Assembly: GCF_019753765.1 (NCBI RefSeq)
Contig: NZ_JAIJZW010000012.1
Span: 1-64,000 of the forward strand
Length of the DNA: 64,000 nt
Reading direction: 5' to 3'
DNA from: Microbacterium marinilacus
GTDB lineage: Bacteria > Actinomycetota > Actinomycetes > Actinomycetales > Microbacteriaceae
The translations under genes were made by a program, and so were the position numbers. The notes under the pieces were generated by a model. The model was not told the DNA's origin. It made no database searches and saw only the letters and a program-made list of their open reading frames with translations. The stretch's first letter is position 1. Each line of letters begins with the position of its first letter. Positions 1-64,000 of the stretch are shown in pieces.

Positions 1-87
1 AACCCGACCCGCCGGCACACCGCGCTCGGCAACCTCAGCCCCGTGGAGTTCGAACGACTTCACATCCCCGCCGCAACCGCGGCATGA
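1..87 (+). mobile_element. IS3-family transposase (OrfB), C-terminal fragment
   Basis: The window opens inside a reading frame whose last 28 residues contain RRHTALGNLSPVEFE, the typical C-terminal end of IS3-family DDE integrase-type transposases. The gene runs in from outside the window, so its completeness cannot be judged. The sequence after the TGA, up to about base 121 (ending near gaaaccgggtca), is probably the right end of the element with its terminal inverted repeat; the left end is not visible. It places a mobile element directly before the small-peptide locus and suggests that locus sits in accessory DNA. Confidence 0.8.
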
Positions 88-152
88 TCAACACAGAGAA
101 ACCGTCCGGGAAACCGGGTCACGCTCCGAACTCGTCGAAGGGAGGTGTGCTA

Positions 153-203
153 ATGCCCGCGAAGACGGACGTGAAGGCTGGTCCCTTCACCAAGACCAAC
201 TGA
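153..203 (+). CDS. 16-residue tandem peptide 1 (PFTKTN end)
   Basis: Tiny gene encoding MPAKTDVKAGPFTKTN. A strong Shine-Dalgarno (GGGAGGTG) lies 7 nt before the ATG. It is the first of six paralogues that share residues 1-12 and vary at 13-16. Every base difference among the six copies within codons 1-12 is at a third position and synonymous, which is strong evidence that the peptide is translated and selected. The set lies just upstream of a C39-peptidase ABC exporter, so I infer a secreted peptide precursor cut after Ala-Gly to release PFTKTN. It has no Cys. The function is unknown and I do not recognise the family. Confidence 0.8.
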   Translation: MPAKTDVKAGPFTKTN

Positions 204-281
204 TGCAGCAGGGGCGGGACCGGACGGTCTCCCCTCAGTCTCATGATGGTTCTCGAACACTCGTTGGAGGGAGGTGTGCTG

Positions 282-332
282 ATGCCCGCGAAGACTGATG
301 TGAAGGCTGGTCCTTTTGTCCGGACCAGCTAG
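282..332 (+). CDS. 16-residue tandem peptide 2 (PFVRTS end)
   Basis: Encodes MPAKTDVKAGPFVRTS, preceded by GGGAGGTG at normal spacing. This copy has the most divergent tail (Val13, Arg14, Thr15, Ser16) and is the only one ending in TAG. It lies 78 nt after the first copy. Residues 1-12 are the same as in the other copies although codons 5, 6, 11 and 12 differ silently from copy 1. The same inference applies: a leader of about ten residues ending Ala-Gly and a hexapeptide product. Confidence 0.8.
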   Translation: MPAKTDVKAGPFVRTS

Positions 333-409
333 AACTTGCGTGCGTCGTTCCAAAGAACGGCGCCGGGGGCGCGAGTAATACGGGCGCGCATTAACGAGGG
401 AGGTGTGTC

Positions 410-460
410 ATGCCCGCGAAGACCGATGTCAAGGCTGGTCCCTTCACCCGAGGAAACTGA
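410..460 (+). CDS. 16-residue tandem peptide 3 (PFTRGN end)
   Basis: Encodes MPAKTDVKAGPFTRGN, with a GGGAGGTG ribosome binding site before the ATG. It is the only copy with Gly15. Codon 7 is GTC instead of GTG, again silent. It lies 77 nt after copy 2, so copies 1-3 repeat with a period of about 129 nt while copies 4-6 repeat every 109 nt, indicating two rounds of duplication. Confidence 0.8.
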   Translation: MPAKTDVKAGPFTRGN

Positions 461-516
461 CCTGATGCGACGACATCTTTCGCTTACGACAGGCACTGTG
501 AAAGGAGGTGAGTGTG

Positions 517-567
517 ATGCCCGCGAAGACTGATGTGAAGGCTGGCCCCTTCACGCGGACCAACTGA
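517..567 (+). CDS. 16-residue tandem peptide 4 (PFTRTN end)
   Basis: Encodes MPAKTDVKAGPFTRTN after the ribosome binding site AAAGGAGGTGA, a near-complete match to the anti-Shine-Dalgarno sequence. Its tail looks like the consensus of the family. It starts a 109-bp unit that is repeated almost exactly as copy 5. Confidence 0.8.
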   Translation: MPAKTDVKAGPFTRTN

Positions 568-625
568 CCTTTTCGCGCCCGCGGGGTGCGATTGCTGTAG
601 TGGAGCGTGGACGGAGGTGAGTGCG

Positions 626-676
626 ATGCCCGCGAAGACTGATGTGAAGGCAGGCCCCTTCACGCAGACCAACTGA
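626..676 (+). CDS. 16-residue tandem peptide 5 (PFTQTN end)
   Basis: Encodes MPAKTDVKAGPFTQTN with ribosome binding site CGGAGGTGA. It differs from copy 4 by two bases: one silent (codon 9) and one changing Arg14 to Gln. The spacer after it differs from the spacer after copy 4 by a single base, so this copy is a recent tandem duplicate whose only protein change lies in the variable tail. Confidence 0.8.
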   Translation: MPAKTDVKAGPFTQTN

Positions 677-734
677 CCTTTTCGCGCCCGCGGGGTGCGA
701 TTGCTGTAGTGGCGCGTGGACGGAGGTGAGTGCG

Positions 735-785
735 ATGCCCGCGAAGACCGATGTGAAGGCCGGGCCCTTCCTCCGGACCAACTGA
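735..785 (+). CDS. 16-residue tandem peptide 6 (PFLRTN end)
   Basis: Encodes MPAKTDVKAGPFLRTN with ribosome binding site CGGAGGTGA. It is the last copy, with Leu13. After its stop the repeat pattern ends and a 125-nt non-coding stretch with a strong hairpin leads to the C39 exporter gene. Confidence 0.8.
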   Translation: MPAKTDVKAGPFLRTN

Positions 786-856
786 CTTATGCGAAGGCGC
801 CTGATGTGGAAGCTCGCGGTTTTGACTGAGCGGCCCAACGCACGCGTCAAGAGACA

Positions 857-898
857 GCCTCGCGGGTGGTCAGCGTCATCGCCGACCGCCCGCGAGGC
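857..898 (+). promoter_or_regulatory. Stable hairpin between peptide genes and exporter
   Basis: Left arm 857-871 (gcctcgcgggtggtc) pairs with right arm 884-898 (gaccgcccgcgaggc): 15 pairs with one G-U, loop of 12 nt, plus an extra A-T at 856/899. No T-run follows, so it is not a classical intrinsic terminator. It ends 12 nt before the exporter GTG and overlaps the zone where its ribosome binding site would be masked. It may lower exporter synthesis relative to the peptides or protect the upstream message. Confidence 0.65.
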
Positions 899-910
899 TA
901 CTGATAGGGA

Positions 911-3454
911 GTGGCGTTGACGAGGAAGAAGCGGAGCGCGCCTGAGGTGATCCAGACCTCGTGGCTGGACTGCGGTCCGGCGGCGCTTACGTCATTGTTG
1001 CGCGGGCACGGCTCGCCGGCGCCGTACGAGAAGCTACGCACGATGTGCAACACGGGCGTCGACGGCACCTCCATCGACAGCATCGAATCGGTAGCCGTCT
1101 CTGCGGGCCTGGACGCGGTGCAGATGGTCGTTCCCGCTGAGCAGATTCTCGCGGTTCCGGAGGCGTATCTTCCAGGAATCGTCGTGTCGCGGCTCCCGGA
1201 CGGGTTCGCGCACTTCGTGGTGGCCTGGAAAAGGGGCGCCAGGAGTATGGCGTTGATGGACCCGGCGACGGGTCGAAAGAAGCAGCCTCACTCCTCGTGG
1301 AAGTCGGAGCTCTATGTTCATGAGCTCGAGGTTCCGAGCCAAGCATGGCGGGAGTGGGCCCTCGGGCCAGAGTTCAGCGAGGGCCTGATCCGCCGGGCAG
1401 TCGCGGTGGGGACGTCCCGTGATCGTGCGGTCAGTCTGCTGGACCTGGCGGCTCAGGATCCAGGGCCTCGTGGCCTCGGCGCGTTCGACGCTGCGCTCCG
1501 TCTCGAGGAGCATCAGCGGCGTCTCTGGCGACGGAACGCCGTGTCGGTGTTCCGTCGGCTCCAGTCGCATGTCGTCAGTCGCGGGGCGCACCTCGACCCC
1601 GACCTGTGGTCGTGCGTCGTCCCCGAACAAGAGCAGCAACCGGAATCGGTCAGGCTTAGAGGAGCGGTTATCCTCAGCGCCACGTCTTGGGACCCGGACC
1701 GAGCGACACCGAATGCGCGGGCAGAATTGGAGGCCGTCGAACCCGACCCGTTGAAAACGGTGCGCGATGCAGTCGCGCGGGTCGCCTGGCTTCCGCCTGT
1801 GCTCGCGGTGACGGCTGTCGCGGCAGCGATCGCGCAGGCGCTGCAGGTCGTCCAATTCAGATCCTTGCTGAGCGCGGCGAGCGTCGAGGTCGGCTGGGTG
1901 CTCGCGACCATTCTCTGTCTCGTGACCGCACGAGGTCTTTCGACCGTGGCCGCCCAGAAGCTCGGACGGGAGCTCGACGATCACGTTCGTCGTTCCTGGT
2001 TGAGTGCGCCGCGCTCGTTGCCGACGTCGTTCATCCGGACACGTCCGGTCTCCGACATCGTGTTCCGCGCCCATGCCACACATCGGCTACGGGAGTTTCC
2101 ACTCGCTGCTGCACGGTTGCTGACCGCTGCCGGAACCGCAGCCGCGGCCACGATCACCGTTCTCGCCTTGGCGCCGCAAGCCGCGGGAGTTGTCGTGCTT
2201 CTTCTCGTCGTCGCCATCGGGATACCCTGGGCCTTCCTCCGCTCGATCATCGAGGCGGATGCGCGTGCCCACACGCTCAGCGGCTGTCTGGCGAGGCCGG
2301 TCTCCGATGTCCTGCTCGGTGCACAATCCATCCGCCAGAGGGGGCTCACCGCTGCGATCGTGGCCGAGCACGACGCCCTCGCGCTCAGCTGGGAACGCGC
2401 GCTCCGGCGCCTGGCCGCTCTCACCGCTATGTCGAAGCTTGCAAGCGGCGTCTCCGGGGCGGTCTTGCTCACATGGTGCCTGTCCATCGCCGTCCAGTAC
2501 GGGGCGGAGATCGCACTGGCCGTCGCGATACTCGGCGTGCTGATCGTGGATGCCGGTGCGAGCTTTGTGCAGACTCTGCAGACGATGCCCAATGTGCGTT
2601 CGACGCTTCTGCGTCAAAGTGGCCCGCTCAATGCGGCATCGGTCGGCAGAAAGCCTCTGGAGGCACTCGACGATTCCGCGGTGGCCGTAGCTCTGCGCAA
2701 AGCTTCTGTCGTCATCGGATCCGTCGGCGTCTTGAACGACGTCGATGTCGAGATACCGGGTCGCGCGCATGTTGCGGTGGTCGGACAGTCGGGCTCGGGC
2801 AAATCGACTCTTCTCTCGGTGGTGACGGGAGCGACCGAGCTGACCGGGGGCTCCGTCGCTCGTCATCGCTCAGCACTCGGTGGAACGGCCTGGGCCGGTC
2901 CGACAGCGTGGCTCTGGAACGGCAGCGTGCGGACCAACGTGGAGTTCGGTTCCTCGAAGCTCGCGCCGACTGTGGGTTCCCGCCTGTCGGCGGCCGGAGC
3001 GAAGGATCCCGTCGGGCTCGCGAACCGTCAGACCGGTGAAGGCGGTGCGCTGCTGTCGGACGGGGAAGCGCAGCGAGTCCGCTTGGCGCGGGCGCTCGGG
3101 CGTCCCCGCGCCGGTCTCGTCGTGCTTGACGAGGCCATGCGCGGCCTGCCTCGCGATCAGCGCACCACGGTCTTGCGAGCCGCTCGTGAGATCTGGTCCG
3201 ATTCGACGGTCCTTTGCGCGCTTCACGAGGTCGCCGACGCCACATCCTTCGATCTCGTCATGGTGATGGACCACGGGCGGGTGGTCGAGTTCGACTCGCC
3301 GGCTGCCCTTCTCGCGAAGGACGACAGTCGGTTCCGTTTCCTCCTCGAGGCGGCCGAGAAGCCGATGAGCGGTTGGAGCCGCGTCGATCTGATGCTGCGT
3401 CAGGAGAGTGCATTGTCCCCTTTGCGCGATGGCGTCAACCAGCCGCAGGCGTGA
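911..3454 (+). CDS. Peptidase-containing ABC exporter (C39 domain, TMD, NBD)
   Basis: An 847-residue bacteriocin/peptide exporter. Residues 1-135 form a C39 cysteine protease domain with all expected residues: Gln15, Cys21 in LDCGPAAL, His101 in HFVVAW and Asp117 in MDPATG. Residues about 290-570 hold the membrane segments. The ATPase domain has Walker A GQSGSGKST (625-633), signature LSDGE, Walker B with Asp740-Glu741, and H-loop His772. A stretch of about 150 residues between protease and membrane domain has no counterpart in usual C39 exporters, which are about 700 residues. The GTG start has TAGGGA upstream; a TTG two codons later is an alternative. Known role of the family: cut the leader while exporting the peptide. 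The inferred substrates are the six peptides upstream. Confidence 0.9.
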   Translation: MALTRKKRSAPEVIQTSWLDCGPAALTSLLRGHGSPAPYEKLRTMCNTGVDGTSIDSIESVAVSAGLDAVQMVVPAEQILAVPEAYLPGIVVSRLPDGFAHFVVAWKRGARSMALMDPATGRKKQPHSSWKSELYVHELEVPSQAWREWALGPEFSEGLIRRAVAVGTSRDRAVSLLDLAAQDPGPRGLGAFDAALRLEEHQRRLWRRNAVSVFRRLQSHVVSRGAHLDPDLWSCVVPEQEQQPESVRLRGAVILSATSWDPDRATPNARAELEAVEPDPLKTVRDAVARVAWLPPVLAVTAVAAAIAQALQVVQFRSLLSAASVEVGWVLATILCLVTARGLSTVAAQKLGRELDDHVRRSWLSAPRSLPTSFIRTRPVSDIVFRAHATHRLREFPLAAARLLTAAGTAAAATITVLALAPQAAGVVVLLLVVAIGIPWAFLRSIIEADARAHTLSGCLARPVSDVLLGAQSIRQRGLTAAIVAEHDALALSWERALRRLAALTAMSKLASGVSGAVLLTWCLSIAVQYGAEIALAVAILGVLIVDAGASFVQTLQTMPNVRSTLLRQSGPLNAASVGRKPLEALDDSAVAVALRKASVVIGSVGVLNDVDVEIPGRAHVAVVGQSGSGKSTLLSVVTGATELTGGSVARHRSALGGTAWAGPTAWLWNGSVRTNVEFGSSKLAPTVGSRLSAAGAKDPVGLANRQTGEGGALLSDGEAQRVRLARALGRPRAGLVVLDEAMRGLPRDQRTTVLRAAREIWSDSTVLCALHEVADATSFDLVMVMDHGRVVEFDSPAALLAKDDSRFRFLLEAAEKPMSGWSRVDLMLRQESALSPLRDGVNQPQA

Positions 3455-4995
3455 CCGTGCGCCCGTCGATGAGACCTTCGGGACTGCTTGTCGCCTCTAT
3501 AGGCCTGGAGGCGACCGCAGTCGTCGTCCTCGCCTCGGCTCTCGGCCAAGTCGGCACGGACCTGCTCGCGGAACGCGCGGTCGCATGGCCGGTCTTCGCG
3601 TTGCTCATGGCCTTGTTCGTCGTGCTGCGAGCGACGGCCGGCTTCGCCGCCGGAACCTACGGTGCGACCCTCGGGACCCTGTATCGGCGCCGTGCGCTGA
3701 CGGCGGCCGTGTCGGCGCCGCCTGATCATGTGCGATCGGTGGGACCGGGCGCGGCGTTGATGAAGGCGCTCGATGTCGAGTCCGTGGGCGACTTCTTTGC
3801 CCGTACAAGCACGGGCGTGATCCTCGGCGCGGTCGAATCGGTGGCGGCGTTCGTCGTCATCGCGGTCTTCCAGCTCCCTGCCACCATGGTGGTCTGCCTG
3901 GCGACGGCGATTGTGTGTCTGGTCGTCCTTGCCATGGCGTTGGCTCGCGCGCGAGCCCGGTGGCGGTTGTCCCGACTAGGCGTGACCACGGAGACGACCG
4001 AAGGAGTGCTCGGTTTGGAAACCGCGCAAGTCTTCGAACGAGCGCACGCGAGCACCGATCAGATCACGGCCCGCCTCAGAGAGTATGGGCAGCTTGCTCG
4101 TCGCATGGACCTGATCGCAGTGTGCATCACCGTACTTCCCGGTTTGACGCTGCTGGCCATGTTCCTCTCGGTGTTCATCGCGGCTGGCACATCGAGCGAA
4201 GCCTCGACCGCGATCGGCCTCGGAGCTGTCCTCCTCTCCGCATCAGGCCTCGAGCGCCTGGCGCAAGTGAGTAACGACGCCGTCTCCGCGATCGATGCCT
4301 CCCGAGGGGTGGCAGAGCTCAGACAGCTCGGTGGTGTGACGTCATCCGCTGACGCGCTGCCTTCCGGGGAGGGGCGACTCGGCACGCGCCGGCATCGCCC
4401 CGCTGATGCCGGCGGAGAAGGGGTCCTTCTCCGCGCGTCTGACATCACGGCCACCTATTCGCCCGGCGAAGGGTTGACCGACCCGGTGAGCCTCACCGTG
4501 CGTGACGGCGACCGGCTGATCATCGGCGCGCCGTCGGGCTTCGGAAAGACGACATTCGGCGAGGTGCTTTCTGGGGAGCGAGCCCCGACTTCGGGCGCCG
4601 TATGGCGCCGCGACGGCATCGTCGTCGCTCGAGTACCGCAAGCGGACGATGACCACATGTTCGCGAACAGCCTGCTGTTCAACGTCGCCGCTGGCGTGGA
4701 GTGGCCACCCGGGCCTTCTGTGCAGACGAGAGTCGGTGCTCTCCTGGATGAGCTCGGGCTCGACGAACTGCTGCGCGGAATGCCCGCGGGACTCGCGCAA
4801 CCCATCGGTGAAGGGGGATGGCGGCTGTCTACGGGCGAGCGCACACGGATATCGCTCGCCTCAGCGCTGTTGAGAGAGCCCGATCTTCTCATCCTCGACG
4901 AGTCGATCGCGACGCTCGACGGAGCCACCCGTCAACGCGTACTGGACGCATGCACTCGTCACAGCAGAGCCACGGTGCTTTTCGCGCACGTGTGA
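3451..4995 (+). CDS. ABC half-transporter (TMD-NBD) with truncated tail
   Basis: The start chosen is a GTG overlapping the stop of the C39 exporter (GTGA), giving 514 residues. The first half is an ABC exporter membrane domain. The second half is an ATPase domain with Walker A GAPSGFGKTT (from residue 359), signature LSTGE, Walker B with Asp483-Glu484 and H-loop His513. There is no peptidase domain. It ends two residues after the H-loop histidine, whereas the family normally continues 30 or more residues. Sequence after the stop, read in another frame, looks like the missing tail. It probably works with the upstream exporter as a heterodimer, in immunity, or in a second export step. Confidence 0.8.
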   Translation: MTVRPSMRPSGLLVASIGLEATAVVVLASALGQVGTDLLAERAVAWPVFALLMALFVVLRATAGFAAGTYGATLGTLYRRRALTAAVSAPPDHVRSVGPGAALMKALDVESVGDFFARTSTGVILGAVESVAAFVVIAVFQLPATMVVCLATAIVCLVVLAMALARARARWRLSRLGVTTETTEGVLGLETAQVFERAHASTDQITARLREYGQLARRMDLIAVCITVLPGLTLLAMFLSVFIAAGTSSEASTAIGLGAVLLSASGLERLAQVSNDAVSAIDASRGVAELRQLGGVTSSADALPSGEGRLGTRRHRPADAGGEGVLLRASDITATYSPGEGLTDPVSLTVRDGDRLIIGAPSGFGKTTFGEVLSGERAPTSGAVWRRDGIVVARVPQADDDHMFANSLLFNVAAGVEWPPGPSVQTRVGALLDELGLDELLRGMPAGLAQPIGEGGWRLSTGERTRISLASALLREPDLLILDESIATLDGATRQRVLDACTRHSRATVLFAHV

Positions 4996-5179
4996 GCGGA
5001 AGACCGCGCTACGGTTCTGGAGAATCGAGAGCCTCGCGCGGCGCGTGTATCAGACAGATGGTGCGACGCTCCATCAGGTCATGGCGACAGCACGAGGCGT
5101 CGAAGCCGCGCGGCGGCGCGCGTCAACGAAGCCGAGCGTCGCCGCGCCCTCACCCCGTCGCGCGCCCCCGGCGCCGTGA
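4996..5179 (+). pseudogene. Probable out-of-frame C-terminal tail of the ABC half-transporter
   Basis: Downstream of the TGA at 4993-4995, frame 1 reads AEDRATVL. The frame shifted by one nucleotide then reads RIESLARRVYQTDGATLHQ and onward until a TGA at 5177-5179. Both pieces resemble the region that normally follows the H-loop in ABC ATPases. This suggests a stop mutation plus a frameshift, or a sequence error, rather than a new gene. It is an inference from reading the frames by eye. Confidence 0.4.
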
Positions 5180-5195
5180 GGGACGGGCGGCGCGC

Positions 5196-6047
5196 GTGAC
5201 CACGACCGGCGACCCGGCCGGCTCGGCGGGCGCGGCCGTAGGCGGTCGGCTCGCGCGGGCGGCGATGTTCGCCGCCGCACTGCTCGCGGTCCACGTGTGC
5301 TTCGCCTCGACCCGCGCCGGTCGCGAGATCGACGACGCCAGCATCGACGCGTTCTCGTGGGCGCGCGACCAGGGCGCGCTCCCGCTGTTCCAGCTGAGAG
5401 AGGCGGTACCGCTTGCGCTGCTGCTCGCCGTGGTCGCGGCGGCGGTCGTCGCGCTGACGCGGCGCCGGGTGAGGCAGGTGCTCGCCGCGGCGGCGCTCCT
5501 GGGCGGCGTGTACGTGCTGAGCGCCGTGCTGAAGCGGATGCTCGTGCTCGCAGGCGCCGGCATCGGCGGGGAAGGCATCGGCGGCGAGCCGGCAGGCTCC
5601 TTCCCGAGCGGGCACACCGCGCTGGCGCTCGCCGCGGTCGTCGCGCTCACCTGGCTGCTGCCGCGGCGCGCGCTCCGCCTCGTGACGCTCGGCGGGGCAG
5701 CCCTGTCCGTGTTCACCGCGATCGCGTCGGTGGCGGCCTTCGCCCACCGCGGCAGCGACGTCGTCGGCGGCGCGCTGCTGGTGGGCGCCGTCGCCGCGCT
5801 GCTGTGCTCCCACGAGCCCGCCGCCACGGCCGGTCACCGGGATCTCGGACCGGGAGTGCTCGCACTCGTCTCGGCGGGCATGTCCGCGGCGATGCTGCTG
5901 GTCGCGATGTCGCGCGCGGGATCGGACATCGCAGGGCCGCTCGTGCTCGGCCTGACGCTCGCGACGACGGGCGCCGTCGGCGCCGTGTTGTGGGAAGCCG
6001 TGCCCCGGCAGAATCCGTCGTCGACCCGACGTATCACGGTCGGCTGA
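5196..6047 (+). CDS. PAP2-superfamily membrane phosphatase
   Basis: A 283-residue protein with about six hydrophobic segments. The PAP2 (phosphatidic acid phosphatase type 2) signature is visible as PSGHTALALA in the middle and HRGSD (His-x3-Asp) further on. The first motif is reduced to a Lys in LKRMLVL, and the Arg of the SR-x5-H motif is replaced (SVAAFAH), so substrate or activity may differ. The GTG at 5196 is preceded by GAGGGA; an ATG at 5265 is an alternative. It stands at the edge of the polysaccharide locus, where such enzymes recycle undecaprenyl-type lipid carriers or release glycans. Confidence 0.75.
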   Translation: MTTTGDPAGSAGAAVGGRLARAAMFAAALLAVHVCFASTRAGREIDDASIDAFSWARDQGALPLFQLREAVPLALLLAVVAAAVVALTRRRVRQVLAAAALLGGVYVLSAVLKRMLVLAGAGIGGEGIGGEPAGSFPSGHTALALAAVVALTWLLPRRALRLVTLGGAALSVFTAIASVAAFAHRGSDVVGGALLVGAVAALLCSHEPAATAGHRDLGPGVLALVSAGMSAAMLLVAMSRAGSDIAGPLVLGLTLATTGAVGAVLWEAVPRQNPSSTRRITVG

Positions 6048-6102
6048 CGCTGCTCCTCACGACCGGGACTGCACGGAGGCAGGCCCGGGAAAAGAGGCGG
6101 TC

Positions 6103-7419
6103 ATGGGCGGACGGGTGCTGCGGCACAGCGCTGAACGGCACAGCGCTGAACGGCACAGTGCTGAACGGTACGGCGTCGAGAGGCACAGCGCCGATCGGCG
6201 GGTCGCGCGGGGCGAGCCGGTGGTGGCGCTCGCACACGACTACCTCACCCAGCGCGGCGGCGCCGAGCGCGTGGCGCTGTCCATGGGGCGGGCCTTTCCC
6301 GGGGCGCCGCTCTACACGACCCTGTACGAGCCCTCGCAGACCTTTCCGGAGTTCGGGGCGCTCGACGTGCGACCCAGCAGCCTGAACCGCCTGTCGCCGC
6401 TGCGGCGCTCGCACCGCCTCGCGCTGCCGCTGCTCGCGCACGACGTCGACGCCATCCGGGTCGACGCCGACGTGCTGCTCGTCAGCTCCAGCGGCTGGGC
6501 CCACGGCATGCGGAGCTCTGGGCGGAAGGTCGTGTACTGCCACGCGCCCGCCCGCTGGCTCTATCAGACCCAGCGCTACGCGAGCGGGGGCTCGATGCGC
6601 GGCGCCGCGACGCGCGCCGCCGTCGCCACCCTCGGATACGGACTGCGGCGCTGGGATCGGGAGGCGGCCCGGTCGGCCGATCGCTATCTCGTGAACTCCA
6701 CCGTCATCCAGCGTGCGGTGCGGGACGTCTACGGCATCGAGGCCGAGGTCGTCCCCCCGCCTGCCGCGTGCCGTCCCGCCGGCGAGGAGGACCCGGATCC
6801 GACGATCGAGCCGGGGTTCCTGCTCGTGGTCGCGCGCCTGCTGCCGTACAAGAACGTGGACGCCGTGGTGCGCGCGGCCGGGCTGCTGGGCGACGTCGAC
6901 GTGGTCGTGGTGGGGGCGGGCCCCGACCGGGACCGGCTGCAGTCGATGGCGGGACCGCGCGTGCGCTTCGCGGGCACGGTGACGGATGCGCGCCTCCGCT
7001 GGCTCTACCGTCACGCGTCCGCCCTCGTCGCCGCGTCCTACGAGGACTACGGCCTGGCGCCGCTGGAGGCCGGGGCGTTCGGGCGTCCGGCGATCGCGCT
7101 GCGCGACGGCGGATTCCTCGACACGGTGCGCGAGGGCGTCAGCGGCGTGTTCTTCGACACCCCGGAGGCGGAGCCGATCGCCCGCGCGATCGAACGTGCT
7201 CGCGCGACGGCGTGGGACGCCGCCACGATCGCGGCGCACGCCGACTCGTTCAGCGAGGAGAGCTTTATCGACAGGCTGCGCACGGTCGTGGCGGACGTCG
7301 CCGGCCGCACGCCTCTGTCGGCGCCCGCCGCGCCCCTCGCGGCCCCCGTGCCCACGCCTTCGCCAGTGCCCGCGCCCGTCGCGACGGGCGACACGGCCGA
7401 GATCCCCGTTGCCGCGTAA
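6103..7419 (+). CDS. GT4-family glycosyltransferase
   Basis: 438 residues, GT-B fold. The N-terminal domain starts with VALAHDYLTQRGGAER, typical of glycosyltransferases of exopolysaccharide loci. The C-terminal donor-binding domain has the EX7E motif in SYEDYGLAPLEAG. The ATG at 6103 has AAAGAGG upstream, but it makes an N-terminus of about 39 residues containing pentapeptide repeats; GTG 6220 would give a more standard protein. The last 40 residues are Ala/Pro-rich and probably disordered. It is followed 10 nt later by a GT2 gene, and the two together mirror the fused GT4-GT2 protein at 30463-32406. Sugar specificity cannot be read. Confidence 0.85.
   Translation: MGGRVLRHSAERHSAERHSAERYGVERHSADRRVARGEPVVALAHDYLTQRGGAERVALSMGRAFPGAPLYTTLYEPSQTFPEFGALDVRPSSLNRLSPLRRSHRLALPLLAHDVDAIRVDADVLLVSSSGWAHGMRSSGRKVVYCHAPARWLYQTQRYASGGSMRGAATRAAVATLGYGLRRWDREAARSADRYLVNSTVIQRAVRDVYGIEAEVVPPPAACRPAGEEDPDPTIEPGFLLVVARLLPYKNVDAVVRAAGLLGDVDVVVVGAGPDRDRLQSMAGPRVRFAGTVTDARLRWLYRHASALVAASYEDYGLAPLEAGAFGRPAIALRDGGFLDTVREGVSGVFFDTPEAEPIARAIERARATAWDAATIAAHADSFSEESFIDRLRTVVADVAGRTPLSAPAAPLAAPVPTPSPVPAPVATGDTAEIPVAA
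6121..6195 (+). repeat. Five 15-bp imperfect direct repeats
   Basis: The unit cggcacagcgctgaa occurs exactly at 6121-6135 and 6136-6150, with one change at 6151-6165, and in degenerate form at 6166-6180 and 6181-6195. In the glycosyltransferase frame it reads as HSAER-like pentapeptides. Because family members normally begin near VVALAHDYLTQRGG, the repeats may be untranslated leader sequence if translation starts at GTG 6220. Confidence 0.8.
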
Positions 7420-7429
7420 GGAGACCGGA

Positions 7430-8320
7430 GTGCGCGCGCTGCCCGAGATCGTCGTCGTGGCCTACGGCGCGCCCGCCCTCCTGCGGGAGACGCTCGCGCC
7501 GCTCGCGGGCTTCGCGGTGACGGTGGTCGACAACTCCTCCTCGCCCGAGGTCGCCGCCGTCGCCCGCGAGGTCGGGGCGGCGTACTGGGATCCGGGGGCG
7601 AACCTCGGCTTCGGCGCCGGTGTGAACCACGCGCTCGCCCGGCGCCGGACGCCCGGGGCCGACGTGCTGCTGCTCAACCCCGACGCCGTCGTCGACCCCG
7701 ACGCGATCCGGGCGCTCCAGGCGGCGATGCACGCCGAGGCCCGCATCGCGACGGTCGGGCCGGCGCAGTTCGACGCGGACGGACAGCGCGCGCAGGTGAG
7801 CTGGCCGTACCCGCACCCCCTCGAGTACGTCGCGCGCATGGTGCGGCTCGAGCGGTTCCTGCGCGAGCGTCCGCGGTACGTCATCGGATCGGTCCTGCTG
7901 ATGAACGCCGAGGCGCTCGCGAGCGTCGGCGGCTTCGACGAGGGCTTCTTCCTCTACGCGGAGGAGGCCGACTGGCAGTACCGCGCGCACCAGGCCGGAT
8001 GGCGCAACGTGGTGCGCCACGACGTGACGGCCACCCACGTCGGGGCGGGCACGAGCACCGACCCGGTGCGCCGAGAGGTCTTCCTGCAGGCCGGACAGGA
8101 ACGGTTCCTGCGCAAGCACTACGGCGTGTGGGGCTGGCGGGCCGCGCGATGGGCGGTGGTCGTGGGAAGCCTGCCCCGACGGGTGCTGCTGCGGGGAGCG
8201 CGTCGGGGCGCCGCCCGCGATCGGGGCCTGCTGTTCCGACGCGGGCCGGTGGCGGTCGAGGCGACGTACCGGCCTCGTGTTCCGCGCGCCGCCGGCGCCG
8301 CCGACGGCGGTCGAGCGTGA
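7430..8320 (+). CDS. GT2-family glycosyltransferase (rhamnosyltransferase-like)
   Basis: 296 residues. GT-A fold with the opening VVVAYGAPALLRETL, nucleotide-binding VVDNSSS, LLLNPDA in the DXD position, and the acceptor-side motif GGFDEGFFLYAEEADW typical of dTDP-rhamnosyltransferase-like GT2 enzymes. The GTG start is set by AAGGAG six nt upstream. The C-terminus is Arg-rich. Closely similar in sequence to the second half of the fusion protein at 30463-32406. The stop overlaps the next start (GTGA). Confidence 0.85.
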   Translation: MRALPEIVVVAYGAPALLRETLAPLAGFAVTVVDNSSSPEVAAVAREVGAAYWDPGANLGFGAGVNHALARRRTPGADVLLLNPDAVVDPDAIRALQAAMHAEARIATVGPAQFDADGQRAQVSWPYPHPLEYVARMVRLERFLRERPRYVIGSVLLMNAEALASVGGFDEGFFLYAEEADWQYRAHQAGWRNVVRHDVTATHVGAGTSTDPVRREVFLQAGQERFLRKHYGVWGWRAARWAVVVGSLPRRVLLRGARRGAARDRGLLFRRGPVAVEATYRPRVPRAAGAADGGRA

Positions 8321-9276
8321 GCGCGCCGCGGGTGAGCGTGGTCGTCGCCACCAACCGCACGAGCCCCCACCTGGCGGAGGCGCTCGAGTCAGCGTGCAGG
8401 CAGACCCTGGTGCCGGTCGAGATCATCGTCGTCGACGACGGATCGCCCGACGCCGCCGCGGTCGCCGAGGTGGCCGCCTCCGCCGGCGCACGGATCGTGC
8501 GGCTCCCGCCTTCCGGCGTCAGCGTCGCGCGCAACGTCGGGGTCACGCAGGCGTCGGGGGAGTACGTGGCATTCCTCGACGACGACGATCGCTGGGCGCC
8601 CGAGCGGCTGCGCCTGCAGGCCGCGGCGCTCGCGAGCGACCCTGGGGCCGTGGCGAGCTACTGCGGGATGCGGACCGTCGACGAGGCGGGCGTCCAGGAA
8701 CTCGCGCCCGCGGACCAGGTCGCCGTGGCCTCGCGACTCGACGTCGCCCGCCGGCTCACGGGGATCATCCTGCCCAACCTCCTGATCCGCCGCACGGCGC
8801 TCGACGCGGTCGGCGGCTTCCACTCGCGCCTGCGCCTCGCGGAGGACCTCGACCTGGTGCTGAGGCTGGCCGAGCGCGGGACGTTCCGGTTCGTGCCCGA
8901 GCAGCTCGTCGACTACCGGGCGACGAGCACCAACACCACGCGCCGGCACAGAGAGCTCGCCCGCGGCATCGAGGAGGTGCTGCGCCTGCACCAGGCGGCC
9001 GCCTCCGCGGCGGGCGACGTCGACCTGGTCGCCGCGCTCGGCGAGAGCCTGCGTGCGAACGCCCGTTTCGCGTGGTGGGCCGCGGGGCGCCGAGCCCGCG
9101 CGCTGGTGCGGGACGGGCGACCCGCGCGGGCGGCCGGCGAGCTGTGGTGGGCGCTCGGCCATGCGCCCGGGGGCCTGGTCGACGGGCTCTCGCGCCGGCT
9201 GGGGAGCGCCGGGAAGGCTCCGGAGAGGAAGCTCGAGCCGATCGGCCCGGCTCATGCGGGAGCGGTGTCGCCGTGA
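8317..9276 (+). CDS. GT2-family glycosyltransferase
   Basis: 319 residues, beginning VSVVVATNRTSPHLAEAL. Motifs: IIVVDDGSPD (nucleotide), FLDDDDRWAPE (metal-binding Asp cluster) and LRLAEDLDLVLRLAERG (catalytic ED region). The GTG overlaps the stop of the upstream gene and the stop overlaps the next start, so four genes from 7430 to 11026 are translationally coupled. Adds one sugar to a glycan, with donor and acceptor unknown. No membrane segments are evident. Confidence 0.85.
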   Translation: MSAPRVSVVVATNRTSPHLAEALESACRQTLVPVEIIVVDDGSPDAAAVAEVAASAGARIVRLPPSGVSVARNVGVTQASGEYVAFLDDDDRWAPERLRLQAAALASDPGAVASYCGMRTVDEAGVQELAPADQVAVASRLDVARRLTGIILPNLLIRRTALDAVGGFHSRLRLAEDLDLVLRLAERGTFRFVPEQLVDYRATSTNTTRRHRELARGIEEVLRLHQAAASAAGDVDLVAALGESLRANARFAWWAAGRRARALVRDGRPARAAGELWWALGHAPGGLVDGLSRRLGSAGKAPERKLEPIGPAHAGAVSP

Positions 9277-10067
9277 CGGCCGCGCCCCTCCTCGTGCGCT
9301 CGCGCGACATCTGGCGGCAGCCCGCGCCGCGCGGTGGCGAGTTCGCCGCCCGTGCCGTGGCGCCGCTGCCCCCGTTCCTCACCGCGTCGTTCGGGGTGTT
9401 CTGCGTGGAGACGACCGAGCCGGTCGTCGCGCTCACCTACGACGACGGGCCGCACCCCGAGCACACACCCGGCATCCTCGACGTGCTGGCCGAGCGCGGG
9501 GCGACCGCGACCTTCTTCGTCCTCGCCGACCAGGTGGCGGCCCATCCGGGGATCGCGCGGCGGATCGTCGCCGACGGGCACGAGATCGCCCTGCACGGCG
9601 CCGACCACACGGCGCTCACGACGCTGCCGGACGACGAGGCGCTGCGGCGCATCCGAGACGCGCGCGCCCGTGTCGAGGACGTCGCCGGCGTGCCGGTGCG
9701 GGTCTTCCGGCCGCCCTACGGCAAGCACACCTGGGGCCAGGCGCTCGGCGTCCGTCGGATGGGGATGGAGCTGATGATCTGGTCCGGGCACGCCTGGGAC
9801 TGGGTCGACGCCGAAGGCGCCGCCGTGGCGCGGCGGGCGCTGGAGGAGGTCTTCACCGGCGCGATCCTGCTGCTGCACGACCACCGCGCCGACCCGCACA
9901 CCCTCGATCCGGGCGAGCGCCTGCCGGCGTTCGACAAGGCGGAGGTGCTGGACGAGATCCTCGTCGGGCTGATGCAGAGGGGCTTCACGACGGTCGGGGC
10001 GAGCGCGCTGCTCGCCGCCCACCGGCACGTGCGCAGCGCTCTGCGCGACAGGATGGTGCGCGAGTGA
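9273..10067 (+). CDS. Polysaccharide deacetylase (NodB domain, CE4)
   Basis: 264 residues. CE4 motifs in order: TYDDGPHPEHT (catalytic base and metal Asp), HGADHT (metal His residues, a variant of HSxxH), RPPYGK, WDW, and LLLHDHR. The enzyme removes N- or O-acetyl groups from a glycan. I see no signal peptide, so it may act on a lipid-linked precursor at the cytoplasmic face, although some members use unusual export. GTG start overlaps the previous stop. Lying inside a run of GT2 genes, it probably tailors the same repeat unit. Confidence 0.85.
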   Translation: MTAAPLLVRSRDIWRQPAPRGGEFAARAVAPLPPFLTASFGVFCVETTEPVVALTYDDGPHPEHTPGILDVLAERGATATFFVLADQVAAHPGIARRIVADGHEIALHGADHTALTTLPDDEALRRIRDARARVEDVAGVPVRVFRPPYGKHTWGQALGVRRMGMELMIWSGHAWDWVDAEGAAVARRALEEVFTGAILLLHDHRADPHTLDPGERLPAFDKAEVLDEILVGLMQRGFTTVGASALLAAHRHVRSALRDRMVRE

Positions 10068-11026
10068 CGCCGGCGGTGAGCATGGGGCCGGCGACGCCGG
10101 CGATGAGCGTGGTGATCCCGGCGTACGACGCCGAGGCCACGCTGGGCGAGCAGCTGGCGGCCCTCGCGGGTCAGGATGCGGAGGTGCCGTTCGAGGTGCT
10201 CGTGTGCGACAACGGCTCCACCGACGGCACGGCAGAGCTCGTGCGGGCGGCCGCGCTGACGTGGCCGTGGCTCCGACTCGTCGACGCGTCCGGCCGGCGC
10301 GGCGCGTCGGCGGCGCGCAACATCGGCGCCGCGGCGGCGCGCGCGCCCGTGCTGCTGTTCTGCGACGCGGACGACGTCGTGAGCCCGGGCTGGGTGCGTG
10401 CGTTCGACGAGGCGCTGCGGGGCGCCGCGTTCGCCGCGGGAGCGGTGGAGCACGCACGGCTCAACGGAGGGCGGGACTGGGACTTCGGGTGGGACCGGCC
10501 GACGTTCGTGAACCCCGCCCTGCCTCAGCTGCGCGCCGGAGGATCGGGCAACATGGCGATCCGCGCCGACGCGTTCGCCGCGGTCGGCGGGTTCGACGAG
10601 CTGCTCTTCGCCGCGGAGGACATCGACTTCTCGTGGCGGGTGCAACTGGCGGGGCACGCCCTCGTCGAGGCGCCGGCGGCGATCGTGCACGTGCGCAAGC
10701 GCGCGGGCCTCGGCGCTGCGCTGCGCCAGGCATACGCGAAGGGCGCCGGAGCGCGGGTGCTCTCGCACCGGTATGCGGCGATCCGTGAGGCGCTGGAACG
10801 CGAGGCGGCGCCCGACCCGGCGACCGACCCCGAGCTGCGCGCGGCGGGCGGACGGGGCCGAGCGCGGCTGCGGCGGCTGCCGGGCGGCGTCGCGGCGATC
10901 CTCCGCGCGCCGGCGCGGGCCACCGTGCACCTGGCCGCGCTCGCGTACCGCGCCGGCTACCGGCGCGCCCGCGTGGACGGTGTCGTCCAGCTGGCGCCCG
11001 CGGCGGCGCTGCCGTCGACGCGCTGA
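10064..11026 (+). CDS. GT2-family glycosyltransferase
   Basis: 320 residues. The GT-A core starts at MSVVIPAYDAEATLGEQL (about residue 13); then VLVCDNGSTDGT, LFCDADDVVSPGW (DXD) and FDELLFAAEDIDFSWR (ED acceptor motif). The GTG at 10064 overlaps the stop of the deacetylase; ATG 10103 just before the conserved core is an alternative. Last gene of the coupled run, with a gap of about 55 bp to the convergent neighbour. Confidence 0.85.
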   Translation: MTPAVSMGPATPAMSVVIPAYDAEATLGEQLAALAGQDAEVPFEVLVCDNGSTDGTAELVRAAALTWPWLRLVDASGRRGASAARNIGAAAARAPVLLFCDADDVVSPGWVRAFDEALRGAAFAAGAVEHARLNGGRDWDFGWDRPTFVNPALPQLRAGGSGNMAIRADAFAAVGGFDELLFAAEDIDFSWRVQLAGHALVEAPAAIVHVRKRAGLGAALRQAYAKGAGARVLSHRYAAIREALEREAAPDPATDPELRAAGGRGRARLRRLPGGVAAILRAPARATVHLAALAYRAGYRRARVDGVVQLAPAAALPSTR

Positions 11027-11081
11027 GGGGCGCCGCGCCGAGAGCCCTCATCGAATGGCTCCGCCCGCGCGAACCTGTGGT

Positions 11082-11621
11082 TCAGTCCGCGTACCGCTGC
11101 AGATGCTGCAGCGAGCGCTCGCGTCGGAGTGCGTGTTCGTCGGGGATGAGCTTCGTGCGGTCGATCAGGGTGGGAACGCTGACCAGCTTCGCCTCGATGA
11201 GTGCGCCGACGAACTCCCGGTCCTTGTCTCTGGCAGCGATCAGCTTGGACACCGCCAGGTCGTGCGGCTCCAGAAACCGGGGCTCGGCAGGACGCGAGGA
11301 CTGAAGGTCCCAGTGAACGAGTCGGTCCCGCCATCCCTCCGGCAGGATCGCGGTCTCGATGTGGATGCCTTCCGCGTAGTAGCCGTTGTTCGCATGGAAC
11401 GATGACATCTCGCCGATGGCCCCTTCGACCTTGTCGGCCTTGGCGCGTTCCGGGTCGTCGAGGAACGCGATGTCGGCTTCGATCGATGCCGTCGCCCGCG
11501 CGGGCAGGAGGGTCTCGTCGAAGGAACCGAGAATCGACTGCGACCCGATGACGAGAACGTCCTCGTCATCGGCGATGCGACAGGCCGATCGCAGGATGTG
11601 TGCGAGCTGCTGACGATTCAT
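11082..11621 (-). CDS. Nucleotidyltransferase-like protein (DUF6036/AbiEii type)
   Basis: 179 residues. The start MNRQQLAHILRSACRI is followed by VLVIGSQSILG, matching the GS motif of minimal nucleotidyltransferases, then IEADIAFLDDPE with acidic residues in the metal-binding position, and LEPHDLAVSKLIA as in the AbiEii/DUF6036 group. The ATG overlaps the stop of the upstream HTH gene (ATGA), so the two are made together. Known relatives are toxins or partners in two-gene toxin-antitoxin and abortive-infection modules; that role here is inference. It sits between polysaccharide operons. Confidence 0.7.
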   Translation of the reverse strand: MNRQQLAHILRSACRIADDEDVLVIGSQSILGSFDETLLPARATASIEADIAFLDDPERAKADKVEGAIGEMSSFHANNGYYAEGIHIETAILPEGWRDRLVHWDLQSSRPAEPRFLEPHDLAVSKLIAARDKDREFVGALIEAKLVSVPTLIDRTKLIPDEHALRRERSLQHLQRYAD

Positions 11622-12124
11622 GCGGCGGGCTTCCGTCGGTGTCGGTCCCAGTCGGCTCGGAACGAATCCAGGATCTGCGTGCGCTGACGATCCGAGAGCA
11701 CACCCGCGAAGGGACTGTTCTGTCGGAGTTCTCGAGCGCGCTCTCCGGTGTCGACCAACACTTTCGCCACGGCCTCCACGCCATCGGAGATGAGCTGCTC
11801 CCACTCATCGAGATACTGCACGGCCTTGCCGTCGGGGCGGTGACGCCCTCGCCAGCGAGCGATGTTCTCGGACGCCTTCTCCAGGACCCGGTCCGGCTCG
11901 AGGACGAGCTTTCCGACGACGGCGCGGTGCAGCCAGAGTGAGCGTGTCTGCTCGTAGGTCATCGTGGGCTCGAGGAGACGCTCGACCGCCTCCCGGTCCA
12001 CGCGTCGATGAGTGCCGGCCCTCGCATGCGGCAGCACTCCGCGGTCGCAGAGGTCGACGACATGCTGGCGAGATCTGCCGAGCAGGTCGGCCGCCGCCCC
12101 GGTCGTGATCCATCGCCCGTCCAT
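11618..12124 (-). CDS. HTH (excisionase/MerR-like) protein, likely antitoxin or regulator
   Basis: 168 residues. Residues 1-50 form a winged-helix DNA-binding domain of the excisionase type (WITTGAAADLLGRSRQHVVDLCDRGVLPHARAGTHRR, in two stretches here). The remaining part is helical and charged and I do not recognise it. It forms an operon with the nucleotidyltransferase gene. The ATG lies 7 nt after a TAAGAT -10 box, so the message is probably leaderless. By analogy with two-gene modules it would repress its own promoter and neutralise its partner. Confidence 0.65.
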   Translation of the reverse strand: MDGRWITTGAAADLLGRSRQHVVDLCDRGVLPHARAGTHRRVDREAVERLLEPTMTYEQTRSLWLHRAVVGKLVLEPDRVLEKASENIARWRGRHRPDGKAVQYLDEWEQLISDGVEAVAKVLVDTGERARELRQNSPFAGVLSDRQRTQILDSFRADWDRHRRKPAA

Positions 12125-12131
12125 GTTCTCG

Positions 12132-12137
12132 ATCTTA
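12132..12137 (-). promoter_or_regulatory. -10 box (TAAGAT) of the HTH/nucleotidyltransferase operon
   Basis: On the minus strand TAAGAT lies 7 nt before the ATG at 12124, in a locally AT-richer stretch (about 12125-12165). A TTGTGT-like element lies some 15 nt further upstream. Spacing indicates transcription starting at or next to the start codon. Confidence 0.6.
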
Positions 12138-12215
12138 CCTCAAACACCAGAAACACAACGATAGCCGGAGTGTGAACACCCCGTCCCCGGCCGCGCCGGG
12201 CCGGGTCGACCCGAC

Positions 12216-13400
12216 TCAGCCGGACGCGCGCACACCCCGCCGCGCGCGATCGCGCACGCGCCTCGCGAGAGGCAGAGCGCGCAGCAGCAGGCGCGACGAG
12301 GCGCTCGTTCCGACGAGCAGGTCCACCCGGTCCCGGCGGTCCGGGTACAGCCCCGTGCCCGAGGTGTAGAACGGGTCGAGGTCGGGGTCGAAGAACCTCT
12401 CCGCATCGGTCGCGGACATCCGCGCGAGGCCCAGCACGCGCCCGATGTGCCCCACGCTGAAGCGAGAGAACCGCTCGTCGTACGAGTCGATGAAGCCGAA
12501 CACGCCGTCCCCGGAGCGCAGGTTCACGGCCATGTGCAGCACCTCGTCGCCGGCCTCCAACGAGAACAGCCGCAGGTCGCCGTCGGCCTGGAACGCCTCG
12601 GCGATGGCGCGGAACCATCCCGCGGTCGCCGGGGCGAGCCCCATCGCGAGACCGCCGGCCGCGGCGTCGCCCTTCCAGCCTGCCGACTGCAGGGCGAGGA
12701 ACGCGCCGACGCGGTCGGACTCGTCGCTGCGGTCCATCAAGGCGACCGGCTCGTCCACCGCGGCCTGAAGCCCACGGATCGAGCGGCGCAGGTTGCGGAC
12801 CGCCTTCGCGCCGGCCGTCGGCAGCGCCAGCTCGGCCGGCAGCTCGACTCCCTGGCGATCCTCGACGCGATCGGCGGAGGCCCTTCCCGGCGTCGGCGGG
12901 GCATACCCGGCCCGGGCGAAGGCCCACGCCCGCCGTCCCACCTCCTCTTCGCGCATGCCGTGGCGCGACAGCGTCGCCGCCAGCGCATCGGCGAGCGGGC
13001 CGTCGCCGACGAACTTGTGCAGCACGAGCAGCCCCGGCAGTCCGTGCTCGCCCACGCCCGACAGCAGCGCGTCCACGGTCGCGTCGACGGCATCCCGATC
13101 GACGAGCGGGTGATGCCGCTCGGCGTGCGTGCCGAGGAACCGTCCGGCGGTCGACACGGCGCGGAAGGGCAGGCCCCGCCAGGCCGGCTCGACCGTGAAC
13201 GCCAGCAGACCCCTCAGCGCGTCGTCGTCCTCCGCGAGCAGCACCATCAGGTCGCCGGCGTCGGGATGCAGCCGCTGAGACGGGATCAGCCATCGCGGGT
13301 CGAGATAGACGTTCGGCTCGAGCGCGCGGTCCGCCAGTGCGCGCCAGCGCTCGACGTCGCGCGCCGTCAGATCGGCGACGCGCACCGCCCGCGTCCTCAT
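12216..13400 (-). CDS. GNAT/FemAB-like acyltransferase (CelD/BcsL group)
   Basis: 394 residues. The overall pattern (an N-terminal W..LADRALEPNVYLDPRW block, a central QSAGWKG motif and a late VNLRSGDGVFGFIDSYDERFSRFSVGH block split across the C-terminal GNAT fold) matches the double-GNAT CelD/BcsL acyltransferase group, related to FemAB. It is a diverged paralogue of the gene just upstream (13397-14572) and overlaps it by ATGA. The known family transfers acyl or aminoacyl groups to glycans or peptidoglycan precursors. It is last in a five-gene coupled operon with an acyltransferase and an HTTM protein. Confidence 0.7.
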   Translation of the reverse strand: MRTRAVRVADLTARDVERWRALADRALEPNVYLDPRWLIPSQRLHPDAGDLMVLLAEDDDALRGLLAFTVEPAWRGLPFRAVSTAGRFLGTHAERHHPLVDRDAVDATVDALLSGVGEHGLPGLLVLHKFVGDGPLADALAATLSRHGMREEEVGRRAWAFARAGYAPPTPGRASADRVEDRQGVELPAELALPTAGAKAVRNLRRSIRGLQAAVDEPVALMDRSDESDRVGAFLALQSAGWKGDAAAGGLAMGLAPATAGWFRAIAEAFQADGDLRLFSLEAGDEVLHMAVNLRSGDGVFGFIDSYDERFSRFSVGHIGRVLGLARMSATDAERFFDPDLDPFYTSGTGLYPDRRDRVDLLVGTSASSRLLLRALPLARRVRDRARRGVRASG

Positions 13401-14572
13401 GCGACGGCCTCCGGCCGGGGCGCGGCCGCGCGACGGCGCCCACTGGCCCACGCGTAGGCGCGCAGCGCGGTGCCGCGCACGACGCCGCGCGACGCGAGCA
13501 GGTAGCTCTCGTAGAGCTTCGGCTGCGGATACAGCTGGAGCGAGGGTCCCTGAGCGCGGCCCAGGCACGGGTCGAAGAAGTCCGTGCCCTCGCGGGAGAG
13601 CAGCAGCTCGGTCTGCACCGCCTTGCCGAGGTTGCCGGGGCTGAACCGTGCGGCGCTCTCGTCGAAGGCGTCCCGCAGCGCGAACGCACCCCGCCCGGAG
13701 CGCAGCACGATCGACATGTACACGCGGGACCCGCCCGCCGAGATCTCGAAGACGGACAGCTCGTCCGTCTTCCGGAACCGGGCGGCGAGGGCGCGCAGCC
13801 AGTCGTCCCTGCCCAGCACCCGGTAGGCGGCGCCGTCCCTCGACGGGTCGCCCTTCCACCCGGCGGCCTCGAGGTCGAGGAAGTCCTCGATCGCCGCCGC
13901 GTCCTGGCCGCGATCGACGATGGATACGACGCCGAGCTCTCGCACCATGCCGCGCAGTCGCCGCAGGATGTCCTTCCTGCGGGGCGTGGTGAGGTGCGGC
14001 TGGGCCGCGACGATCGCGGCGAGGTCCTCCGTCGGGGCCGGCCCGACATCGGGGCCTCCCGCACCGCCCTCGACGCTGCGAGGCGGCGTCCACGTGCTCG
14101 AGAAGGACGACAGCGTGTGTCGCGGCAGCCGGAGCGAGCCGGCGGCCTGCCGCAGCGCGTCGGCGACTGCGCCCTCCGCGGGCACGTCGACCATCGCCAG
14201 CAGGCCGGGGGTGCCGCGCCGCCGCATCCCGCGCAGCAGCGTGCGGGCGGCGGCGGCGGGGTCGGCGGCGCTCAGCAGCGGACGGCGGAGCGGGATGACC
14301 GCGTCCATCAGCGCGCCCGACGTCGCCGCGGCCATCGGCGAGAACCCCTGCAGCTCCACCCGCGCGCGGGTGAACGCGTGCACGGCGACGAGCGCCCCCG
14401 CGTCGCGGGCGAGCGCCACGCGGAGCTCCGCCGCCTCCGGCCAGTGCTCCACGCAGGTGCGCAGGAAACGGGGGTCGAGGAAGGCGTTGGGCTCCACGGC
14501 CGTGCGGGCCAGGGCCTCCCACTCATGCGCGCTCTCGACGGCGTCCGTGAGTGTCGCGACCTCGACGCTCAC
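13397..14572 (-). CDS. GNAT/FemAB-like acyltransferase (paralogue)
   Basis: 391 residues. It shares with its downstream neighbour the layout W..LARTAVEPNAFLDPRF, LEAAGWKG in the middle, and a late block IVLRSGRGAFALRDAFDESAARFSPGN before the conserved FFDP region. So two consecutive paralogues arose by duplication and have diverged widely. GTG start overlaps the stop of the acyltransferase-3 gene; its own stop overlaps the next start. Probably modifies a surface glycan or glycolipid; the acyl donor is unknown. Confidence 0.7.
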   Translation of the reverse strand: MSVEVATLTDAVESAHEWEALARTAVEPNAFLDPRFLRTCVEHWPEAAELRVALARDAGALVAVHAFTRARVELQGFSPMAAATSGALMDAVIPLRRPLLSAADPAAAARTLLRGMRRRGTPGLLAMVDVPAEGAVADALRQAAGSLRLPRHTLSSFSSTWTPPRSVEGGAGGPDVGPAPTEDLAAIVAAQPHLTTPRRKDILRRLRGMVRELGVVSIVDRGQDAAAIEDFLDLEAAGWKGDPSRDGAAYRVLGRDDWLRALAARFRKTDELSVFEISAGGSRVYMSIVLRSGRGAFALRDAFDESAARFSPGNLGKAVQTELLLSREGTDFFDPCLGRAQGPSLQLYPQPKLYESYLLASRGVVRGTALRAYAWASGRRRAAAPRPEAVA

Positions 14573-15642
14573 GGGGTGGCCCGCCCGAGGTCGCCGGCCT
14601 GGGGGAGCGCGCCTCCCGGCGGCGCCGGGCGCGGCTGCGGGAGGCGGAACCAGGAAGGCCGGTCGAACAGCCCCGGCACGTGCCGCACGAGCCGGTGGAC
14701 GACGAGGCTGCCCGCGAACGCGGCGGCGACGAGCGCCGGCACGAGCAGCGGCACCAGAGCGGACGGCCAGACCGGCACGAGGCCGAGCAGGAACGTGGCG
14801 AGGGTGAGCACGTACCAGTGCAGGAGGTACACGCGCAGCGTGTCGGACCCGAGCCGCGCGAGCCAGCCGAACGCGCGTGCCTGGGAGAGCGCGATCGCGA
14901 GGCCGCAACCGGCCGGGACCGCCAGCAGGCTCATCGAGAGCCACACGACGACGTTCTGCGGCGCGCCCGCGACGCGCAGGGCGGCCACCAGGCCCGCGTA
15001 CACCATCGGCGCGACGAGCGCCTGCCACGCGCGCACGCGCGGCGCCAGGGCGCGCAGCCGCGGGCCGATCGCGACCGCGAGCAGGAAGAACAGGAAGTAC
15101 TCGCCGATCTTCACCCACTCCTCCGTCATCGGCGGCAGGAGCCGACCCGTGTGGAACAGCACGGTGACCCCGACCGCGAGCAGCAGCTGGACGAGCATCG
15201 GGAGGCGCCGCAGCAGCCACGCGAGCACGAAGTAGAGGACGATCGCGTACACGAACCACGTGGCCGCGTTGGGCCAGACGGGCAGCAGCAGGAGCGACTC
15301 CCACAGCGGAAGGCCGGTGCGCGCGACGAACGGGATGGCCTGTGCGACGAGCAGGCCCACCGCCGTCCAGAGCGTGTAGACCCAGACGAGCCGCAGCAGG
15401 CGGCTGTCGATGAGCCCGCGCAGGTCCTTCGCCAGCGCGCGCTGCGCGAACAGCCCCGCGGTGAAGAAGAACAGCGGCATCCGGAACGTCTCGATGACGC
15501 CCGAGTACTCGTCCCACCGCCACTTCGGCAGCACCTCCAGGTAGTCGAACTCGGCGTGGAGCAGCACCACGAGGATGATGGCGATGCCCTTCGCGGTGTC
15601 CGCCCACGTCTCGCGCGTCCGTACGGGAGCCTCGGTGGTCAT
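14569..15642 (-). CDS. Acyltransferase 3 family membrane protein
   Basis: 357 residues with about ten membrane segments. The start TWADTAKGIAIILVVLLHAEFDY carries the conserved His of acyltransferase-3 (OafA/ExoZ) proteins, and RMPLFFFTAGLFA is the second conserved block. These proteins move acetyl or other acyl groups to sugars across the membrane. ATG start overlaps the stop of the HTTM gene. The Pro-rich C-terminal tail is short. It lacks the extra SGNH domain found in some relatives. Confidence 0.85.
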   Translation of the reverse strand: MTTEAPVRTRETWADTAKGIAIILVVLLHAEFDYLEVLPKWRWDEYSGVIETFRMPLFFFTAGLFAQRALAKDLRGLIDSRLLRLVWVYTLWTAVGLLVAQAIPFVARTGLPLWESLLLLPVWPNAATWFVYAIVLYFVLAWLLRRLPMLVQLLLAVGVTVLFHTGRLLPPMTEEWVKIGEYFLFFLLAVAIGPRLRALAPRVRAWQALVAPMVYAGLVAALRVAGAPQNVVVWLSMSLLAVPAGCGLAIALSQARAFGWLARLGSDTLRVYLLHWYVLTLATFLLGLVPVWPSALVPLLVPALVAAAFAGSLVVHRLVRHVPGLFDRPSWFRLPQPRPAPPGGALPQAGDLGRATP

Positions 15643-16739
15643 GGTCGCCTCTCTGCGTCGGCGGGAAGGGGTGGCGGGAGGACGTCGGGAAGGACGGCGG
15701 GGGCGGGCGAGGGCGGCGCCTCGTCCGTGCTCGTGCGGCGCGCCCGCCGGCGCGCGGCGAGGACGCCCAGCAGCTCCCACTCGATGAGGAAGAAGCACAC
15801 GAGGCGGTACATCGTGAAGTCGAGCCCCATGAGCATGCCGATCGTGGTGTGCATCAGGATCGCCGCGATCAGGAAGACGCTGCGGAGCCTCGGCACGAGC
15901 AGCAGGAAGCCGGCCAGCTCGAGCGCGACGGTCGCGATCGACAGAACGGCCAGCGCGGCCGGCGTGTGCGCGAGCCACTCGGCGACGCCGGCCAGGACGG
16001 CGGACGGATAGCGCCCGTAGGCGGCGTTGGCATAGGTGTACATCTCGAGGCCCAGGTCGTCGCGCCACGTCGGCGCACCGCCGCCGATCACGTACACCGT
16101 CGAGCCCGAGGTCAGCCCGCGCAGGTAGAACCCCAGCGTCTCGCCGTTCAGCCATGACATCCCGCCGAATCGGATCTTCGAGAGGCCGGACGTGGTGTAC
16201 GTCACGGCGAGGAGCAGCAGGATGACCGTGACGCCCCACTGCCGGTGCGGCGTCGCGCGCCACGCGCGCAGACCGCCGAGACCGCCTCGCCACCGTCGGA
16301 TGGCGCCGTCCACCGAGACCGCATCGGTCCCCGGGCAGAACACGAGCACGATCAGCACCTGCGCCGCGAGGGACGCCTCGTGGTCGAAGACCCCCTGCCC
16401 GGCCTCGACGGCGAACGCCAGCGTGCCCAAGGCCGCGACGACGAGCAGCGCGGGGCGCGTGAAGAGCCCGATGACGCTCAGGACCATCGCGAGCGCCAGG
16501 ACGACGGCGACGGCGGGGTGGCCGAGCAGCAGGTCCTGTGCGCCGGAAGGCAGGAGGCTCAGCAGCCAGCCCTCGTGCAGAGGCTCCGGGGCGACGTCCT
16601 GCCAGCTCCGGATGGTTCGGTGCGCCCGCTCGCCGAACGGCAGCACCAGGGCGATGCGCAGCCAGCTGAGCCGGCCCTGCCACAGCAGCGGCAGCGCCCG
16701 CCGCGCCGCAGGGGCAAGCGCGAGGAGAAGCCGCTTCAC
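15639..16739 (-). CDS. HTTM-domain membrane protein (vitamin K-dependent carboxylase-like)
   Basis: 366 residues with about eight hydrophobic segments. The pattern of LRIALVLPFGERAHRT near the N-terminus, a GLFTRP turn, TYTTSGLSKI, and a late LHTTIGMLMGLDFTMY-like segment (here MHTTIGMLMGLDFTMY) matches the horizontally transferred transmembrane (HTTM) domain that is related to gamma-glutamyl carboxylase. The biochemical role of bacterial HTTM proteins is poorly known. GTG start overlaps the stop of the small upstream gene. The C-terminal 40 residues are Pro-rich. Confidence 0.75.
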   Translation of the reverse strand: MKRLLLALAPAARRALPLLWQGRLSWLRIALVLPFGERAHRTIRSWQDVAPEPLHEGWLLSLLPSGAQDLLLGHPAVAVVLALAMVLSVIGLFTRPALLVVAALGTLAFAVEAGQGVFDHEASLAAQVLIVLVFCPGTDAVSVDGAIRRWRGGLGGLRAWRATPHRQWGVTVILLLLAVTYTTSGLSKIRFGGMSWLNGETLGFYLRGLTSGSTVYVIGGGAPTWRDDLGLEMYTYANAAYGRYPSAVLAGVAEWLAHTPAALAVLSIATVALELAGFLLLVPRLRSVFLIAAILMHTTIGMLMGLDFTMYRLVCFFLIEWELLGVLAARRRARRTSTDEAPPSPAPAVLPDVLPPPLPADAERRP

Positions 16740-17302
16740 GAGGCGGCGCCGTAGCTGTGCGTGTACTGCCGGGTCGCCGTGTCGTAGCGCCCGACGAGGG
16801 CCGTGCCGAGCGGCGCGCCCGTGCCGTCGACAGCGTCGACGTAGACGTCCACGCGGTCGTACGCCTCACCGCCCGCACGGAGGCGGTCGGCGAGGGCGCC
16901 GATGAACCCGGACATCCGCTCCGCGAGCCGGTCGGGAGCCGCGTCGGCCGGGTCGAGCTGTCGGAACGGGGCCGTCTCGTCGAGGGGCGCGTAGACGAAC
17001 GAGGCGAAGTAGCGCATCAGCTCGACCTCGCTGTGCCCCGTGCGCTCGATCGGCAGCGGCTCGGATCTCTCCCGTGCTGATCCGTCCCGCCCGGTGCCCT
17101 CGCCGCGCACGCCCTCGAACCGGAACGCGTAGAGCCGCGTGTCGGCGTCGACATAATGGGCGAACATCGGCGCGACCGTGAAGGGGAAGTCCTCGACTCC
17201 GCGAGCGATGACCCAGACGTTCGGCACGAGCACGACGGCCGCCACCACGACCGGCAGCACGCGATCGCGCAGCAGCGACGCGAGGGGCGGCGTGCGCGTC
17301 AT
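16736..17302 (-). CDS. Small membrane-anchored protein upstream of HTTM gene
   Basis: 188 residues. One N-terminal membrane segment (about residues 12-32, VLPVVVAAVVLVPNVWV), then an outside domain I do not recognise that contains PFTVAPMFAHYVDADTRLYAF. The Pro-Met-Phe-Ala-His stretch is like one seen in proteins encoded beside HTTM genes. The ATG is preceded by GGAGG. It starts the coupled five-gene operon, so it is probably an accessory subunit or partner of the HTTM protein. Confidence 0.65.
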   Translation of the reverse strand: MTRTPPLASLLRDRVLPVVVAAVVLVPNVWVIARGVEDFPFTVAPMFAHYVDADTRLYAFRFEGVRGEGTGRDGSARERSEPLPIERTGHSEVELMRYFASFVYAPLDETAPFRQLDPADAAPDRLAERMSGFIGALADRLRAGGEAYDRVDVYVDAVDGTGAPLGTALVGRYDTATRQYTHSYGAAS

Positions 17303-17428
17303 CGTGACCTCCGGCTCTGGCGGGCACGGAAAGACCCGCGCCGAGAAGAGGGAGCGTGGTGCCCCTGCCGTGATACCCGTCCGGCGATACCCGTGCGGGC
17401 GGGCGGCGGTGCGTTCAGCGACGCGGCG

Positions 17429-18658
17429 CTATGACGACCACACCCTCCAGACGGCGTCGGCCGTGTGCTCGATGGCGAACCGCGCGGCCATGGCGCGCGC
17501 GGCCTCCGCGCGTGCGGCGCGTGCGGGGGCGTCGTCGAGCGCGAGTCGGACGGCGTCGGCGAGAGCGTCGGCGTCGCCGGGGCGCACCAGCACGCCGTAC
17601 GCCGTGGCGCGGACGGCCGGAGCCGGCGACGGCTCGCCCGACGCCTCGGGATCCAGGATCTCGGGCACGCCGCCGGCGACCGTGGCCACGACGGGCACGC
17701 CCGCGGCCGCCGCCTCGGCGACCACCTGGCCGAACGGCTCGGGCACCGGCGAGGCGTGGACGAGCAGGGTCAGCTCGCGCAGGTGCCGCCCCGGGTCGGC
17801 GGCCCAGCCGGTGAACTCCACCCGGTCGCCGATCCCGAGCCGCTCCGCCAGGACGTGCAGTCCGGCCTCGTAGTCGTCCTCGCCGAACACCGCGGCGCCC
17901 ACGACCCGGAAGCGCGTCGCAGGATGGGTGCGGCGGACGGCCGCCGCCGCCTCGAGGAACTCCCGCTGCCCCTTGGTGGGGCTGATGCGGCCGATGATGC
18001 CGACCACGGGTGGGCCGTCGGGCTTGGGTGCGGGCGCGAAGGCCTCCGGCGCGAGCCCCGGGTAGGCGACGGAGGCACGGCGACGGGCACGGGCGGGGAG
18101 CGTCCGAAGCGTGGCGCGGGAGTTGACGACGACAGCGCGGGGCCCGACCGCCGCCAGGGCCTGCAGGGCGACGACCACCGGCGCAGGCAGGTAGTCGCGG
18201 GCCAGGCGGTCGTGCAGGTGCCACACCCATCGTCGTCCCGCGAGGGGCGCGGCGAGGGCCGTGATCACCGCCGCCTTCAGCGAGTTCGCCACGACGACCT
18301 CCGCGTCCGCGCGGCGGAGGGCCCGCGCCACCCGCGGCACGAAGGCCGCCGTGCGCGCCAGCGATCGTGCCAGTGCGAGGGGGGAGAGCAGCCGCTCTCG
18401 GGCGGTCTCGTTCACCGCCGGGTCGAGCGGGAGCACCGCGGTCGGGACGCCGGCGGTGCGCAGGCGGTCCGCGAAGGGGCCCGCGCTGAACAGCAGGGCC
18501 CGCACGTCGGCCCTCGTCCCGTGCAGTCGCTCCACGACGCGGAGCAGAGCCAGCTCCGCCCCCGACTCCCGACCGGTGTGGTCGATCACCACCACCCGGG
18601 GGAGACGCTCGGACGCGGGCGCCTCGTCCGAGCGCTCCGCCGCAGCGCGCACCAACAC
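17429..18658 (-). CDS. GT4-family glycosyltransferase
   Basis: 409 residues. GT-B fold: N-terminal VVVIDHTGRESGAELALLRV, C-terminal GRISPTKGQREFLEAA (donor-binding) and PEPFGQVVAEAAAAG (EX7E). GTG start with GGAGGA upstream. An insertion of about 15 residues (SGEPSPAPAVRATAYG) lies near the C-terminus. It is transcribed towards the HTTM operon with a 126-bp gap, in which I see only a repeated gatacccgt and no gene, and divergently from the gene at 18773. Confidence 0.85.
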   Translation of the reverse strand: MLVRAAAERSDEAPASERLPRVVVIDHTGRESGAELALLRVVERLHGTRADVRALLFSAGPFADRLRTAGVPTAVLPLDPAVNETARERLLSPLALARSLARTAAFVPRVARALRRADAEVVVANSLKAAVITALAAPLAGRRWVWHLHDRLARDYLPAPVVVALQALAAVGPRAVVVNSRATLRTLPARARRRASVAYPGLAPEAFAPAPKPDGPPVVGIIGRISPTKGQREFLEAAAAVRRTHPATRFRVVGAAVFGEDDYEAGLHVLAERLGIGDRVEFTGWAADPGRHLRELTLLVHASPVPEPFGQVVAEAAAAGVPVVATVAGGVPEILDPEASGEPSPAPAVRATAYGVLVRPGDADALADAVRLALDDAPARAARAEAARAMAARFAIEHTADAVWRVWSS

Positions 18659-18772
18659 GGTCGTCCTCCCGTCCCGGGGTCGTCGGCGAGAAGCCTATCC
18701 CCGTCGCGTCGGCGCGCGAGCAGTGTCGCCTCGGCCCTGCCGTCGCGGGCGCCGGGCTCATAGGGTGTTCGC

Positions 18773-19972
18773 GTGAGGATCGTGCTGGCGACGAGTTCGT
18801 ACGCCCCCTATGTCGGGGGCGTCGAGGAACACGTCCGCCACGTGGCCCGAGTGCTCCTCGAGCGCGGGCATGACGTCGTGGTGTGGACGGTCGCGCGGGA
18901 CGGCCGTGCCGGCGTCCGCGAGGTCGACGGCGTGGAGGTGCGCGACCTGCCGTCGCCGCTGCCGGCCCGTTCTCTGCGCGCGATCCTGGGGTTCGCGTGG
19001 CGGCTGCCGCCCGCGGCGGCCGCGTGGCTGGGGGCGGCGCGTTCCGCCCGGGCCGACGTCCTGCACGTGCAGTGCTTCGGGCCCAACGGCACGTTCGCGC
19101 GGCTCGTGGCCCGAGCGCTGCGGGTGCCGCTCGTCGTGAGCTCCCACGGCGAGACGCTCGCCGACGACGGCGGCGTCTTCGACGCCTCGGCCCTCGCTCG
19201 CGCCTCCCTGCGCGCCGCCCTGGCGCGGGCCGACGCCGTGACGGGATGCTCCCAGGTCGTCGTCGACGACTTGGAGCGCCGCTTCGGGCTCGCCTCGGGC
19301 CGCGGCGAGGTCGTGTTCAACGGCATCGACGCCGAGGAGGCGGAGCCGGCCGCACCGCCCGGGCTGCCGCCGCGCTACGTGGCCGCCGTGGGGCGGCTGC
19401 AGCACGTCAAGGGCTTCGACCTGCTGATCGACGCGTTCGCGGCGGCGTCGCTGCCCGCCGACGTGGGGCTCGTGATCGGAGGCGACGGCCCGGCCGCGGA
19501 GGCGTTGCGTGCGCGCGCCGAGGAACGGGGCGTCGCCGACCGGGTGCGCTTTGCCGGTCGGCTCAGCCGCGCGGAGGTCGCCGGGCTGTTCGGCGGGGCG
19601 GCGGCGGTCGCGGTGCCGAGCCGCTTCGAGGCGTTCGGCATCACCGCGCTCGAGGCATGGCGGGCCGGCGCGCCCCTCGTCGCCACGACGAGGGGCGGCC
19701 CTCCCGAGTTCGTCGCCGATGGCGTGGACGGCCTGCTGCGCGACCCGATCGACACGTCCGCGTTCGGGGCGGCGCTGGCCGAGCTGGTCGATGACGCCGG
19801 CCGCGCCCGGGCCATGGGCGCTGCCGGTCGCGCGCGCGTCCCCGACTTCTCGTGGGAGGACGTCGTCGCCCGGTACGAGGCGATCTATCGCACCGTGACC
19901 GGAGACCGCGATTCGGTCGGCGCTAGCGCCCCGCAGGGCCCCACGCCGAGATCGCCGCGACCGACACCATGA
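18773..19972 (+). CDS. GT4-family glycosyltransferase
   Basis: 399 residues. N-terminal domain begins IVLATSSYAPYVGGVEEHV; donor domain has VGRLQHVKGFDLLIDAF and the EX7E motif in RFEAFGITALEAW. The GTG at 18773 lies 6 nt after TAGGGT, so a leaderless transcript is likely and the start is well supported. The last 50 bp overlap the 3' end of the opposite-strand gene at 19923, so the Pro-rich tail of this protein is either real coding overlap or a run-on past a mutated stop. Confidence 0.85.
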   Translation: MRIVLATSSYAPYVGGVEEHVRHVARVLLERGHDVVVWTVARDGRAGVREVDGVEVRDLPSPLPARSLRAILGFAWRLPPAAAAWLGAARSARADVLHVQCFGPNGTFARLVARALRVPLVVSSHGETLADDGGVFDASALARASLRAALARADAVTGCSQVVVDDLERRFGLASGRGEVVFNGIDAEEAEPAAPPGLPPRYVAAVGRLQHVKGFDLLIDAFAAASLPADVGLVIGGDGPAAEALRARAEERGVADRVRFAGRLSRAEVAGLFGGAAAVAVPSRFEAFGITALEAWRAGAPLVATTRGGPPEFVADGVDGLLRDPIDTSAFGAALAELVDDAGRARAMGAAGRARVPDFSWEDVVARYEAIYRTVTGDRDSVGASAPQGPTPRSPRPTP

Positions 19973-22900
19973 AGTCCGACTCGGTCTGCAGTCCCCGGAA
20001 CGGCGGCGGCAGGCCGCCCGCGAACCCCGTGTCGTTCACGTCGAGCACGCGCGTGCCGCGCACCGTCGTCCACGGCACCTCGAGCCGGACGGCGGTCGCG
20101 GTGACGGGCTCGAACTCGAACAGGGCGACGCGCTCCCAGAACTGGTCCTCCTGGCGGGCGACGACGCGCCACTCGCCGTCCTCGGTCAGCACCGACAGCG
20201 TGTAGTCGCGCAGTCCGGTCTCGCAGCACACGATGCTGCCCGTCGCGACGGCGATGCGGTCGAGCTCGGCCGGCTCGGACAGCGCGATCTCGACGGCGGG
20301 CGCGTCGTCGACGGCCCCGTCGGGGAGGCGCCCCGAGCGCCACGGCCGGTAGGGCGACACGTCGCCCGACGTGATCGTCTGCGGGTCCGCGTCCACGTGC
20401 GTCGAGCTCGTGGTGACCGCGCGCCCGGCCAGCAGGTCGTCGTCGAACGGTTCCGACGGCTCGAGCGAGATCTCCGCGCCGGCGGGGGCGAGGAGGAACA
20501 GCGGGCTCCCGGTGAGCGTCAGCTCGGCGCGCCCCTCGCGCAGGGGCACCTCGCCGCGGGCGCCGTAGACGTCCACGGTCTCGAGCGTCTCCGCGTCGGC
20601 CGTCGCCGTCACGGTGATCCGCGCGTCGTCGCTCCACGCGGCGACGAGGTCGGTGTCGCCGCCGAAGCGCATGGCGTGCGCCAGCGGGTGCGCCACGTCC
20701 AGCAGCTCCCCGCGATCGCGACCGTCGATCAGGCGCGACACCGTCGCGAACGCGAGAGCGCCCGGCTTCACGTGCGAGCCGTGCTGGACGAGCGACCAGC
20801 TCAGGCCGTTCTCGCCCCAGCCGCCCTCGCTGAAGAAGTAGGTCCAGCCCGCCACGTCGTCGTGGTCGTACCAGAGCAGCTTGCGGGCGACCACGGCGCC
20901 CTGCGCCCACGAGGCGGCGCCGCCGTCGGAGGTCCATCCGCTCTCGGTGTCCCAGAGGGGCAGGGCGGCGCAGTCGGGGCCGAGGACGGCCCGCAGCTCG
21001 TCGAAGCCCGCGCCGTCGGCGCTGAAGCCCTCCTCCTCCCACGACCTGTTCCAGCCGGTGTACGGGTGCACCGCGACGGCGTCGATGTGGGCGCAGACGT
21101 CCGTCGTCACGGCCTCCTGCCACCAGTCGAACGCGAAGCCCAGGGTGTTTCCTCCGAGCACCGTCGCCGCCGGGTCCGCGCGATGAGCGGCGTCGGCGAA
21201 GGGGATCTCGACGGCACGCACGAACTCGGCCACGTCGCCGTCCCCATCGGCGCCGCCGAGGTTCGGCTCGTTCCACGGCGACCAGTGGGCGATGCCCGGT
21301 GCGCGGCGCGCGAACTCGGCGACGAGCACCTCGACCCAGCCCTCCCACGTCCCGGCGTCGACGGCACGCAGCTCGGCCTCGCCGCCGCGGCCGACCTGGA
21401 CGACGAGGTCCACGTCGTCCTCCTGCGCGAGGCGGGCGGCGGCCGCGAGGTCGGCGAACGCCGCCGCCATGGGGTCCGCGCCGTTCCCTGCCTCGGCGAG
21501 CTGCACCCCGGGCAGCGCCGACCAGTCGATCCCGTCCGCCGACGGCGTCGCGGTGGGGTCGGGGACGAGCGCGCCGAAGTCGAGCTGCACGCGATGGCTG
21601 TCGACGCCGAGCGCCGTCGCGAGCTGAACCCCGCGCAGCGGGGCAGGACCGCCCCAGTCGGCGCCGTCCGCCAGGCCGCCGAGGTCCAGCTCCGCGCCCT
21701 CTGCGCCGATCGAGTAACGCAGGCACGACCCGGACAGGACGTCGTCGGTGCGCGTGTCGACGACGGCGAGGCTGACCTCGTACGCGCCCGGTCGCGGCTC
21801 GGGAAGCTCGAGCGGGGTGCGCCCGCCGCCGGACGGGATGGCGGCGACGCGCTCCGGCTGTCGCACGGGGTCGGCGAGGAGGGGATCGCCCGAGACCGTG
21901 TAGCGCACCTCCAGGTGCGCGTCCGGGGTCTCGTCCCGCACGCCCCAGCCGCTCTCGGCCCGCAGCGTGACAGCCGGCGTGACGCCGGCGTCGAAGTGGT
22001 CGAACGGCGCGTCCGTGCCGGCGCCGATCCCGATGCCGAGCCGAGCGAGGGTCTGCTCGTTCGCGGCGGTGAGCGAGACCGGCGCCGAGAGGGCGGCGGT
22101 CAGCTGCTCGCTCGTGAGCGTCAGCACGCGATCGACCTCGCCGTCGCGCACGAGCACCCAGTACGTGCCGTCACGCTCGATCAGGGCACCCGCCTCCCAG
22201 AGCGACAGCCCCGCCTCGCCCGTGGGCCAGAAGCCGCGGCGCACGCCGACGGCGTCCACCCATTCGATGCCGATCTCGCTCGCCACCAGGAAGCCCTCGC
22301 CGCCCGGCCCGGGGGCGACGCCCCGCAGGGAGGAGAGCGGCGGAGTCGAGCCGTCGCCCTGCGTGGCGAAGGGGACGTTCAGGGAGGTGGAGCCGTCCGT
22401 CAGATCGACCGCGCGGATCGCCGCCGCACCGGAGGAGTCCGCCGGGGTGACCTCGACCACCGTCGACGCGCCGATGGCCGCGACCTGCGACGACGCCAGC
22501 TCGTCCCGCACGCCCAGGTACTCGCCGTCCTCGCGGAACGCGTGCACGGTGCGCTCGCCCTCGCCGACGAGCACGGCGGGGGCGCCGTCGAGCTCGGCGA
22601 CCCACGCCACGTTGCGGAGGTCCAGCGGGTGTCCGGTGGTCTCCTCGCTCTGCGGCACGGGGAAGCTGCCCGTGCGCTCGCCGCCGGCGTCGATGGCGGT
22701 GAGCGCGCGCCGGCCGTCGTAGGAGTCGATCGCGAAGACGGTGCCGTCGTCGGCGATCGCGATGGAGCCGTTGTCGTGGACGGCGCCCGACGCCTCCGCG
22801 CCGAGGTCGTACGAGATCGTGTCGAGCGGGCGTCCGGCCTGGTCGTGGCGCACCAGCTGCATCTCGCCGCGCTCGTCCGCCCGTACGACGACGAGGCTGT

Positions 22901-23225
22901 CGGCCGTGGCCAGGAGGCCGAAGGCGGGGGCGCCGGCCGGGAGGTCCCAGCCGTCCGGCGATACGGCCTCCGTGTCGAGGGCACGGTCGGCGGTGATCGC
23001 CCCGATGCGCTCGCCCGGGAACCCGCACACGCCGGTCGCGTCCGTCCCCACGGGCGCCGGCCCCGCGACCGTGGTGGGCTCCGGGTCGCGCGGGCCGACC
23101 ACGACCGCCGTGACCGACACGACGATCGCGGCCGCGCCCACCGCAGCCCCGAGCAGGATCGCCGGCCTCCTCGCCCGGCCCGCGCGACGGCGCGAGCCGG
23201 GCGGGGGAGCGGGAGCGGCGGGCAT
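19923..23225 (-). CDS. Membrane-anchored propeller-glycosidase-discoidin protein
   Basis: 1100 residues. A short Arg-rich cytoplasmic end is followed by one membrane segment (about 22-44) with the rest outside. Residues about 60-390 look like a beta-propeller (repeated VV/VAELDG..AVLVG patterns). About 510-860 resembles a clan GH-A (beta/alpha)8 glycosidase: acid/base Glu about 652 in PWNEPN and probable nucleophile Glu about 761 in WDTESGW, spaced as in GH39 and similar families. About 930-1090 resembles an F5/8 (discoidin) sugar-binding domain. It precedes wzm/wzt in the same direction, so it probably trims or senses the exported polysaccharide. Domain calls below the catalytic motifs are inference. 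Confidence 0.65.
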   Translation of the reverse strand: MPAAPAPPPGSRRRAGRARRPAILLGAAVGAAAIVVSVTAVVVGPRDPEPTTVAGPAPVGTDATGVCGFPGERIGAITADRALDTEAVSPDGWDLPAGAPAFGLLATADSLVVVRADERGEMQLVRHDQAGRPLDTISYDLGAEASGAVHDNGSIAIADDGTVFAIDSYDGRRALTAIDAGGERTGSFPVPQSEETTGHPLDLRNVAWVAELDGAPAVLVGEGERTVHAFREDGEYLGVRDELASSQVAAIGASTVVEVTPADSSGAAAIRAVDLTDGSTSLNVPFATQGDGSTPPLSSLRGVAPGPGGEGFLVASEIGIEWVDAVGVRRGFWPTGEAGLSLWEAGALIERDGTYWVLVRDGEVDRVLTLTSEQLTAALSAPVSLTAANEQTLARLGIGIGAGTDAPFDHFDAGVTPAVTLRAESGWGVRDETPDAHLEVRYTVSGDPLLADPVRQPERVAAIPSGGGRTPLELPEPRPGAYEVSLAVVDTRTDDVLSGSCLRYSIGAEGAELDLGGLADGADWGGPAPLRGVQLATALGVDSHRVQLDFGALVPDPTATPSADGIDWSALPGVQLAEAGNGADPMAAAFADLAAAARLAQEDDVDLVVQVGRGGEAELRAVDAGTWEGWVEVLVAEFARRAPGIAHWSPWNEPNLGGADGDGDVAEFVRAVEIPFADAAHRADPAATVLGGNTLGFAFDWWQEAVTTDVCAHIDAVAVHPYTGWNRSWEEEGFSADGAGFDELRAVLGPDCAALPLWDTESGWTSDGGAASWAQGAVVARKLLWYDHDDVAGWTYFFSEGGWGENGLSWSLVQHGSHVKPGALAFATVSRLIDGRDRGELLDVAHPLAHAMRFGGDTDLVAAWSDDARITVTATADAETLETVDVYGARGEVPLREGRAELTLTGSPLFLLAPAGAEISLEPSEPFDDDLLAGRAVTTSSTHVDADPQTITSGDVSPYRPWRSGRLPDGAVDDAPAVEIALSEPAELDRIAVATGSIVCCETGLRDYTLSVLTEDGEWRVVARQEDQFWERVALFEFEPVTATAVRLEVPWTTVRGTRVLDVNDTGFAGGLPPPFRGLQTESDFMVSVAAISAWGPAGR

Positions 23226-23231
23226 CGGTGC

Positions 23232-24050
23232 TCAGATCACGTCGGCGAAGCCGCGCTCCATGCGCTGGAAGACGAGCAGCCCGCCGAACGCGACGGCCGT
23301 CGAGCCGATCACGAGGGCGGCCAGCTGCCACGCCTCGGGCGCGGCCTGGCCGAGCAGCGACCAGCGGTAGCACTCGAGCAGCCACGTCAGCGGGTTGAGG
23401 TTGAACATCCACAGCAGGTCGGCCGGGACGGCCGACAGCGAGTACGCGACCGGTGTCGCGTAGAGCAGGATCTGCAGCACCCACGGCAGGAAGTAGGACA
23501 CGTCGCGGTACTTCACCGTGCCCGCCGCCGCCGCGAGCGCGATGCCGGCAGAGAGCAGGAGCGTGAGCACCACCCAGACCGGAAGCAGCAGGATCGCCCA
23601 GCCCGGCGAGACGCCGAACACGACCAGGAGCACGACGAACAGCGCGAACGCCACCGCGAAGTCGAGCATGACCGAGACGACCGTGGACAGCGGCACGAGC
23701 AGGCGCGGGAAGAACACCTTCGAGACGAGGGCCTGGTTGGCGACGAGGGACGCCGCGCCCCGCGTGACCACGCCGTTGAACAGGTTCCAGCCCAGCAGCC
23801 CGGCGAAGCTGAAGAGGAAGTAGGGCACGTCCCCGCTCGGCAGGTCGGCGATGCCGCCGAAGACGATGGCGAAGATGCCGGCCGCGGCGAGGGGCTGGAT
23901 CACGACCCAGGCGACGCCGATCGCCGTCTGCCGGTATCGCAGCAGCACGTCCCGCCGGCCGAACTGCGCGAAGATCTCGCGCGCCGCCCACAGCTCGCGC
24001 CACGACGGCAGGTTCAGCGAGCCGGGCGGATGGATCACCGTGCGGCTCAT
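23232..24050 (-). CDS. wzm: Polysaccharide ABC exporter permease (Wzm type)
   Basis: 272 residues, six membrane segments. Start LPSWRELWAAREIFAQFGRRDVLLRYRQTAIGVAW is the usual amphipathic N-terminus of ABC-2 polysaccharide permeases, and FNLNPLTWLLECYRW is the conserved late block. The ATG overlaps the stop of the ATPase gene (ATGA). With the ATPase it would export a finished, lipid-linked polysaccharide. Six nt separate its stop from the glycosidase-protein start. Confidence 0.9.
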   Translation of the reverse strand: MSRTVIHPPGSLNLPSWRELWAAREIFAQFGRRDVLLRYRQTAIGVAWVVIQPLAAAGIFAIVFGGIADLPSGDVPYFLFSFAGLLGWNLFNGVVTRGAASLVANQALVSKVFFPRLLVPLSTVVSVMLDFAVAFALFVVLLVVFGVSPGWAILLLPVWVVLTLLLSAGIALAAAAGTVKYRDVSYFLPWVLQILLYATPVAYSLSAVPADLLWMFNLNPLTWLLECYRWSLLGQAAPEAWQLAALVIGSTAVAFGGLLVFQRMERGFADVI

Positions 24051-25258
24051 GATGCCCGCTCGTAGGCGAAGTCGGCGAGCACGAGGCCGTGGGAGAGGGC
24101 CTCGTCGTTCGTCACCTCCGGATAGGGCGGCGACGGGCGCACGTCGATCGCGTCGGCGCCCTCCCACGCGTCGAGGATGCCGGCCTGGCACACGTACATG
24201 TCGATCGTGTAGCGGCCGGGCTTGAGCCAGAGGTTCTTGATGCGCAGGGCCCCCGACTGCTCCCGGTCGGGGTCGAACCAGGCGCCCGAGAGGCGGGAGT
24301 CGCACTGCGCCACGACGACGCCGTTGGCGTCGTTGACGTGGCACGACACGAAGTACTTGCCGACCACGCCGGAGCCCGCCGACACGCTGAACTCGACGAC
24401 CTTGTCGTCGGCGGGGTCGACGGCCGGCTCGGACACCGTGACCGACCGGAACCGCACCTGCCCCGTGCCCGGGCGCCGCGCGGCGTCGAGCTGGTCCCGC
24501 TGGAAGCTCTCGAAGGTGTCCTGGTAGCGGGCCAGCGCGCCCTCCACGGTGCCGTGGTAGGCGAGCGTGCCGCGGTCGAGGAACATCGCCGACGTGCACA
24601 GCGACGTGACCGTCGACACCTGGTGGCTGACGTACAGCACCGTGCGGCCGTCGCGGGCCACGTCCCGCATTTTCGCGAGCGACTTGCGCTGGAACTCCGC
24701 GTCGCCCACCGCGAGCACCTCGTCGATCGCGAGGATCTCGGTCTCCAGGTGCGCGGCGACCGAGAACGCCAGCCGCACGTACATCCCGGAGGAGTAGCGC
24801 TTCACCGGCGTCTCGAGGAACCGCTCGACGCCCGAGAAGTCGACGATCTCGTCGAAGCGGCGCTGGATCTCGCGACGGCTCATCCCCAGGAGCGAGCCGT
24901 TCAGGAAGATGTTCTCGCGCCCCGTCAGCTCGGGGTGGAAGCCGGTGCCGACCTCGAGGAGCGAGCCGACCCGTCCGCCCAGGTCGATCACTCCCCGCGT
25001 CGGCGCGGCGACGCGGGTGAGGAGCTTCAGCAGGGTGCTCTTGCCCGCGCCGTTGCGGCCGACGATGCCGACCGCCTCGCCCCACGGGATGTCGAAGGAG
25101 ACGTCCTTCAGCGCGTCGAAGGTCTCGTAGTGGAGCCGCGTCAGCGGATGCCGTAGGCGGCTCAGGACGGCATCCGTGATCCGGTTCGTCTGCTCGCCGT
25201 TCTGCGCGATGCGGTAGCTCTTGGAGAGGCTCTCGACGCTGATCGCGGTGTCACGCAT
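24047..25258 (-). CDS. wzt: Polysaccharide ABC exporter ATPase (Wzt type) with C-terminal domain
   Basis: 403 residues. ATPase: Walker A GRNGAGKST, Q-loop region, RYSSGMYVRLAFS signature, Walker B ILAIDEVLAVGD and YVSHQ H-loop. The first residues (MRDTAISVESLSKSYRI) are standard, so ATG 25258 is the start. Residues about 245-403 form a Wzt-C-like beta domain, which in O9a-type systems recognises the end cap of the glycan. That suggests export of a polymer carrying a specific terminal modification. Overlaps the upstream glycosyltransferase by 8 nt and the permease by 4 nt. Confidence 0.9.
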   Translation of the reverse strand: MRDTAISVESLSKSYRIAQNGEQTNRITDAVLSRLRHPLTRLHYETFDALKDVSFDIPWGEAVGIVGRNGAGKSTLLKLLTRVAAPTRGVIDLGGRVGSLLEVGTGFHPELTGRENIFLNGSLLGMSRREIQRRFDEIVDFSGVERFLETPVKRYSSGMYVRLAFSVAAHLETEILAIDEVLAVGDAEFQRKSLAKMRDVARDGRTVLYVSHQVSTVTSLCTSAMFLDRGTLAYHGTVEGALARYQDTFESFQRDQLDAARRPGTGQVRFRSVTVSEPAVDPADDKVVEFSVSAGSGVVGKYFVSCHVNDANGVVVAQCDSRLSGAWFDPDREQSGALRIKNLWLKPGRYTIDMYVCQAGILDAWEGADAIDVRPSPPYPEVTNDEALSHGLVLADFAYERAS

Positions 25259-26375
25259 ACTGCTGCTGCCCTTCGGACGACGGGGTGGGATGCGCGCCGT
25301 CGCGCGGCGCGTGCGACGACAGCCAGGCATGAAGCGGCAGGACCGCCCGCCGCCAGGTCAGCTCGCTCAGCGCGAAGGCCCGGCCCGCGGCCGGGGCGGG
25401 CTCCTCGCGCCGGTGCTCCAGGCGGTCGGCGATCCACGTCGCCCACGCGTGGGCGTCGTCGCTGACGAACGCCGGCGTCTCGCCGAACGCGTTCGCGCCG
25501 TCCGCCGTCGCGATCACCGCCGCGCCGCTGGCCAGCGCCTCGGCGAACTTGACGGCTCCGCCGACGCCGTCGCGCACGGGGACGGCGACCACGGTCGCCC
25601 GGGCGAGGAACGCGGCCAGGTCGGGCACCCGCCCGACGCTCGTCATCCCGTCCGGAAGATCGAGCCCGTCGCCCGTCGCCCCGGCCACCTCCGCGCGTGC
25701 CCCCGGGAAGAGCGCGCGCACCGCGGGCCAGACCTCGCGCGCGAACCACGCCAGGCCCTGCGCGTTGGGATGCCAGCCCCACGATCCGAACAGCGCGACC
25801 ACGGGCTCGTCGCGCGACAGCGGACGATCCGTCCACTCGGCGGGATCCACGCCCAACGGCGCCGCGAACGACCTGCCGGCGGCCTCCGGGTGCGCCGTCA
25901 GCAGCCGACGCAGCTCGACCTCGGAGCAGGTCGTCACCGCGTCGACGTGCGAGACCACCGCGTCCTCCGCCTCGCGGGCCTCGTCGGCCTGCCGTCGCTC
26001 GCCGCGTGTCTCGTGCCAGCGGCTCATCACGTTGTGCACGTCGACGAGCACCGGCACGGGCACGGAGTCCGGATGCGGCAGCAGCCGCGCCGACTCGATG
26101 TGCGAGACGATGACGGCGTCCCATCCTCCCTGCAGGAAGAGGCGCCGCAGGCGTCGGTTGCCCCACGAGGCGCCACGGCCGCGGATCGCCGTCCGTACGC
26201 GGACGACGCGCGCGACCTCGCGGATGCTCGCGGACGGCTGGCTGCCGTGCGGAGTGAGCACCGTGACGTCGTGACCGAGTCGGCCGAGCTCGCGGATCTG
26301 GTGGAACTGCCGACGCTGGCCGCCCTGCCCGTCGCGGTCGGGCGTCTCGATGCTGAACCAGAGGACGCGCGCCAC
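25251..26375 (-). CDS. GT4-like glycosyltransferase
   Basis: 374 residues from GTG 26375, chosen because VLWFSIETPDRDGQGGQRRQFHQ is the natural N-terminal strand of the fold. A GTG at 26534 would add 53 mostly Pro/Arg/Gly residues. N-terminal domain contains LVDVHNVMSRW; C-terminal domain has VVALFGSWGWHPN and GGAVKFAEALASGAAV, as in glycosyltransferases of sugar-nucleotide type lacking a full EX7E. It overlaps wzt by 8 nt, so it is the first gene of the glycosyltransferase-wzt-wzm-glycosidase operon. Confidence 0.8.
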   Translation of the reverse strand: MARVLWFSIETPDRDGQGGQRRQFHQIRELGRLGHDVTVLTPHGSQPSASIREVARVVRVRTAIRGRGASWGNRRLRRLFLQGGWDAVIVSHIESARLLPHPDSVPVPVLVDVHNVMSRWHETRGERRQADEAREAEDAVVSHVDAVTTCSEVELRRLLTAHPEAAGRSFAAPLGVDPAEWTDRPLSRDEPVVALFGSWGWHPNAQGLAWFAREVWPAVRALFPGARAEVAGATGDGLDLPDGMTSVGRVPDLAAFLARATVVAVPVRDGVGGAVKFAEALASGAAVIATADGANAFGETPAFVSDDAHAWATWIADRLEHRREEPAPAAGRAFALSELTWRRAVLPLHAWLSSHAPRDGAHPTPSSEGQQQYA

Positions 26376-26578
26376 GCTAGGCGCTCTCTCGGTCGCCGCG
26401 CGGGGCCCGGGGCCCGGGCCCGCGCCCCGTCCCGGCGGGCTGCCGGCGTCCTGCGGGGGCGGGCTCCGGCGCGTCTGGGGCTTCCGAGTACATGCGTCTC
26501 CTGTGTTCTGCGCAGCCCGATCGGCCGCCGTCACGGGTCTATGAGCACGGCGAGCCGGTTCTGAGACAAGATGGCCCC

Positions 26579-26647
26579 ATGCTCATCACGGAGGCCCCGC
26601 ACCGCGGCAGGGCGACGCGCTGCCCGCACGGGAGGCGGCGCCCGTGA
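26579..26647 (+). CDS. Possible 22-residue leader peptide overlapping a glycosyltransferase start
   Basis: An ATG at 26579, 7 nt after CAAGAT (a possible -10 box), opens a 22-codon frame (MLITEAPHRGRATRCPHGRR and two more residues) whose TGA overlaps the GTG of the next gene (GTGA at 26644). The stop-start overlap matches the coupling used elsewhere in this window. It may be a translated leader that feeds ribosomes to the glycosyltransferase; the codons carry no obvious message. It could also be chance. Confidence 0.3.
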   Translation: MLITEAPHRGRATRCPHGRRRP

Positions 26648-27696
26648 ACCGCCTCGTGATCGCGACCACGGCGACCGCCGTCCCGATGGGCGCGCAGGTG
26701 TATCAGGAGGAGATCGCCCGACGCGCCCGGCCGGCATTGGACGAGTCGGGGGAGTCGTGGCGTGTGGAGCGCATGATCGCGCGGTCGCTGCGCTCCCGCC
26801 TGCCGGGCACGACGCGCCTGCCGGTGGGGCGGCTCGCCAGAGCCGGGGCGCGCGAGCGTCGAGGGCTCGGCCGGCTCGTCTATCCCCGTGGGGCGCTCGT
26901 GCATCGGATGGAGCTCGGCCTGCCGCCGGCGCCCGGCGAGGTGCTGACGATGCACGACGTGGTCGCCTGGCGGTTCTCCGACGAGGGCACGCCCCCGGCG
27001 TGCGCGGGGGACGAGCTGCGGGCGGCGGCCGCCGTGGTGTGCGTCTCGCAGCACACGGCGTCCGACGTCGCCGAGCTGTTCGGCGTCGAACGGCTGCACG
27101 TCGTGCCGCTCGGCGTCGACGAGCGCTTCCGCGCGGCGGAGCCCCTCGCCGCGGCCGAGCTCGAGGCGCTCGGCATCCGGGGCCGCTACCTGCTGCACGC
27201 CGGCGGCGCGACGCAGCGCAAGAACCTCGAGGGGCTGGCCGGCGCGTGGCAGCGGGTGCAGGCGGCGACGCCGGATGTGACGCTCGTGCTCGCCGGCCCT
27301 CAGCACGCCCGTCGCGACGCGCTCTTCGGCGGGCTTCCCCGCGCGCTGCGCGTCGGGAGGGTGCCCGACACGGTGCTGCCCCGGCTCCTCGCGGGCGCCG
27401 AGGCGGTCGTCGTCCCCTCCCTGTACGAGGGCTTCGGGCTGCCGGTGCTCGAGGCGATGGCGGCCGGCGTGCCGGTCGTCGCCGCGCAGACGAGCTCGCT
27501 GCCGGAGGTGAGCGGCGGACTCGCGACCCTCGTCGACCCGGGGCCGGACGGCATCGCGGAGGGGCTGCGTCACGTCCTCTCCAGCGGGTTCGACCGCGAA
27601 CGCGCGGTCGCGGCAGGCCGGGAGCACGCCGCCGGCTTCACCTGGGAGCGCAGCGCGCGGGAGCACGCCGCCGTCTGGCGGGGCGCGGCGCGCTGA
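26644..27696 (+). CDS. GT4-family glycosyltransferase
   Basis: 350 residues. N-terminal half includes LTMHDVVAWRFSD and VVCVSQHTASD; donor half includes LLHAGGATQRKNLEGL and LYEGFGLPVLEAMAAG (EX7E), the pattern of mannosyl- and related transferases. GTG start has GGGAGG about 10 nt upstream. It is divergent from the wzt operon, with a shared intergenic region of about 270 bp if the short start of the opposite gene is right. Confidence 0.85.
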   Translation: MNRLVIATTATAVPMGAQVYQEEIARRARPALDESGESWRVERMIARSLRSRLPGTTRLPVGRLARAGARERRGLGRLVYPRGALVHRMELGLPPAPGEVLTMHDVVAWRFSDEGTPPACAGDELRAAAAVVCVSQHTASDVAELFGVERLHVVPLGVDERFRAAEPLAAAELEALGIRGRYLLHAGGATQRKNLEGLAGAWQRVQAATPDVTLVLAGPQHARRDALFGGLPRALRVGRVPDTVLPRLLAGAEAVVVPSLYEGFGLPVLEAMAAGVPVVAAQTSSLPEVSGGLATLVDPGPDGIAEGLRHVLSSGFDRERAVAAGREHAAGFTWERSAREHAAVWRGAAR

Positions 27697-27788
27697 CCGA
27701 CGCCCGGTCCCCGACGCGCCCGCCGACCGGGCGGCGCAAGACGCGCGGCGCATCCCACGATCGGAAGACGCGCCCTAGCATGTACGCC

Positions 27789-29141
27789 ATGTGGACGACC
27801 CGCGCGCGGACGACCCTGCGCGCCGCGCTCCCGTGGACGGCGGGAGCGCTCGCGCTCGGCGCGACGGGCGTCGGCATCGGCGTGCTCGCGGTGCACGCGA
27901 CCGCACTCGTCGTCCCCGCCGCGCTCGCGGTGCTGCTGACGGGGCTGGCGGCCATGGACCGCTCGCTCATCCCGGTCCTGTCCGTTCCCGCGACGCTCGT
28001 CCTGGTGCGGGTCGGCGGCGCGCTGAGCGTCAGCGACGTGGTGCTGGTGCTGGCGACCGTCGCCGCCCTGCTGACGATCCGCGCGCGGGAGGCACGGCCC
28101 ATGCAGCCGCTGCTGTGGGCCGGCGCGGTCTACCTCGCCGCCGCCGTGCCGGTGCAGATCCTCCATCCCTACGCGGCGAACATCGTCGAGTGGCTCCACG
28201 AGGTCGTGCTCGTGCTCGGCAGCATGGTCGTCGGCTTCGCGATCGGACGGCAGGGCAGGGCGCGGCTCGCCCTGTCGCTCTACCTGGTCGCGTGCAGCGC
28301 GATCGGCGTGTGGGCCGCCGTCGTGGCCGTGCTCGGGCTCGCGCAGACCGGGGCGTTCACGGCGGTGTACCTGCCGGAGCTGCACAAGAACACGATCGGC
28401 GGGATGCTCGCCGTGGCTGTCGTGATCGCGTTCGCGAGACCCGTGTGGCTGGGGTGGAGCCGCCGCTGGGCATGGGCGGCGCTGCTGATCTGCGCCGTCG
28501 GGGTGCTCGCGGCCCAGTCGCGCCAGGGACTGGTCGGCGCGGTCGTCGGCGTGCTGTTCGTCGCCCTCCGGCCCCGCCCGCAGACGGGCCGGCGATCGGG
28601 CTGGGTGTGGCTGGCGGCACTGCCCGCCGCCGTGTACGTGGTCGGCGAGGTGAACACGCAGCTCAGCTCCGACAACACGTTCAACTCGGCGTACCAGCGG
28701 CTGTCGTGGTACGAGGACGCGCTGCGGATCTGGGAGCAGTCGCCCGTCTTCGGCGTCGGCCTGCGCTGGTGGTACACCGACAGGTTCGAGGCGCGCTTCC
28801 AGCCCCCGAACGCCGAGCTCGAGGTCCTGACGTCGACCGGGGTGGTCGGGCTCGTCGGCTTCCTGCTCATGTTCGCCGTCGCGCTGTGGCACCTGGTCCG
28901 GATGGACCCCGTTTATGGCACCGTCGGCGCCGCCGTGGTGCTCACGCGGTTCGCGCAGGCGCAGTTCGACCTGTACTGGGTCGCGGGCCAGGCATCGCTG
29001 CTGTGGATCGTCGCCGGCATCTGCTACGGCGTCCAGGCGCGCGACCGCGCGGCAGCGGACGCGATGCCTCCGCCCCCGCAGACGACGCGACGGCAACGCG
29101 GCTCCCGTGCCCCGCGCGGGGCGGCCGTGGTGCGCTCATGA
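27789..29141 (+). CDS. O-antigen ligase/polymerase-like membrane protein (WaaL/Wzy)
   Basis: 450 residues with 10-12 membrane segments and a central stretch TFNSAYQRLSWYEDALRIWEQSPVFGVGLRWW, read here in two parts, that is the periplasmic-loop signature of the Wzy_C/WaaL family. Such proteins join or polymerise lipid-linked glycans. Start: ATG 27789 lies 7 nt after TAGCAT (27776-27781), arguing for a leaderless message; the ATG at 27780 overlaps that -10 box and is less likely. The C-terminus is Arg/Pro-rich. Its stop overlaps the next start (ATGA). Confidence 0.8.
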   Translation: MWTTRARTTLRAALPWTAGALALGATGVGIGVLAVHATALVVPAALAVLLTGLAAMDRSLIPVLSVPATLVLVRVGGALSVSDVVLVLATVAALLTIRAREARPMQPLLWAGAVYLAAAVPVQILHPYAANIVEWLHEVVLVLGSMVVGFAIGRQGRARLALSLYLVACSAIGVWAAVVAVLGLAQTGAFTAVYLPELHKNTIGGMLAVAVVIAFARPVWLGWSRRWAWAALLICAVGVLAAQSRQGLVGAVVGVLFVALRPRPQTGRRSGWVWLAALPAAVYVVGEVNTQLSSDNTFNSAYQRLSWYEDALRIWEQSPVFGVGLRWWYTDRFEARFQPPNAELEVLTSTGVVGLVGFLLMFAVALWHLVRMDPVYGTVGAAVVLTRFAQAQFDLYWVAGQASLLWIVAGICYGVQARDRAAADAMPPPPQTTRRQRGSRAPRGAAVVRS

Positions 29142-30334
29142 CGCACGTGCACCACGTGATCACGCCCGGCGACCACTACTCGCCGCGCACGGGATCGGCG
29201 ATCCCCACGGTCGTGCACGGGCTGTCGACCGGGGCGCGCGCGGCGGGCGACGCCGAGCGGTACCGTCCTCGCGTGGTGCTGCAGGCGGGCACCTACCGCC
29301 CGCTCTACGACTCGGCCGTGCCGGAGGAGTACGACGGTGCGCCGGGGCCCGGCCGCGGAGAGCGCCTGGCAGACGTCGCGCGGGGACGCCTGGGGCTCGC
29401 CCGCAGGGCGACGGAACGCTGGTTCCGCCCCGCCGTCGCCCGGCTGCGCGACGAGCCGCCCGGGATCGTCCTCGCCCATAACGCGCCCCTCGTGCCGTGG
29501 CTGCTGCGGGACAGTCCGCACGTCCCGCTGCTCTACGCCCACAACGACCTGCTGCGCGGGTACTCCCGCGCGGAGGCCGGCCGCGTGCTGGGCCCCGCGG
29601 CACGGATCGTGTGCGTGAGCGAGGCGCTCGCCGAACGGATGCGGGCACGCCTGCCGGTCGCGCTGCGCGGGCGGGTGCGCGTGGTGGGCAACGGGGTCGA
29701 CACGGTCTCGTTCAGCCCTGCGGCCTCAGACCCCGGGGCGTCCGCGCCCGCGCCCGCGCCGGAACGCCGGCGGCCGCTGCGCGTGATGTTCGTCGGACGG
29801 GCGATCCCTCAGAAGGGCGCCGACGTCCTCCTGCGGGCGGCCGCCCTGCTCGCGCGCGACGACGTCGAGTACGTCGTCGTCGGCAGTCGCGGCTTCGACC
29901 CCGGTGCCGTGCTGTCGCGCTACGAGACGCGGCTGCGCCGCCTGGCCGCGCGCGTCCCGGGCACGGTGCGCTTCGAGCCCTCCGTCGAGCGCGCCGAGCT
30001 GCCGGCCCTCCTCCGCACGGCCGACGTGCTCGTGGCGCCGTCGCGCTGGCCCGAGCCCTGGGCGCTGACGGTGGGAGAGGGGCTGGCGACGGGGCTGCCG
30101 GTCATCGCGGCGCGGCGCGGCGGCATCCCCGAGGCGCTCGGCGACGCCGGGATGCTCTTCGACCCTGACCGACCGGAGCAGCTCGCGGAGGCGATCGCGA
30201 CCCTGGTCGACGACCCGGCGCGCCGCCGGACGCTCGGCGAGGCCGCACGCCGCCACGCCCTCGCGAGGGACTGGACGTGGGCGTGGTCGCGCCTCGCCGA
30301 CGTGCTCGACGAGGTCGACCCCGCCCGGCACTGA
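29138..30334 (+). CDS. GT4-family glycosyltransferase
   Basis: 398 residues. Begins VHHVITPGDHYSPRTGSAIPTVV; contains LYAHNDLLRGYS, VGRAIPQKGADVLLRAA and the EX7E variant WPEPWALTVGEGLATG. Starts on an ATG overlapping the ligase stop. A short Pro/Ala linker (SDPGASAPAPAPERR) joins the two GT-B domains. Followed by a 128-bp gap that carries a 32-bp direct repeat. Confidence 0.85.
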   Translation: MTHVHHVITPGDHYSPRTGSAIPTVVHGLSTGARAAGDAERYRPRVVLQAGTYRPLYDSAVPEEYDGAPGPGRGERLADVARGRLGLARRATERWFRPAVARLRDEPPGIVLAHNAPLVPWLLRDSPHVPLLYAHNDLLRGYSRAEAGRVLGPAARIVCVSEALAERMRARLPVALRGRVRVVGNGVDTVSFSPAASDPGASAPAPAPERRRPLRVMFVGRAIPQKGADVLLRAAALLARDDVEYVVVGSRGFDPGAVLSRYETRLRRLAARVPGTVRFEPSVERAELPALLRTADVLVAPSRWPEPWALTVGEGLATGLPVIAARRGGIPEALGDAGMLFDPDRPEQLAEAIATLVDDPARRRTLGEAARRHALARDWTWAWSRLADVLDEVDPARH

Positions 30335-30390
30335 GTTCCCGGCCGCGCGTATCCGCGCGGCACCGAGTTCCGGACCGCGCGTATCTGCGC
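30327..30390 (+). repeat. Two 32-bp direct repeats with internal palindrome
   Basis: Units 30327-30358 and 30359-30390 share the pattern ggcac(t/c)gagttcc.g.ccgcgcgtat(c/t)(c/t)gcgc. Each includes ccgcgcgtatccgcgcgg or a close variant, able to form a 7-bp stem with a short loop. The first unit begins inside the end of the preceding gene. A third beginning (ggcacctggc) follows. It may be a REP-like element, an mRNA processing or stability signal, or a protein-binding site between two glycosyltransferase genes. Confidence 0.7.
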
Positions 30391-30462
30391 GGCACCTGGC
30401 GCCTCGAACACTGATGTGCGAGTCGGACGGGCGAGACAGGTGACGGAGCAGGGGCTGCGGTC

Positions 30463-32406
30463 GTGCGGGTGCTGAGGGTGGCGCACCACGCCGTGGTGGA
30501 CGCCTGGCGGGAGCGGGAGCGCGCCCTGCGCGCGCGGGGCCACGACGTCCGGCTGCTGTCGGCGAGGCGCTGGAACGAGGGCGGCCGCGACCTGTCGCTG
30601 CACCCCGGCCCCGACGGGTTCGTCGAGGGCGTGCGCACCGTCGGCAGGCATCCGAACGCCTTCCTCTACGACCCGCGCCCGCTGTGGCGCGCGCTCGGCG
30701 AGCCGGTCGACGTGATCGACCTGCACGAGGAGCCGGTCTCGCTCGCGACCGCGGAGATCCTGCTGCTGCGGTGGCTGCGTCGCAACCGCGCGCCCTACGT
30801 GCTCTACTCGGCGCAGAACATCGACAAGCGCTACCCCTTCCCGTTCCGGTGGCTCGAACGACGAGCGCTGCGGGGAGCGGCCGGGGTCTCCGTCTGCAAT
30901 CGCGAGGCGGGAGAGATCCTCGCACGCAAGGGTTTGCGCACGGCCGCCCCGGTGATCCCGCTCGGCGTCGACCTGGAGGCGTTCCGCCCCGACACACGGG
31001 TCTCGCCCCGGAGGCGCCCGCTGATCGGATACGTCGGCAGGCTGGAGGCGCACAAGGGCGTCGCGACGCTGCTGCGTGCCGCCGCGCTGCGCCCCGCGTG
31101 GCACGTCGAGATCACCGGCGACGGGCCCGCACGGAGCGAGCTGGTCGCGTTGGCGGAGAGCCTCGGCATCGCCGGGCGGGTGACGTTCCTCGGCTACGCC
31201 GACGGCGAGGCGCTCGCCGGCCGGTACCGTCGGCTCGACGCGCTCGCGGTGCCGTCGGTCCCCACACCCGGCTGGCTCGAGCAGTTCTGCCGCGTCGCCG
31301 TCGAGGCGATGGCCTCGGGCGTGCCCGTCGTCGCGAGCCGCACCGGCGCCATCCCCGACGTCGTCGCCGAGGCGGGGAGCCTCGTCCCGCCCGGCGACCC
31401 CGCGGCGCTCGCCGCAGCGCTCGACGAGGTGCTCGCGCCCGAGTCCTGGGAGCAGCGACGAGCCAGCGGGATCGCGCACGCGCAGGAGTTCACCTGGGAG
31501 CGTGTCGCCGCGCGCCAGGAGCTGCTCTACGAGCTCGCCGCGCCGCCGCGCGCGGCACGGCCGCCGCAGGTCGTCGTGGTCGCCTACGGCGACCCCGCCC
31601 TGCTCGACGGCGCCCTCGCGGGACTGGGCGGGGGGTTCCCCCTCACGATCGTGGACAACTCGTCGTCGGAGGAGACCCGGGCGATCGCCGACCGTCACGG
31701 CGCCCGCTACCTCGACCCCGGCCGCAACCTCGGCTTCGGCGCGGGGGTCAACGTCGCCCTGCGAGACCTCGCGCAGCGGGGCGATGCGGGCGACGACGTC
31801 CTGCTGCTCAACCCCGACGCCCGCATCGACGCCGGCGGGGTGCACCGCCTGCAGCGCGCGCTGCACGACGACGCGCGCCTCGCCGCCGTCGGCGCCGAGC
31901 AGATCGACCCCGCGACGGGCTCCCCCGTGCGCGTGTGGTGGCCGTTCCCCCACCCGGCGCGCGCGTGGGTCGAGGCCGTCGGGCTCGGTCGTCTCACCCA
32001 CGCGAAAGGCTTCGCGATCGGCTCGATCCTGCTGCTGCGGGCCACGGCGATCGCGGACGTCGGGATGTTCGACGAGCGCTTCTTCCTCTACGCCGAGGAG
32101 GTCGACTGGCAGCGACGGGCACGCGACAGGGCCTGGCGCATCGACGTCGCCGCCGTGCGGTCGACCCACATCGGCGCCGCCACCAGCAGCGACGGCGCGC
32201 GCCGCGAGCTGCTGTTCCACGCCGCCGCGGAGACGTACGTCCGGAAGCACTTCGGCGCCGCCGGCTGGCAGGCCTACCGGCTCGCCCTGCTCGCCGGGTC
32301 CGCCGTGCGCGGAGCGGTCCTGCCCGGCGGGCGGGGGGCGTCGGCGCGCCGTCGACGCGACCTCTACGCCCGCGGGCCCGTCGCCGCGCTCGCCGAGGCC
32401 GCGTGA
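30463..32406 (+). CDS. Bifunctional GT4-GT2 fusion glycosyltransferase
   Basis: 647 residues. Residues 1-365 are a GT-B enzyme (GYVGRLEAHKGVATLLRA; EX7E in LEQFCRVAVEAMASG). Residues about 370-647 are a GT-A enzyme (VVVVAYGDPALLDGAL, IVDNSSS, LLLNPDA, MFDERFFLYAEEVDWQ). The second half is closely similar to the separate GT2 protein at 7430-8320. A fusion would let two sugars be added in order to one acceptor. GTG start with GGAGCAGG upstream. The next gene starts one base inside its stop. Confidence 0.85.
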   Translation: MRVLRVAHHAVVDAWRERERALRARGHDVRLLSARRWNEGGRDLSLHPGPDGFVEGVRTVGRHPNAFLYDPRPLWRALGEPVDVIDLHEEPVSLATAEILLLRWLRRNRAPYVLYSAQNIDKRYPFPFRWLERRALRGAAGVSVCNREAGEILARKGLRTAAPVIPLGVDLEAFRPDTRVSPRRRPLIGYVGRLEAHKGVATLLRAAALRPAWHVEITGDGPARSELVALAESLGIAGRVTFLGYADGEALAGRYRRLDALAVPSVPTPGWLEQFCRVAVEAMASGVPVVASRTGAIPDVVAEAGSLVPPGDPAALAAALDEVLAPESWEQRRASGIAHAQEFTWERVAARQELLYELAAPPRAARPPQVVVVAYGDPALLDGALAGLGGGFPLTIVDNSSSEETRAIADRHGARYLDPGRNLGFGAGVNVALRDLAQRGDAGDDVLLLNPDARIDAGGVHRLQRALHDDARLAAVGAEQIDPATGSPVRVWWPFPHPARAWVEAVGLGRLTHAKGFAIGSILLLRATAIADVGMFDERFFLYAEEVDWQRRARDRAWRIDVAAVRSTHIGAATSSDGARRELLFHAAAETYVRKHFGAAGWQAYRLALLAGSAVRGAVLPGGRGASARRRRDLYARGPVAALAEAA

Positions 32407-33422
32407 TGGGCCTGCGCATCGTGCACGTCGTGTGCTCCGCCGCGTTCGCCGGCGTCGAGCGCTACGTCCTCGGCGCGGCTCTCCAGCAGGCGGCGCGCGG
32501 GCATCGGGTGACGGTGATCGGCGGCGACCCCGGGGTCTTCCCCGCGGCGCTCGCCGCGCGGGGAATCGGCTGGCTGCCCGGGGCCGGCGTCGCCGAGGCC
32601 GGTCGCGCGCTCCGCCGCATCCCGCACATGGACGTCGTCAACAGCCACATGACCGACGCCGACGTGGTCGCGGCCGTCGCCGCGCGCCGCGGCGCGGCTC
32701 TCGTGAGCACCCGGCACTTCGCCGCGCCCCGCGGCAGCAGCCGGTCGCGTCGTGCCGTCGCCCGGGCGGCGTCGCGTCGGCTGAGCGCGCAGATCGCGAT
32801 CTCGCACTACGTCGCCGCGCACGTCGAGGGCGACAGCGAGGTCATCCACACGGGCGTCGAGGAGGCGGAGCCCGCCCGCGGGCCGCGCGGACGCACGGTG
32901 CTCGTCGCGCAGCGCCTGGAGCCCGAGAAGCACACCGCCGACGTGCTGCACGGCTGGCGGCGCGCCACGGCTCGCGCGGCGGGGTGGCGCCTGCAGATCG
33001 CGGGCGACGGTTCGGAGCGCGGCTCCCTGGAGCGACTGGCGCGCGAGCTGGGGGTGGCGGGCACGGTCGACTTCCTCGGCTTCGTCCGCGACGTGTCGGC
33101 GCTCTACGACCGGTCGTCGCTGCTGGTGGCGCCGACCGCGCGCGAGGGGCTCGGGCTGTCGGTGATCGAGGCGATGGCGCACGCCCTGCCGGTCCTCGCC
33201 TCCGACGCGGGCGGGCATCGCGAGACCGTCGGGGGCGCGCAGGGCGCGGAGCTGTTCCGCCCGGGCGACGCGGATGCGCTCGCGGCGAGGCTCGACGCGC
33301 TCGTCGCGGACGACGCCCGCCGCGCGGCATACGGAGAGGCGCTGCGTGCCCGGCAGCGCGCGGCGTTCTCGGTCGGGCGGCAGACGGAGCACACGCTCGA
33401 GCTGTACGAGCGCCTGGGATGA
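32406..33422 (+). CDS. GT4-family glycosyltransferase
   Basis: 338 residues. Begins RIVHVVCSAAFAGVERYV; has LVAQRLEPEKHTADVLHGW in the donor domain and AREGLGLSVIEAMAHALP (EX7E). ATG uses the A of the upstream TGA (TGATG), so it is translationally coupled to the fusion gene. No membrane segments. Its stop again overlaps the next ATG. Sugar and acceptor unknown. Confidence 0.85.
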   Translation: MGLRIVHVVCSAAFAGVERYVLGAALQQAARGHRVTVIGGDPGVFPAALAARGIGWLPGAGVAEAGRALRRIPHMDVVNSHMTDADVVAAVAARRGAALVSTRHFAAPRGSSRSRRAVARAASRRLSAQIAISHYVAAHVEGDSEVIHTGVEEAEPARGPRGRTVLVAQRLEPEKHTADVLHGWRRATARAAGWRLQIAGDGSERGSLERLARELGVAGTVDFLGFVRDVSALYDRSSLLVAPTAREGLGLSVIEAMAHALPVLASDAGGHRETVGGAQGAELFRPGDADALAARLDALVADDARRAAYGEALRARQRAAFSVGRQTEHTLELYERLG

Positions 33423-34552
33423 GCCGCCCTCTCGTCGTCGTCTCGCTCGAGCCCTGGGACGAGGTGCGCCGCCGCAACCAGTACCTCGTCGGCGGGCTGC
33501 TCGACGCGGACGTCGCCCGCACGGCGCTCTTCGTCGAGCCGCCGGCCGATCCGCTGTACGAGCTGCGCTCGGGCAGGCGCCCCCGCCTCGCCTCCGGCCT
33601 GCGGACGTCGCAGGCGTACGGGGGCCGGCTGCGGCTGCTCGAACCGGTCAAGTCGCTCCCGCGCGCGGTCGGCCCGCTGGCCGACCGCATCCTGCACGAC
33701 CAGGTGCGCCGCGCGGTCGACCGGCTCGGCTGGCGCGATCCGATCCTCTGGGTCAACGACCCGCGATGGTGGGGCCTCGCGGCTCGCACGGGCTGGGACA
33801 CGGTCTACGACATCACGGACGACTGGACGCGCGCGGACCGCGCCCCGCGGGAGCACGCCCGCCTCGTCGCGGGCGACGAGGCGCTGCTCGCGTTGAGCGC
33901 GCGGGTCGTCGTGTGCTCCACGGGCCTGGCGGAGACCAAGCGGGCATCGCGCCCCGTGACGCTCATCCCCAACGCGGTCGACGTCGCGCGCTATCGCCGC
34001 CCCCTCCCGAGGCCCGGGGACCTGCCGGAGGGGCCGGTCGCCCTCTATCTGGGGACGCTCCACGAGGACAGGCTCGACGTCGGCCTGCTGCAGCGGACCG
34101 CCGCACGCGTCGCGGGGGCCGGCGGGACGGTCGTCCTCGTGGGGCCCGACGCACTGTCCGCCCGCCACGGCGAGCTGCTGCGCGCGACGCCGGGACTGCT
34201 CCTGCTCGGCGCGCGCGCCTGGGACGCCGTCCCCGCCTACCTCCAGCACGCGCAGGCGCTGATCGTCCCGCACCTCGTCTCGCCGTTCACCGACAGCCTC
34301 GATCCCATCAAGGCGTACGAGTACCTCGCCGTCGGCCGCCCGGTCGTGGCGACGCCGGTCGCGGGCTTCCGCGAGCGCGCCGGCCGGCGGGGCGTGACGG
34401 TGGTGCCCGCCACGGGCTTCCCGGGCGCGGTGGCCGGGGCGCTGGGGACGAGCGCGGAGGGCGCGCGCGAGCAGGTGCCCGACTGGTCGCAGCGCGTCGC
34501 CGACTACGACGCGCTGCTGCGCGGCCTGGGATCCCCGGGCGGAGACGGATAG
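33419..34552 (+). CDS. GT-B glycosyltransferase (TuaH-like)
   Basis: 377 residues. Contains RNQYLVGGL, YDITDDWTRA, CSTGLAETK, LIPNAVDVARY and SPFTDSLDPIKAYEYLAVGRPVV, features of the GT-B subgroup that includes teichuronic acid and exopolysaccharide transferases. ATG overlaps the previous stop. The last 49 bp overlap the 3' end of the opposite-strand phosphatase gene. It ends the rightward run 26644-34552. Confidence 0.8.
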   Translation: MSRPLVVVSLEPWDEVRRRNQYLVGGLLDADVARTALFVEPPADPLYELRSGRRPRLASGLRTSQAYGGRLRLLEPVKSLPRAVGPLADRILHDQVRRAVDRLGWRDPILWVNDPRWWGLAARTGWDTVYDITDDWTRADRAPREHARLVAGDEALLALSARVVVCSTGLAETKRASRPVTLIPNAVDVARYRRPLPRPGDLPEGPVALYLGTLHEDRLDVGLLQRTAARVAGAGGTVVLVGPDALSARHGELLRATPGLLLLGARAWDAVPAYLQHAQALIVPHLVSPFTDSLDPIKAYEYLAVGRPVVATPVAGFRERAGRRGVTVVPATGFPGAVAGALGTSAEGAREQVPDWSQRVADYDALLRGLGSPGGDG

Positions 34553-35112
34553 AGCCACGCGACGAGCGACGCCGCGTGGGCCTGCAGCTCGTCGGCGAGG
34601 CGCCGCCACGCGCGCGGCGGTCCGCGGAGGGGATCGGGGGTGTCGTCCGCGTCGCCGCCGAAGAGCCGGGAGCCCGCGTCGTCGACCGCGACATCGTCGA
34701 GCCAGGGACCGAGGCGATCCGCCGGAGGGCTCGGATGCCGCGGCGCCCAGTCGTCGAACTGCCGCACCGTGAAGACGCGCCCGCGGGCGGCGTCATGGCT
34801 CGCGACGAGCTCGCGCGAGTGGACGCGCTCCATCGTGAGCACGAGATCGAACCGCGCGAGGTCGAGGTCGCGCACCGGCTCGCTGCGATGCCCGGCCAGG
34901 TCGATTCCCCGCCGGCGAGCCGTCGCGACTCCGACGGCCGGGGTCGAGGCGCCGCCGGCCAGCAGCCCGGCCGACGCGACGACGAGCGGCAGCGTGCCCG
35001 CCGTCCCGCGCAGCGCGTGCTCGGCGAGTGGCGACCGGCACCGGTTGGCGGTGCAGACGTAGAGGACGCGCACAGACCGGGGTGCGTCCGAGGACGAGCC
35101 CGCGCGCGCCAT
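34504..35112 (-). CDS. Low-molecular-weight protein tyrosine phosphatase (Wzb-like)
   Basis: 202 residues. The active-site loop is VCTANRCRS with nucleophile Cys20 and Arg26 (CX5R), and a late DDTPDPL supplies the Asp-Pro general acid. It would dephosphorylate the partner tyrosine kinase or glycan enzymes. ATG lies 5 nt after the stop of the kinase-like gene, forming the usual Wzc-Wzb pair that controls capsule or EPS chain length. At 202 residues it is longer than the typical 150; the extra part is a Pro/Arg/Ser C-terminal tail and loops. Confidence 0.88.
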   Translation of the reverse strand: MARAGSSSDAPRSVRVLYVCTANRCRSPLAEHALRGTAGTLPLVVASAGLLAGGASTPAVGVATARRRGIDLAGHRSEPVRDLDLARFDLVLTMERVHSRELVASHDAARGRVFTVRQFDDWAPRHPSPPADRLGPWLDDVAVDDAGSRLFGGDADDTPDPLRGPPRAWRRLADELQAHAASLVAWLYPSPPGDPRPRSSAS

Positions 35113-35117
35113 CCGGG

Positions 35118-36680
35118 TCAGCGTGCGTCCGCGCCCGCCGGCTCGGCGCCGGCCGGGTCGGAGCGTGTGTCGCGCTGGTAGTAGGCGGCGTACGAGGCGG
35201 GCAGGCGACGACGGGAACGGTTGGCCACGACGCCGAGCACCTTCGCTCCGTTGAGGGACAGCTCGTCCACGACGGACGTCAGGCGCTCGCGGGTCGTGCG
35301 GCCCATGGCCGTGACGACCACCGCCCCCGCCGCGTGGGACGCCAGCAGCGCGGCGTCGGTGAGCGCGAGCGACGGCGGCGCGTCGACGAGCACGATGTCG
35401 GCGGTCTCGCCGAGGTGCCCCAGCACCGTGCCGAGCTCGGGCAGCGCCAGCAGATCCGAGGTGTCGGTGTCCGCCGTGCCCGCGGGCAGGAGGCGCAGCC
35501 CCGGCACGCCGCTGTCGCGCAGCAGTGCGTCGATGCGCCTGGCGGAGGGGCGCGTGCCACGGGCGGCGTCCCGCAGCAGCTCGGCGAGGCCGGGGCCGTC
35601 CGCGTCGTCGCCGAAGTGATCGGGCAGGGCCGGGCGGCGCAGGTCCCCGCCGACCAGCACGGTGCTCTTGCCGGCGCGCGCCCAGGTGACGGCGAGGCGG
35701 GAGGAGACGAACGACTTGCCGTCGCCGGGCTCGACGCTGGTGAGGACGACGATCGTCGGCCCTTCGCGCGGCAGCAGCACCTGCATGCTGGTGCGCAGGC
35801 TGCGCAGCCCCTCGTTGAGCGGCGAGTTCCGGCGCGCGGCGGCGGCGAGCGACTCCTGCGACTTCGCCACCGCGCGGTCGTAGGGGAGCTCCGCGAGCAG
35901 TGGGGCGCCGGAGAGCGCCGCGAGGTCCTGGTGCCGGCGGATCCGCGCGTCGAACTGCTCGGCGATGAGCGCGAGGCCGATGCCGGCGAGGAGCCCGGCG
36001 CTCAGAGCGGCCGCGATGATCAGCGCCGGCGGGGTGCCCTGACGCTCGCCCTCGGAGGCGGGCGTCGTGACGGTGGCCGGCGCTGCGGCTCCGCCGATCC
36101 GGGAGATCTGCGCGGCCAGCGCGTTCATGTTGTCGAGCTCGCGGGTCAGGTCCGCTGCGGCGATGAGGTCGTCGGGGTCGTCCCGCGCGACGTCCTGCAG
36201 CTCCTGCGCGCGTGCGACGGCCGCGTCGTACTGCTCCTGCAGCGACTGCGTGCCGGTCTCGACCTGCGCCGCGACGTAGGCGACGAACGCCTCAGCGACG
36301 GCGTCGGCGCGCAGGCGGGACTGCTCCGCGGTCCCCCCGATCGCGGTGACACGGATCTGGTCGGCTCGGGTCCCCTCGAGGATCGCGTAGGACACCGCGT
36401 CCTCCAGGGCGGCGGAGGGCTCGCCGAGGCGCGTGGCGGCATCGTCGAGCACCGCGGGGGAGACCACGGCTGCCGCCTCCAGGTCGATCTCGACGCTGCC
36501 GAACAGCTCCTGCAGCTGCCCCGATGCGGCGGCCGAGCTCAGCCGCAGCGTCGTCGTGGAGGCGTACTCCGGAGCCTGGCGCGCGGTGTACAGGCCGGCG
36601 GCGAGGCCGGCGACCAGCAGGACCACGACGACCACCCACAGGCGGCGCCAGAGGGCGGCGAGGATCTGGCGGAAGGTCAC
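35118..36680 (-). CDS. Polysaccharide chain-length protein with BY-kinase domain (Wzc-like)
   Basis: 520 residues. N-terminal membrane segment (about 14-32), outside Wzz domain with a short coiled-coil region, second membrane segment (about 215-240), then a cytoplasmic tyrosine-kinase domain: Walker A GDGKS (Lys322), Walker A' region VLVGGDLRRP and Walker B IVLVDAPP. The first Asp of the Walker A' DxD is Gly here, so kinase activity may be reduced. A small Tyr cluster (YAAYY) lies near the C-terminus as the likely autophosphorylation site. GTG start with CAGGAG upstream. It controls polymer length and export together with the phosphatase. Confidence 0.88.
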   Translation of the reverse strand: MTFRQILAALWRRLWVVVVVLLVAGLAAGLYTARQAPEYASTTTLRLSSAAASGQLQELFGSVEIDLEAAAVVSPAVLDDAATRLGEPSAALEDAVSYAILEGTRADQIRVTAIGGTAEQSRLRADAVAEAFVAYVAAQVETGTQSLQEQYDAAVARAQELQDVARDDPDDLIAAADLTRELDNMNALAAQISRIGGAAAPATVTTPASEGERQGTPPALIIAAALSAGLLAGIGLALIAEQFDARIRRHQDLAALSGAPLLAELPYDRAVAKSQESLAAAARRNSPLNEGLRSLRTSMQVLLPREGPTIVVLTSVEPGDGKSFVSSRLAVTWARAGKSTVLVGGDLRRPALPDHFGDDADGPGLAELLRDAARGTRPSARRIDALLRDSGVPGLRLLPAGTADTDTSDLLALPELGTVLGHLGETADIVLVDAPPSLALTDAALLASHAAGAVVVTAMGRTTRERLTSVVDELSLNGAKVLGVVANRSRRRLPASYAAYYQRDTRSDPAGAEPAGADAR

Positions 36681-36747
36681 GGGACTCCTGCGTGCACGAG
36701 ACGGGACGTCGCCACTGTCGTGGGACCGCCCTCCGGTGAGGGTGCGG

Positions 36748-38190
36748 TCAGCCTATCCGTCCGGGCGCGGATTCCGTTCGCCTTTTCTGCCCCGGCTCCG
36801 GCGGCCTCGGCAGCGGGCCGCGTGCCCGCTCGAGCTGCGCCGCGAGGCCGAGGACGGCCGCCTCGCCCCCGGGGCGGCCCACGAGCTGCACGGAGACGGG
36901 ATGACCGTTCTCGGCGGAGGCCACCGGCACCGTGATCGCCGGCAGCCCCGCGACGTTCACGAAGCTGCTGTACGGCGCGTAGAGGCACTGCCGCACGAAG
37001 CTGCTCTCCGGATCGTCCTGCGCGAACCAGCCGATCGGCCTCGGGGGCAGCGCGAGGGCAGGGGTGAGGACGGCGTCGAACCGCGCGAACGCCTCGATCG
37101 TGAGCCGCTCGAACGAGCGCGCCGCGGCGTAGCCGCCCAGGAGCCGCTCGGCCGTCAGGGCGCGTCCGGATCGGATGAGCCAGGCCGTGATCGGCTCGAC
37201 GTCGTCCAGACGCTCGTCGGGCACCGGGATCCGTGCCGCCGACGCTGCCCACAGCGTCATGAACATGTCGGCGTACGGTGCGGGCCGCCACTCGAACGGC
37301 GTCACGTGGTGCTCCGCTCCGAGCGCGCTCGCCGCACCGAGGACGGCGGCGCGCGCGTCGGCGTCCAGCTCGACCTCGAGCGTCTCCTGCCACGGCGACG
37401 CGGTCGTGACGCCGATCCGCAGGCCTCCGGTCTCGGCGCGGGCCGCCTCGGCGAACGGGCCCTCGCCCGGCGCCCGCGTCGCGTACGGGAGCGTTCCGGG
37501 CGTCCCGATCAGGGCGTCGAGCAGCAGCGCCGCGTCGTCGGCCGACCGGGCGATCGGCCCGGCGACCGCGAGGCCGTCGGGCGACTCCATCCCGGCGCCC
37601 GCCGGGACCTGTCCGCGCGACGGCTTGAGGCCGACGACGCCGACGGTCGCCGCCGGGATCCGGATCGAGCCGCCGCCGTCGGACGCGGGCGCCGCGGGCA
37701 GCAGGCCGGCCGAGACGGCGGCGGCGGCTCCTCCGCTCGATCCGCCGGCGCCGTCGCGAGGGTCCCACGGGTCGCGCGCCGGGGGACCGATGCGCGTCTC
37801 GGTGAAGCCCGTGAGACCGAACTCGGGCGTGCTGGTCTTTCCGAGGCTGATCGCCCCGGCCGCGTCGAGCGCGAGCGCCATCGGGTCGGAGCGGGCCGGC
37901 ACGTGGTCGACGTTGAGACGCGAGCCGTACCGCGTGGGCACGCCGGCCCGCGCGGTGAGGTCCTTGTCGGCCAGCGGCACTCCCCACAGCGGCGGGGCGT
38001 CGGCGGGCGGGGCGCCGAGCGCGGCGGCGCGCCGCAGCGCGGCCTCGCCCGTGACCTCGGCGAACGCGCCGAGGCCGTCCTGCGCCGCGATGCGCCCGAG
38101 GAAGTGCGCAGCGGCCTCGACCGGCGTCACCTCCCCGGCGCGCAGCGCGGCGGCCAGGGCGCGCAGCGTCAGCTCGTGCAGGGCGGTCAT
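36748..38190 (-). CDS. Amidase (amidase-signature family)
   Basis: 480 residues. The Ser-cisSer-Lys triad is visible: Lys in PLADKD, GGSSGGAAAAVSAGLLPAA holding the cis-Ser, and DGGGSIRIPA with the nucleophile Ser. Hydrolyses an amide; no partner such as GatB/GatC is nearby, so it is not the Gln-tRNA amidotransferase subunit. ATG preceded by a strong GGAGGA. It stands alone between the kinase gene and cysE. Substrate unknown. Confidence 0.88.
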   Translation of the reverse strand: MTALHELTLRALAAALRAGEVTPVEAAAHFLGRIAAQDGLGAFAEVTGEAALRRAAALGAPPADAPPLWGVPLADKDLTARAGVPTRYGSRLNVDHVPARSDPMALALDAAGAISLGKTSTPEFGLTGFTETRIGPPARDPWDPRDGAGGSSGGAAAAVSAGLLPAAPASDGGGSIRIPAATVGVVGLKPSRGQVPAGAGMESPDGLAVAGPIARSADDAALLLDALIGTPGTLPYATRAPGEGPFAEAARAETGGLRIGVTTASPWQETLEVELDADARAAVLGAASALGAEHHVTPFEWRPAPYADMFMTLWAASAARIPVPDERLDDVEPITAWLIRSGRALTAERLLGGYAAARSFERLTIEAFARFDAVLTPALALPPRPIGWFAQDDPESSFVRQCLYAPYSSFVNVAGLPAITVPVASAENGHPVSVQLVGRPGGEAAVLGLAAQLERARGPLPRPPEPGQKRRTESAPGRIG

Positions 38191-38237
38191 CCGGCTCCTC
38201 TTCCTCCTCCGCGGAGTGTCATATCGCACTCGGCGGC

Positions 38238-38269
38238 ACCCCGTGAGTGCCATACGGCACTCACGGGGT
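38238..38269 (-). terminator. Hairpin directly after cysE
   Basis: A perfect inverted repeat (arms 38238-38251 and 38256-38269, core ccccgtgagtgcc / ggcactcacgggg, loop of 4 nt) touches the cysE stop codon. No U-tract follows on the minus strand. A neighbouring short copy (gcactcggcggcacc) suggests a related degenerate element. Likely ends the cysK-cysE transcript. Confidence 0.65.
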
Positions 38270-38832
38270 CAGATCGCGTACTCGGGTGCGGTGAGGATCG
38301 CCCGGGACACGTCGTCGTCGCGGCGGGGGCGGGCCTTGGCGGGCACCCCCACCAGCACGCTCCCGGGCGGCGCGTCGCGGGTGACGACGGCGTTGGCGCC
38401 CACCAGGCTGTGGGCGCCGACGGTGACGGGGCCCAGGATCTTGGCTCCGGCGCCGACGGCGACGCCGTCGCCGAGCGTGGGGTGCCGCTTGCCCTTCTCC
38501 GTCGAGCGACCGCCCAGCGTCACGCCGTGGTACAGCAGCACGTCGTCGCCCACCTCGGCCGTCTCGCCGATGACCACGCCCATGCCGTGGTCGATGAACA
38601 GGCGGCGTCCGATCGTCGCGCCGGGGTGGATCTCGATGCCCGTCAGCGCGCGCGCCACCTGCGAGATGGCGCGCGCGACGAAGCGGGCGCCGCGCCGCCA
38701 CAGCCGGTGCGCGACGCGGTGCGCCCACACCGCGTGCAGGCCGGGGTAGAGCAGGGCGATCTCGACGCCCCCGCGGGCGGCGGGGTCTCGCAGCCGCGCC
38801 GCCGCGACGTCCTCGCGGATCCCGCCGAACAC
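38269..38832 (-). CDS. cysE: Serine O-acetyltransferase
   Basis: 187 residues, short cytosolic type. Left-handed beta-helix with hexapeptide repeats ([23 protein letters not shown], shown here as [10 protein letters not shown] and [18 protein letters not shown]); catalytic His in DHG and the loop YHGVTLGG. Makes O-acetylserine for cysteine synthase. GTG start lies 4 nt after the cysK stop, so it is co-transcribed with cysK. The C-terminal Ile tail (PEYAI) is the feature that docks into the CysK active site to form the cysteine synthase complex. Confidence 0.93.
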
Positions 38833-38835
38833 GCC

Positions 38836-39774
38836 TCAGCCCTCGCGCAGGTCCTCGAACAGTGCGGTGCTCAGGTACCGCTCGCCGGTGTCGGGGACGA
38901 TCACGACGATGCGCTTTCCCGCGCTCTCCGGCCGCCGCGCGATCTCGAGCGCCGCCCACACGGCTGCACCCGAAGACATGCCGACGAGCAGCCCCTCGCG
39001 GGCCGCCAGCTCTCGGGCCACCCGCAGCGAGTCCTCGAACCCGACCGGCACGACCTCGTCGATGACCTCGCGGTCGAGGATCGCGGGCTGGAAGTTCGGT
39101 CCGATGCCCTGGATCTTGTGCGGGCCCGGACGCCCCTCGCTCAGGACGGGGGAGTCCTTCGGCTCGACGGCGACCACGCGGACGCCCGGCACCTTCTCCT
39201 TCAGCACCTGTCCGACGCCCGTGATCGTGCCGCCCGTGCCGACGCCGGCCACGAAGACGTCCACGCGTCCGTCCGTGTCCGTCAGGATCTCCTCGGCCGT
39301 CGTGCGGCGGTGGATCGCCGGGTTCGCCTCGTTCTCGAACTGCCGGGCCCAGATGGCGCCCGGCGTCTCGGAGACGATGCGCTTGGCCTCCTCGACCGCG
39401 AACGACATGCCCTTGGTGGGGTCGGTGAGCACGAGCTCGGCGCCGAACGCCTTCAGCAGCACGCGGCGCTCCTTCGACATCGACGCGGGCATCGTCAGGA
39501 TGACCCGGTAGCCGCGCGCCGCGCCGACCATGGCGAGCGCGATGCCGGTGTTGCCGCTCGTCGACTCCACGATGGTGCCGCCCGGCTTCAGCTCTCCCGA
39601 GGCCTCCGCGGCGTCCACGAGCGCGATGCCGAGGCGGTCCTTCACGCTCGAGGCGGGGTTGTAGAACTCGAGCTTGACCAGAACCTCGGCGTCGGTGCCG
39701 TCGGTCACGCGGTTCAGGCGCACGAGCGGGGTGCCGCCGAACGCGGTGGTGATGTCGGCGTGGATGCCGGGCAT
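38836..39774 (-). CDS. cysK: Cysteine synthase A
   Basis: 312 residues. PLP enzyme: Lys in [11 protein letters not shown], substrate loop [15 protein letters not shown]-phosphate loop [10 protein letters not shown] and a final Ser in GMSSGAA. Condenses O-acetylserine with sulfide. ATG start with GAGGAGG upstream decides against the longer frame. First gene of the cysK-cysE pair; divergent from prmC, with a 192-bp shared upstream region. Confidence 0.95.
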
Positions 39775-39953
39775 GCGGTCCTCCTCGATGTGGACGTGTG
39801 GGGCGGACGGGCGCCGCCGGACACCAGCGTAGGACGCCCGCGTGGGCCGCGTCACGCGGATGACGAAATCGCGGAGGGGCCCCGCCCGCCCATATGCCGA
39901 GGCGGGCATCCCGCCATCGCCGCCCATCTCGCGCCCGGAATCCCGGCCCCACT

Positions 39954-39959
39954 AGGCTG
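39954..39959 (+). promoter_or_regulatory. -10 box (TAGGCT) of prmC
   Basis: TAGGCT ends 7 nt before the prmC ATG at 39967, indicating a leaderless transcript. No Shine-Dalgarno is seen between them. Confidence 0.6.
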
Positions 39960-39966
39960 GCTCCTC

Positions 39967-40884
39967 ATGACCGCCGTTCCCGTCAGCGATGCCGCCCCGC
40001 GCGCCGCGGGCGACGCCGTGCGCGATGTCCTCCAGCAGGCGGCGCAGCGCCTCGCAGGCGCGGGGGTGCCCGATCCGCAGGTCGACGCCGAGCTGCTGCT
40101 GGCCCACCTGCGCGGGCAGAGCCGGGGCGAGGTGCAGGCGGCCGTGGTCCGCGGCGACGACCTGACGCGGGCCGAGGCGGACGCGTACGAGACCCTGGTC
40201 GCGCGCCGAGCCGCGCGGGAGCCGCTGCAGCACATCACGGGGGTCGCCTACTTCCGCCACCTCGAGCTGGCCGTCGGCCCCGGTGTCTTCGTGCCCCGAC
40301 CCGAGACCGAGACGGTCGCGCAGATCGCCATCGACGCGCTGCGCGCGGCGCCGGGCCCCTGGCCCGAGGGAGAGGGGCCGGTGGGCGTCGACCTCGGCGC
40401 CGGCAGCGGCGCGATCGCGCTGTCGCTCGCGACCGAGGTGCCGCACGCGCGGATCCATGCCGCGGAGAACTCGCCGTACGCGTTCGTCTGGACGAAGGAG
40501 AACGTGCGCCGGGTCGGCGCCGAGAACCTGCGCCTGGTCTTCGCCGACCTCGCCGTCGCGTTCGCCGACCTCGACGGCACCGTCGACGTCGTGGTCTCCA
40601 ACCCGCCGTACGTGCCCGACGACGCGATCCCGCGCGACCCCGAGGTGAGGCTGCACGACCCCGAGGCGGCGCTCTACGGCGGCCCGGACGGCCTCGACGT
40701 CGTGCGTCAGCTCAGCCACGTGGGCCGGCGCCTGCTGCGCGCCGGCGGCACGCTCGTCATCGAGCATGGCGAGCTGCAGGGCACCCAGATCCGCGAGCTG
40801 CTCACGGCGGACGGCTGGCGCGCGGCGGCGACGCATCCCGACCTCACGCTCCGCGATCGCACCACCACCGCGATCCGGCCCTGA
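39967..40884 (+). CDS. prmC: Release factor glutamine N5-methyltransferase
   Basis: 305 residues. SAM-binding GVDLGAGSGAIALSLA and the catalytic SNPPYVPD motif (NPPY) after an N-terminal helical domain with PLQHITGVAYF and FVPRPETE. Methylates the GGQ glutamine of release factors. The usual partner prfA is not directly upstream; cysK is instead. Followed by sua5 after 147 bp, a common order in actinobacteria. Confidence 0.95.
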   Translation: MTAVPVSDAAPRAAGDAVRDVLQQAAQRLAGAGVPDPQVDAELLLAHLRGQSRGEVQAAVVRGDDLTRAEADAYETLVARRAAREPLQHITGVAYFRHLELAVGPGVFVPRPETETVAQIAIDALRAAPGPWPEGEGPVGVDLGAGSGAIALSLATEVPHARIHAAENSPYAFVWTKENVRRVGAENLRLVFADLAVAFADLDGTVDVVVSNPPYVPDDAIPRDPEVRLHDPEAALYGGPDGLDVVRQLSHVGRRLLRAGGTLVIEHGELQGTQIRELLTADGWRAAATHPDLTLRDRTTTAIRP

Positions 40885-41017
40885 CCGACAGCCGCCGCGG
40901 GGAGCGGAGGCTCTCGATCAGGCTCGTCCGGTCATCGACCGGTGGGCCGTCGACAGGTCCTCCGGCGACGGCCTCGTCGGCCCGGCAGAGGAACCGTGGC
41001 GCGCGGGCGGCGGCACG

Positions 41018-41023
41018 TAGACT
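41018..41023 (+). promoter_or_regulatory. -10 box (TAGACT) of sua5
   Basis: TAGACT lies 8 nt before the ATG at 41032. It implies that sua5 and the genes coupled to it have their own leaderless promoter besides any read-through from prmC. Confidence 0.55.
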
Positions 41024-41031
41024 TGTCCGCG

Positions 41032-41757
41032 ATGTCCTCCCCTCTCTTCGACTGCGGCGACGAGGCGCAGCTGCTGGCCGGCATGCGCCAGGCGCGTCAG
41101 GCGATCGCGCGCGGCAGCCTCGTCGTGATGCCCACCGACACGGTGTACGGCGTCGCGGCCGACGCGTTCAGCGCGAGCGCCGTGCAGGCGCTGCTCGACG
41201 CCAAGGGCCGCGGACGGCAGCAGCCGCCGCCCGTCCTCGTGTCCGGCCCCGACGCCATGCGGGCGCTGGTCGAGCAGGTGCCCGAGGCCGTCGACCGCCT
41301 CGTGGAGAGGTTCTGGCCGGGCGGCCTCACGATCGTGCTGCCCGCGCAGCCCTCGCTGTCGTGGGACCTGGGCGAGACCAAGGGCACCGTCGCCGTGCGC
41401 ATGCCCGATCACCGCATCGCCCTCGAGCTCCTGACCGAGACGGGCCCGCTCGCGGTCTCCAGCGCCAACCTGACCGGTCGCCCGGCCGCCGTGACGGGCG
41501 ACGACGCGCGCGCCATGCTCGGCGACAGCATCGCCGTCTACCTCGACGACGGGCCGTCTCGCACGGGAGTGGCCTCGACCATCGTCGACGCGACCTCCCT
41601 GGTGGGGCCCCGCGAGGCCGAGGACCCGCCGCGGGTGCGGATCCTGCGCGACGGCGCGGTCACGCGCGACGAGCTCGCGGACGTGCTGGGCGAGCTGCTC
41701 GAGCTGCCGGAGCACGAGCCGAACCGGCCCGCGCCTGCCCGGGAACCGCTCGAGTGA
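41032..41757 (+). CDS. sua5: L-threonylcarbamoyladenylate synthase
   Basis: 241 residues. YrdC/Sua5 core: SLVVMPTDTVYGVAAD, KGRG..PPPVLV, FWPGGLTIVLP, VAVRMPDH and SSANLTGRPA. Makes the precursor of the t6A37 modification of ANN-decoding tRNAs. It lacks the extra C-terminal Sua5 domain and so is the short YrdC/YwlC type. The stop overlaps the wecA GTG. Confidence 0.93.
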   Translation: MSSPLFDCGDEAQLLAGMRQARQAIARGSLVVMPTDTVYGVAADAFSASAVQALLDAKGRGRQQPPPVLVSGPDAMRALVEQVPEAVDRLVERFWPGGLTIVLPAQPSLSWDLGETKGTVAVRMPDHRIALELLTETGPLAVSSANLTGRPAAVTGDDARAMLGDSIAVYLDDGPSRTGVASTIVDATSLVGPREAEDPPRVRILRDGAVTRDELADVLGELLELPEHEPNRPAPAREPLE

Positions 41758-42917
41758 GGCAATACCTCTTCACCATCCTGTTCACGGCGGCGCTGACGAC
41801 GGCGCTCGCCTGGGCGGTATGGCGCCTCGCGATGCGCTACCGCCTCTACCCGGGCATCCGCGACCGCGACGTCCACAAGACCCCGACGCCCCGCCTCGGC
41901 GGCGTCGCTATGTTCCTGGCGATGGTCGCGGCGATCGCCGTCTCGGCGTCGAACGAGTACTTCCAGACGTTCTGGGCCGAGCCGCAGATGGTGTGGTCGG
42001 TGCTGGGCGCCGCGCTGCTCATCGTGCTGATCGGCGTCGCCGACGACCTCTGGGACCTGGACTGGACGATCAAGCTGGGCGCGCAGTTCCTCGCCGCGGG
42101 CATCATCGCGGTCGGCGGCGGCCTGCAGATCTACTCGCTCCCGATCGGCGGGATGACGCTGGTCTCCAGCTGGGTCAGCATCGTGCTGACGATGTTCTCG
42201 ATCGTCATCGTGATGAACGCGGTGAACTTCATCGACGGCCTCGACGGGCTCGTCGCCGGCGTGTGCCTGATCGCGAACGGCGTGTTCTTCGTCTACTCGT
42301 ACATCCTCGTCCGCGACGTCACGACCACGAACTTCAACCTCGCGACCTTCCTCGCGGCCGTGATGATCGGCGCGTGCGCCGGTTTCCTGCCCCTCAACTG
42401 GAAGCCCGCGAAGATGTTCATGGGTGACTCCGGCGCGCTCGTGCTCGGCCTGCTGATGGCCACGAGCGCCATCGCGGTGACGGGCCAGATCCCGCCGTCG
42501 GTGCTCGACCCGGTCGACGGCCTCGGGCGCTCGCAGCTGCTCGGCGCCTTCCTGCCGATCCTGCTGCCCATGGTCGTGGTGCTGCTGCCGCTGGCCGACT
42601 TCGGCCTCGCCGTGATGCGGCGCATGCGGGCGGGCAAGTCGCCGTTCTCGCCGGATCGGAAGCACCTGCACCACCGGATGCTCGACCTCGGCCACACCGA
42701 CCGCGAGGCCGTGCTGATCTTCTACGCCTGGACCGCGGTGATCTCCCTCGCCGTGCTGCTGATGTACCTCGCCACGCGCGAGGAGTGGTTCGGGCAGTAC
42801 TGGATCGGCGTGGCGTTCGGCCTCGTCGGCGTCGCGGCGTGCCTGGTCCTCACCCTCATGCCCACGCGGCGCACGGCCGCGGAACCCGTCCCGACCCCCG
42901 CCACCCAGGAGGCCTGA
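41754..42917 (+). CDS. wecA: Undecaprenyl-phosphate GlcNAc-1-phosphate transferase
   Basis: 387 residues, about 11 membrane segments. Polyprenol-phosphate sugar-1-P transferase motifs: VADDLWDLDW (Mg-binding Asp pair), NAVNFIDGLDG, FMGDSG, and the cytoplasmic HLHHRMLDLG block of the WecA/TagO group. Starts lipid-linked glycan synthesis, which ties it to the polysaccharide locus upstream. GTG start overlaps sua5. C-terminal tail hydrophilic. Confidence 0.92.
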   Translation: MRQYLFTILFTAALTTALAWAVWRLAMRYRLYPGIRDRDVHKTPTPRLGGVAMFLAMVAAIAVSASNEYFQTFWAEPQMVWSVLGAALLIVLIGVADDLWDLDWTIKLGAQFLAAGIIAVGGGLQIYSLPIGGMTLVSSWVSIVLTMFSIVIVMNAVNFIDGLDGLVAGVCLIANGVFFVYSYILVRDVTTTNFNLATFLAAVMIGACAGFLPLNWKPAKMFMGDSGALVLGLLMATSAIAVTGQIPPSVLDPVDGLGRSQLLGAFLPILLPMVVVLLPLADFGLAVMRRMRAGKSPFSPDRKHLHHRMLDLGHTDREAVLIFYAWTAVISLAVLLMYLATREEWFGQYWIGVAFGLVGVAACLVLTLMPTRRTAAEPVPTPATQEA

Positions 42918-42918
42918 C

Positions 42919-43407
42919 ATGTCGACCCCCCACATCTCGAGCACGCCCGTGCTGCGCACCGCGCTGGTCTGGGGGGCGATCGTCACGGTCGTCGTCGCCG
43001 CGGTCGGCGGCGGGATCGGCTTCGCGATGGCCGGCGCCGACGGCATGTTCAGCGCGCTCGCCGGCGCCGCGATCGCGGCGGTCTTCATGCTCCTCACCGC
43101 GGTGAGCATCCTCGTCGCGAACCGCTGGTTCGGCGACGACCTGTACGTGCCGATCTTCTTCGGCGTGGTGCTCGGCGGCTGGCTGCTCAAGCTGGTGCTG
43201 TTCATCGTTGCGCTGATGGTGCTGCGCGGCCAGCCGTGGATCGTGCCCGGCATCTTCTTCGTCTCGCTCGTGGTGAGCGTCGTCGCCTCGCTGGCCATCG
43301 ACGCGATCGCCATGCTCCGCTCGCGCACCCCGTATGTCGACGTCCAGCTGCCGGGCGAGGGCGCCTCCGACGGGGCGGTCGAGGACGGCCCCGCGAAGGA
43401 CTCCTGA
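42919..43407 (+). CDS. AtpI-like small membrane protein
   Basis: 162 residues, four membrane segments, one bp after the wecA stop. Position just before atpB and size fit the AtpI (ATP synthase protein I) slot, whose members help assemble the c-ring or supply Mg. Sequence similarity to AtpI is weak by eye, so the call rests largely on place. Acidic C-terminal tail. Confidence 0.6.
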   Translation: MSTPHISSTPVLRTALVWGAIVTVVVAAVGGGIGFAMAGADGMFSALAGAAIAAVFMLLTAVSILVANRWFGDDLYVPIFFGVVLGGWLLKLVLFIVALMVLRGQPWIVPGIFFVSLVVSVVASLAIDAIAMLRSRTPYVDVQLPGEGASDGAVEDGPAKDS

Positions 43408-43572
43408 GCGCCGTCTTTCGACGCCGCGTAGAAGCAGTCGATTTCTTTGATAGGCTGATGAGGTTCCTGCTGAGTTCCCCGCGGATGCCGACGGTGACAT
43501 GGGCCTCATGCAGATGACGACTTCCTGCCCTTCCCGGTCCTCGTGCCGGAGCTATGAAGCCGGAGCCACACG
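43408..43572 (+). promoter_or_regulatory. Intergenic region before atpB with possible promoter
   Basis: This 165-nt gap holds a TAGGCT (43451-43456) that could be a -10 box, in a short AT-richer stretch, and about 115 nt of untranslated leader. No clear -35 box is seen. It is the only sizable gap between wecA and yaaA, so the main ATP synthase promoter probably lies here. Confidence 0.4.
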
Positions 43573-44379
43573 TTGACTCAAGCCGCGATGCTGATCGCCT
43601 CTGCCGAATCGAGCGATGGCGGATTCCACCCGCCGTCGATCACGGACTTCTTCCCGCCGGCGATCTTCCAGATCGGCTCCTTCGAGTTCACGCGCATCAA
43701 CGCGGCGCAGCTGCTCGCGACGGCGATCCTGGTGATCCTGCTGGTCGTCGGCACGCGCAACATGAAGGTCGTGCCCGGCCGGCTGCAGAGCATCGTCGAG
43801 ATGGGCCTCGACTTCGTCCGCGTCAACATCGCGCACGACATCCTGGGCCGCAAGGACGGCAACCGGTTCCTGCCGCTGCTCACGACGATGTTCTTCATGA
43901 TCCTGTTCATGAACCTGACGGGCATCATCCCCGGCATCAACATCGCGGGAACCAGCGTCATCGCCGTGCCGCTGCTGCTGGCCGTGATCTCCTACGTCAC
44001 GTTCATCTACGCGGGCATCAAGAAGAGCCCGGCGGGCTTCTTCCGGAACGCGCTGTTCCCGTCGGGCGTCCCGTGGTTCCTGTACTTCATCGTCACGCCG
44101 CTCGAGTTCCTGTCGACGTTCATCATCCGCCCGGTCACGCTGACGCTGCGACTGCTGATGAACATGATCGTCGGCCACCTCATGCTCGTGCTGTTCTTCT
44201 CGGCGACGCAGTTCTTCTTCTTCACCGCCGGCGGATGGTGGGCGCCCCTGGGCGTCGGCACCCTCGCCTTCGGCTTCGCCTTCACCCTGTTCGAGGTCCT
44301 GGTGGCATTCCTCCAGGCCTACGTCTTCACGATCCTCACCGCGGTCTACATCCAGCTCGCGGTTGCGGAAGAGCACTGA
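43573..44379 (+). CDS. atpB: F1Fo ATP synthase subunit a
   Basis: 268 residues with six membrane segments. The conserved block PVTLTLRLLMNMIVGHL carries the essential Arg that faces the c-ring. TTG start at 43573 with CCGGAG upstream; ATG 43588 is a possible alternative. First gene of the ATP synthase operon. Confidence 0.93.
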   Translation: MTQAAMLIASAESSDGGFHPPSITDFFPPAIFQIGSFEFTRINAAQLLATAILVILLVVGTRNMKVVPGRLQSIVEMGLDFVRVNIAHDILGRKDGNRFLPLLTTMFFMILFMNLTGIIPGINIAGTSVIAVPLLLAVISYVTFIYAGIKKSPAGFFRNALFPSGVPWFLYFIVTPLEFLSTFIIRPVTLTLRLLMNMIVGHLMLVLFFSATQFFFFTAGGWWAPLGVGTLAFGFAFTLFEVLVAFLQAYVFTILTAVYIQLAVAEEH

Positions 44380-44658
<279 letters not shown>

Positions 44659-44688
44659 TTATCCGCAGCTGACACGTAAGGAGACAGG

Positions 44689-45243
44689 ATGCTGAACGCT
44701 CTTGTCACGGTCGCCGCCGAAGAGGGGGAGGCGCCCAACCCGCTTTTTCCGGCGTACTACGACATCATCTGGTCCGCGGTGTGCTTCCTCGTCATCCTCT
44801 TCGTGGTGTGGAAGGTCGCTCTGCCGAGGCTGACGACGATGCTCGACGAGCGCGCGGCGGCCATCGAGGGCAACATCGCGAAGGCCGACGAGGCCCAGCG
44901 CCAGGCCGAGGCGGCCCTCGAGGAGTACACCAAGCAGCTCTCCGAGGCTCGCAAGGAGGCCGGCGACATCCGTGAGTCGGCCCGCGAGGACGGCAAGCGC
45001 ATCGTCGCCGAGGCCCGCACCGCGGCGTCCACCGAGGCCGAGCGCATCACGGCGACCGCGCACACGCAGATCGAGGCGGAGCGCCAGTCGGCGCTCGTCA
45101 CGCTGCGCAGCGAGGTCGGCGCGCTCGCGATCGACCTGGCCGGCAACGTCATCGGCGAGACGCTGAGCGACGACCAGAAGGCCTCGGCCGTGGTCGACCG
45201 CTTCCTGTCGGACCTTGAGTCCTCCGAGAAGGCGGCGAAGTAA
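44689..45243 (+). CDS. atpF: F1Fo ATP synthase subunit b
   Basis: 184 residues. One N-terminal membrane helix (about 25-45) then a long charged coiled coil (ARKEAGDIRESARED and onward), the peripheral stalk. AAGGAGACAGG before the ATG is a strong ribosome binding site. The last base of its stop is the first base of atpH. Confidence 0.95.
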   Translation: MLNALVTVAAEEGEAPNPLFPAYYDIIWSAVCFLVILFVVWKVALPRLTTMLDERAAAIEGNIAKADEAQRQAEAALEEYTKQLSEARKEAGDIRESAREDGKRIVAEARTAASTEAERITATAHTQIEAERQSALVTLRSEVGALAIDLAGNVIGETLSDDQKASAVVDRFLSDLESSEKAAK

Positions 45244-46025
45244 TGGGCAGCGCGACCACTCAGGCGCTCGCGGCGGGCGTTCAGGCGCTCGGCGCCGCGA
45301 AGGTCGACCTCGACACGGCTCGTGAGCTCTTCGCGGCCGCTCGTGCCGTGAGCGGCTCGCAGGCGCTGAGCGGCGCGCTGGCCGACCCGGCTGCGGCGCC
45401 CGAGGCCCGCAGCTCGCTGGTCTCCCGTGTCTTCGGCTCGCTGTCGTCGACTGCGCAGTCGCTCCTGACGACGGCCGCCGCCGAGCGGTGGTCGTCGCAG
45501 GACGACCTGGTCGACGGCATCGAGGAGCTCGCCGTCCGCGCGGCCGCCGTGGCGGACCGCGGCGACCTCGAGGGCGAGCTCTTCCGCGTCTCCCGCATCG
45601 TCGCGGAGAACCCCGAGCTCGAGCTCGCGCTCGGCAGCCGCCTCGGCGACGGTGCGGCCAAGGGCGCGCTGATGCAGTCGCTGCTCGGCGGGCGCGCGGG
45701 GGAGGCGACCACCCTCGTCGTCTCGTCGCTCGTGCAGCACCCGCGCGGTCGTCGCGTCCGGGCCGTCCTGGCCCGCGCGATCCGCGTCGTGGCCGCCCAG
45801 CGTGGTCGCACGGTCGCCACCGTGACCACGGCGGCACCCCTCACGGCGGCCCAGGGCGAGCGTCTGGCCACCGCGCTGTCGCGCACATACGGCGGCGAGG
45901 TGACGATCAGCTCGGTCGTCGACCCCTCGATCGTCGGCGGCGTGCGCGTGCAGATCGCAGACGACGTCATCGACGGCAGCATCGCGTCGCGCCTCGCAGG
46001 CGTGCGCCAGCAGCTGGCCGGCTGA
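45243..46025 (+). CDS. atpH: F1Fo ATP synthase subunit delta
   Basis: 260 residues, soluble. The delta/OSCP signature VRVQIADDVIDGSIASRL is at the C-terminus. Slightly long for the family (about 180 in many bacteria), as is common in actinobacteria. Starts at TAATG overlap with atpF. Confidence 0.93.
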   Translation: MGSATTQALAAGVQALGAAKVDLDTARELFAAARAVSGSQALSGALADPAAAPEARSSLVSRVFGSLSSTAQSLLTTAAAERWSSQDDLVDGIEELAVRAAAVADRGDLEGELFRVSRIVAENPELELALGSRLGDGAAKGALMQSLLGGRAGEATTLVVSSLVQHPRGRRVRAVLARAIRVVAAQRGRTVATVTTAAPLTAAQGERLATALSRTYGGEVTISSVVDPSIVGGVRVQIADDVIDGSIASRLAGVRQQLAG

Positions 46026-46106
46026 CCGAACACTTCCCGCCGCCGGCGGACCCACTTGGGGATCGCGGATCCCACAACACGATCTCCATCAAGACAGAGG
46101 AAGACA

Positions 46107-47750
46107 ATGGCAGACATCACGATCAGCCCCGACGTCATCCGTGACGCGCTGAAGGACTTCGTCGCAGCGTACGAGCCCACCGGCGACGCGGCGACCGAGG
46201 TCGGCACCGTCATCGACGCGGCCGACGGCATCGCCCACGTCGAGGGCCTGCCGGGCGTCATGGCCAACGAGCTGGTGCGCTTCGCGGACGGCACGCTGGG
46301 CCTCGCCCAGAACCTGGACGAGCACGAGATCGGCGTCGTCGTTCTCGGCGAGTTCGGCGGCATCGAGGAGGGCCAGCAGGTCACCCGCACCGGCGAGGTG
46401 CTCTCGGTCCCCGTCGGCGAGGGCTACCTCGGCCGCGTGATCGACCCGCTCGGCAACCCGATCGACGGCCTCGGCGAGATCACCGGCATCGAGGGCCGCC
46501 GCGCCCTCGAGCTGCAGGCCCCCGGCGTCATGGCCCGCAAGTCGGTGCACGAGCCGATGCAGACCGGCATCAAGGCGATCGACGCGATGATCCCCGTCGG
46601 CCGCGGCCAGCGTCAGCTGATCATCGGCGACCGCCAGACCGGCAAGACGGCGATCGCGATCGACACGATCATCAACCAGAAGGACAACTGGGCCTCGGGC
46701 GACCCCGAGAAGCAGGTCCGCTGCATCTACGTCGCGATCGGTCAGAAGGGCTCGACCATCGCCTCGGTGAAGGGCGCCCTCGAGGAGGCCGGCGCGATGG
46801 AGTACACCACCATCGTCGCGGCCCCCGCGTCCGACCCTGCCGGCTTCAAGTACCTCGCGCCGTACACCGGCTCGGCCATCGGCCAGCACTGGATGTACAA
46901 CAGCAAGCACGTGCTGATCATCTTCGACGACCTGTCGAAGCAGGCCGAGGCCTACCGCGCCGTCTCGCTGCTGCTGCGTCGTCCGCCGGGCCGCGAGGCC
47001 TACCCCGGCGACGTGTTCTACCTGCACTCGCGTCTGCTCGAGCGCTGCGCGAAGCTGTCGGACGAGCTGGGCGCCGGCTCGATGACCGGCCTGCCGATCA
47101 TCGAGACGAAGGCCAACGACGTGTCGGCCTACATCCCGACCAACGTGATCTCGATCACCGACGGTCAGATCTTCCTGCAGTCCGACCTGTTCAACGCGAA
47201 CCAGCGTCCCGCGGTCGACGTGGGCATCTCGGTGTCGCGAGTCGGCGGCGACGCCCAGCTCAAGCACATCAAGAAGGTCTCGGGCACGTTGAAGCTCGAG
47301 CTCGCCCAGTACCGCTCGCTGGAGGCGTTCGCGATGTTCGCGTCCGACCTCGATGCGGCCTCGCGCCGTCAGCTGGCCCGCGGTGCGCGCCTGACCGAGC
47401 TGCTCAAGCAGCCGCAGTACTCGCCGTACCCTGCCGAGGAGCAGGTCGTCTCGATCTGGGCCGGCACGAACGGCAAGCTCGACACCGTCGAGGTGGAGGA
47501 CGTGCTGCGCTTCGAGGCGGAGCTGCTCGACCACCTGCGCCGCAACACGACGATCCTCGACACGCTGCGCGACACGGGCAAGCTCGAGGACGACACGGTC
47601 GCGGAGATGGACAAGGCGATCGACGCGTTCCTGCTCGAGTTCCAGGGCGGCAAGGGGCAGCAGCTCGGCGCCCCGGGCCACGAGGAGCACCAGGCTGCCG
47701 CCGCGACCGACGTCGATCAGGAGAAGATCGTCAAGGGCCGCCGGGCGTAA
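46107..47750 (+). CDS. atpA: F1Fo ATP synthase subunit alpha
   Basis: 547 residues. P-loop GDRQTGKTA, and the conserved [17 protein letters not shown] block. ATG 46107 follows AGAGGAAGAC. It has the extended C-terminus ([10 protein letters not shown]) seen in actinobacterial alpha subunits. Non-catalytic nucleotide site of the F1 head. Confidence 0.97.
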
Positions 47751-47774
47751 GCCGGGCGCCGAGAAAGACGGATC

Positions 47775-50136
<2,362 letters not shown>

Positions 50137-50138
50137 GC

Positions 50139-50399
50139 ATGGGCCTTCAGGTCACCCTGGTCTCCGCGGAGTCGGAGGTGTGGACGGGCGAGGCGAACCT
50201 CGTGGTCGCCAAGACCACCGAGGGTGAGATCGGCTTCATGCAGGGCCACGAGCCCGTGCTGGCGATCCTCGCCGCGGGTCAGGTCCGCATCACGCAGGAG
50301 GACGGGACCAAGGTCATCGCCGACGCGCGCGACGGCTTCGTGTCGATGGAGGGCAACGTGCTCACCGTCGTCGCGGGCCACGCGGCACTGGCTTCTTGA
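50139..50399 (+). CDS. atpC: F1Fo ATP synthase subunit epsilon
   Basis: 86 residues, only the beta-sandwich domain (VTLVSAESEVW, GEIGFMQGHEPVLAIL). The two-helix C-terminal regulatory domain found in many bacteria is missing, so inhibition by that domain is absent. GAAGGAG precedes the ATG. Its stop overlaps yaaA. Confidence 0.94.
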   Translation: MGLQVTLVSAESEVWTGEANLVVAKTTEGEIGFMQGHEPVLAILAAGQVRITQEDGTKVIADARDGFVSMEGNVLTVVAGHAALAS

Positions 50400-51154
50400 C
50401 CACGATCCTCCTGCCCCCTTCCGAGACGAAGCGGGCAGGCGGATCGGACGCGCCACTGAATCTCGACGGCCTCTCGCTGTCGGTGCTCGCACCGCAGCGG
50501 GAGGCCGTCGTGGCGTCCGTGGTGGCGCTGTCGGCCGATCCGGAGCGGGCCGCGAAGGCGCTGAAGCTCTCTCCGCGCCAGCGCGGCGAGATCGACGTGA
50601 ACGCGGCGCTGCGGGAGTCGGCGGGCATGCCGGCCGTCGACCGCTACACCGGCGTGCTGTTCGACGCGCTCGACGCGGCGTCCCTCGCCCCGGCCGCGCG
50701 GTCGTGGCTGGGCGAGCACGTGCTGATCCAGACGGCCCTGCTCGGGCCGGTGGGGGCCCTGGACGCGATCCCCGCCTACCGGCTGGCGGCGGGTGCGTCG
50801 GTGCCGGGCCTGCCGCCGCTGAAGCGCGTGTGGGCCGAGGCGGTGCGCGGCGCCTTCGTCGGGCTGAGCGGGCTCGTCGTCGATCTGCGGTCTGAGGCGT
50901 ACGCGGCGCTGGGGCCGATCCCCGACACGGTGGCGAGCGTGTACGTGCGGGTGGTGTCGCAGGGGCCCGACGGCGCCGCGCGGGCGCTGAACCACTTCAA
51001 CAAGCGCTCGAAGGGCCTGCTGGTGCGGCTTCTGGCCGAGGAGCGCCCGGCGCTCGCGGACGTCGATGCCCTGATCGGCTGGGCGGCGCGCGCGGGGGTC
51101 GAGATGCGTCCGTCCCACAGGGTGGGAGAGATCGAGCTCGTCGTCGTCGATTGA
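50396..51154 (+). CDS. yaaA: YaaA-family peroxide-stress protein
   Basis: 252 residues. Starts with the family hallmark LLPPSETKRAGG, and has DLRSEAYAALGPI and HFNKRSKGLLVR late in the sequence. E. coli YaaA lowers free iron and DNA damage under peroxide stress and binds DNA. TTG start overlaps the atpC stop (TTGA), tying its expression to the ATP synthase operon. Confidence 0.85.
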   Translation: MTTILLPPSETKRAGGSDAPLNLDGLSLSVLAPQREAVVASVVALSADPERAAKALKLSPRQRGEIDVNAALRESAGMPAVDRYTGVLFDALDAASLAPAARSWLGEHVLIQTALLGPVGALDAIPAYRLAAGASVPGLPPLKRVWAEAVRGAFVGLSGLVVDLRSEAYAALGPIPDTVASVYVRVVSQGPDGAARALNHFNKRSKGLLVRLLAEERPALADVDALIGWAARAGVEMRPSHRVGEIELVVVD

Positions 51155-51190
51155 GCGACTCGTGAGCCGCGCCCGGTGGGGGCGAATCTT

Positions 51191-51218
51191 TTCAGCGGGC
51201 GCTCAGGATCGCTAGTGT
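51191..51218 (+). promoter_or_regulatory. Possible promoter for the DUF5684-type gene
   Basis: TTCAGC (51191-51196) and TAGTGT (51213-51218) are separated by 16 nt, about 43 nt before the ATG at 51262. The match to the -35 consensus is poor; the -10 resembles those of leaderless genes in the window. Confidence 0.4.
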
Positions 51219-51261
51219 GGGGCGAGCGCGGTGAACGAGCCGCAGGGAGTGGGAGGTCCTC

Positions 51262-52110
51262 ATGTACGGCGACTATGGCGATTACGGCGGCGCCATCGGC
51301 GGTCTGATCGCGACGATGATCGGGATCGCGCTGCTGCCGGCGATCGTGGCGTACGTGCTCACGGCCCTCGGGCTGATGAAGATCTTCGAGAAGGCGGGCG
51401 TCGAGGGTGCGTGGCGCGCCTGGATCCCCTTCTACAACGGGATGATCTTCTACAAGCTCGGCGACGTGAACCCCTGGCTGGTCTTCTTCTGGTTCGGCTT
51501 CGCCATCCCGTACGTGAACATCGTCGTGGGCGTGTTCATGGCGACCATCGGCCTGCTCGCCGCGTACCGGATCACCATCAAGCTGAAGCAGGAGGGCGGC
51601 TGGGTCGCACTCGCGGGGACGGTGCCCCTCATCTGGCTCCTGATCCTGGGCTTCGGGCAGTCGCGCTGGAACCCGAACGTGCCGCCCGTCGCGTGGGCGC
51701 ACAACGGCTTCGTGGCGGACCGCACCCGCTGGAACGGCATCCCGGAGCAGCCCTCGCAGCGCGGCGGCCTCGCCCAGCCGGGTTACCCGGCCGGATACCC
51801 CCAGCCCGGCTACCCGCAGCAGCCCGGCTACCCGCAGCCCGGCGCCCCGGCGGGCGGATACGGCCAGCCCGGGCAGCCCGCGCCGGGCTACCCCGCGCAG
51901 CCGCCGTCCGGCGCCCCGGTGCCGCCTCCCGCGACGCCGCCGACGACGCCGCCCCCGGCCGCTCCTCCGGCCCCCGGCGCGCCCGTGCCGCCGGCGTCGC
52001 CGGACGCTCCGACGCCGCCGCCGGCTGCGCCTGGCGCGCCGACCCCGCCGCCCGCGAAGGCTCCCGGCGAGGACGAGCCGCCCGCCGGCCCGAACCCGCC
52101 GCAGCCGTAA
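51262..52110 (+). CDS. DUF5684-type membrane protein with Pro-rich tail
   Basis: 282 residues. About four membrane segments in residues 10-135, including a [17 protein letters not shown] motif known from DUF5684/signal-peptidase-associated membrane proteins, then about 110 residues of Pro/Gly/Gln/Ala repeats ([16 protein letters not shown]). The tail is disordered and may bind the cell wall or partners. GGGAGG precedes the ATG. Role unknown. Confidence 0.7.
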
Positions 52111-52122
52111 GGCCGCATCGCC

Positions 52123-52160
52123 ACGAGGCCCCGCTCCGAGCTGTCGGAGCGGGGCCTCGT
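52123..52160. terminator. Strong bidirectional hairpin terminator
   Basis: Arms 52123-52139 (acgaggccccgctccga) and 52144-52160 form a perfect 17-bp stem with loop gctg. It lies between two converging genes (ends 52110 and 52217) and can serve both strands. There is no long T-run. Confidence 0.85.
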
Positions 52161-52216
52161 GCGTGTGCGAACGGCGCGGCAGGTGCCGGCCGTGCCTGAT
52201 GCTCAGCGGGCGGGGC

Positions 52217-52717
52217 TCACGGGGTCCGCCGCCGGCGAGGAGCCGCCGAACGAGGCGGGATCGCGCGGAGGTTATCGCGCGTCCGCTCCAGGATGCGAGC
52301 CAGCTCGTCGACGTCGCCGTCCGAGAGGTCCCCGAACAGCAGGCTGCTGACGAGCTCGACGTGACCCGGGAACACCTCGGCGAGCACCGTGCGCCCTGCG
52401 TCGGTGACGGCGACCACGGTGCTGCGCTCGTCCTCGGGCGACGGGGAGCGGGTGACGAGCCCGCGCTCCTCCAGCAGCTGCGCCTGATAGGTCAGGCCAC
52501 TGCGGCTGTAGACGACCCCGTCGGCGAGGTCTGTCATCCGCTGGCGGCCGTCCGGAGAGTCGCCGAGGCGCGCGAGCAGCTGGAACTGCACGTAGCTGAG
52601 CCGACCGACGTCCCGCAGCTGCTTCTCGACGGCGTGGCGCAGCAGCGCGCTGACCTCGGTGAACGCGAAGTAGGCACCGAGCTGGGTCGGGCTGAGGCGG
52701 GCGGGCGATGCGGTCAT
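52217..52717 (-). CDS. MarR-family transcriptional regulator
   Basis: 166 residues. Winged helix-turn-helix: RMTDLADGVVYSRSGLTYQ as recognition region and LVTRSPSPEDERSTVVAVT as the wing. It would repress itself and the divergent oxidoreductase gene until a ligand or oxidant is bound. ATG lies 6 nt after TAGGAT on the minus strand (leaderless). Only one Cys-free dimer core is seen, so direct thiol sensing is unlikely. Arg/Pro-rich C-terminus. Confidence 0.88.
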   Translation of the reverse strand: MTASPARLSPTQLGAYFAFTEVSALLRHAVEKQLRDVGRLSYVQFQLLARLGDSPDGRQRMTDLADGVVYSRSGLTYQAQLLEERGLVTRSPSPEDERSTVVAVTDAGRTVLAEVFPGHVELVSSLLFGDLSDGDVDELARILERTRDNLRAIPPRSAAPRRRRTP

Positions 52718-52723
52718 GTCCCC

Positions 52724-52786
52724 ATCCTATCGATTGCTTCGAGTTCGAAGTAGTGCTACGCTCGGCACATGCTTCGAAATCAAAGC
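52724..52786. promoter_or_regulatory. Divergent promoters with MarR operators
   Basis: Minus-strand -10 TAGGAT at 52724-52729. Plus-strand TTGCTT (52734-52739), 17 nt, then TACGCT (52757-52762) form a promoter for the oxidoreductase. A palindrome cttcga-gt-tcgaag (52737-52750) lies between those boxes, and a second related imperfect one (gcttcgaaatcaaagc) at 52771-52786. The shared half-sites GCTTCGA suggest two binding sites for the MarR protein that would block both promoters. Confidence 0.7.
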
Positions 52787-52805
52787 AATTAACGAAGGAG
52801 ACATC

Positions 52806-53738
52806 ATGAAGGCAATGCGGTTCTTCGAGGTCGGCGGACCCGAGGTGCTCCGGTACGACGACGTCGAGCGGCCGACGCCGGAACCGGGGGAGGTGAGGCT
52901 GCGTGTGGCGGCCTCCGCCTTCAACGCGGCCGACGACGGGATGCGGGCCGGGTTCCTCCCGATCCCGGTCGTGCTCCCGCACATCCCGGGCTACGACGTG
53001 TCCGGCACGGTCGACGCGGTCGGCGCCGGCGTGACGGGCATCGGGATCGGCGACGCGGTGTTCGGGTTCCTCCCGATGGAGCGCGACGGCGGAGCCGCGG
53101 AGTACGTCGTCGCGCCGGCGGACGCCGTGGTCACGGCGCCGACCCGCATCCCGCTGGCCGACGCCGCGGCGCTGCCCTCGGTGACGCTGACGGCCTGGCA
53201 GGCGCTGTTCGACGACGGCGGACTCGAGGCGGGGCAGCGTGTGCTCATCGTCGGCGCCGGCGGTGCGGTGGGAAAGCACGCCGTCCGCCTCGCCAAGCGA
53301 GCCGGCGTGCACGTCGTCGCCACGGCGAGCCCGCGAAGCGTGGACGCCGTACGCGCCGCCGGTGCGGACGAGATCGTCGACCGCACCGCCGTCGCGCTGC
53401 TCGACGCCGTCTCCGAGCCGGTCGACGTCCTGCTGAACCTGGCTCCCCTCGATCCCGAGGAGTTCGCCGCGCTGGTCGCGCTGGTGCGCGACGGCGGGGC
53501 GGTCGTCAGCACCACCGCCTGGATGCCGACGCCGGCCGACGCCGGGCGAGGGGTGCGGTCGACGACGGTGTTCGTGCGCGCAGATCGCGAGCGCCTCCTG
53601 CAGGTGGCCGCCCTCGTCGACGACGGCGGGCTGCAGGCCGACGTGAGCCGCCGCGTCCCGCTCGGTCGGCTGTCGGAGCTGCACGCCGAGGCCTCGACCG
53701 GTCGCATCGCCGGGAAGGTCATCGTCGTCCCCGAGTGA
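52806..53738 (+). CDS. NADP-dependent quinone/alcohol oxidoreductase (zinc-free MDR)
   Basis: 310 residues. GroES-like N-terminal half (PGYDVSGTVDAVGAG) and Rossmann half (VLIVGAGGAVGKHAVRLAKRAG, a variant of AxxGGVG). No zinc-binding Cys cluster, as in quinone oxidoreductases. Reduces quinones or enals using NADPH. GAAGGAG upstream of ATG 52806. Divergent from and likely regulated by the MarR gene, so probably a detoxification enzyme. Confidence 0.88.
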   Translation: MKAMRFFEVGGPEVLRYDDVERPTPEPGEVRLRVAASAFNAADDGMRAGFLPIPVVLPHIPGYDVSGTVDAVGAGVTGIGIGDAVFGFLPMERDGGAAEYVVAPADAVVTAPTRIPLADAAALPSVTLTAWQALFDDGGLEAGQRVLIVGAGGAVGKHAVRLAKRAGVHVVATASPRSVDAVRAAGADEIVDRTAVALLDAVSEPVDVLLNLAPLDPEEFAALVALVRDGGAVVSTTAWMPTPADAGRGVRSTTVFVRADRERLLQVAALVDDGGLQADVSRRVPLGRLSELHAEASTGRIAGKVIVVPE

Positions 53739-53856
53739 GCGGGCGGGCGCCGGACGACCCCGGAACGCCTCGGACGCGTGCGGGGCGCCCGTGGCCGTCG
53801 CGCGAGCGATGCCGACGCGGCCCGGGCGGGCGGGCGGGGTCGCGTAGCGTGGGGGC

Positions 53857-54855
53857 ATGAGCGTCGGGATGCGTCGGGTCGGGCAGTCGGGTCTGCTGGT
53901 GTCGGAGGTCGGCCTCGGCTGCAACAACTTCGGCCGCCCCGGCACGGCCACGGAGTCGCTCGACGGGACGCGCGCGGTCCTCGACGCCGCCATCGAGCAC
54001 GGCGTCGTCTTCCTCGACACCGCCGAGATGTACGGCGGACAGGGACGCAGCGAGACGCTCATGGGCGAGGCGCTCGCCGGTCGCCGGGACCGGGTGGTGG
54101 TGGCGACGAAGTTCGGGCACTCCGGCGTCGACATGGGGCACGGGCCGACAGCGGGCGCCAAGGGATCACGGGCGTACATCCGCCGCGCCGTCGACGCGTC
54201 CCTCGCCCGGCTGCGCACCGACTGGATCGACCTCTACCAGCTGCACACGCCCGACCCCGGCACTCCCATCGCCGAGACGGTCGACGCCCTCGACGATCTG
54301 GTGAGGGAGGGCAAGATCCGCTACTACGGGCACTCGAACCTCACCGGGTGGCAGATCGCGGAGGCCGCTCTGACCGCGGCGGGCGGCGCCGGATCGCCGG
54401 GGCGGGCGCTGCCGGGATTCGTCTCGTCGCAGAACCAGTTCTCGCTTCTCGAACGGGAAGCCGAGCGGGAGGTGCTTCCCGCCGTGCGGCACTTCGGTCT
54501 GGGGTTCTTCCCGTACTTCCCGCTCTACAACGGGCTGCTCACGGGCAAGTTCACGCGCGAGGGGGGCCCGGAGGGCAGCCGCATCATGTCGCAGCGCCGC
54601 CACCTGTGGGAGAACGCCCCATGGGGCGCGCTCGAGTCCTACCAGGCGTTCTGCGATGCGCGCGGCATCACGATGCTCGAGGCCACGTTCGGCTGGCTGC
54701 TCTCGCAGGACGCCGTGGCGAGCGTGATCGCGGGGGCCACCTCGCCCGCACAGGTGGCCGCGAACGCCGCCGCCGGCGGCGCGTGGCGCCCGACGGAGGA
54801 GGAGCTCGTCGAGATCGACGAGATCTTCCCCGGACCGCTCTCGTCGGAGGGCTGA
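53857..54855 (+). CDS. Aldo/keto reductase
   Basis: 332 residues. Catalytic Asp and Tyr in FLDTAEMYGGQGRSE, Lys in VVVATKFG and His in YQLHTPDP; NADP pocket late (IAGATSPAQVAAN). TIM barrel. ATG lies 6 nt after TAGCGT, so it is leaderless and separate from the upstream oxidoreductase. Substrate unknown. Confidence 0.92.
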   Translation: MSVGMRRVGQSGLLVSEVGLGCNNFGRPGTATESLDGTRAVLDAAIEHGVVFLDTAEMYGGQGRSETLMGEALAGRRDRVVVATKFGHSGVDMGHGPTAGAKGSRAYIRRAVDASLARLRTDWIDLYQLHTPDPGTPIAETVDALDDLVREGKIRYYGHSNLTGWQIAEAALTAAGGAGSPGRALPGFVSSQNQFSLLEREAEREVLPAVRHFGLGFFPYFPLYNGLLTGKFTREGGPEGSRIMSQRRHLWENAPWGALESYQAFCDARGITMLEATFGWLLSQDAVASVIAGATSPAQVAANAAAGGAWRPTEEELVEIDEIFPGPLSSEG

Positions 54856-54996
54856 CGGAGGGGAGGACGCCACCTGCCTCCTCCGATCCGGTATCGCGCC
54901 ACCGGTGCGACGCGCCGCTGCGGCTAGGATGTGAGAGCCCGTGACGGCCTCGCCCCTCGTGCGCGAGCCGCGACGTCTTCCCGACCCCGGAGGTCC

Positions 54997-55950
54997 ATGC
55001 CCGTGTCCGACGCCCCCCAGACGGCGCAGTCACAGTCGGTGACGCTGCCCACTGGCGTCGAAGCCGTTCTGACGTGGGCGGGAGCGACCCACCGCGGCCG
55101 CAAGCGCGACATCAACCAGGACGCGCTCCTCACCGCCTATCCGCTGTTCGTCGTCGCCGACGGGATGGGCGGGCACATCGGAGGCGAGATCGCCAGCGCG
55201 AGCACGGTCGACCGCCTGCAGCGCATGGTGGGCAAGGGCCCCGTGACGCCCGAGGCGATCGAGAAGGCGCTGGTCAAGGCGGTGCGCGACATCGGCGACC
55301 ACCCGGAGACCACGGACGAGGGCACCGGGACCACGGTCACCGGCGTCTACCTCGACATCACCGACGACGACGCGACGTGGGTCGCCCTCAACATCGGCGA
55401 CTCGCGGGTCTACCTGCAGCGCGACGACGCGCTCGCGCAGGTGACGACCGACCACTCGCTGGTGCAGGAGCTCGTCGCCGCCGGGCGGCTCAGCCCCGAG
55501 GAGGCCGAGAACCACCCGTACGGCAACGTGATCACCCGCGCGGTCGGCCCCAGCGAGGGCGCCGTGCCCGACTACGTGCGACTCGACGTGCGCGACGGCG
55601 ACCGATTCGTCATCTGCTCCGACGGGCTCACCAAGGAGCTCACGGACTACGGCATCCTGCACTTCCTGCGCCTGCACGCCGATCCCGCGGCAGCCGTGGA
55701 CGCGATGCTGGAGGCAGCGCTCGAGAACGGCGGTCGTGATAACATCACGATCGTGGTGCTCGACGTGGCCGTGCCGGGCCAGCAGGCTCCGGAGCCTTCG
55801 GAGGCGCGCCGGGCGACGGCGGAGACCGCGACCGCCGCGGACACGGCCGAGGCCGTCGACACGGCGGATGCCATCGACACGGCGGAGGCCGGCGAGAGCG
55901 CGGCCGAAGGTCGGCGAGGCTCGTCCCCCGTCGGCGATCCGCGCCAGTAG
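54997..55950 (+). CDS. PP2C-family Ser/Thr protein phosphatase
   Basis: 317 residues. Metal-binding and catalytic blocks in order: RDINQDALL, VADGMGGHIGGEIAS, GTGTTVTGVYL, NIGDSRVYL, ICSDGLTKEL, GGRDNITIVVLDV. ATG 54997 follows CGGAGG; the -10 TAGGAT at 54925-54930 gives a leader of about 60 nt. The last 50 residues are repetitive (TAEAVDTADAIDTAEAG), so disordered. Relatives pair with Ser/Thr kinases, none of which is in the window. The next gene is an EccC-like ATPase, a pairing often seen near type VII secretion genes. Confidence 0.92.
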   Translation: MPVSDAPQTAQSQSVTLPTGVEAVLTWAGATHRGRKRDINQDALLTAYPLFVVADGMGGHIGGEIASASTVDRLQRMVGKGPVTPEAIEKALVKAVRDIGDHPETTDEGTGTTVTGVYLDITDDDATWVALNIGDSRVYLQRDDALAQVTTDHSLVQELVAAGRLSPEEAENHPYGNVITRAVGPSEGAVPDYVRLDVRDGDRFVICSDGLTKELTDYGILHFLRLHADPAAAVDAMLEAALENGGRDNITIVVLDVAVPGQQAPEPSEARRATAETATAADTAEAVDTADAIDTAEAGESAAEGRRGSSPVGDPRQ

Positions 55951-56007
55951 TCCCCATCGAGGGGGTCCGCCGACCGTGCCGGTGGCCGGGTCGGGTGGAC
56001 TGGCGTC

Positions 56008-58857
56008 ATGCCTGCCTCCTCCGCTCCGCGCCTCGCGACGCCGGCGGTCGTGCCGCCGTCACCAGCGGGCGACCCGATCGTGCTGCCCCCGCCCGAGGCA
56101 CCGCCCCCGCGCGCGCCGTCTCCGGTCGTCGCCTCACTCGTCCCGATGGTCGCGTCGGTCGCGATCTGGGCCGTCACGGGTTCGCTGATGGCGCTGTGCT
56201 TCGCGGCCCTCGGGCCGCTGATGGCGGTGGCGTCGCTCGTCGATCGCGCCCGCGGCGGCCGCCGACGGCGCCGCGAGGCGCAGCGCGAGAACGCCGAGGC
56301 GCTGCGTCGGGCGAACGAGCAGATCGACCGGCGGCACGAGGCGGAACGGGCGACCCGCTGGCGTGAGAGCCCCGATGCCGCGACGCTGCTCGCGGACCCC
56401 CGGCGGCAGTGGCGGTGCACAGGCACCGAGATGGTGGTCGGACGCGGGGCCGTGCCGAGCGCCGTGCGGGTGACCGGGGGAGAGGGCGAGGTCGCCGCCG
56501 AGGTCCGACGTCGCGCGGGCATGCTCGACGACGCGCCGGTCACGGTGCCGCTGTCGGCGGGCGTGGCCGTGCAGGGCGATGCGGTCGTCGCCGCGGCCGT
56601 CGCCCGGGCTCTGGTGCTGCAGCTCGCGCTGTCGCGTCCGCCGGGTGAGCTGGCGATGGTGGCGGCGCCGGAGCGCGAGCAGGGCTGGGCCACGACCATG
56701 CCCCACTGGGCACCGGGCGCCGGCCTCCGCGCGGGGACGGGTGCCGGGGGCGGCTCGACGCGGGTCGCGCTCGTCGAGGGCGACCCCGCGACGATCGCGA
56801 CGACCGCGGCGGATGTCGTCGTCGCGATCGTCGCGCCCGGCGCCGACGTCCCGTCGTCCTGCGGCGCGCTCCTCGAGGTCGACGGGGTGGCCCGCGGCCG
56901 GGTGCTGTGGGGCGGCGCGGCGATCGACGTCCAGGCCGAGGGGCTGTCGGCTCCACAGGCGGAGGCGATCGCCCGGCGTCTCACCGCACGCGCCGTGCCG
57001 GCGGGCGCCGCGGACGGCACCGTCCTCCTCGGCGAACTGCGCGGCCCGTCGACCGGCGAGCCGCTCGGCGCGCTCGGCTGCGCGATCGGGCGGGAGGGCG
57101 CGGAGACCGCCGTCGTCGACCTGGTGGCCGACGGCCCGCACGCGGTCGTCGTCGGCATGACCGGCAGCGGCAAGAGCGAGCTCCTCCTCACGTGGGTGAC
57201 CGCGCTCGCGGGCAGCCTCCCGCCGGATCGGGTGCAGTTCCTGCTCGCCGACTTCAAGGGAGGCACGGCGTTCGCGGCGCTCGGCGAGCTGCCCCACGTC
57301 TCCGGGGTGATCACCGACCTCGACGGCGGAGGCGCACGCCGCGCCGTCGAGAGCCTGCGCGCCGAGATCCGGCGCCGGGAGATCGCGCTGGGCGCCGTCG
57401 GGGCGCGGGACGTGTCCGATCCGCGGGCGGAGCTGCCGCGCCTGGTGATCGTCGTCGACGAGTTCGCGGCGATGCTGCAGGAGCATCCCGATCTGCACGC
57501 GGTGTTCACCGACGTGGCCGCGCGCGGCCGGGCGCTCGGGCTGCATCTGGTGCTCGGCACCCAGCGCGCCGGCGGCGTGCTGCGGGACGCGCTGGTCGCC
57601 AACTGCCCGCTGCGCATCGGGCTGCGGATGACGGAGCCCGCCGAGAGTCGAGCGCTGCTCGGCGAGGACGGCGCGGCGGCCCTGCCCGGCGGAGCGGACG
57701 GGCGCGGGCTCGCCTGGATCCGTCGTGCCGGAGACGCCGCCCCGCGCCTCACCCGCGTGGCGTTGTCGCAGCCCGCCGACGTCGCGGCGGCGAGGGAGCG
57801 ATTCGTCGGGCGCGCGCGTCCGCCGGCGCCCTGGCTGCCGCCGCTGCCGACACAGCTCTCGCGCGGCGAGGTCGCGGCACTCGCCGGTGACGTCATGCCG
57901 GAGGGTGCCGTCCTGCTCGGCCTCGCCGACGATCCGGCACGGCAGCGAAGGCTGCCGGTGGTGCTGACGCCCGGCGTCGACCGAGGGCTCGTGGTGGTGG
58001 GAGCCGGAGGCACCGGCCGGTCGTCCGTCGCAGCGCTCGTCGGCGGAGCGCCCGGCGAGGCGATCGTCGTGCCCCGCGACGCGGAGGCGGCGTGGGACGC
58101 GCTCGAGCTGGCGGACCGCACGCGGCCCCGCCTGCTCGTGATCGACGACGTCGACGCCGTGCTGGTCCGCTACCCGGCCGAGTACGCGCAGGCCGCTGCC
58201 GAGCGGATCGAGGAGATCGTGCGCGACGCGGGCGAGAGCGGCACGACGGTCGTGCTGACGGCGGCGCGCCTGTCCGGCGCCGTCCTGCGCGTCGCCGACC
58301 TGCTGCCGCGCCGGGCGCTGCTGGCACTGCCCGGGCGCGCCGAGCACGCCGCCGCCGGCGGGGACGTGGCGACGTTCGACCCGTCCCGCCCGCCGGGGCG
58401 CGCGGTCCTGGACGGCCTGGAGGTGCAGTTCGCGCTGCCCGACGCGCCGGCGGCGCCGGCAGAGCCCGCGTCGCCGCGCACCTGGGCGCCGACCGACGCC
58501 GTCACAGGCATGGTGCTGCGCGCCGCCCGGCGCAGAGCAGAGCAGCTCGCCGCGGCGTGGGGCGACGGCGTGCGGCTCGTGCCGCTCGACGCCCTCCCCT
58601 CGGGCGCCCGGCTCGACGCGCTCGCCGGCGCCGCGGAGCGCGTCGTGCTCGCGGGCGACGGCGACGCCTGGCAGCGGCAATGGTCGCTGCTGCAGGACGT
58701 GCGCGCCTCGGCCCCGTTCGTCGTGGGAGCCGACTGCGCCACCGAGCTGCGCACGCTTCTCGGTGAGCGCGACCTGCCGCCCTACGCCCGTACCCGCGCC
58801 TCCCGTGCCTGGCTGCTCCGCGACACGCAGCCGCCCGAGCGCGTGCTGCTGCCGTGA
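56008..58857 (+). CDS. EccC-like FtsK/SpoIIIE ATPase
   Basis: 949 residues. Two membrane segments (about 40-80), then a first ATPase domain with Walker A GMTGSGKS (383-390) and Walker B Asp484-Glu485 in VIVVDEFAAM, a second with GAGGTGRS (665-672; the Lys is Arg671) and LLVIDDVDAVL, and a remnant third with no Walker A. This layout is that of EccC/YukB, the motor of type VII (ESX/WXG100) secretion, shortened against the usual 1300 residues. No WXG100, EccB, EccD or EccE gene is near. ATG 56008 has weak upstream signal. The function may be secretion of small helical toxins or be divergent. Confidence 0.8.
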   Translation: MPASSAPRLATPAVVPPSPAGDPIVLPPPEAPPPRAPSPVVASLVPMVASVAIWAVTGSLMALCFAALGPLMAVASLVDRARGGRRRRREAQRENAEALRRANEQIDRRHEAERATRWRESPDAATLLADPRRQWRCTGTEMVVGRGAVPSAVRVTGGEGEVAAEVRRRAGMLDDAPVTVPLSAGVAVQGDAVVAAAVARALVLQLALSRPPGELAMVAAPEREQGWATTMPHWAPGAGLRAGTGAGGGSTRVALVEGDPATIATTAADVVVAIVAPGADVPSSCGALLEVDGVARGRVLWGGAAIDVQAEGLSAPQAEAIARRLTARAVPAGAADGTVLLGELRGPSTGEPLGALGCAIGREGAETAVVDLVADGPHAVVVGMTGSGKSELLLTWVTALAGSLPPDRVQFLLADFKGGTAFAALGELPHVSGVITDLDGGGARRAVESLRAEIRRREIALGAVGARDVSDPRAELPRLVIVVDEFAAMLQEHPDLHAVFTDVAARGRALGLHLVLGTQRAGGVLRDALVANCPLRIGLRMTEPAESRALLGEDGAAALPGGADGRGLAWIRRAGDAAPRLTRVALSQPADVAAARERFVGRARPPAPWLPPLPTQLSRGEVAALAGDVMPEGAVLLGLADDPARQRRLPVVLTPGVDRGLVVVGAGGTGRSSVAALVGGAPGEAIVVPRDAEAAWDALELADRTRPRLLVIDDVDAVLVRYPAEYAQAAAERIEEIVRDAGESGTTVVLTAARLSGAVLRVADLLPRRALLALPGRAEHAAAGGDVATFDPSRPPGRAVLDGLEVQFALPDAPAAPAEPASPRTWAPTDAVTGMVLRAARRRAEQLAAAWGDGVRLVPLDALPSGARLDALAGAAERVVLAGDGDAWQRQWSLLQDVRASAPFVVGADCATELRTLLGERDLPPYARTRASRAWLLRDTQPPERVLLP

Positions 58858-59032
58858 GCGGCACACCCGCGTCCGTCCCGGCGCTGAGCGCGAGGCCGCG
58901 GCTCCGACGGAGATCTCGTGTTCTTCGGACCATCCCCGTCCAGCGTCTCCGAGGAAGCCGATATCTCCGCGCGAAGCGGAAGGCGGAGAACGCGGATCAG
59001 GACGGCGTCGGCACCGCTGACACCGCCGCCGA

Positions 59033-60022
59033 TCAGACGGTCGCGCGGATGCGGCCGACCTCGCGGCCGCCGCCCTGCACCGAGAACAGCGCGTGCGACG
59101 CGGCGTCCGCGACATCGCTCTCCACCAGCGCCCCGGCGCGCGCGAGCAGGGTCAGGGCGACCAGGGGTGCCGCGCGCAGCGAGCCGTCGAGCGTCTTCAG
59201 TGCGACCGTGGTGCCGTCCGGCGCCACCATCACCTGCACGCCCTCGGCGCCGAGCTTCGAGAACACGCCGAACCGCTCGATCGCGAACGTGTCGGAGCGG
59301 CCCGGCCCGTCGATCACCCACGGGTTCTCGCGCACCGTGCGAACCAGCGCGCCCGCCACGCGATGCAGGGCGAACGGCGAACGCTCCGACGAGGTGCCGA
59401 CCCGGTGCACGCCCCGCGCGAGCCCGGCGAGCGTGAGGGCATGGACGGGCGCTCCGCAGCCGTCGACGACCGTCGCCGCGATCTTCTCGCCCGTCAGCCG
59501 CTCCACGACCTCCCGGATGTGCTGCTGCAGCGGGTGCGACGGGTCCAGATAGCCGTGCACGTCCCAGCCCGTCGCCACGCAGGCGGCCAGCATCGAGGCG
59601 TGCTTGCCCGAGCAGTTGTGCCGGACGGGGGACGGCCCCAGGTGATCGCTCACCATGGCGTCGCGCGTCGCCGCGTCGGACGGCCACGCGGCGGGGCACG
59701 CCAGCGCGTCGTCGGTCAGCCCGGCGGCCGACAGGATGTCGCGCACCACGCCGACGTGACGGTCGGTGCCCGCGTGGCTCGCGGTCGCCATCGCGAGGCG
59801 CTCGCCCTCGAGCGGCGCGCCGGCGGTGACCACCGCGACGGCCTGCAGCGGCTTCAGAGAGGAACGCGGCAGGACGAGCGCCTCCGGGTCGCCCAGGGCG
59901 CTGACGACCTCGCCGGCGGGGGAGAGGACGACCGCGGAGCCCGCATGGCGCGACTCCACGAATCCGCCGCGCTCGACGACCGCCAGCTCCACCGCGTCCT
60001 GCACGCCGAATGTCTCGCTCAC
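59033..60022 (-). CDS. Asparaginase (type 3, Rhizobium etli-like)
   Basis: 329 residues. The motifs PRSSLKPLQ (SxxK) and RHNCSGKHASMLA are those of class 3 asparaginases related to serine beta-lactamases, not of the Thr-dependent class. Deamidates asparagine. GTG start lies 6 nt after TAGGCT on the minus strand, so it is leaderless. Between it and the EccC-like gene is a 175-bp gap with no clear gene. Confidence 0.9.
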   Translation of the reverse strand: MSETFGVQDAVELAVVERGGFVESRHAGSAVVLSPAGEVVSALGDPEALVLPRSSLKPLQAVAVVTAGAPLEGERLAMATASHAGTDRHVGVVRDILSAAGLTDDALACPAAWPSDAATRDAMVSDHLGPSPVRHNCSGKHASMLAACVATGWDVHGYLDPSHPLQQHIREVVERLTGEKIAATVVDGCGAPVHALTLAGLARGVHRVGTSSERSPFALHRVAGALVRTVRENPWVIDGPGRSDTFAIERFGVFSKLGAEGVQVMVAPDGTTVALKTLDGSLRAAPLVALTLLARAGALVESDVADAASHALFSVQGGGREVGRIRATV

Positions 60023-60113
60023 CCGCCCAGCCTACCCAGCGCGCGAGGCCCCGCCCGGGCGTGCCGCCGCCCGCCCCGGCGCCCGCGTCCGAGGCGGATG
60101 CCAGACTGGGGCC

Positions 60114-60584
60114 ATGCCCGGCGAACACCACTACGCGCTCACCGCCACCTGGACCGGAAACCTCGGCAGCGGCACCTCCGGATATCGCGACTACACGCGC
60201 GACGTCACGCTCGAGGTCGACGGCAAGCCCGCGCTGCTCGCGTCGTCCGACAAGCCGTTCCGCGGCGACCCCGAGCGGTGGAACCCCGAGGACCTGCTCG
60301 TCGCCGCGCTCTCCGAGTGCCATCTGCTCTCGTACCTGCACGCGTGCGTGCAGGCGGGCGTCGTGGTCACGTCCTACGTCGACGAGGCCACGGGCCTGCT
60401 GCGAGAGGACGGCAAGGGCAGCGCCCAGTTCGAGGAGGTCGTTCTCCACCCGCGCGTGACGGTCGCGGACGCGTCCATGGCCGAGGCGGCGCGGGCCGCG
60501 CACGCCACGGCACACGACTGGTGCTTCATCGCGAGGTCGGTGAACTTCCCCGTCCGCCACGAGGCGACGGTCGCCGTCGGCTGA
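60114..60584 (+). CDS. OsmC-family peroxidase
   Basis: 156 residues. Two redox Cys: one in LSECHLLSYLH and one in HDWCFIARSVNFP, with Arg/Glu surroundings as in Ohr/OsmC peroxidases. Reduces organic hydroperoxides. A CAGACT element 6 nt before the ATG may be a -10 box. Divergent from the asparaginase gene. Confidence 0.88.
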   Translation: MPGEHHYALTATWTGNLGSGTSGYRDYTRDVTLEVDGKPALLASSDKPFRGDPERWNPEDLLVAALSECHLLSYLHACVQAGVVVTSYVDEATGLLREDGKGSAQFEEVVLHPRVTVADASMAEAARAAHATAHDWCFIARSVNFPVRHEATVAVG

Positions 60585-60604
60585 GGAGCAGCCGACGGGC
60601 CGGC

Positions 60605-61366
60605 TCAGCGGCGCTCGTACGGCAGCGCCCGCTTGATCTTCTCGATCGGCGACTGCGCGGGGGCCTCGTTGTAGATGCCGGCGAGCTCCTGGCCGGACAG
60701 GGCATGGATCGCGGCCATGATCTCGTCGGTCGCCGTACGGCGCGCCTTGCCCGAGCTCGCGGGACCATGCTGGGAGAGGTCGAGCGGTTCGCCGAAGCGG
60801 ATCGTCACGCGCTCGCGCAGCGACGGGAAGCGCGCGCCGACGGGCATGACCTTGTCGGTGCCGATGAGCCCCACCGGCACCACCGGCGCTCCGGACTGCA
60901 GCGCCAGGAACGCGACGCCCGTGCGCCCCTTGTAGAGACGGCCGTCGAGCGAGCGGGTGCCCTCCGGGTACAGCGCGACCGCCGCGCCGGTCTCGAGGAT
61001 CTGGCGCTGCTGGTCGAGCGCGTCGAGCGCCGCCTGACCGGCTCCGCGGCGCACGGGGATCGCGCCGACGGCGCTGAACAGCGCGCGCGAGACGGGCTTC
61101 TCGAAGTAGCTCGACTTCGCCAGGAAGTGCACGGGACGCGGCGCGACGGCGACGGGGATGGCGATCGAGTCGATGAACGACAGGTGGTTGCTGGCGAAGA
61201 TGACGCCTCCGGTCTCGGGGACGTTCTCGCGACCCTCGACGCGGGGGCGGTAGATCGACCGGGCGAGAGGGGCGAGGGCGCGGCGCCCGAGCGTGTAGAA
61301 CCAGCTGGGCGTGTGCGGCACCTCGATCTCGTCGGGTTCCGTCTCCTCGGATTCCGCAGAGCTCAT
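60605..61366 (-). CDS. plsC: 1-acylglycerol-3-phosphate acyltransferase
   Basis: 253 residues. HX4D motif in SNHLSFID and YPEGTRS, with VPVGLIGTDKV later, as in PlsC. Makes phosphatidic acid from lysophosphatidic acid. ATG lies 6 nt after TACGCT on the minus strand, so it is probably leaderless. Acidic N-terminus without a clear membrane span but with a hydrophobic patch. Converges with the OsmC-type gene. Confidence 0.88.
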   Translation of the reverse strand: MSSAESEETEPDEIEVPHTPSWFYTLGRRALAPLARSIYRPRVEGRENVPETGGVIFASNHLSFIDSIAIPVAVAPRPVHFLAKSSYFEKPVSRALFSAVGAIPVRRGAGQAALDALDQQRQILETGAAVALYPEGTRSLDGRLYKGRTGVAFLALQSGAPVVPVGLIGTDKVMPVGARFPSLRERVTIRFGEPLDLSQHGPASSGKARRTATDEIMAAIHALSGQELAGIYNEAPAQSPIEKIKRALPYERR

Positions 61367-61517
61367 CCGACGAGCGTAACGCGCGATCCATGCCCGGCCC
61401 GGCATGGCGCACGCGCGCGATCCGACGAGTCGGCGGCGGCGGATCCTGCCGGCGCTCAGCGCGTTCGTAACCGCATGGGGGATGATGGGACGGTTCCCGA
61501 CCGATCGAGGTATCTTC

Positions 61518-62471
61518 GTGCGTCTTCGCCCCGCTGTCGTTCTGTCCGCTCTCGCCGTCACGGCGCTCGCCCTCGCCGGATGCTCCGGCGACGAGACGCC
61601 GGAGTCGACCCCCAGCGCATCGGGGGAGGCGACCGACCTCTGCAGCCTGGCGCTGCCCTCCGGCGCGGCGGCCGAGGCCGTGACCGTCGAGGGGGAGGCG
61701 GGCGAGACGCCGACCATCGCCCTGGACGGCGAGCTCGACATCACGACCCCGGAGCGCGTCGTCGTGTCCGAGGGTGACGGTGAGCAGCTCGAGCTCGGAC
61801 AGAACGTGGACTACGCGCTGACCGTGTTCGACGCCACCACGGGCGAGCAGCTGGAGAGCGTCGGCTACGACGACCCGATCCTCCCCGAGCCGCTGTCGAC
61901 GGACAGCGGTGCCGGCCAGCTGTTCGGCTGCGCGACCGTCGGGTCCCGCATCGTCGCGACCGTGCCCGGCTCGGACTCCGCGGCCGCCACGGTCTACGTG
62001 ATCGACCTGCTCGGCAACGACACCCCGACCGCCGCCCGGGGCGACGCCGAGGAGCCCGTCGACGGCCAGCCGACGGTGGAGCTCGCCGAGAGCGGCGAGC
62101 CGACCATCACGCTGCCCGACGCCGACGCGCCCACCGAGACCGAGGTCACGACGCTCAAGACGGGCGACGGCGACGTCGTCGAGTCGGGCGACTTCGTCCT
62201 CGTGCAGTACGCGGGCGTGAAGTGGTCCGACGGCAGCGTGTTCGACTCCAGCTGGGCGGCCGGCGCGGCCGCGCCGATGAGCACGACGGGCGTCGTCGCG
62301 GGCTTCCAGAAGGCCCTCGAGGGGCAGACGGTCGGATCGCAGGTGCTGGTCACCATGCCGCCGGCCGACGGATACGGCGAGGGCGAGATCAACGATCAGG
62401 ACCTCACCGGCGAGACGCTGACGTTCGTCGTCGACATCCTCGCGGTGCAGCACGTCGAGGCGACCGAGTAG
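61518..62471 (+). CDS. FKBP-type peptidyl-prolyl isomerase lipoprotein
   Basis: 317 residues from GTG 61518 (GAGG 7 nt upstream). Signal peptide [14 protein letters not shown] with lipobox LAGC, then an Asp/Glu/Thr-rich outside region and a C-terminal FKBP domain ([21 protein letters not shown], here given in part, and [17 protein letters not shown]). Starts 17 residues earlier at the ATG near 61483 are also possible. Helps folding of exported proteins. 7 nt before dxr. Confidence 0.85.
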
Positions 62472-62478
62472 ACCGCGC

Positions 62479-63567
62479 ATGCGTCGCGTCGTACTCCTGG
62501 GGTCCACCGGCTCGATCGGGACGCAGGCGCTGGACGTCATCCGCGCCAGCGCCGAGCGCTTCACGGTCGTCGGGCTGTCGGCCGGCTCGAACGCCGACGC
62601 CCTCGCCGCGCAGGCGCGCGAGTTCGGAGTCGAGCACACGGCCCTCGGCGCCGATGAGGCGGAGCAGCTGGTGCGCGACGTCGACGCCGACGTCGTGGTC
62701 AACGGCATCACCGGCTCCGTCGGGCTCGGCCCGACGCTCGCGGCGCTCGAGACCGGTCGGACGCTCGCCCTGGCGAACAAGGAGTCGCTCATCGTGGGCG
62801 GGGAGCTCGTCAGGCGTCTCGCCGCGCCCGGGCAGATCGTTCCCGTCGACTCCGAGCATTCGGCGATCGCGCAGGCGCTGCGCTCGGGCGACGCGTCCGA
62901 GGTGCGGCGCCTGGTGCTCACGGCGTCCGGCGGCCCGTTCCGTGGCCGCGACCGCGCGTCGCTCGCCGAGGTGACCCCCGCCGAGGCTCTGGCGCATCCG
63001 ACGTGGGACATGGGACGAATGGTCACGACGAACTCGGCGACCCTGGTCAACAAGGGGCTCGAGGTGATCGAGGCGCACCTGCTGTTCGACGTGCCGTACG
63101 ACCGGATCGACGTGGTCGTCCATCCCCAGTCGATCGTGCACTCGATGGTCGAGTACGTGGACGGCTCCACGATCGCGCAGGCGTCGCCGCCGGACATGAG
63201 GCTGCCGATCTCGCTCGGCCTCGACTGGCCGCACCGCGTCGCCGGGGTGGGCGCCCCGCTCGACTGGACGCGCGCCTCCGCCTGGACGTTCGAGCCCCTC
63301 GACGAGGACGCGTTCCCCGCCGTCGCGCTCGCGAAGCACGTCGGCGCGGCCGGGCGCACCTACCCGGGGGTGTACAACGCCGCCAACGAGCAGGCGGTCG
63401 ACGCGTTCCACGAGGGGCGTCTGTCCTTCACCGGCATCGTCGACACCGTCCGCCGGGTCGTCGACGCGCACGACGCCCCGCGCGAGCTAGCCCGCGAGTC
63501 GCTCGCCGAGGCCGAGGCCTGGGCTCGCGCGGAGGCCGATCGGATGATCTCCGCCGCGACGGCCTGA
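62479..63567 (+). CDS. dxr: 1-deoxy-D-xylulose-5-phosphate reductoisomerase
   Basis: 362 residues. NADPH motif [11 protein letters not shown], then [12 protein letters not shown], metal and substrate motifs [18 protein letters not shown] and HPTWDMGR, and [13 protein letters not shown]. Second step of the MEP pathway to isoprenoids, which supplies undecaprenyl carriers for the cell-wall and polysaccharide genes here. ATG start 7 nt after the lipoprotein stop. Confidence 0.97.
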
Positions 63568-63725
63568 ACCACCCCGCGCCGCCGGACGGCTGTACCTCCC
63601 CGGCACAGGCACATCGGCCGCGGATGGTCGGCTCCCCGAGGAATCTTCCTGATCTCGACCGACTCTCCGGGTCTCGATCCGTGGCCCGGGCGGCCGGATC
63701 CAGCCCCTCGGGCGTCCTCGCGGCG

Positions 63726-64000
63726 TCAGGCGTCGTACGGCACCGGCCATGCCGGGTCGGGCACCGGCCAGCCGGCGTCGCGCAGCGCGCGCCGGGCGAG
63801 CTCGCGGGCCGAGTACGGCGTGCGCGCGCCGCGGATGTCGCGGTAGTCCTGGTGCCCCGGGCCCGCCCACAGGATGGCGTCGCCGGGGCCGACGAGCGAC
63901 ACCGCCTTCACGATCGCCGCCTCCGGAGGCGACACCTCGTGGATCTCGTGCGCGGGGTCGGCGGATCGCGCGCCCTCGAGGAGCATCGCGCGGATCGCGT
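63726..64000 (-). CDS. Mur ligase C-terminal part (MurE-like), partial
   Basis: The reading frame enters from beyond the right edge; 91 C-terminal residues are in the window. It has AIRAMLLEGARSADPA, and WAGPGHQDYRDI, which is the glutamate-ligase domain pattern of UDP-MurNAc-tripeptide synthetases (MurE) and related Mur ligases. The start and ATP-binding domain are outside. The 158 nt between it and dxr show no gene. Confidence 0.7.
   Translation of the reverse strand, partial: AIRAMLLEGARSADPAHEIHEVSPPEAAIVKAVSLVGPGDAILWAGPGHQDYRDIRGARTPYSARELARRALRDAGWPVPDPAWPVPYDA

Follow-up and report, generated by a model that had tools for sequence, protein, structure and literature searches.

Six tandem 16-codon genes lie at the start of the 64-kb window (the whole stretch of DNA analyzed here), each encoding MPAKTDVKAGPF plus four variable residues, and to judge from sequence likeness the tails of these peptides are very probably units of the hinge repeat of a neighboring protease, an S8 subtilase. 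We propose that the genes would be precursors of exported PFxxTN hexapeptides. MPAKTDVKAG would serve as the leader for export and cleavage, recognized by the C39 exporter pair beside the array, and the variable tail would represent one unit of the hinge hexapeptide type of the upstream subtilase. The hinge repeats would most likely be a docking or cleavage site for control of the subtilase by a TPR-CHAT protein (CHAT being a caspase-like family); after uptake, the peptides would compete for the hinge site and thereby act on the subtilase-CHAT modules of kin or neighbors, either switching or blocking them. That exported hexapeptides mimic subtilase-CHAT hinges and act on them after uptake seems possible to us, if somewhat short of probable.

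The preliminary description of this DNA had reported the six genes, a ribosome binding site for each of them, and a C39 ABC exporter and a second ABC half-transporter after the array. All six were found within 153-785 (Table 1), GGAGG stands 6-8 nt before the ATG in six of six, and the gene order and domains of the transporters agree with that account. The genes are confirmed as real, constrained coding ORFs with variable tails. When the six copies were compared, codons 1-12 showed 7 variable sites with at least 10 changes, and because every one of these is a synonymous third-position change the genes look coding; under a simple random-change model one change in these codons is synonymous with P = 0.26, and ten are with P of about 1.5e-6. 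The 10 variable sites in codons 13-16, on the other hand, change the protein (T/V/L, R/K/Q, T/G and N/S). The resulting tails are PFTKTN, PFVRTS, PFTRGN, PFTRTN, PFTQTN and PFLRTN, and Cys is absent from them. Genes 4-6 lie within a 109-bp tandem duplication (504-786). A DNA search of the genome with window positions 500-600 found no array copies beyond these six, and a peptide profile search recovered the same six genes.

Table 1. Positions of the features in the window.
Feature	Position	Strand	Evidence
IS3-family right end: transposase gene 3' end, right inverted repeat	1..127	+	Identity at other contig ends; inverted repeat matched by left-end contigs
GAA, target duplication common to the end of contig C3	128..130		Bases on both sides
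Peptide gene 1, MPAKTDVKAGPFTKTN	153..203	+	ORF, stop included
Peptide gene 2, MPAKTDVKAGPFVRTS	282..332	+	ORF, stop included
Peptide gene 3, MPAKTDVKAGPFTRGN	410..460	+	ORF, stop included
Peptide gene 4, MPAKTDVKAGPFTRTN	517..567	+	ORF, stop included
Peptide gene 5, MPAKTDVKAGPFTQTN	626..676	+	ORF, stop included
Peptide gene 6, MPAKTDVKAGPFLRTN	735..785	+	ORF, stop included
C39-peptidase ABC exporter, 847 aa, GTG start	911..3454	+	PF03412 at residues 13-128, PF00005
Second ABC half-transporter without C39 domain	3457..4995 (start about 3457)	+	PF00005; Piscinibacter homologue also 3' of exporter

Contig C4 starts with the window, whose first base falls within an IS3 element reaching to position 127, and the upstream context was for this reason hidden from the preliminary description. 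Bases 1-127 are identical at three other contig ends and similar to annotated IS3 transposases. Comparison of both ends of 32 contigs revealed four with the left end of this element. One IS3 in four copies breaks the assembly, at the ends of C4, C28, C9 and C10 and of C3, C7, C13 and C15. The copy on C3 has an early stop codon in its first gene that is missing from the other three left ends.

From sequence comparison we place the end of C3 directly upstream of the window, parted from it by the IS3 insertion. The end of C3 and the window start carry a 3-bp GAA duplication on both sides, a match that is weak alone because there are four candidate ends. The C3 flank also matches the spacer of peptide genes 1-2 at 16 of 24 bases (shuffle P = 0.0017), as against 10-12 for the other three candidates. 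Finally, rho and prfA lie on C3 while prmC-like, sua5-like and atp genes are found further along the window, all of these genes being named by eye; rho-prfA-prmC-sua5-atp is the usual actinobacterial gene order. Between the exporter and prmC, window positions 5000-33000 hold what appears by eye to be a polysaccharide-type cluster (PAP2, glycosyltransferases, polysaccharide deacetylase). A promoter-like site at 59-88 on the + strand, within the IS3 end, is directed at the array (1 found, 0.1 expected). The IS3 insertion may have altered array expression.

The end of C3 encodes a sigma factor (Sigma70_r2, E = 5e-9), a 155-residue protein that gave no Pfam match, the S8 subtilase (E = 3.8e-23) and the TPR-CHAT protein (CHAT, E = 3e-21). 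The last has only a weak TPR match, which at 21.6 bits stays below the cut-off of 30.1 (PF13424, E = 2.5e-4), and the CHAT protein had no sequence match among solved CHAT structures. A review lists carboxypeptidase, subtilase and CHAT proteins in the genomic context of ECF54 (PMC8999054, in the text available to us), and sigma factor, subtilase and CHAT genes likewise occur together here. Compared with the ECF54 operons as that text presents them, the present locus differs in that hinge-like peptide genes and an exporter follow, and in the small protein without a Pfam match. We saw no signal peptide by eye on the subtilase or the CHAT protein, and exported peptides would therefore need to be imported to reach them.

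Homologues of the four operon genes were clustered in 20 of the 20 relatives read, with the first two genes swapped in one (L145). CHAT motifs were counted in 19 of 21 proteins (our own and 20 others), which had been picked by the same motifs; L158 and L161 failed. A Nonomuraea match fell in a record without annotation, and the motif did not find the protein there. In L150 (genome G034), about 4.4 kb at 4467-8838 separate the subtilase from the CHAT gene and carry transporter-like frames on the other strand, as judged by eye. Neither this insertion nor the one adjoining the operon in L144 contained anything peptide-like. At E up to 1e-30, 110 of 198 genus genomes, ours among them, have the subtilase; across the order, at E up to 1e-20, it is present in 20 of 149 genomes, four of these belonging to the same genus. 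The operon lies at different locations in the relatives, since the genes 3' of the exporter are not adjacent to it in the 20 read, where they gave weak glycosyltransferase matches only, and the stretches read there contained neither rho nor prfA nor the gene that follows them.

The likeness between the peptides and the operon lies in the subtilase. Before its protease domain this protein reads VGVNPFTTTNPFIPTNPFIPTNPFIPTNPYG, a hinge of the form NPFTTTN-PFIPTN-PFIPTN-PFIPTN-P with one PFTTTN and three PFIPTN units. Tandem hexapeptides occupied the hinge at all 30 of the best loci of the genus search (our own included), mostly as NPFTRTN or NPFSRTN repeated three times. Of 110 genomes with a subtilase match, 82 were loaded and 80 were read in at least one of two passes, which left out 13 and 11 of the 82 (G278 and G157 were absent from both). 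Over the 80 subtilases read, again including our own, the units were PFTRTN in 26, PFSRTN in 15, PFTKTN in 3 and PFTQTN in 1; PYGSTN, PYTKSN, PFGKTN and PHGRTN, among others, also occur in the genus, and some hinges have five- or seven-residue units (PFKGN, PFGGGTN). In other genera of the order, where 14 of 17 loci were read, the units included PFIATN, PFIETN, PLIETN, PYWDPV and YGDGVG, and at some loci no unit was clear. The hexapeptides (L113-L162, L205-L261) of one protein mostly resemble each other, whereas those of different species differ. As a general rule, that CHAT would cut each repeat just behind its basic residue was considered and rejected: PYGSTN and the PFIPTN of our own hinge speak against it.

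Three of the tails, PFTRTN, PFTKTN and PFTQTN, are exact hinge units in 30 of the 79 other genomes read. PFVRTS, PFTRGN and PFLRTN were found in none of the subtilases read for them, and our own hinge matches none of the six tails exactly, its closest unit, PFTTTN, being one residue away from three of them. In six frames the pattern PFxx[TG][NS] occurs 7 times in the 64-kb window, 6 of these being the peptides, and 4 times in the 20-kb end of C3, in each case in the hinge. What the preliminary description said of a short leader and tail beside a C39 exporter is supported; it missed the likeness to the subtilase hinge, which lies outside the window.

At whom the peptides would be directed is a matter on which two forms of the proposal differ, and we consider them about equally likely. 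In one, the peptides would be decoys, copies of foreign hinges that wrongly trigger or else block the modules of other species, while the PFIPTN hinge of the producer escapes. The distribution of the three exact tails, present in 30 of 79 other genomes and absent from the producer's hinge, is in keeping with this. The best subtilase match, G038, has PFTRTN three times, and among 57 DPVGLNP-type hinges (our own included), a grouping chosen after inspection of the data, our own is the single one with none of R, K, H and Q as the fourth residue of the repeat. However, the array occurs in one genome, its other three tails match nobody, and non-basic hinges are found outside the clade (PYGSTN, PFIATN, PFIETN). 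We regard decoys aimed at rivals as unlikely. The same holds for the broader picture of an arms race over protease barcodes, in which a fast-changing hinge repeat would key the module of each species and the producer would secrete single units copying the keys of other species, tripping or jamming their protease cascades, with its own hinge having moved away; we consider it doubtful to the same degree.

In the other form, by analogy with Phr peptides, which act on Rap proteins, the peptides would be a pheromone that builds up outside the cell, is taken back in by an oligopeptide permease and then targets the producer's own TPR-CHAT protein or subtilase. The short precursors with variable tails, the adjacent exporter and the neighbor with a weak TPR match are what such a self-signal would look like, and the producer's hinge keeps the PFxxTN frame, with PFTTTN close to three tails. 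However, no tail equals a unit of that hinge, and six different tails would be unusual for one pheromone. Self-signaling is not a likely reading either.

Base composition bears on the first of these forms. The protease half of the subtilase, the CHAT start, the array and both transporter genes are GC-poorer than their surroundings. The first 600 nt of the CHAT gene have a GC3 of 0.625, compared with a mean of 0.857 (sd 0.085) in 18 of 20 relatives and with 0.908 in the remainder of the same gene. The array has a GC content of 0.617 against 0.732 for the window, and the transporter genes have GC3 values of 0.77 and 0.76. A low CHAT start was seen as well in the relative G116 (GC3 0.565). The odd composition of the protease half and CHAT start is what the decoy reading would expect of a recombining specificity region; the composition agrees with such a region and is no proof of it. 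A low-GC tract covering the protease half of the subtilase and the CHAT start (L111, about 16000-17740, and L144) resembles a local replacement.

We turn to the exporter. It has an N-terminal C39 domain (PF03412, E = 2e-16, residues 13-128) and a C-terminal ABC domain (PF00005, E = 1.6e-13). PF00664 (ABC transmembrane) was not reported for it. The TIGR03796 alignment spans residues 340-804, and at 83 bits against a cut-off of 853 the protein falls outside the NHLP/NHLM exporters. The second transporter gene, which ends at 4995, gave PF00005 with E = 9.3e-15 and PF00664 with E = 5.8e-5, below the cut-off. The closest solved C39 domain to that of the exporter is 6mpz, from an AMS/PCAT transporter (E = 6e-6).

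Among 72,556 plasmid records, the sole whole-length homologue of the exporter was found on a plasmid of Piscinibacter gummiphilus (NZ_CP136338.1). Both transporter proteins are encoded there in the same order, with 29% (exporter) and 32% (second protein) identity, and Q15, C21, H101 and D117 of the exporter, which we take to be the C39 active-site residues, are identical in the homologue. In total 477 plasmid records matched the exporter, mostly in the ABC part; for the C39 part, among the matches listed (40 of 70 records), the Piscinibacter record had E = 1e-31 and the next records about 1e-5.

The Piscinibacter pair also carried the evidence on the leader. A precursor near it shares the leader motif, LKAKVNVKLGPI against MPAKTDVKAGPF, with 6 of 12 residues identical, and the expectation that a short leader would precede a PFxxTN tail beside a C39 exporter is borne out to the extent that the motif recurs there. 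The alignment score of 32 was the best among 863 open frames in a 33-kb stretch (the next was 29), and the shuffle P values were 0.0004 and 0.00005. We read the shared motif, AKx[DN]VKxGP, as the likely recognition and cleavage region of the exporter. According to the accessible text of PMC10885120, PCAT leaders end in GG, GA or GS and have hydrophobic residues at -4, -7 and -12. No canonical double-glycine-type site is found in the present leader, which ends in AG before P, and with V at -4, K at -7 and too few residues to reach -12 it departs from the hydrophobic-residue rule as well. We infer that cleavage would take place after Ala-Gly with export of the tails, and we consider their export probable.

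These data argue against the idea that the 16-mers are internal regulators, that is, intracellular substrates or inhibitors of the subtilase or the CHAT protein which the exporter clears, whole or as fragments. The peptide ends do resemble the protease hinge and the operon is next door; the exporter, together with a leader motif common to a RiPP precursor of another phylum, points instead to export of the tails, and we consider internal regulation quite unlikely.

The Piscinibacter cluster (NZ_CP136338.1, 127510-141910) encodes an MNIO enzyme, a carbamoyltransferase-YcaO fusion, a TfuA protein, the product of a moeB-annotated gene and the C39 exporter pair, and a MoaD/ThiS gene sits across the start of the record. 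The annotated precursor of 57 residues ends KAKVNVKLGPIPFIAGLSNKARQKPW and contains SNK, as in the std core. As far as the available text of the preprint goes, the cluster resembles the std RiPP cluster (PMC13174530), and it is this relative that has the homologous exporter pair and the shared leader motif. In contrast, the SNK core is absent from all six peptides of the array, and the std cluster itself, in the same text, has an MFS permease and not a C39 exporter. Our genome had 0 matches to YcaO (PF02624) and MNIO (PF05114), searches that were positive in 5 (YcaO) and 2 (MNIO) of 14 controls, and no modifying enzymes were seen by eye across the IS in 20 kb of C3.

One could speculate from this likeness of leader and exporter that the array encodes an ordinary small bacteriocin or RiPP and that its resemblance to the hinge is due to chance or incidental; the lack of any tail identical to the producer's own hinge fits such a view. 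However, PFxx[TG][NS] is rare, turning up by chance once across all six frames of the 64-kb window, and yet it is found in six tails and at four hinge sites, and three tails recur exactly in the hinges of relatives. The genome has no YcaO or MNIO match and the tails are without Cys, which also tells against an ordinary RiPP, and we consider this explanation highly improbable.

The preliminary description had looked to similar short genes beside homologous exporters in relatives, an expectation that failed: among 365 other genomes of the genus there was no convincing peptide gene, and the genome sets searched for the exporter, described below, yielded no exporter outside our own genome. In a DNA search of 366 genus genomes, ours among them, 16 matched at E up to 0.01; the matches in the other 15 are 26-47 bases long. 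With the peptide profile, 61 of the 366 matched at E up to 1, the best foreign match having E = 6e-4. The weak foreign matches at 8 and 10 loci, read by eye (L177 gave no line), look like other or antisense frames and were rejected. A short frame with the ending GPFTRTNSM-stop is present in both G042 and G107 and is probably antisense. No hinge-like short gene was found beside the operon in the 13.5-kb loci of 20 relatives (L160 and L162 left out).

The exporter was similarly restricted. Whole-genome searches found it in 1 of 98, 1 of 299 and 1 of 396, each time in our own alone, at thresholds of 1e-40, 1e-20 and 1e-20, in overlapping sets with at most 9, 10 and 7 candidates scored per genome. 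In the subtilase-bearing genomes of the genus a profile search found 0 of 70 at 1e-15; our own genome is outside that set, and the same profile does recover it in the sets of 299 and 396. A scan of genome contigs gave 7 loci, which matched in the ABC-domain part only, and is insensitive because it was built on six 8-residue patterns; a scan of viral contigs confirmed none. Two phage matches were weak. A second genome with such peptides or such an exporter was thus not found in the genus and whole-genome searches, and because the array is in one genome only, conservation of the peptide-exporter pairing cannot be shown.

The locus shares features with several known systems. PCAT/AMS exporters, in the available text of PMC10885120, likewise have an N-terminal C39 domain, an ABC domain and several adjoining precursors with one leader and variable ends; unlike those described there, our leader is about 10 residues long, ends in Ala-Gly rather than GG, GA or GS, and has a predicted product of six residues. 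The Rap-Phr and other RRNPP systems also place a short secreted peptide (predicted in our case) beside a protein that here is possibly a TPR protein. In contrast to those systems, our locus has a C39 exporter, the TPR is fused to CHAT and the peptide resembles a repeat of a third protein. In Craspase, to go by the descriptions available to us, a TPR-CHAT protease (Csx29) acts on a partner protein, a role that we predict here too; no CRISPR component was seen in our case and the partner would be the subtilase. In the open-access literature nothing nearer was found than the remark on ECF54.

Exported peptides that copy an internal repeat of a neighboring protease are not known to us from any other system, and it is for this reason that we call the peptide system categorically new. 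If the peptides are a plain pheromone, the system would be a variant rather than a new kind.

AKx[DN]VKxGP would define an exporter-substrate pair common to this locus and a betaproteobacterial RiPP cluster. We did not find a role described in the open-access literature for operons that combine subtilase and CHAT genes with ECF-type sigma factors, and a secreted peptide resembling the hinge would give a direct handle on their function. Should they work between cells, the peptides would form a new class of signals or weapons, hexapeptides that are apparently unmodified, and the genome of the recipient would reveal their target.
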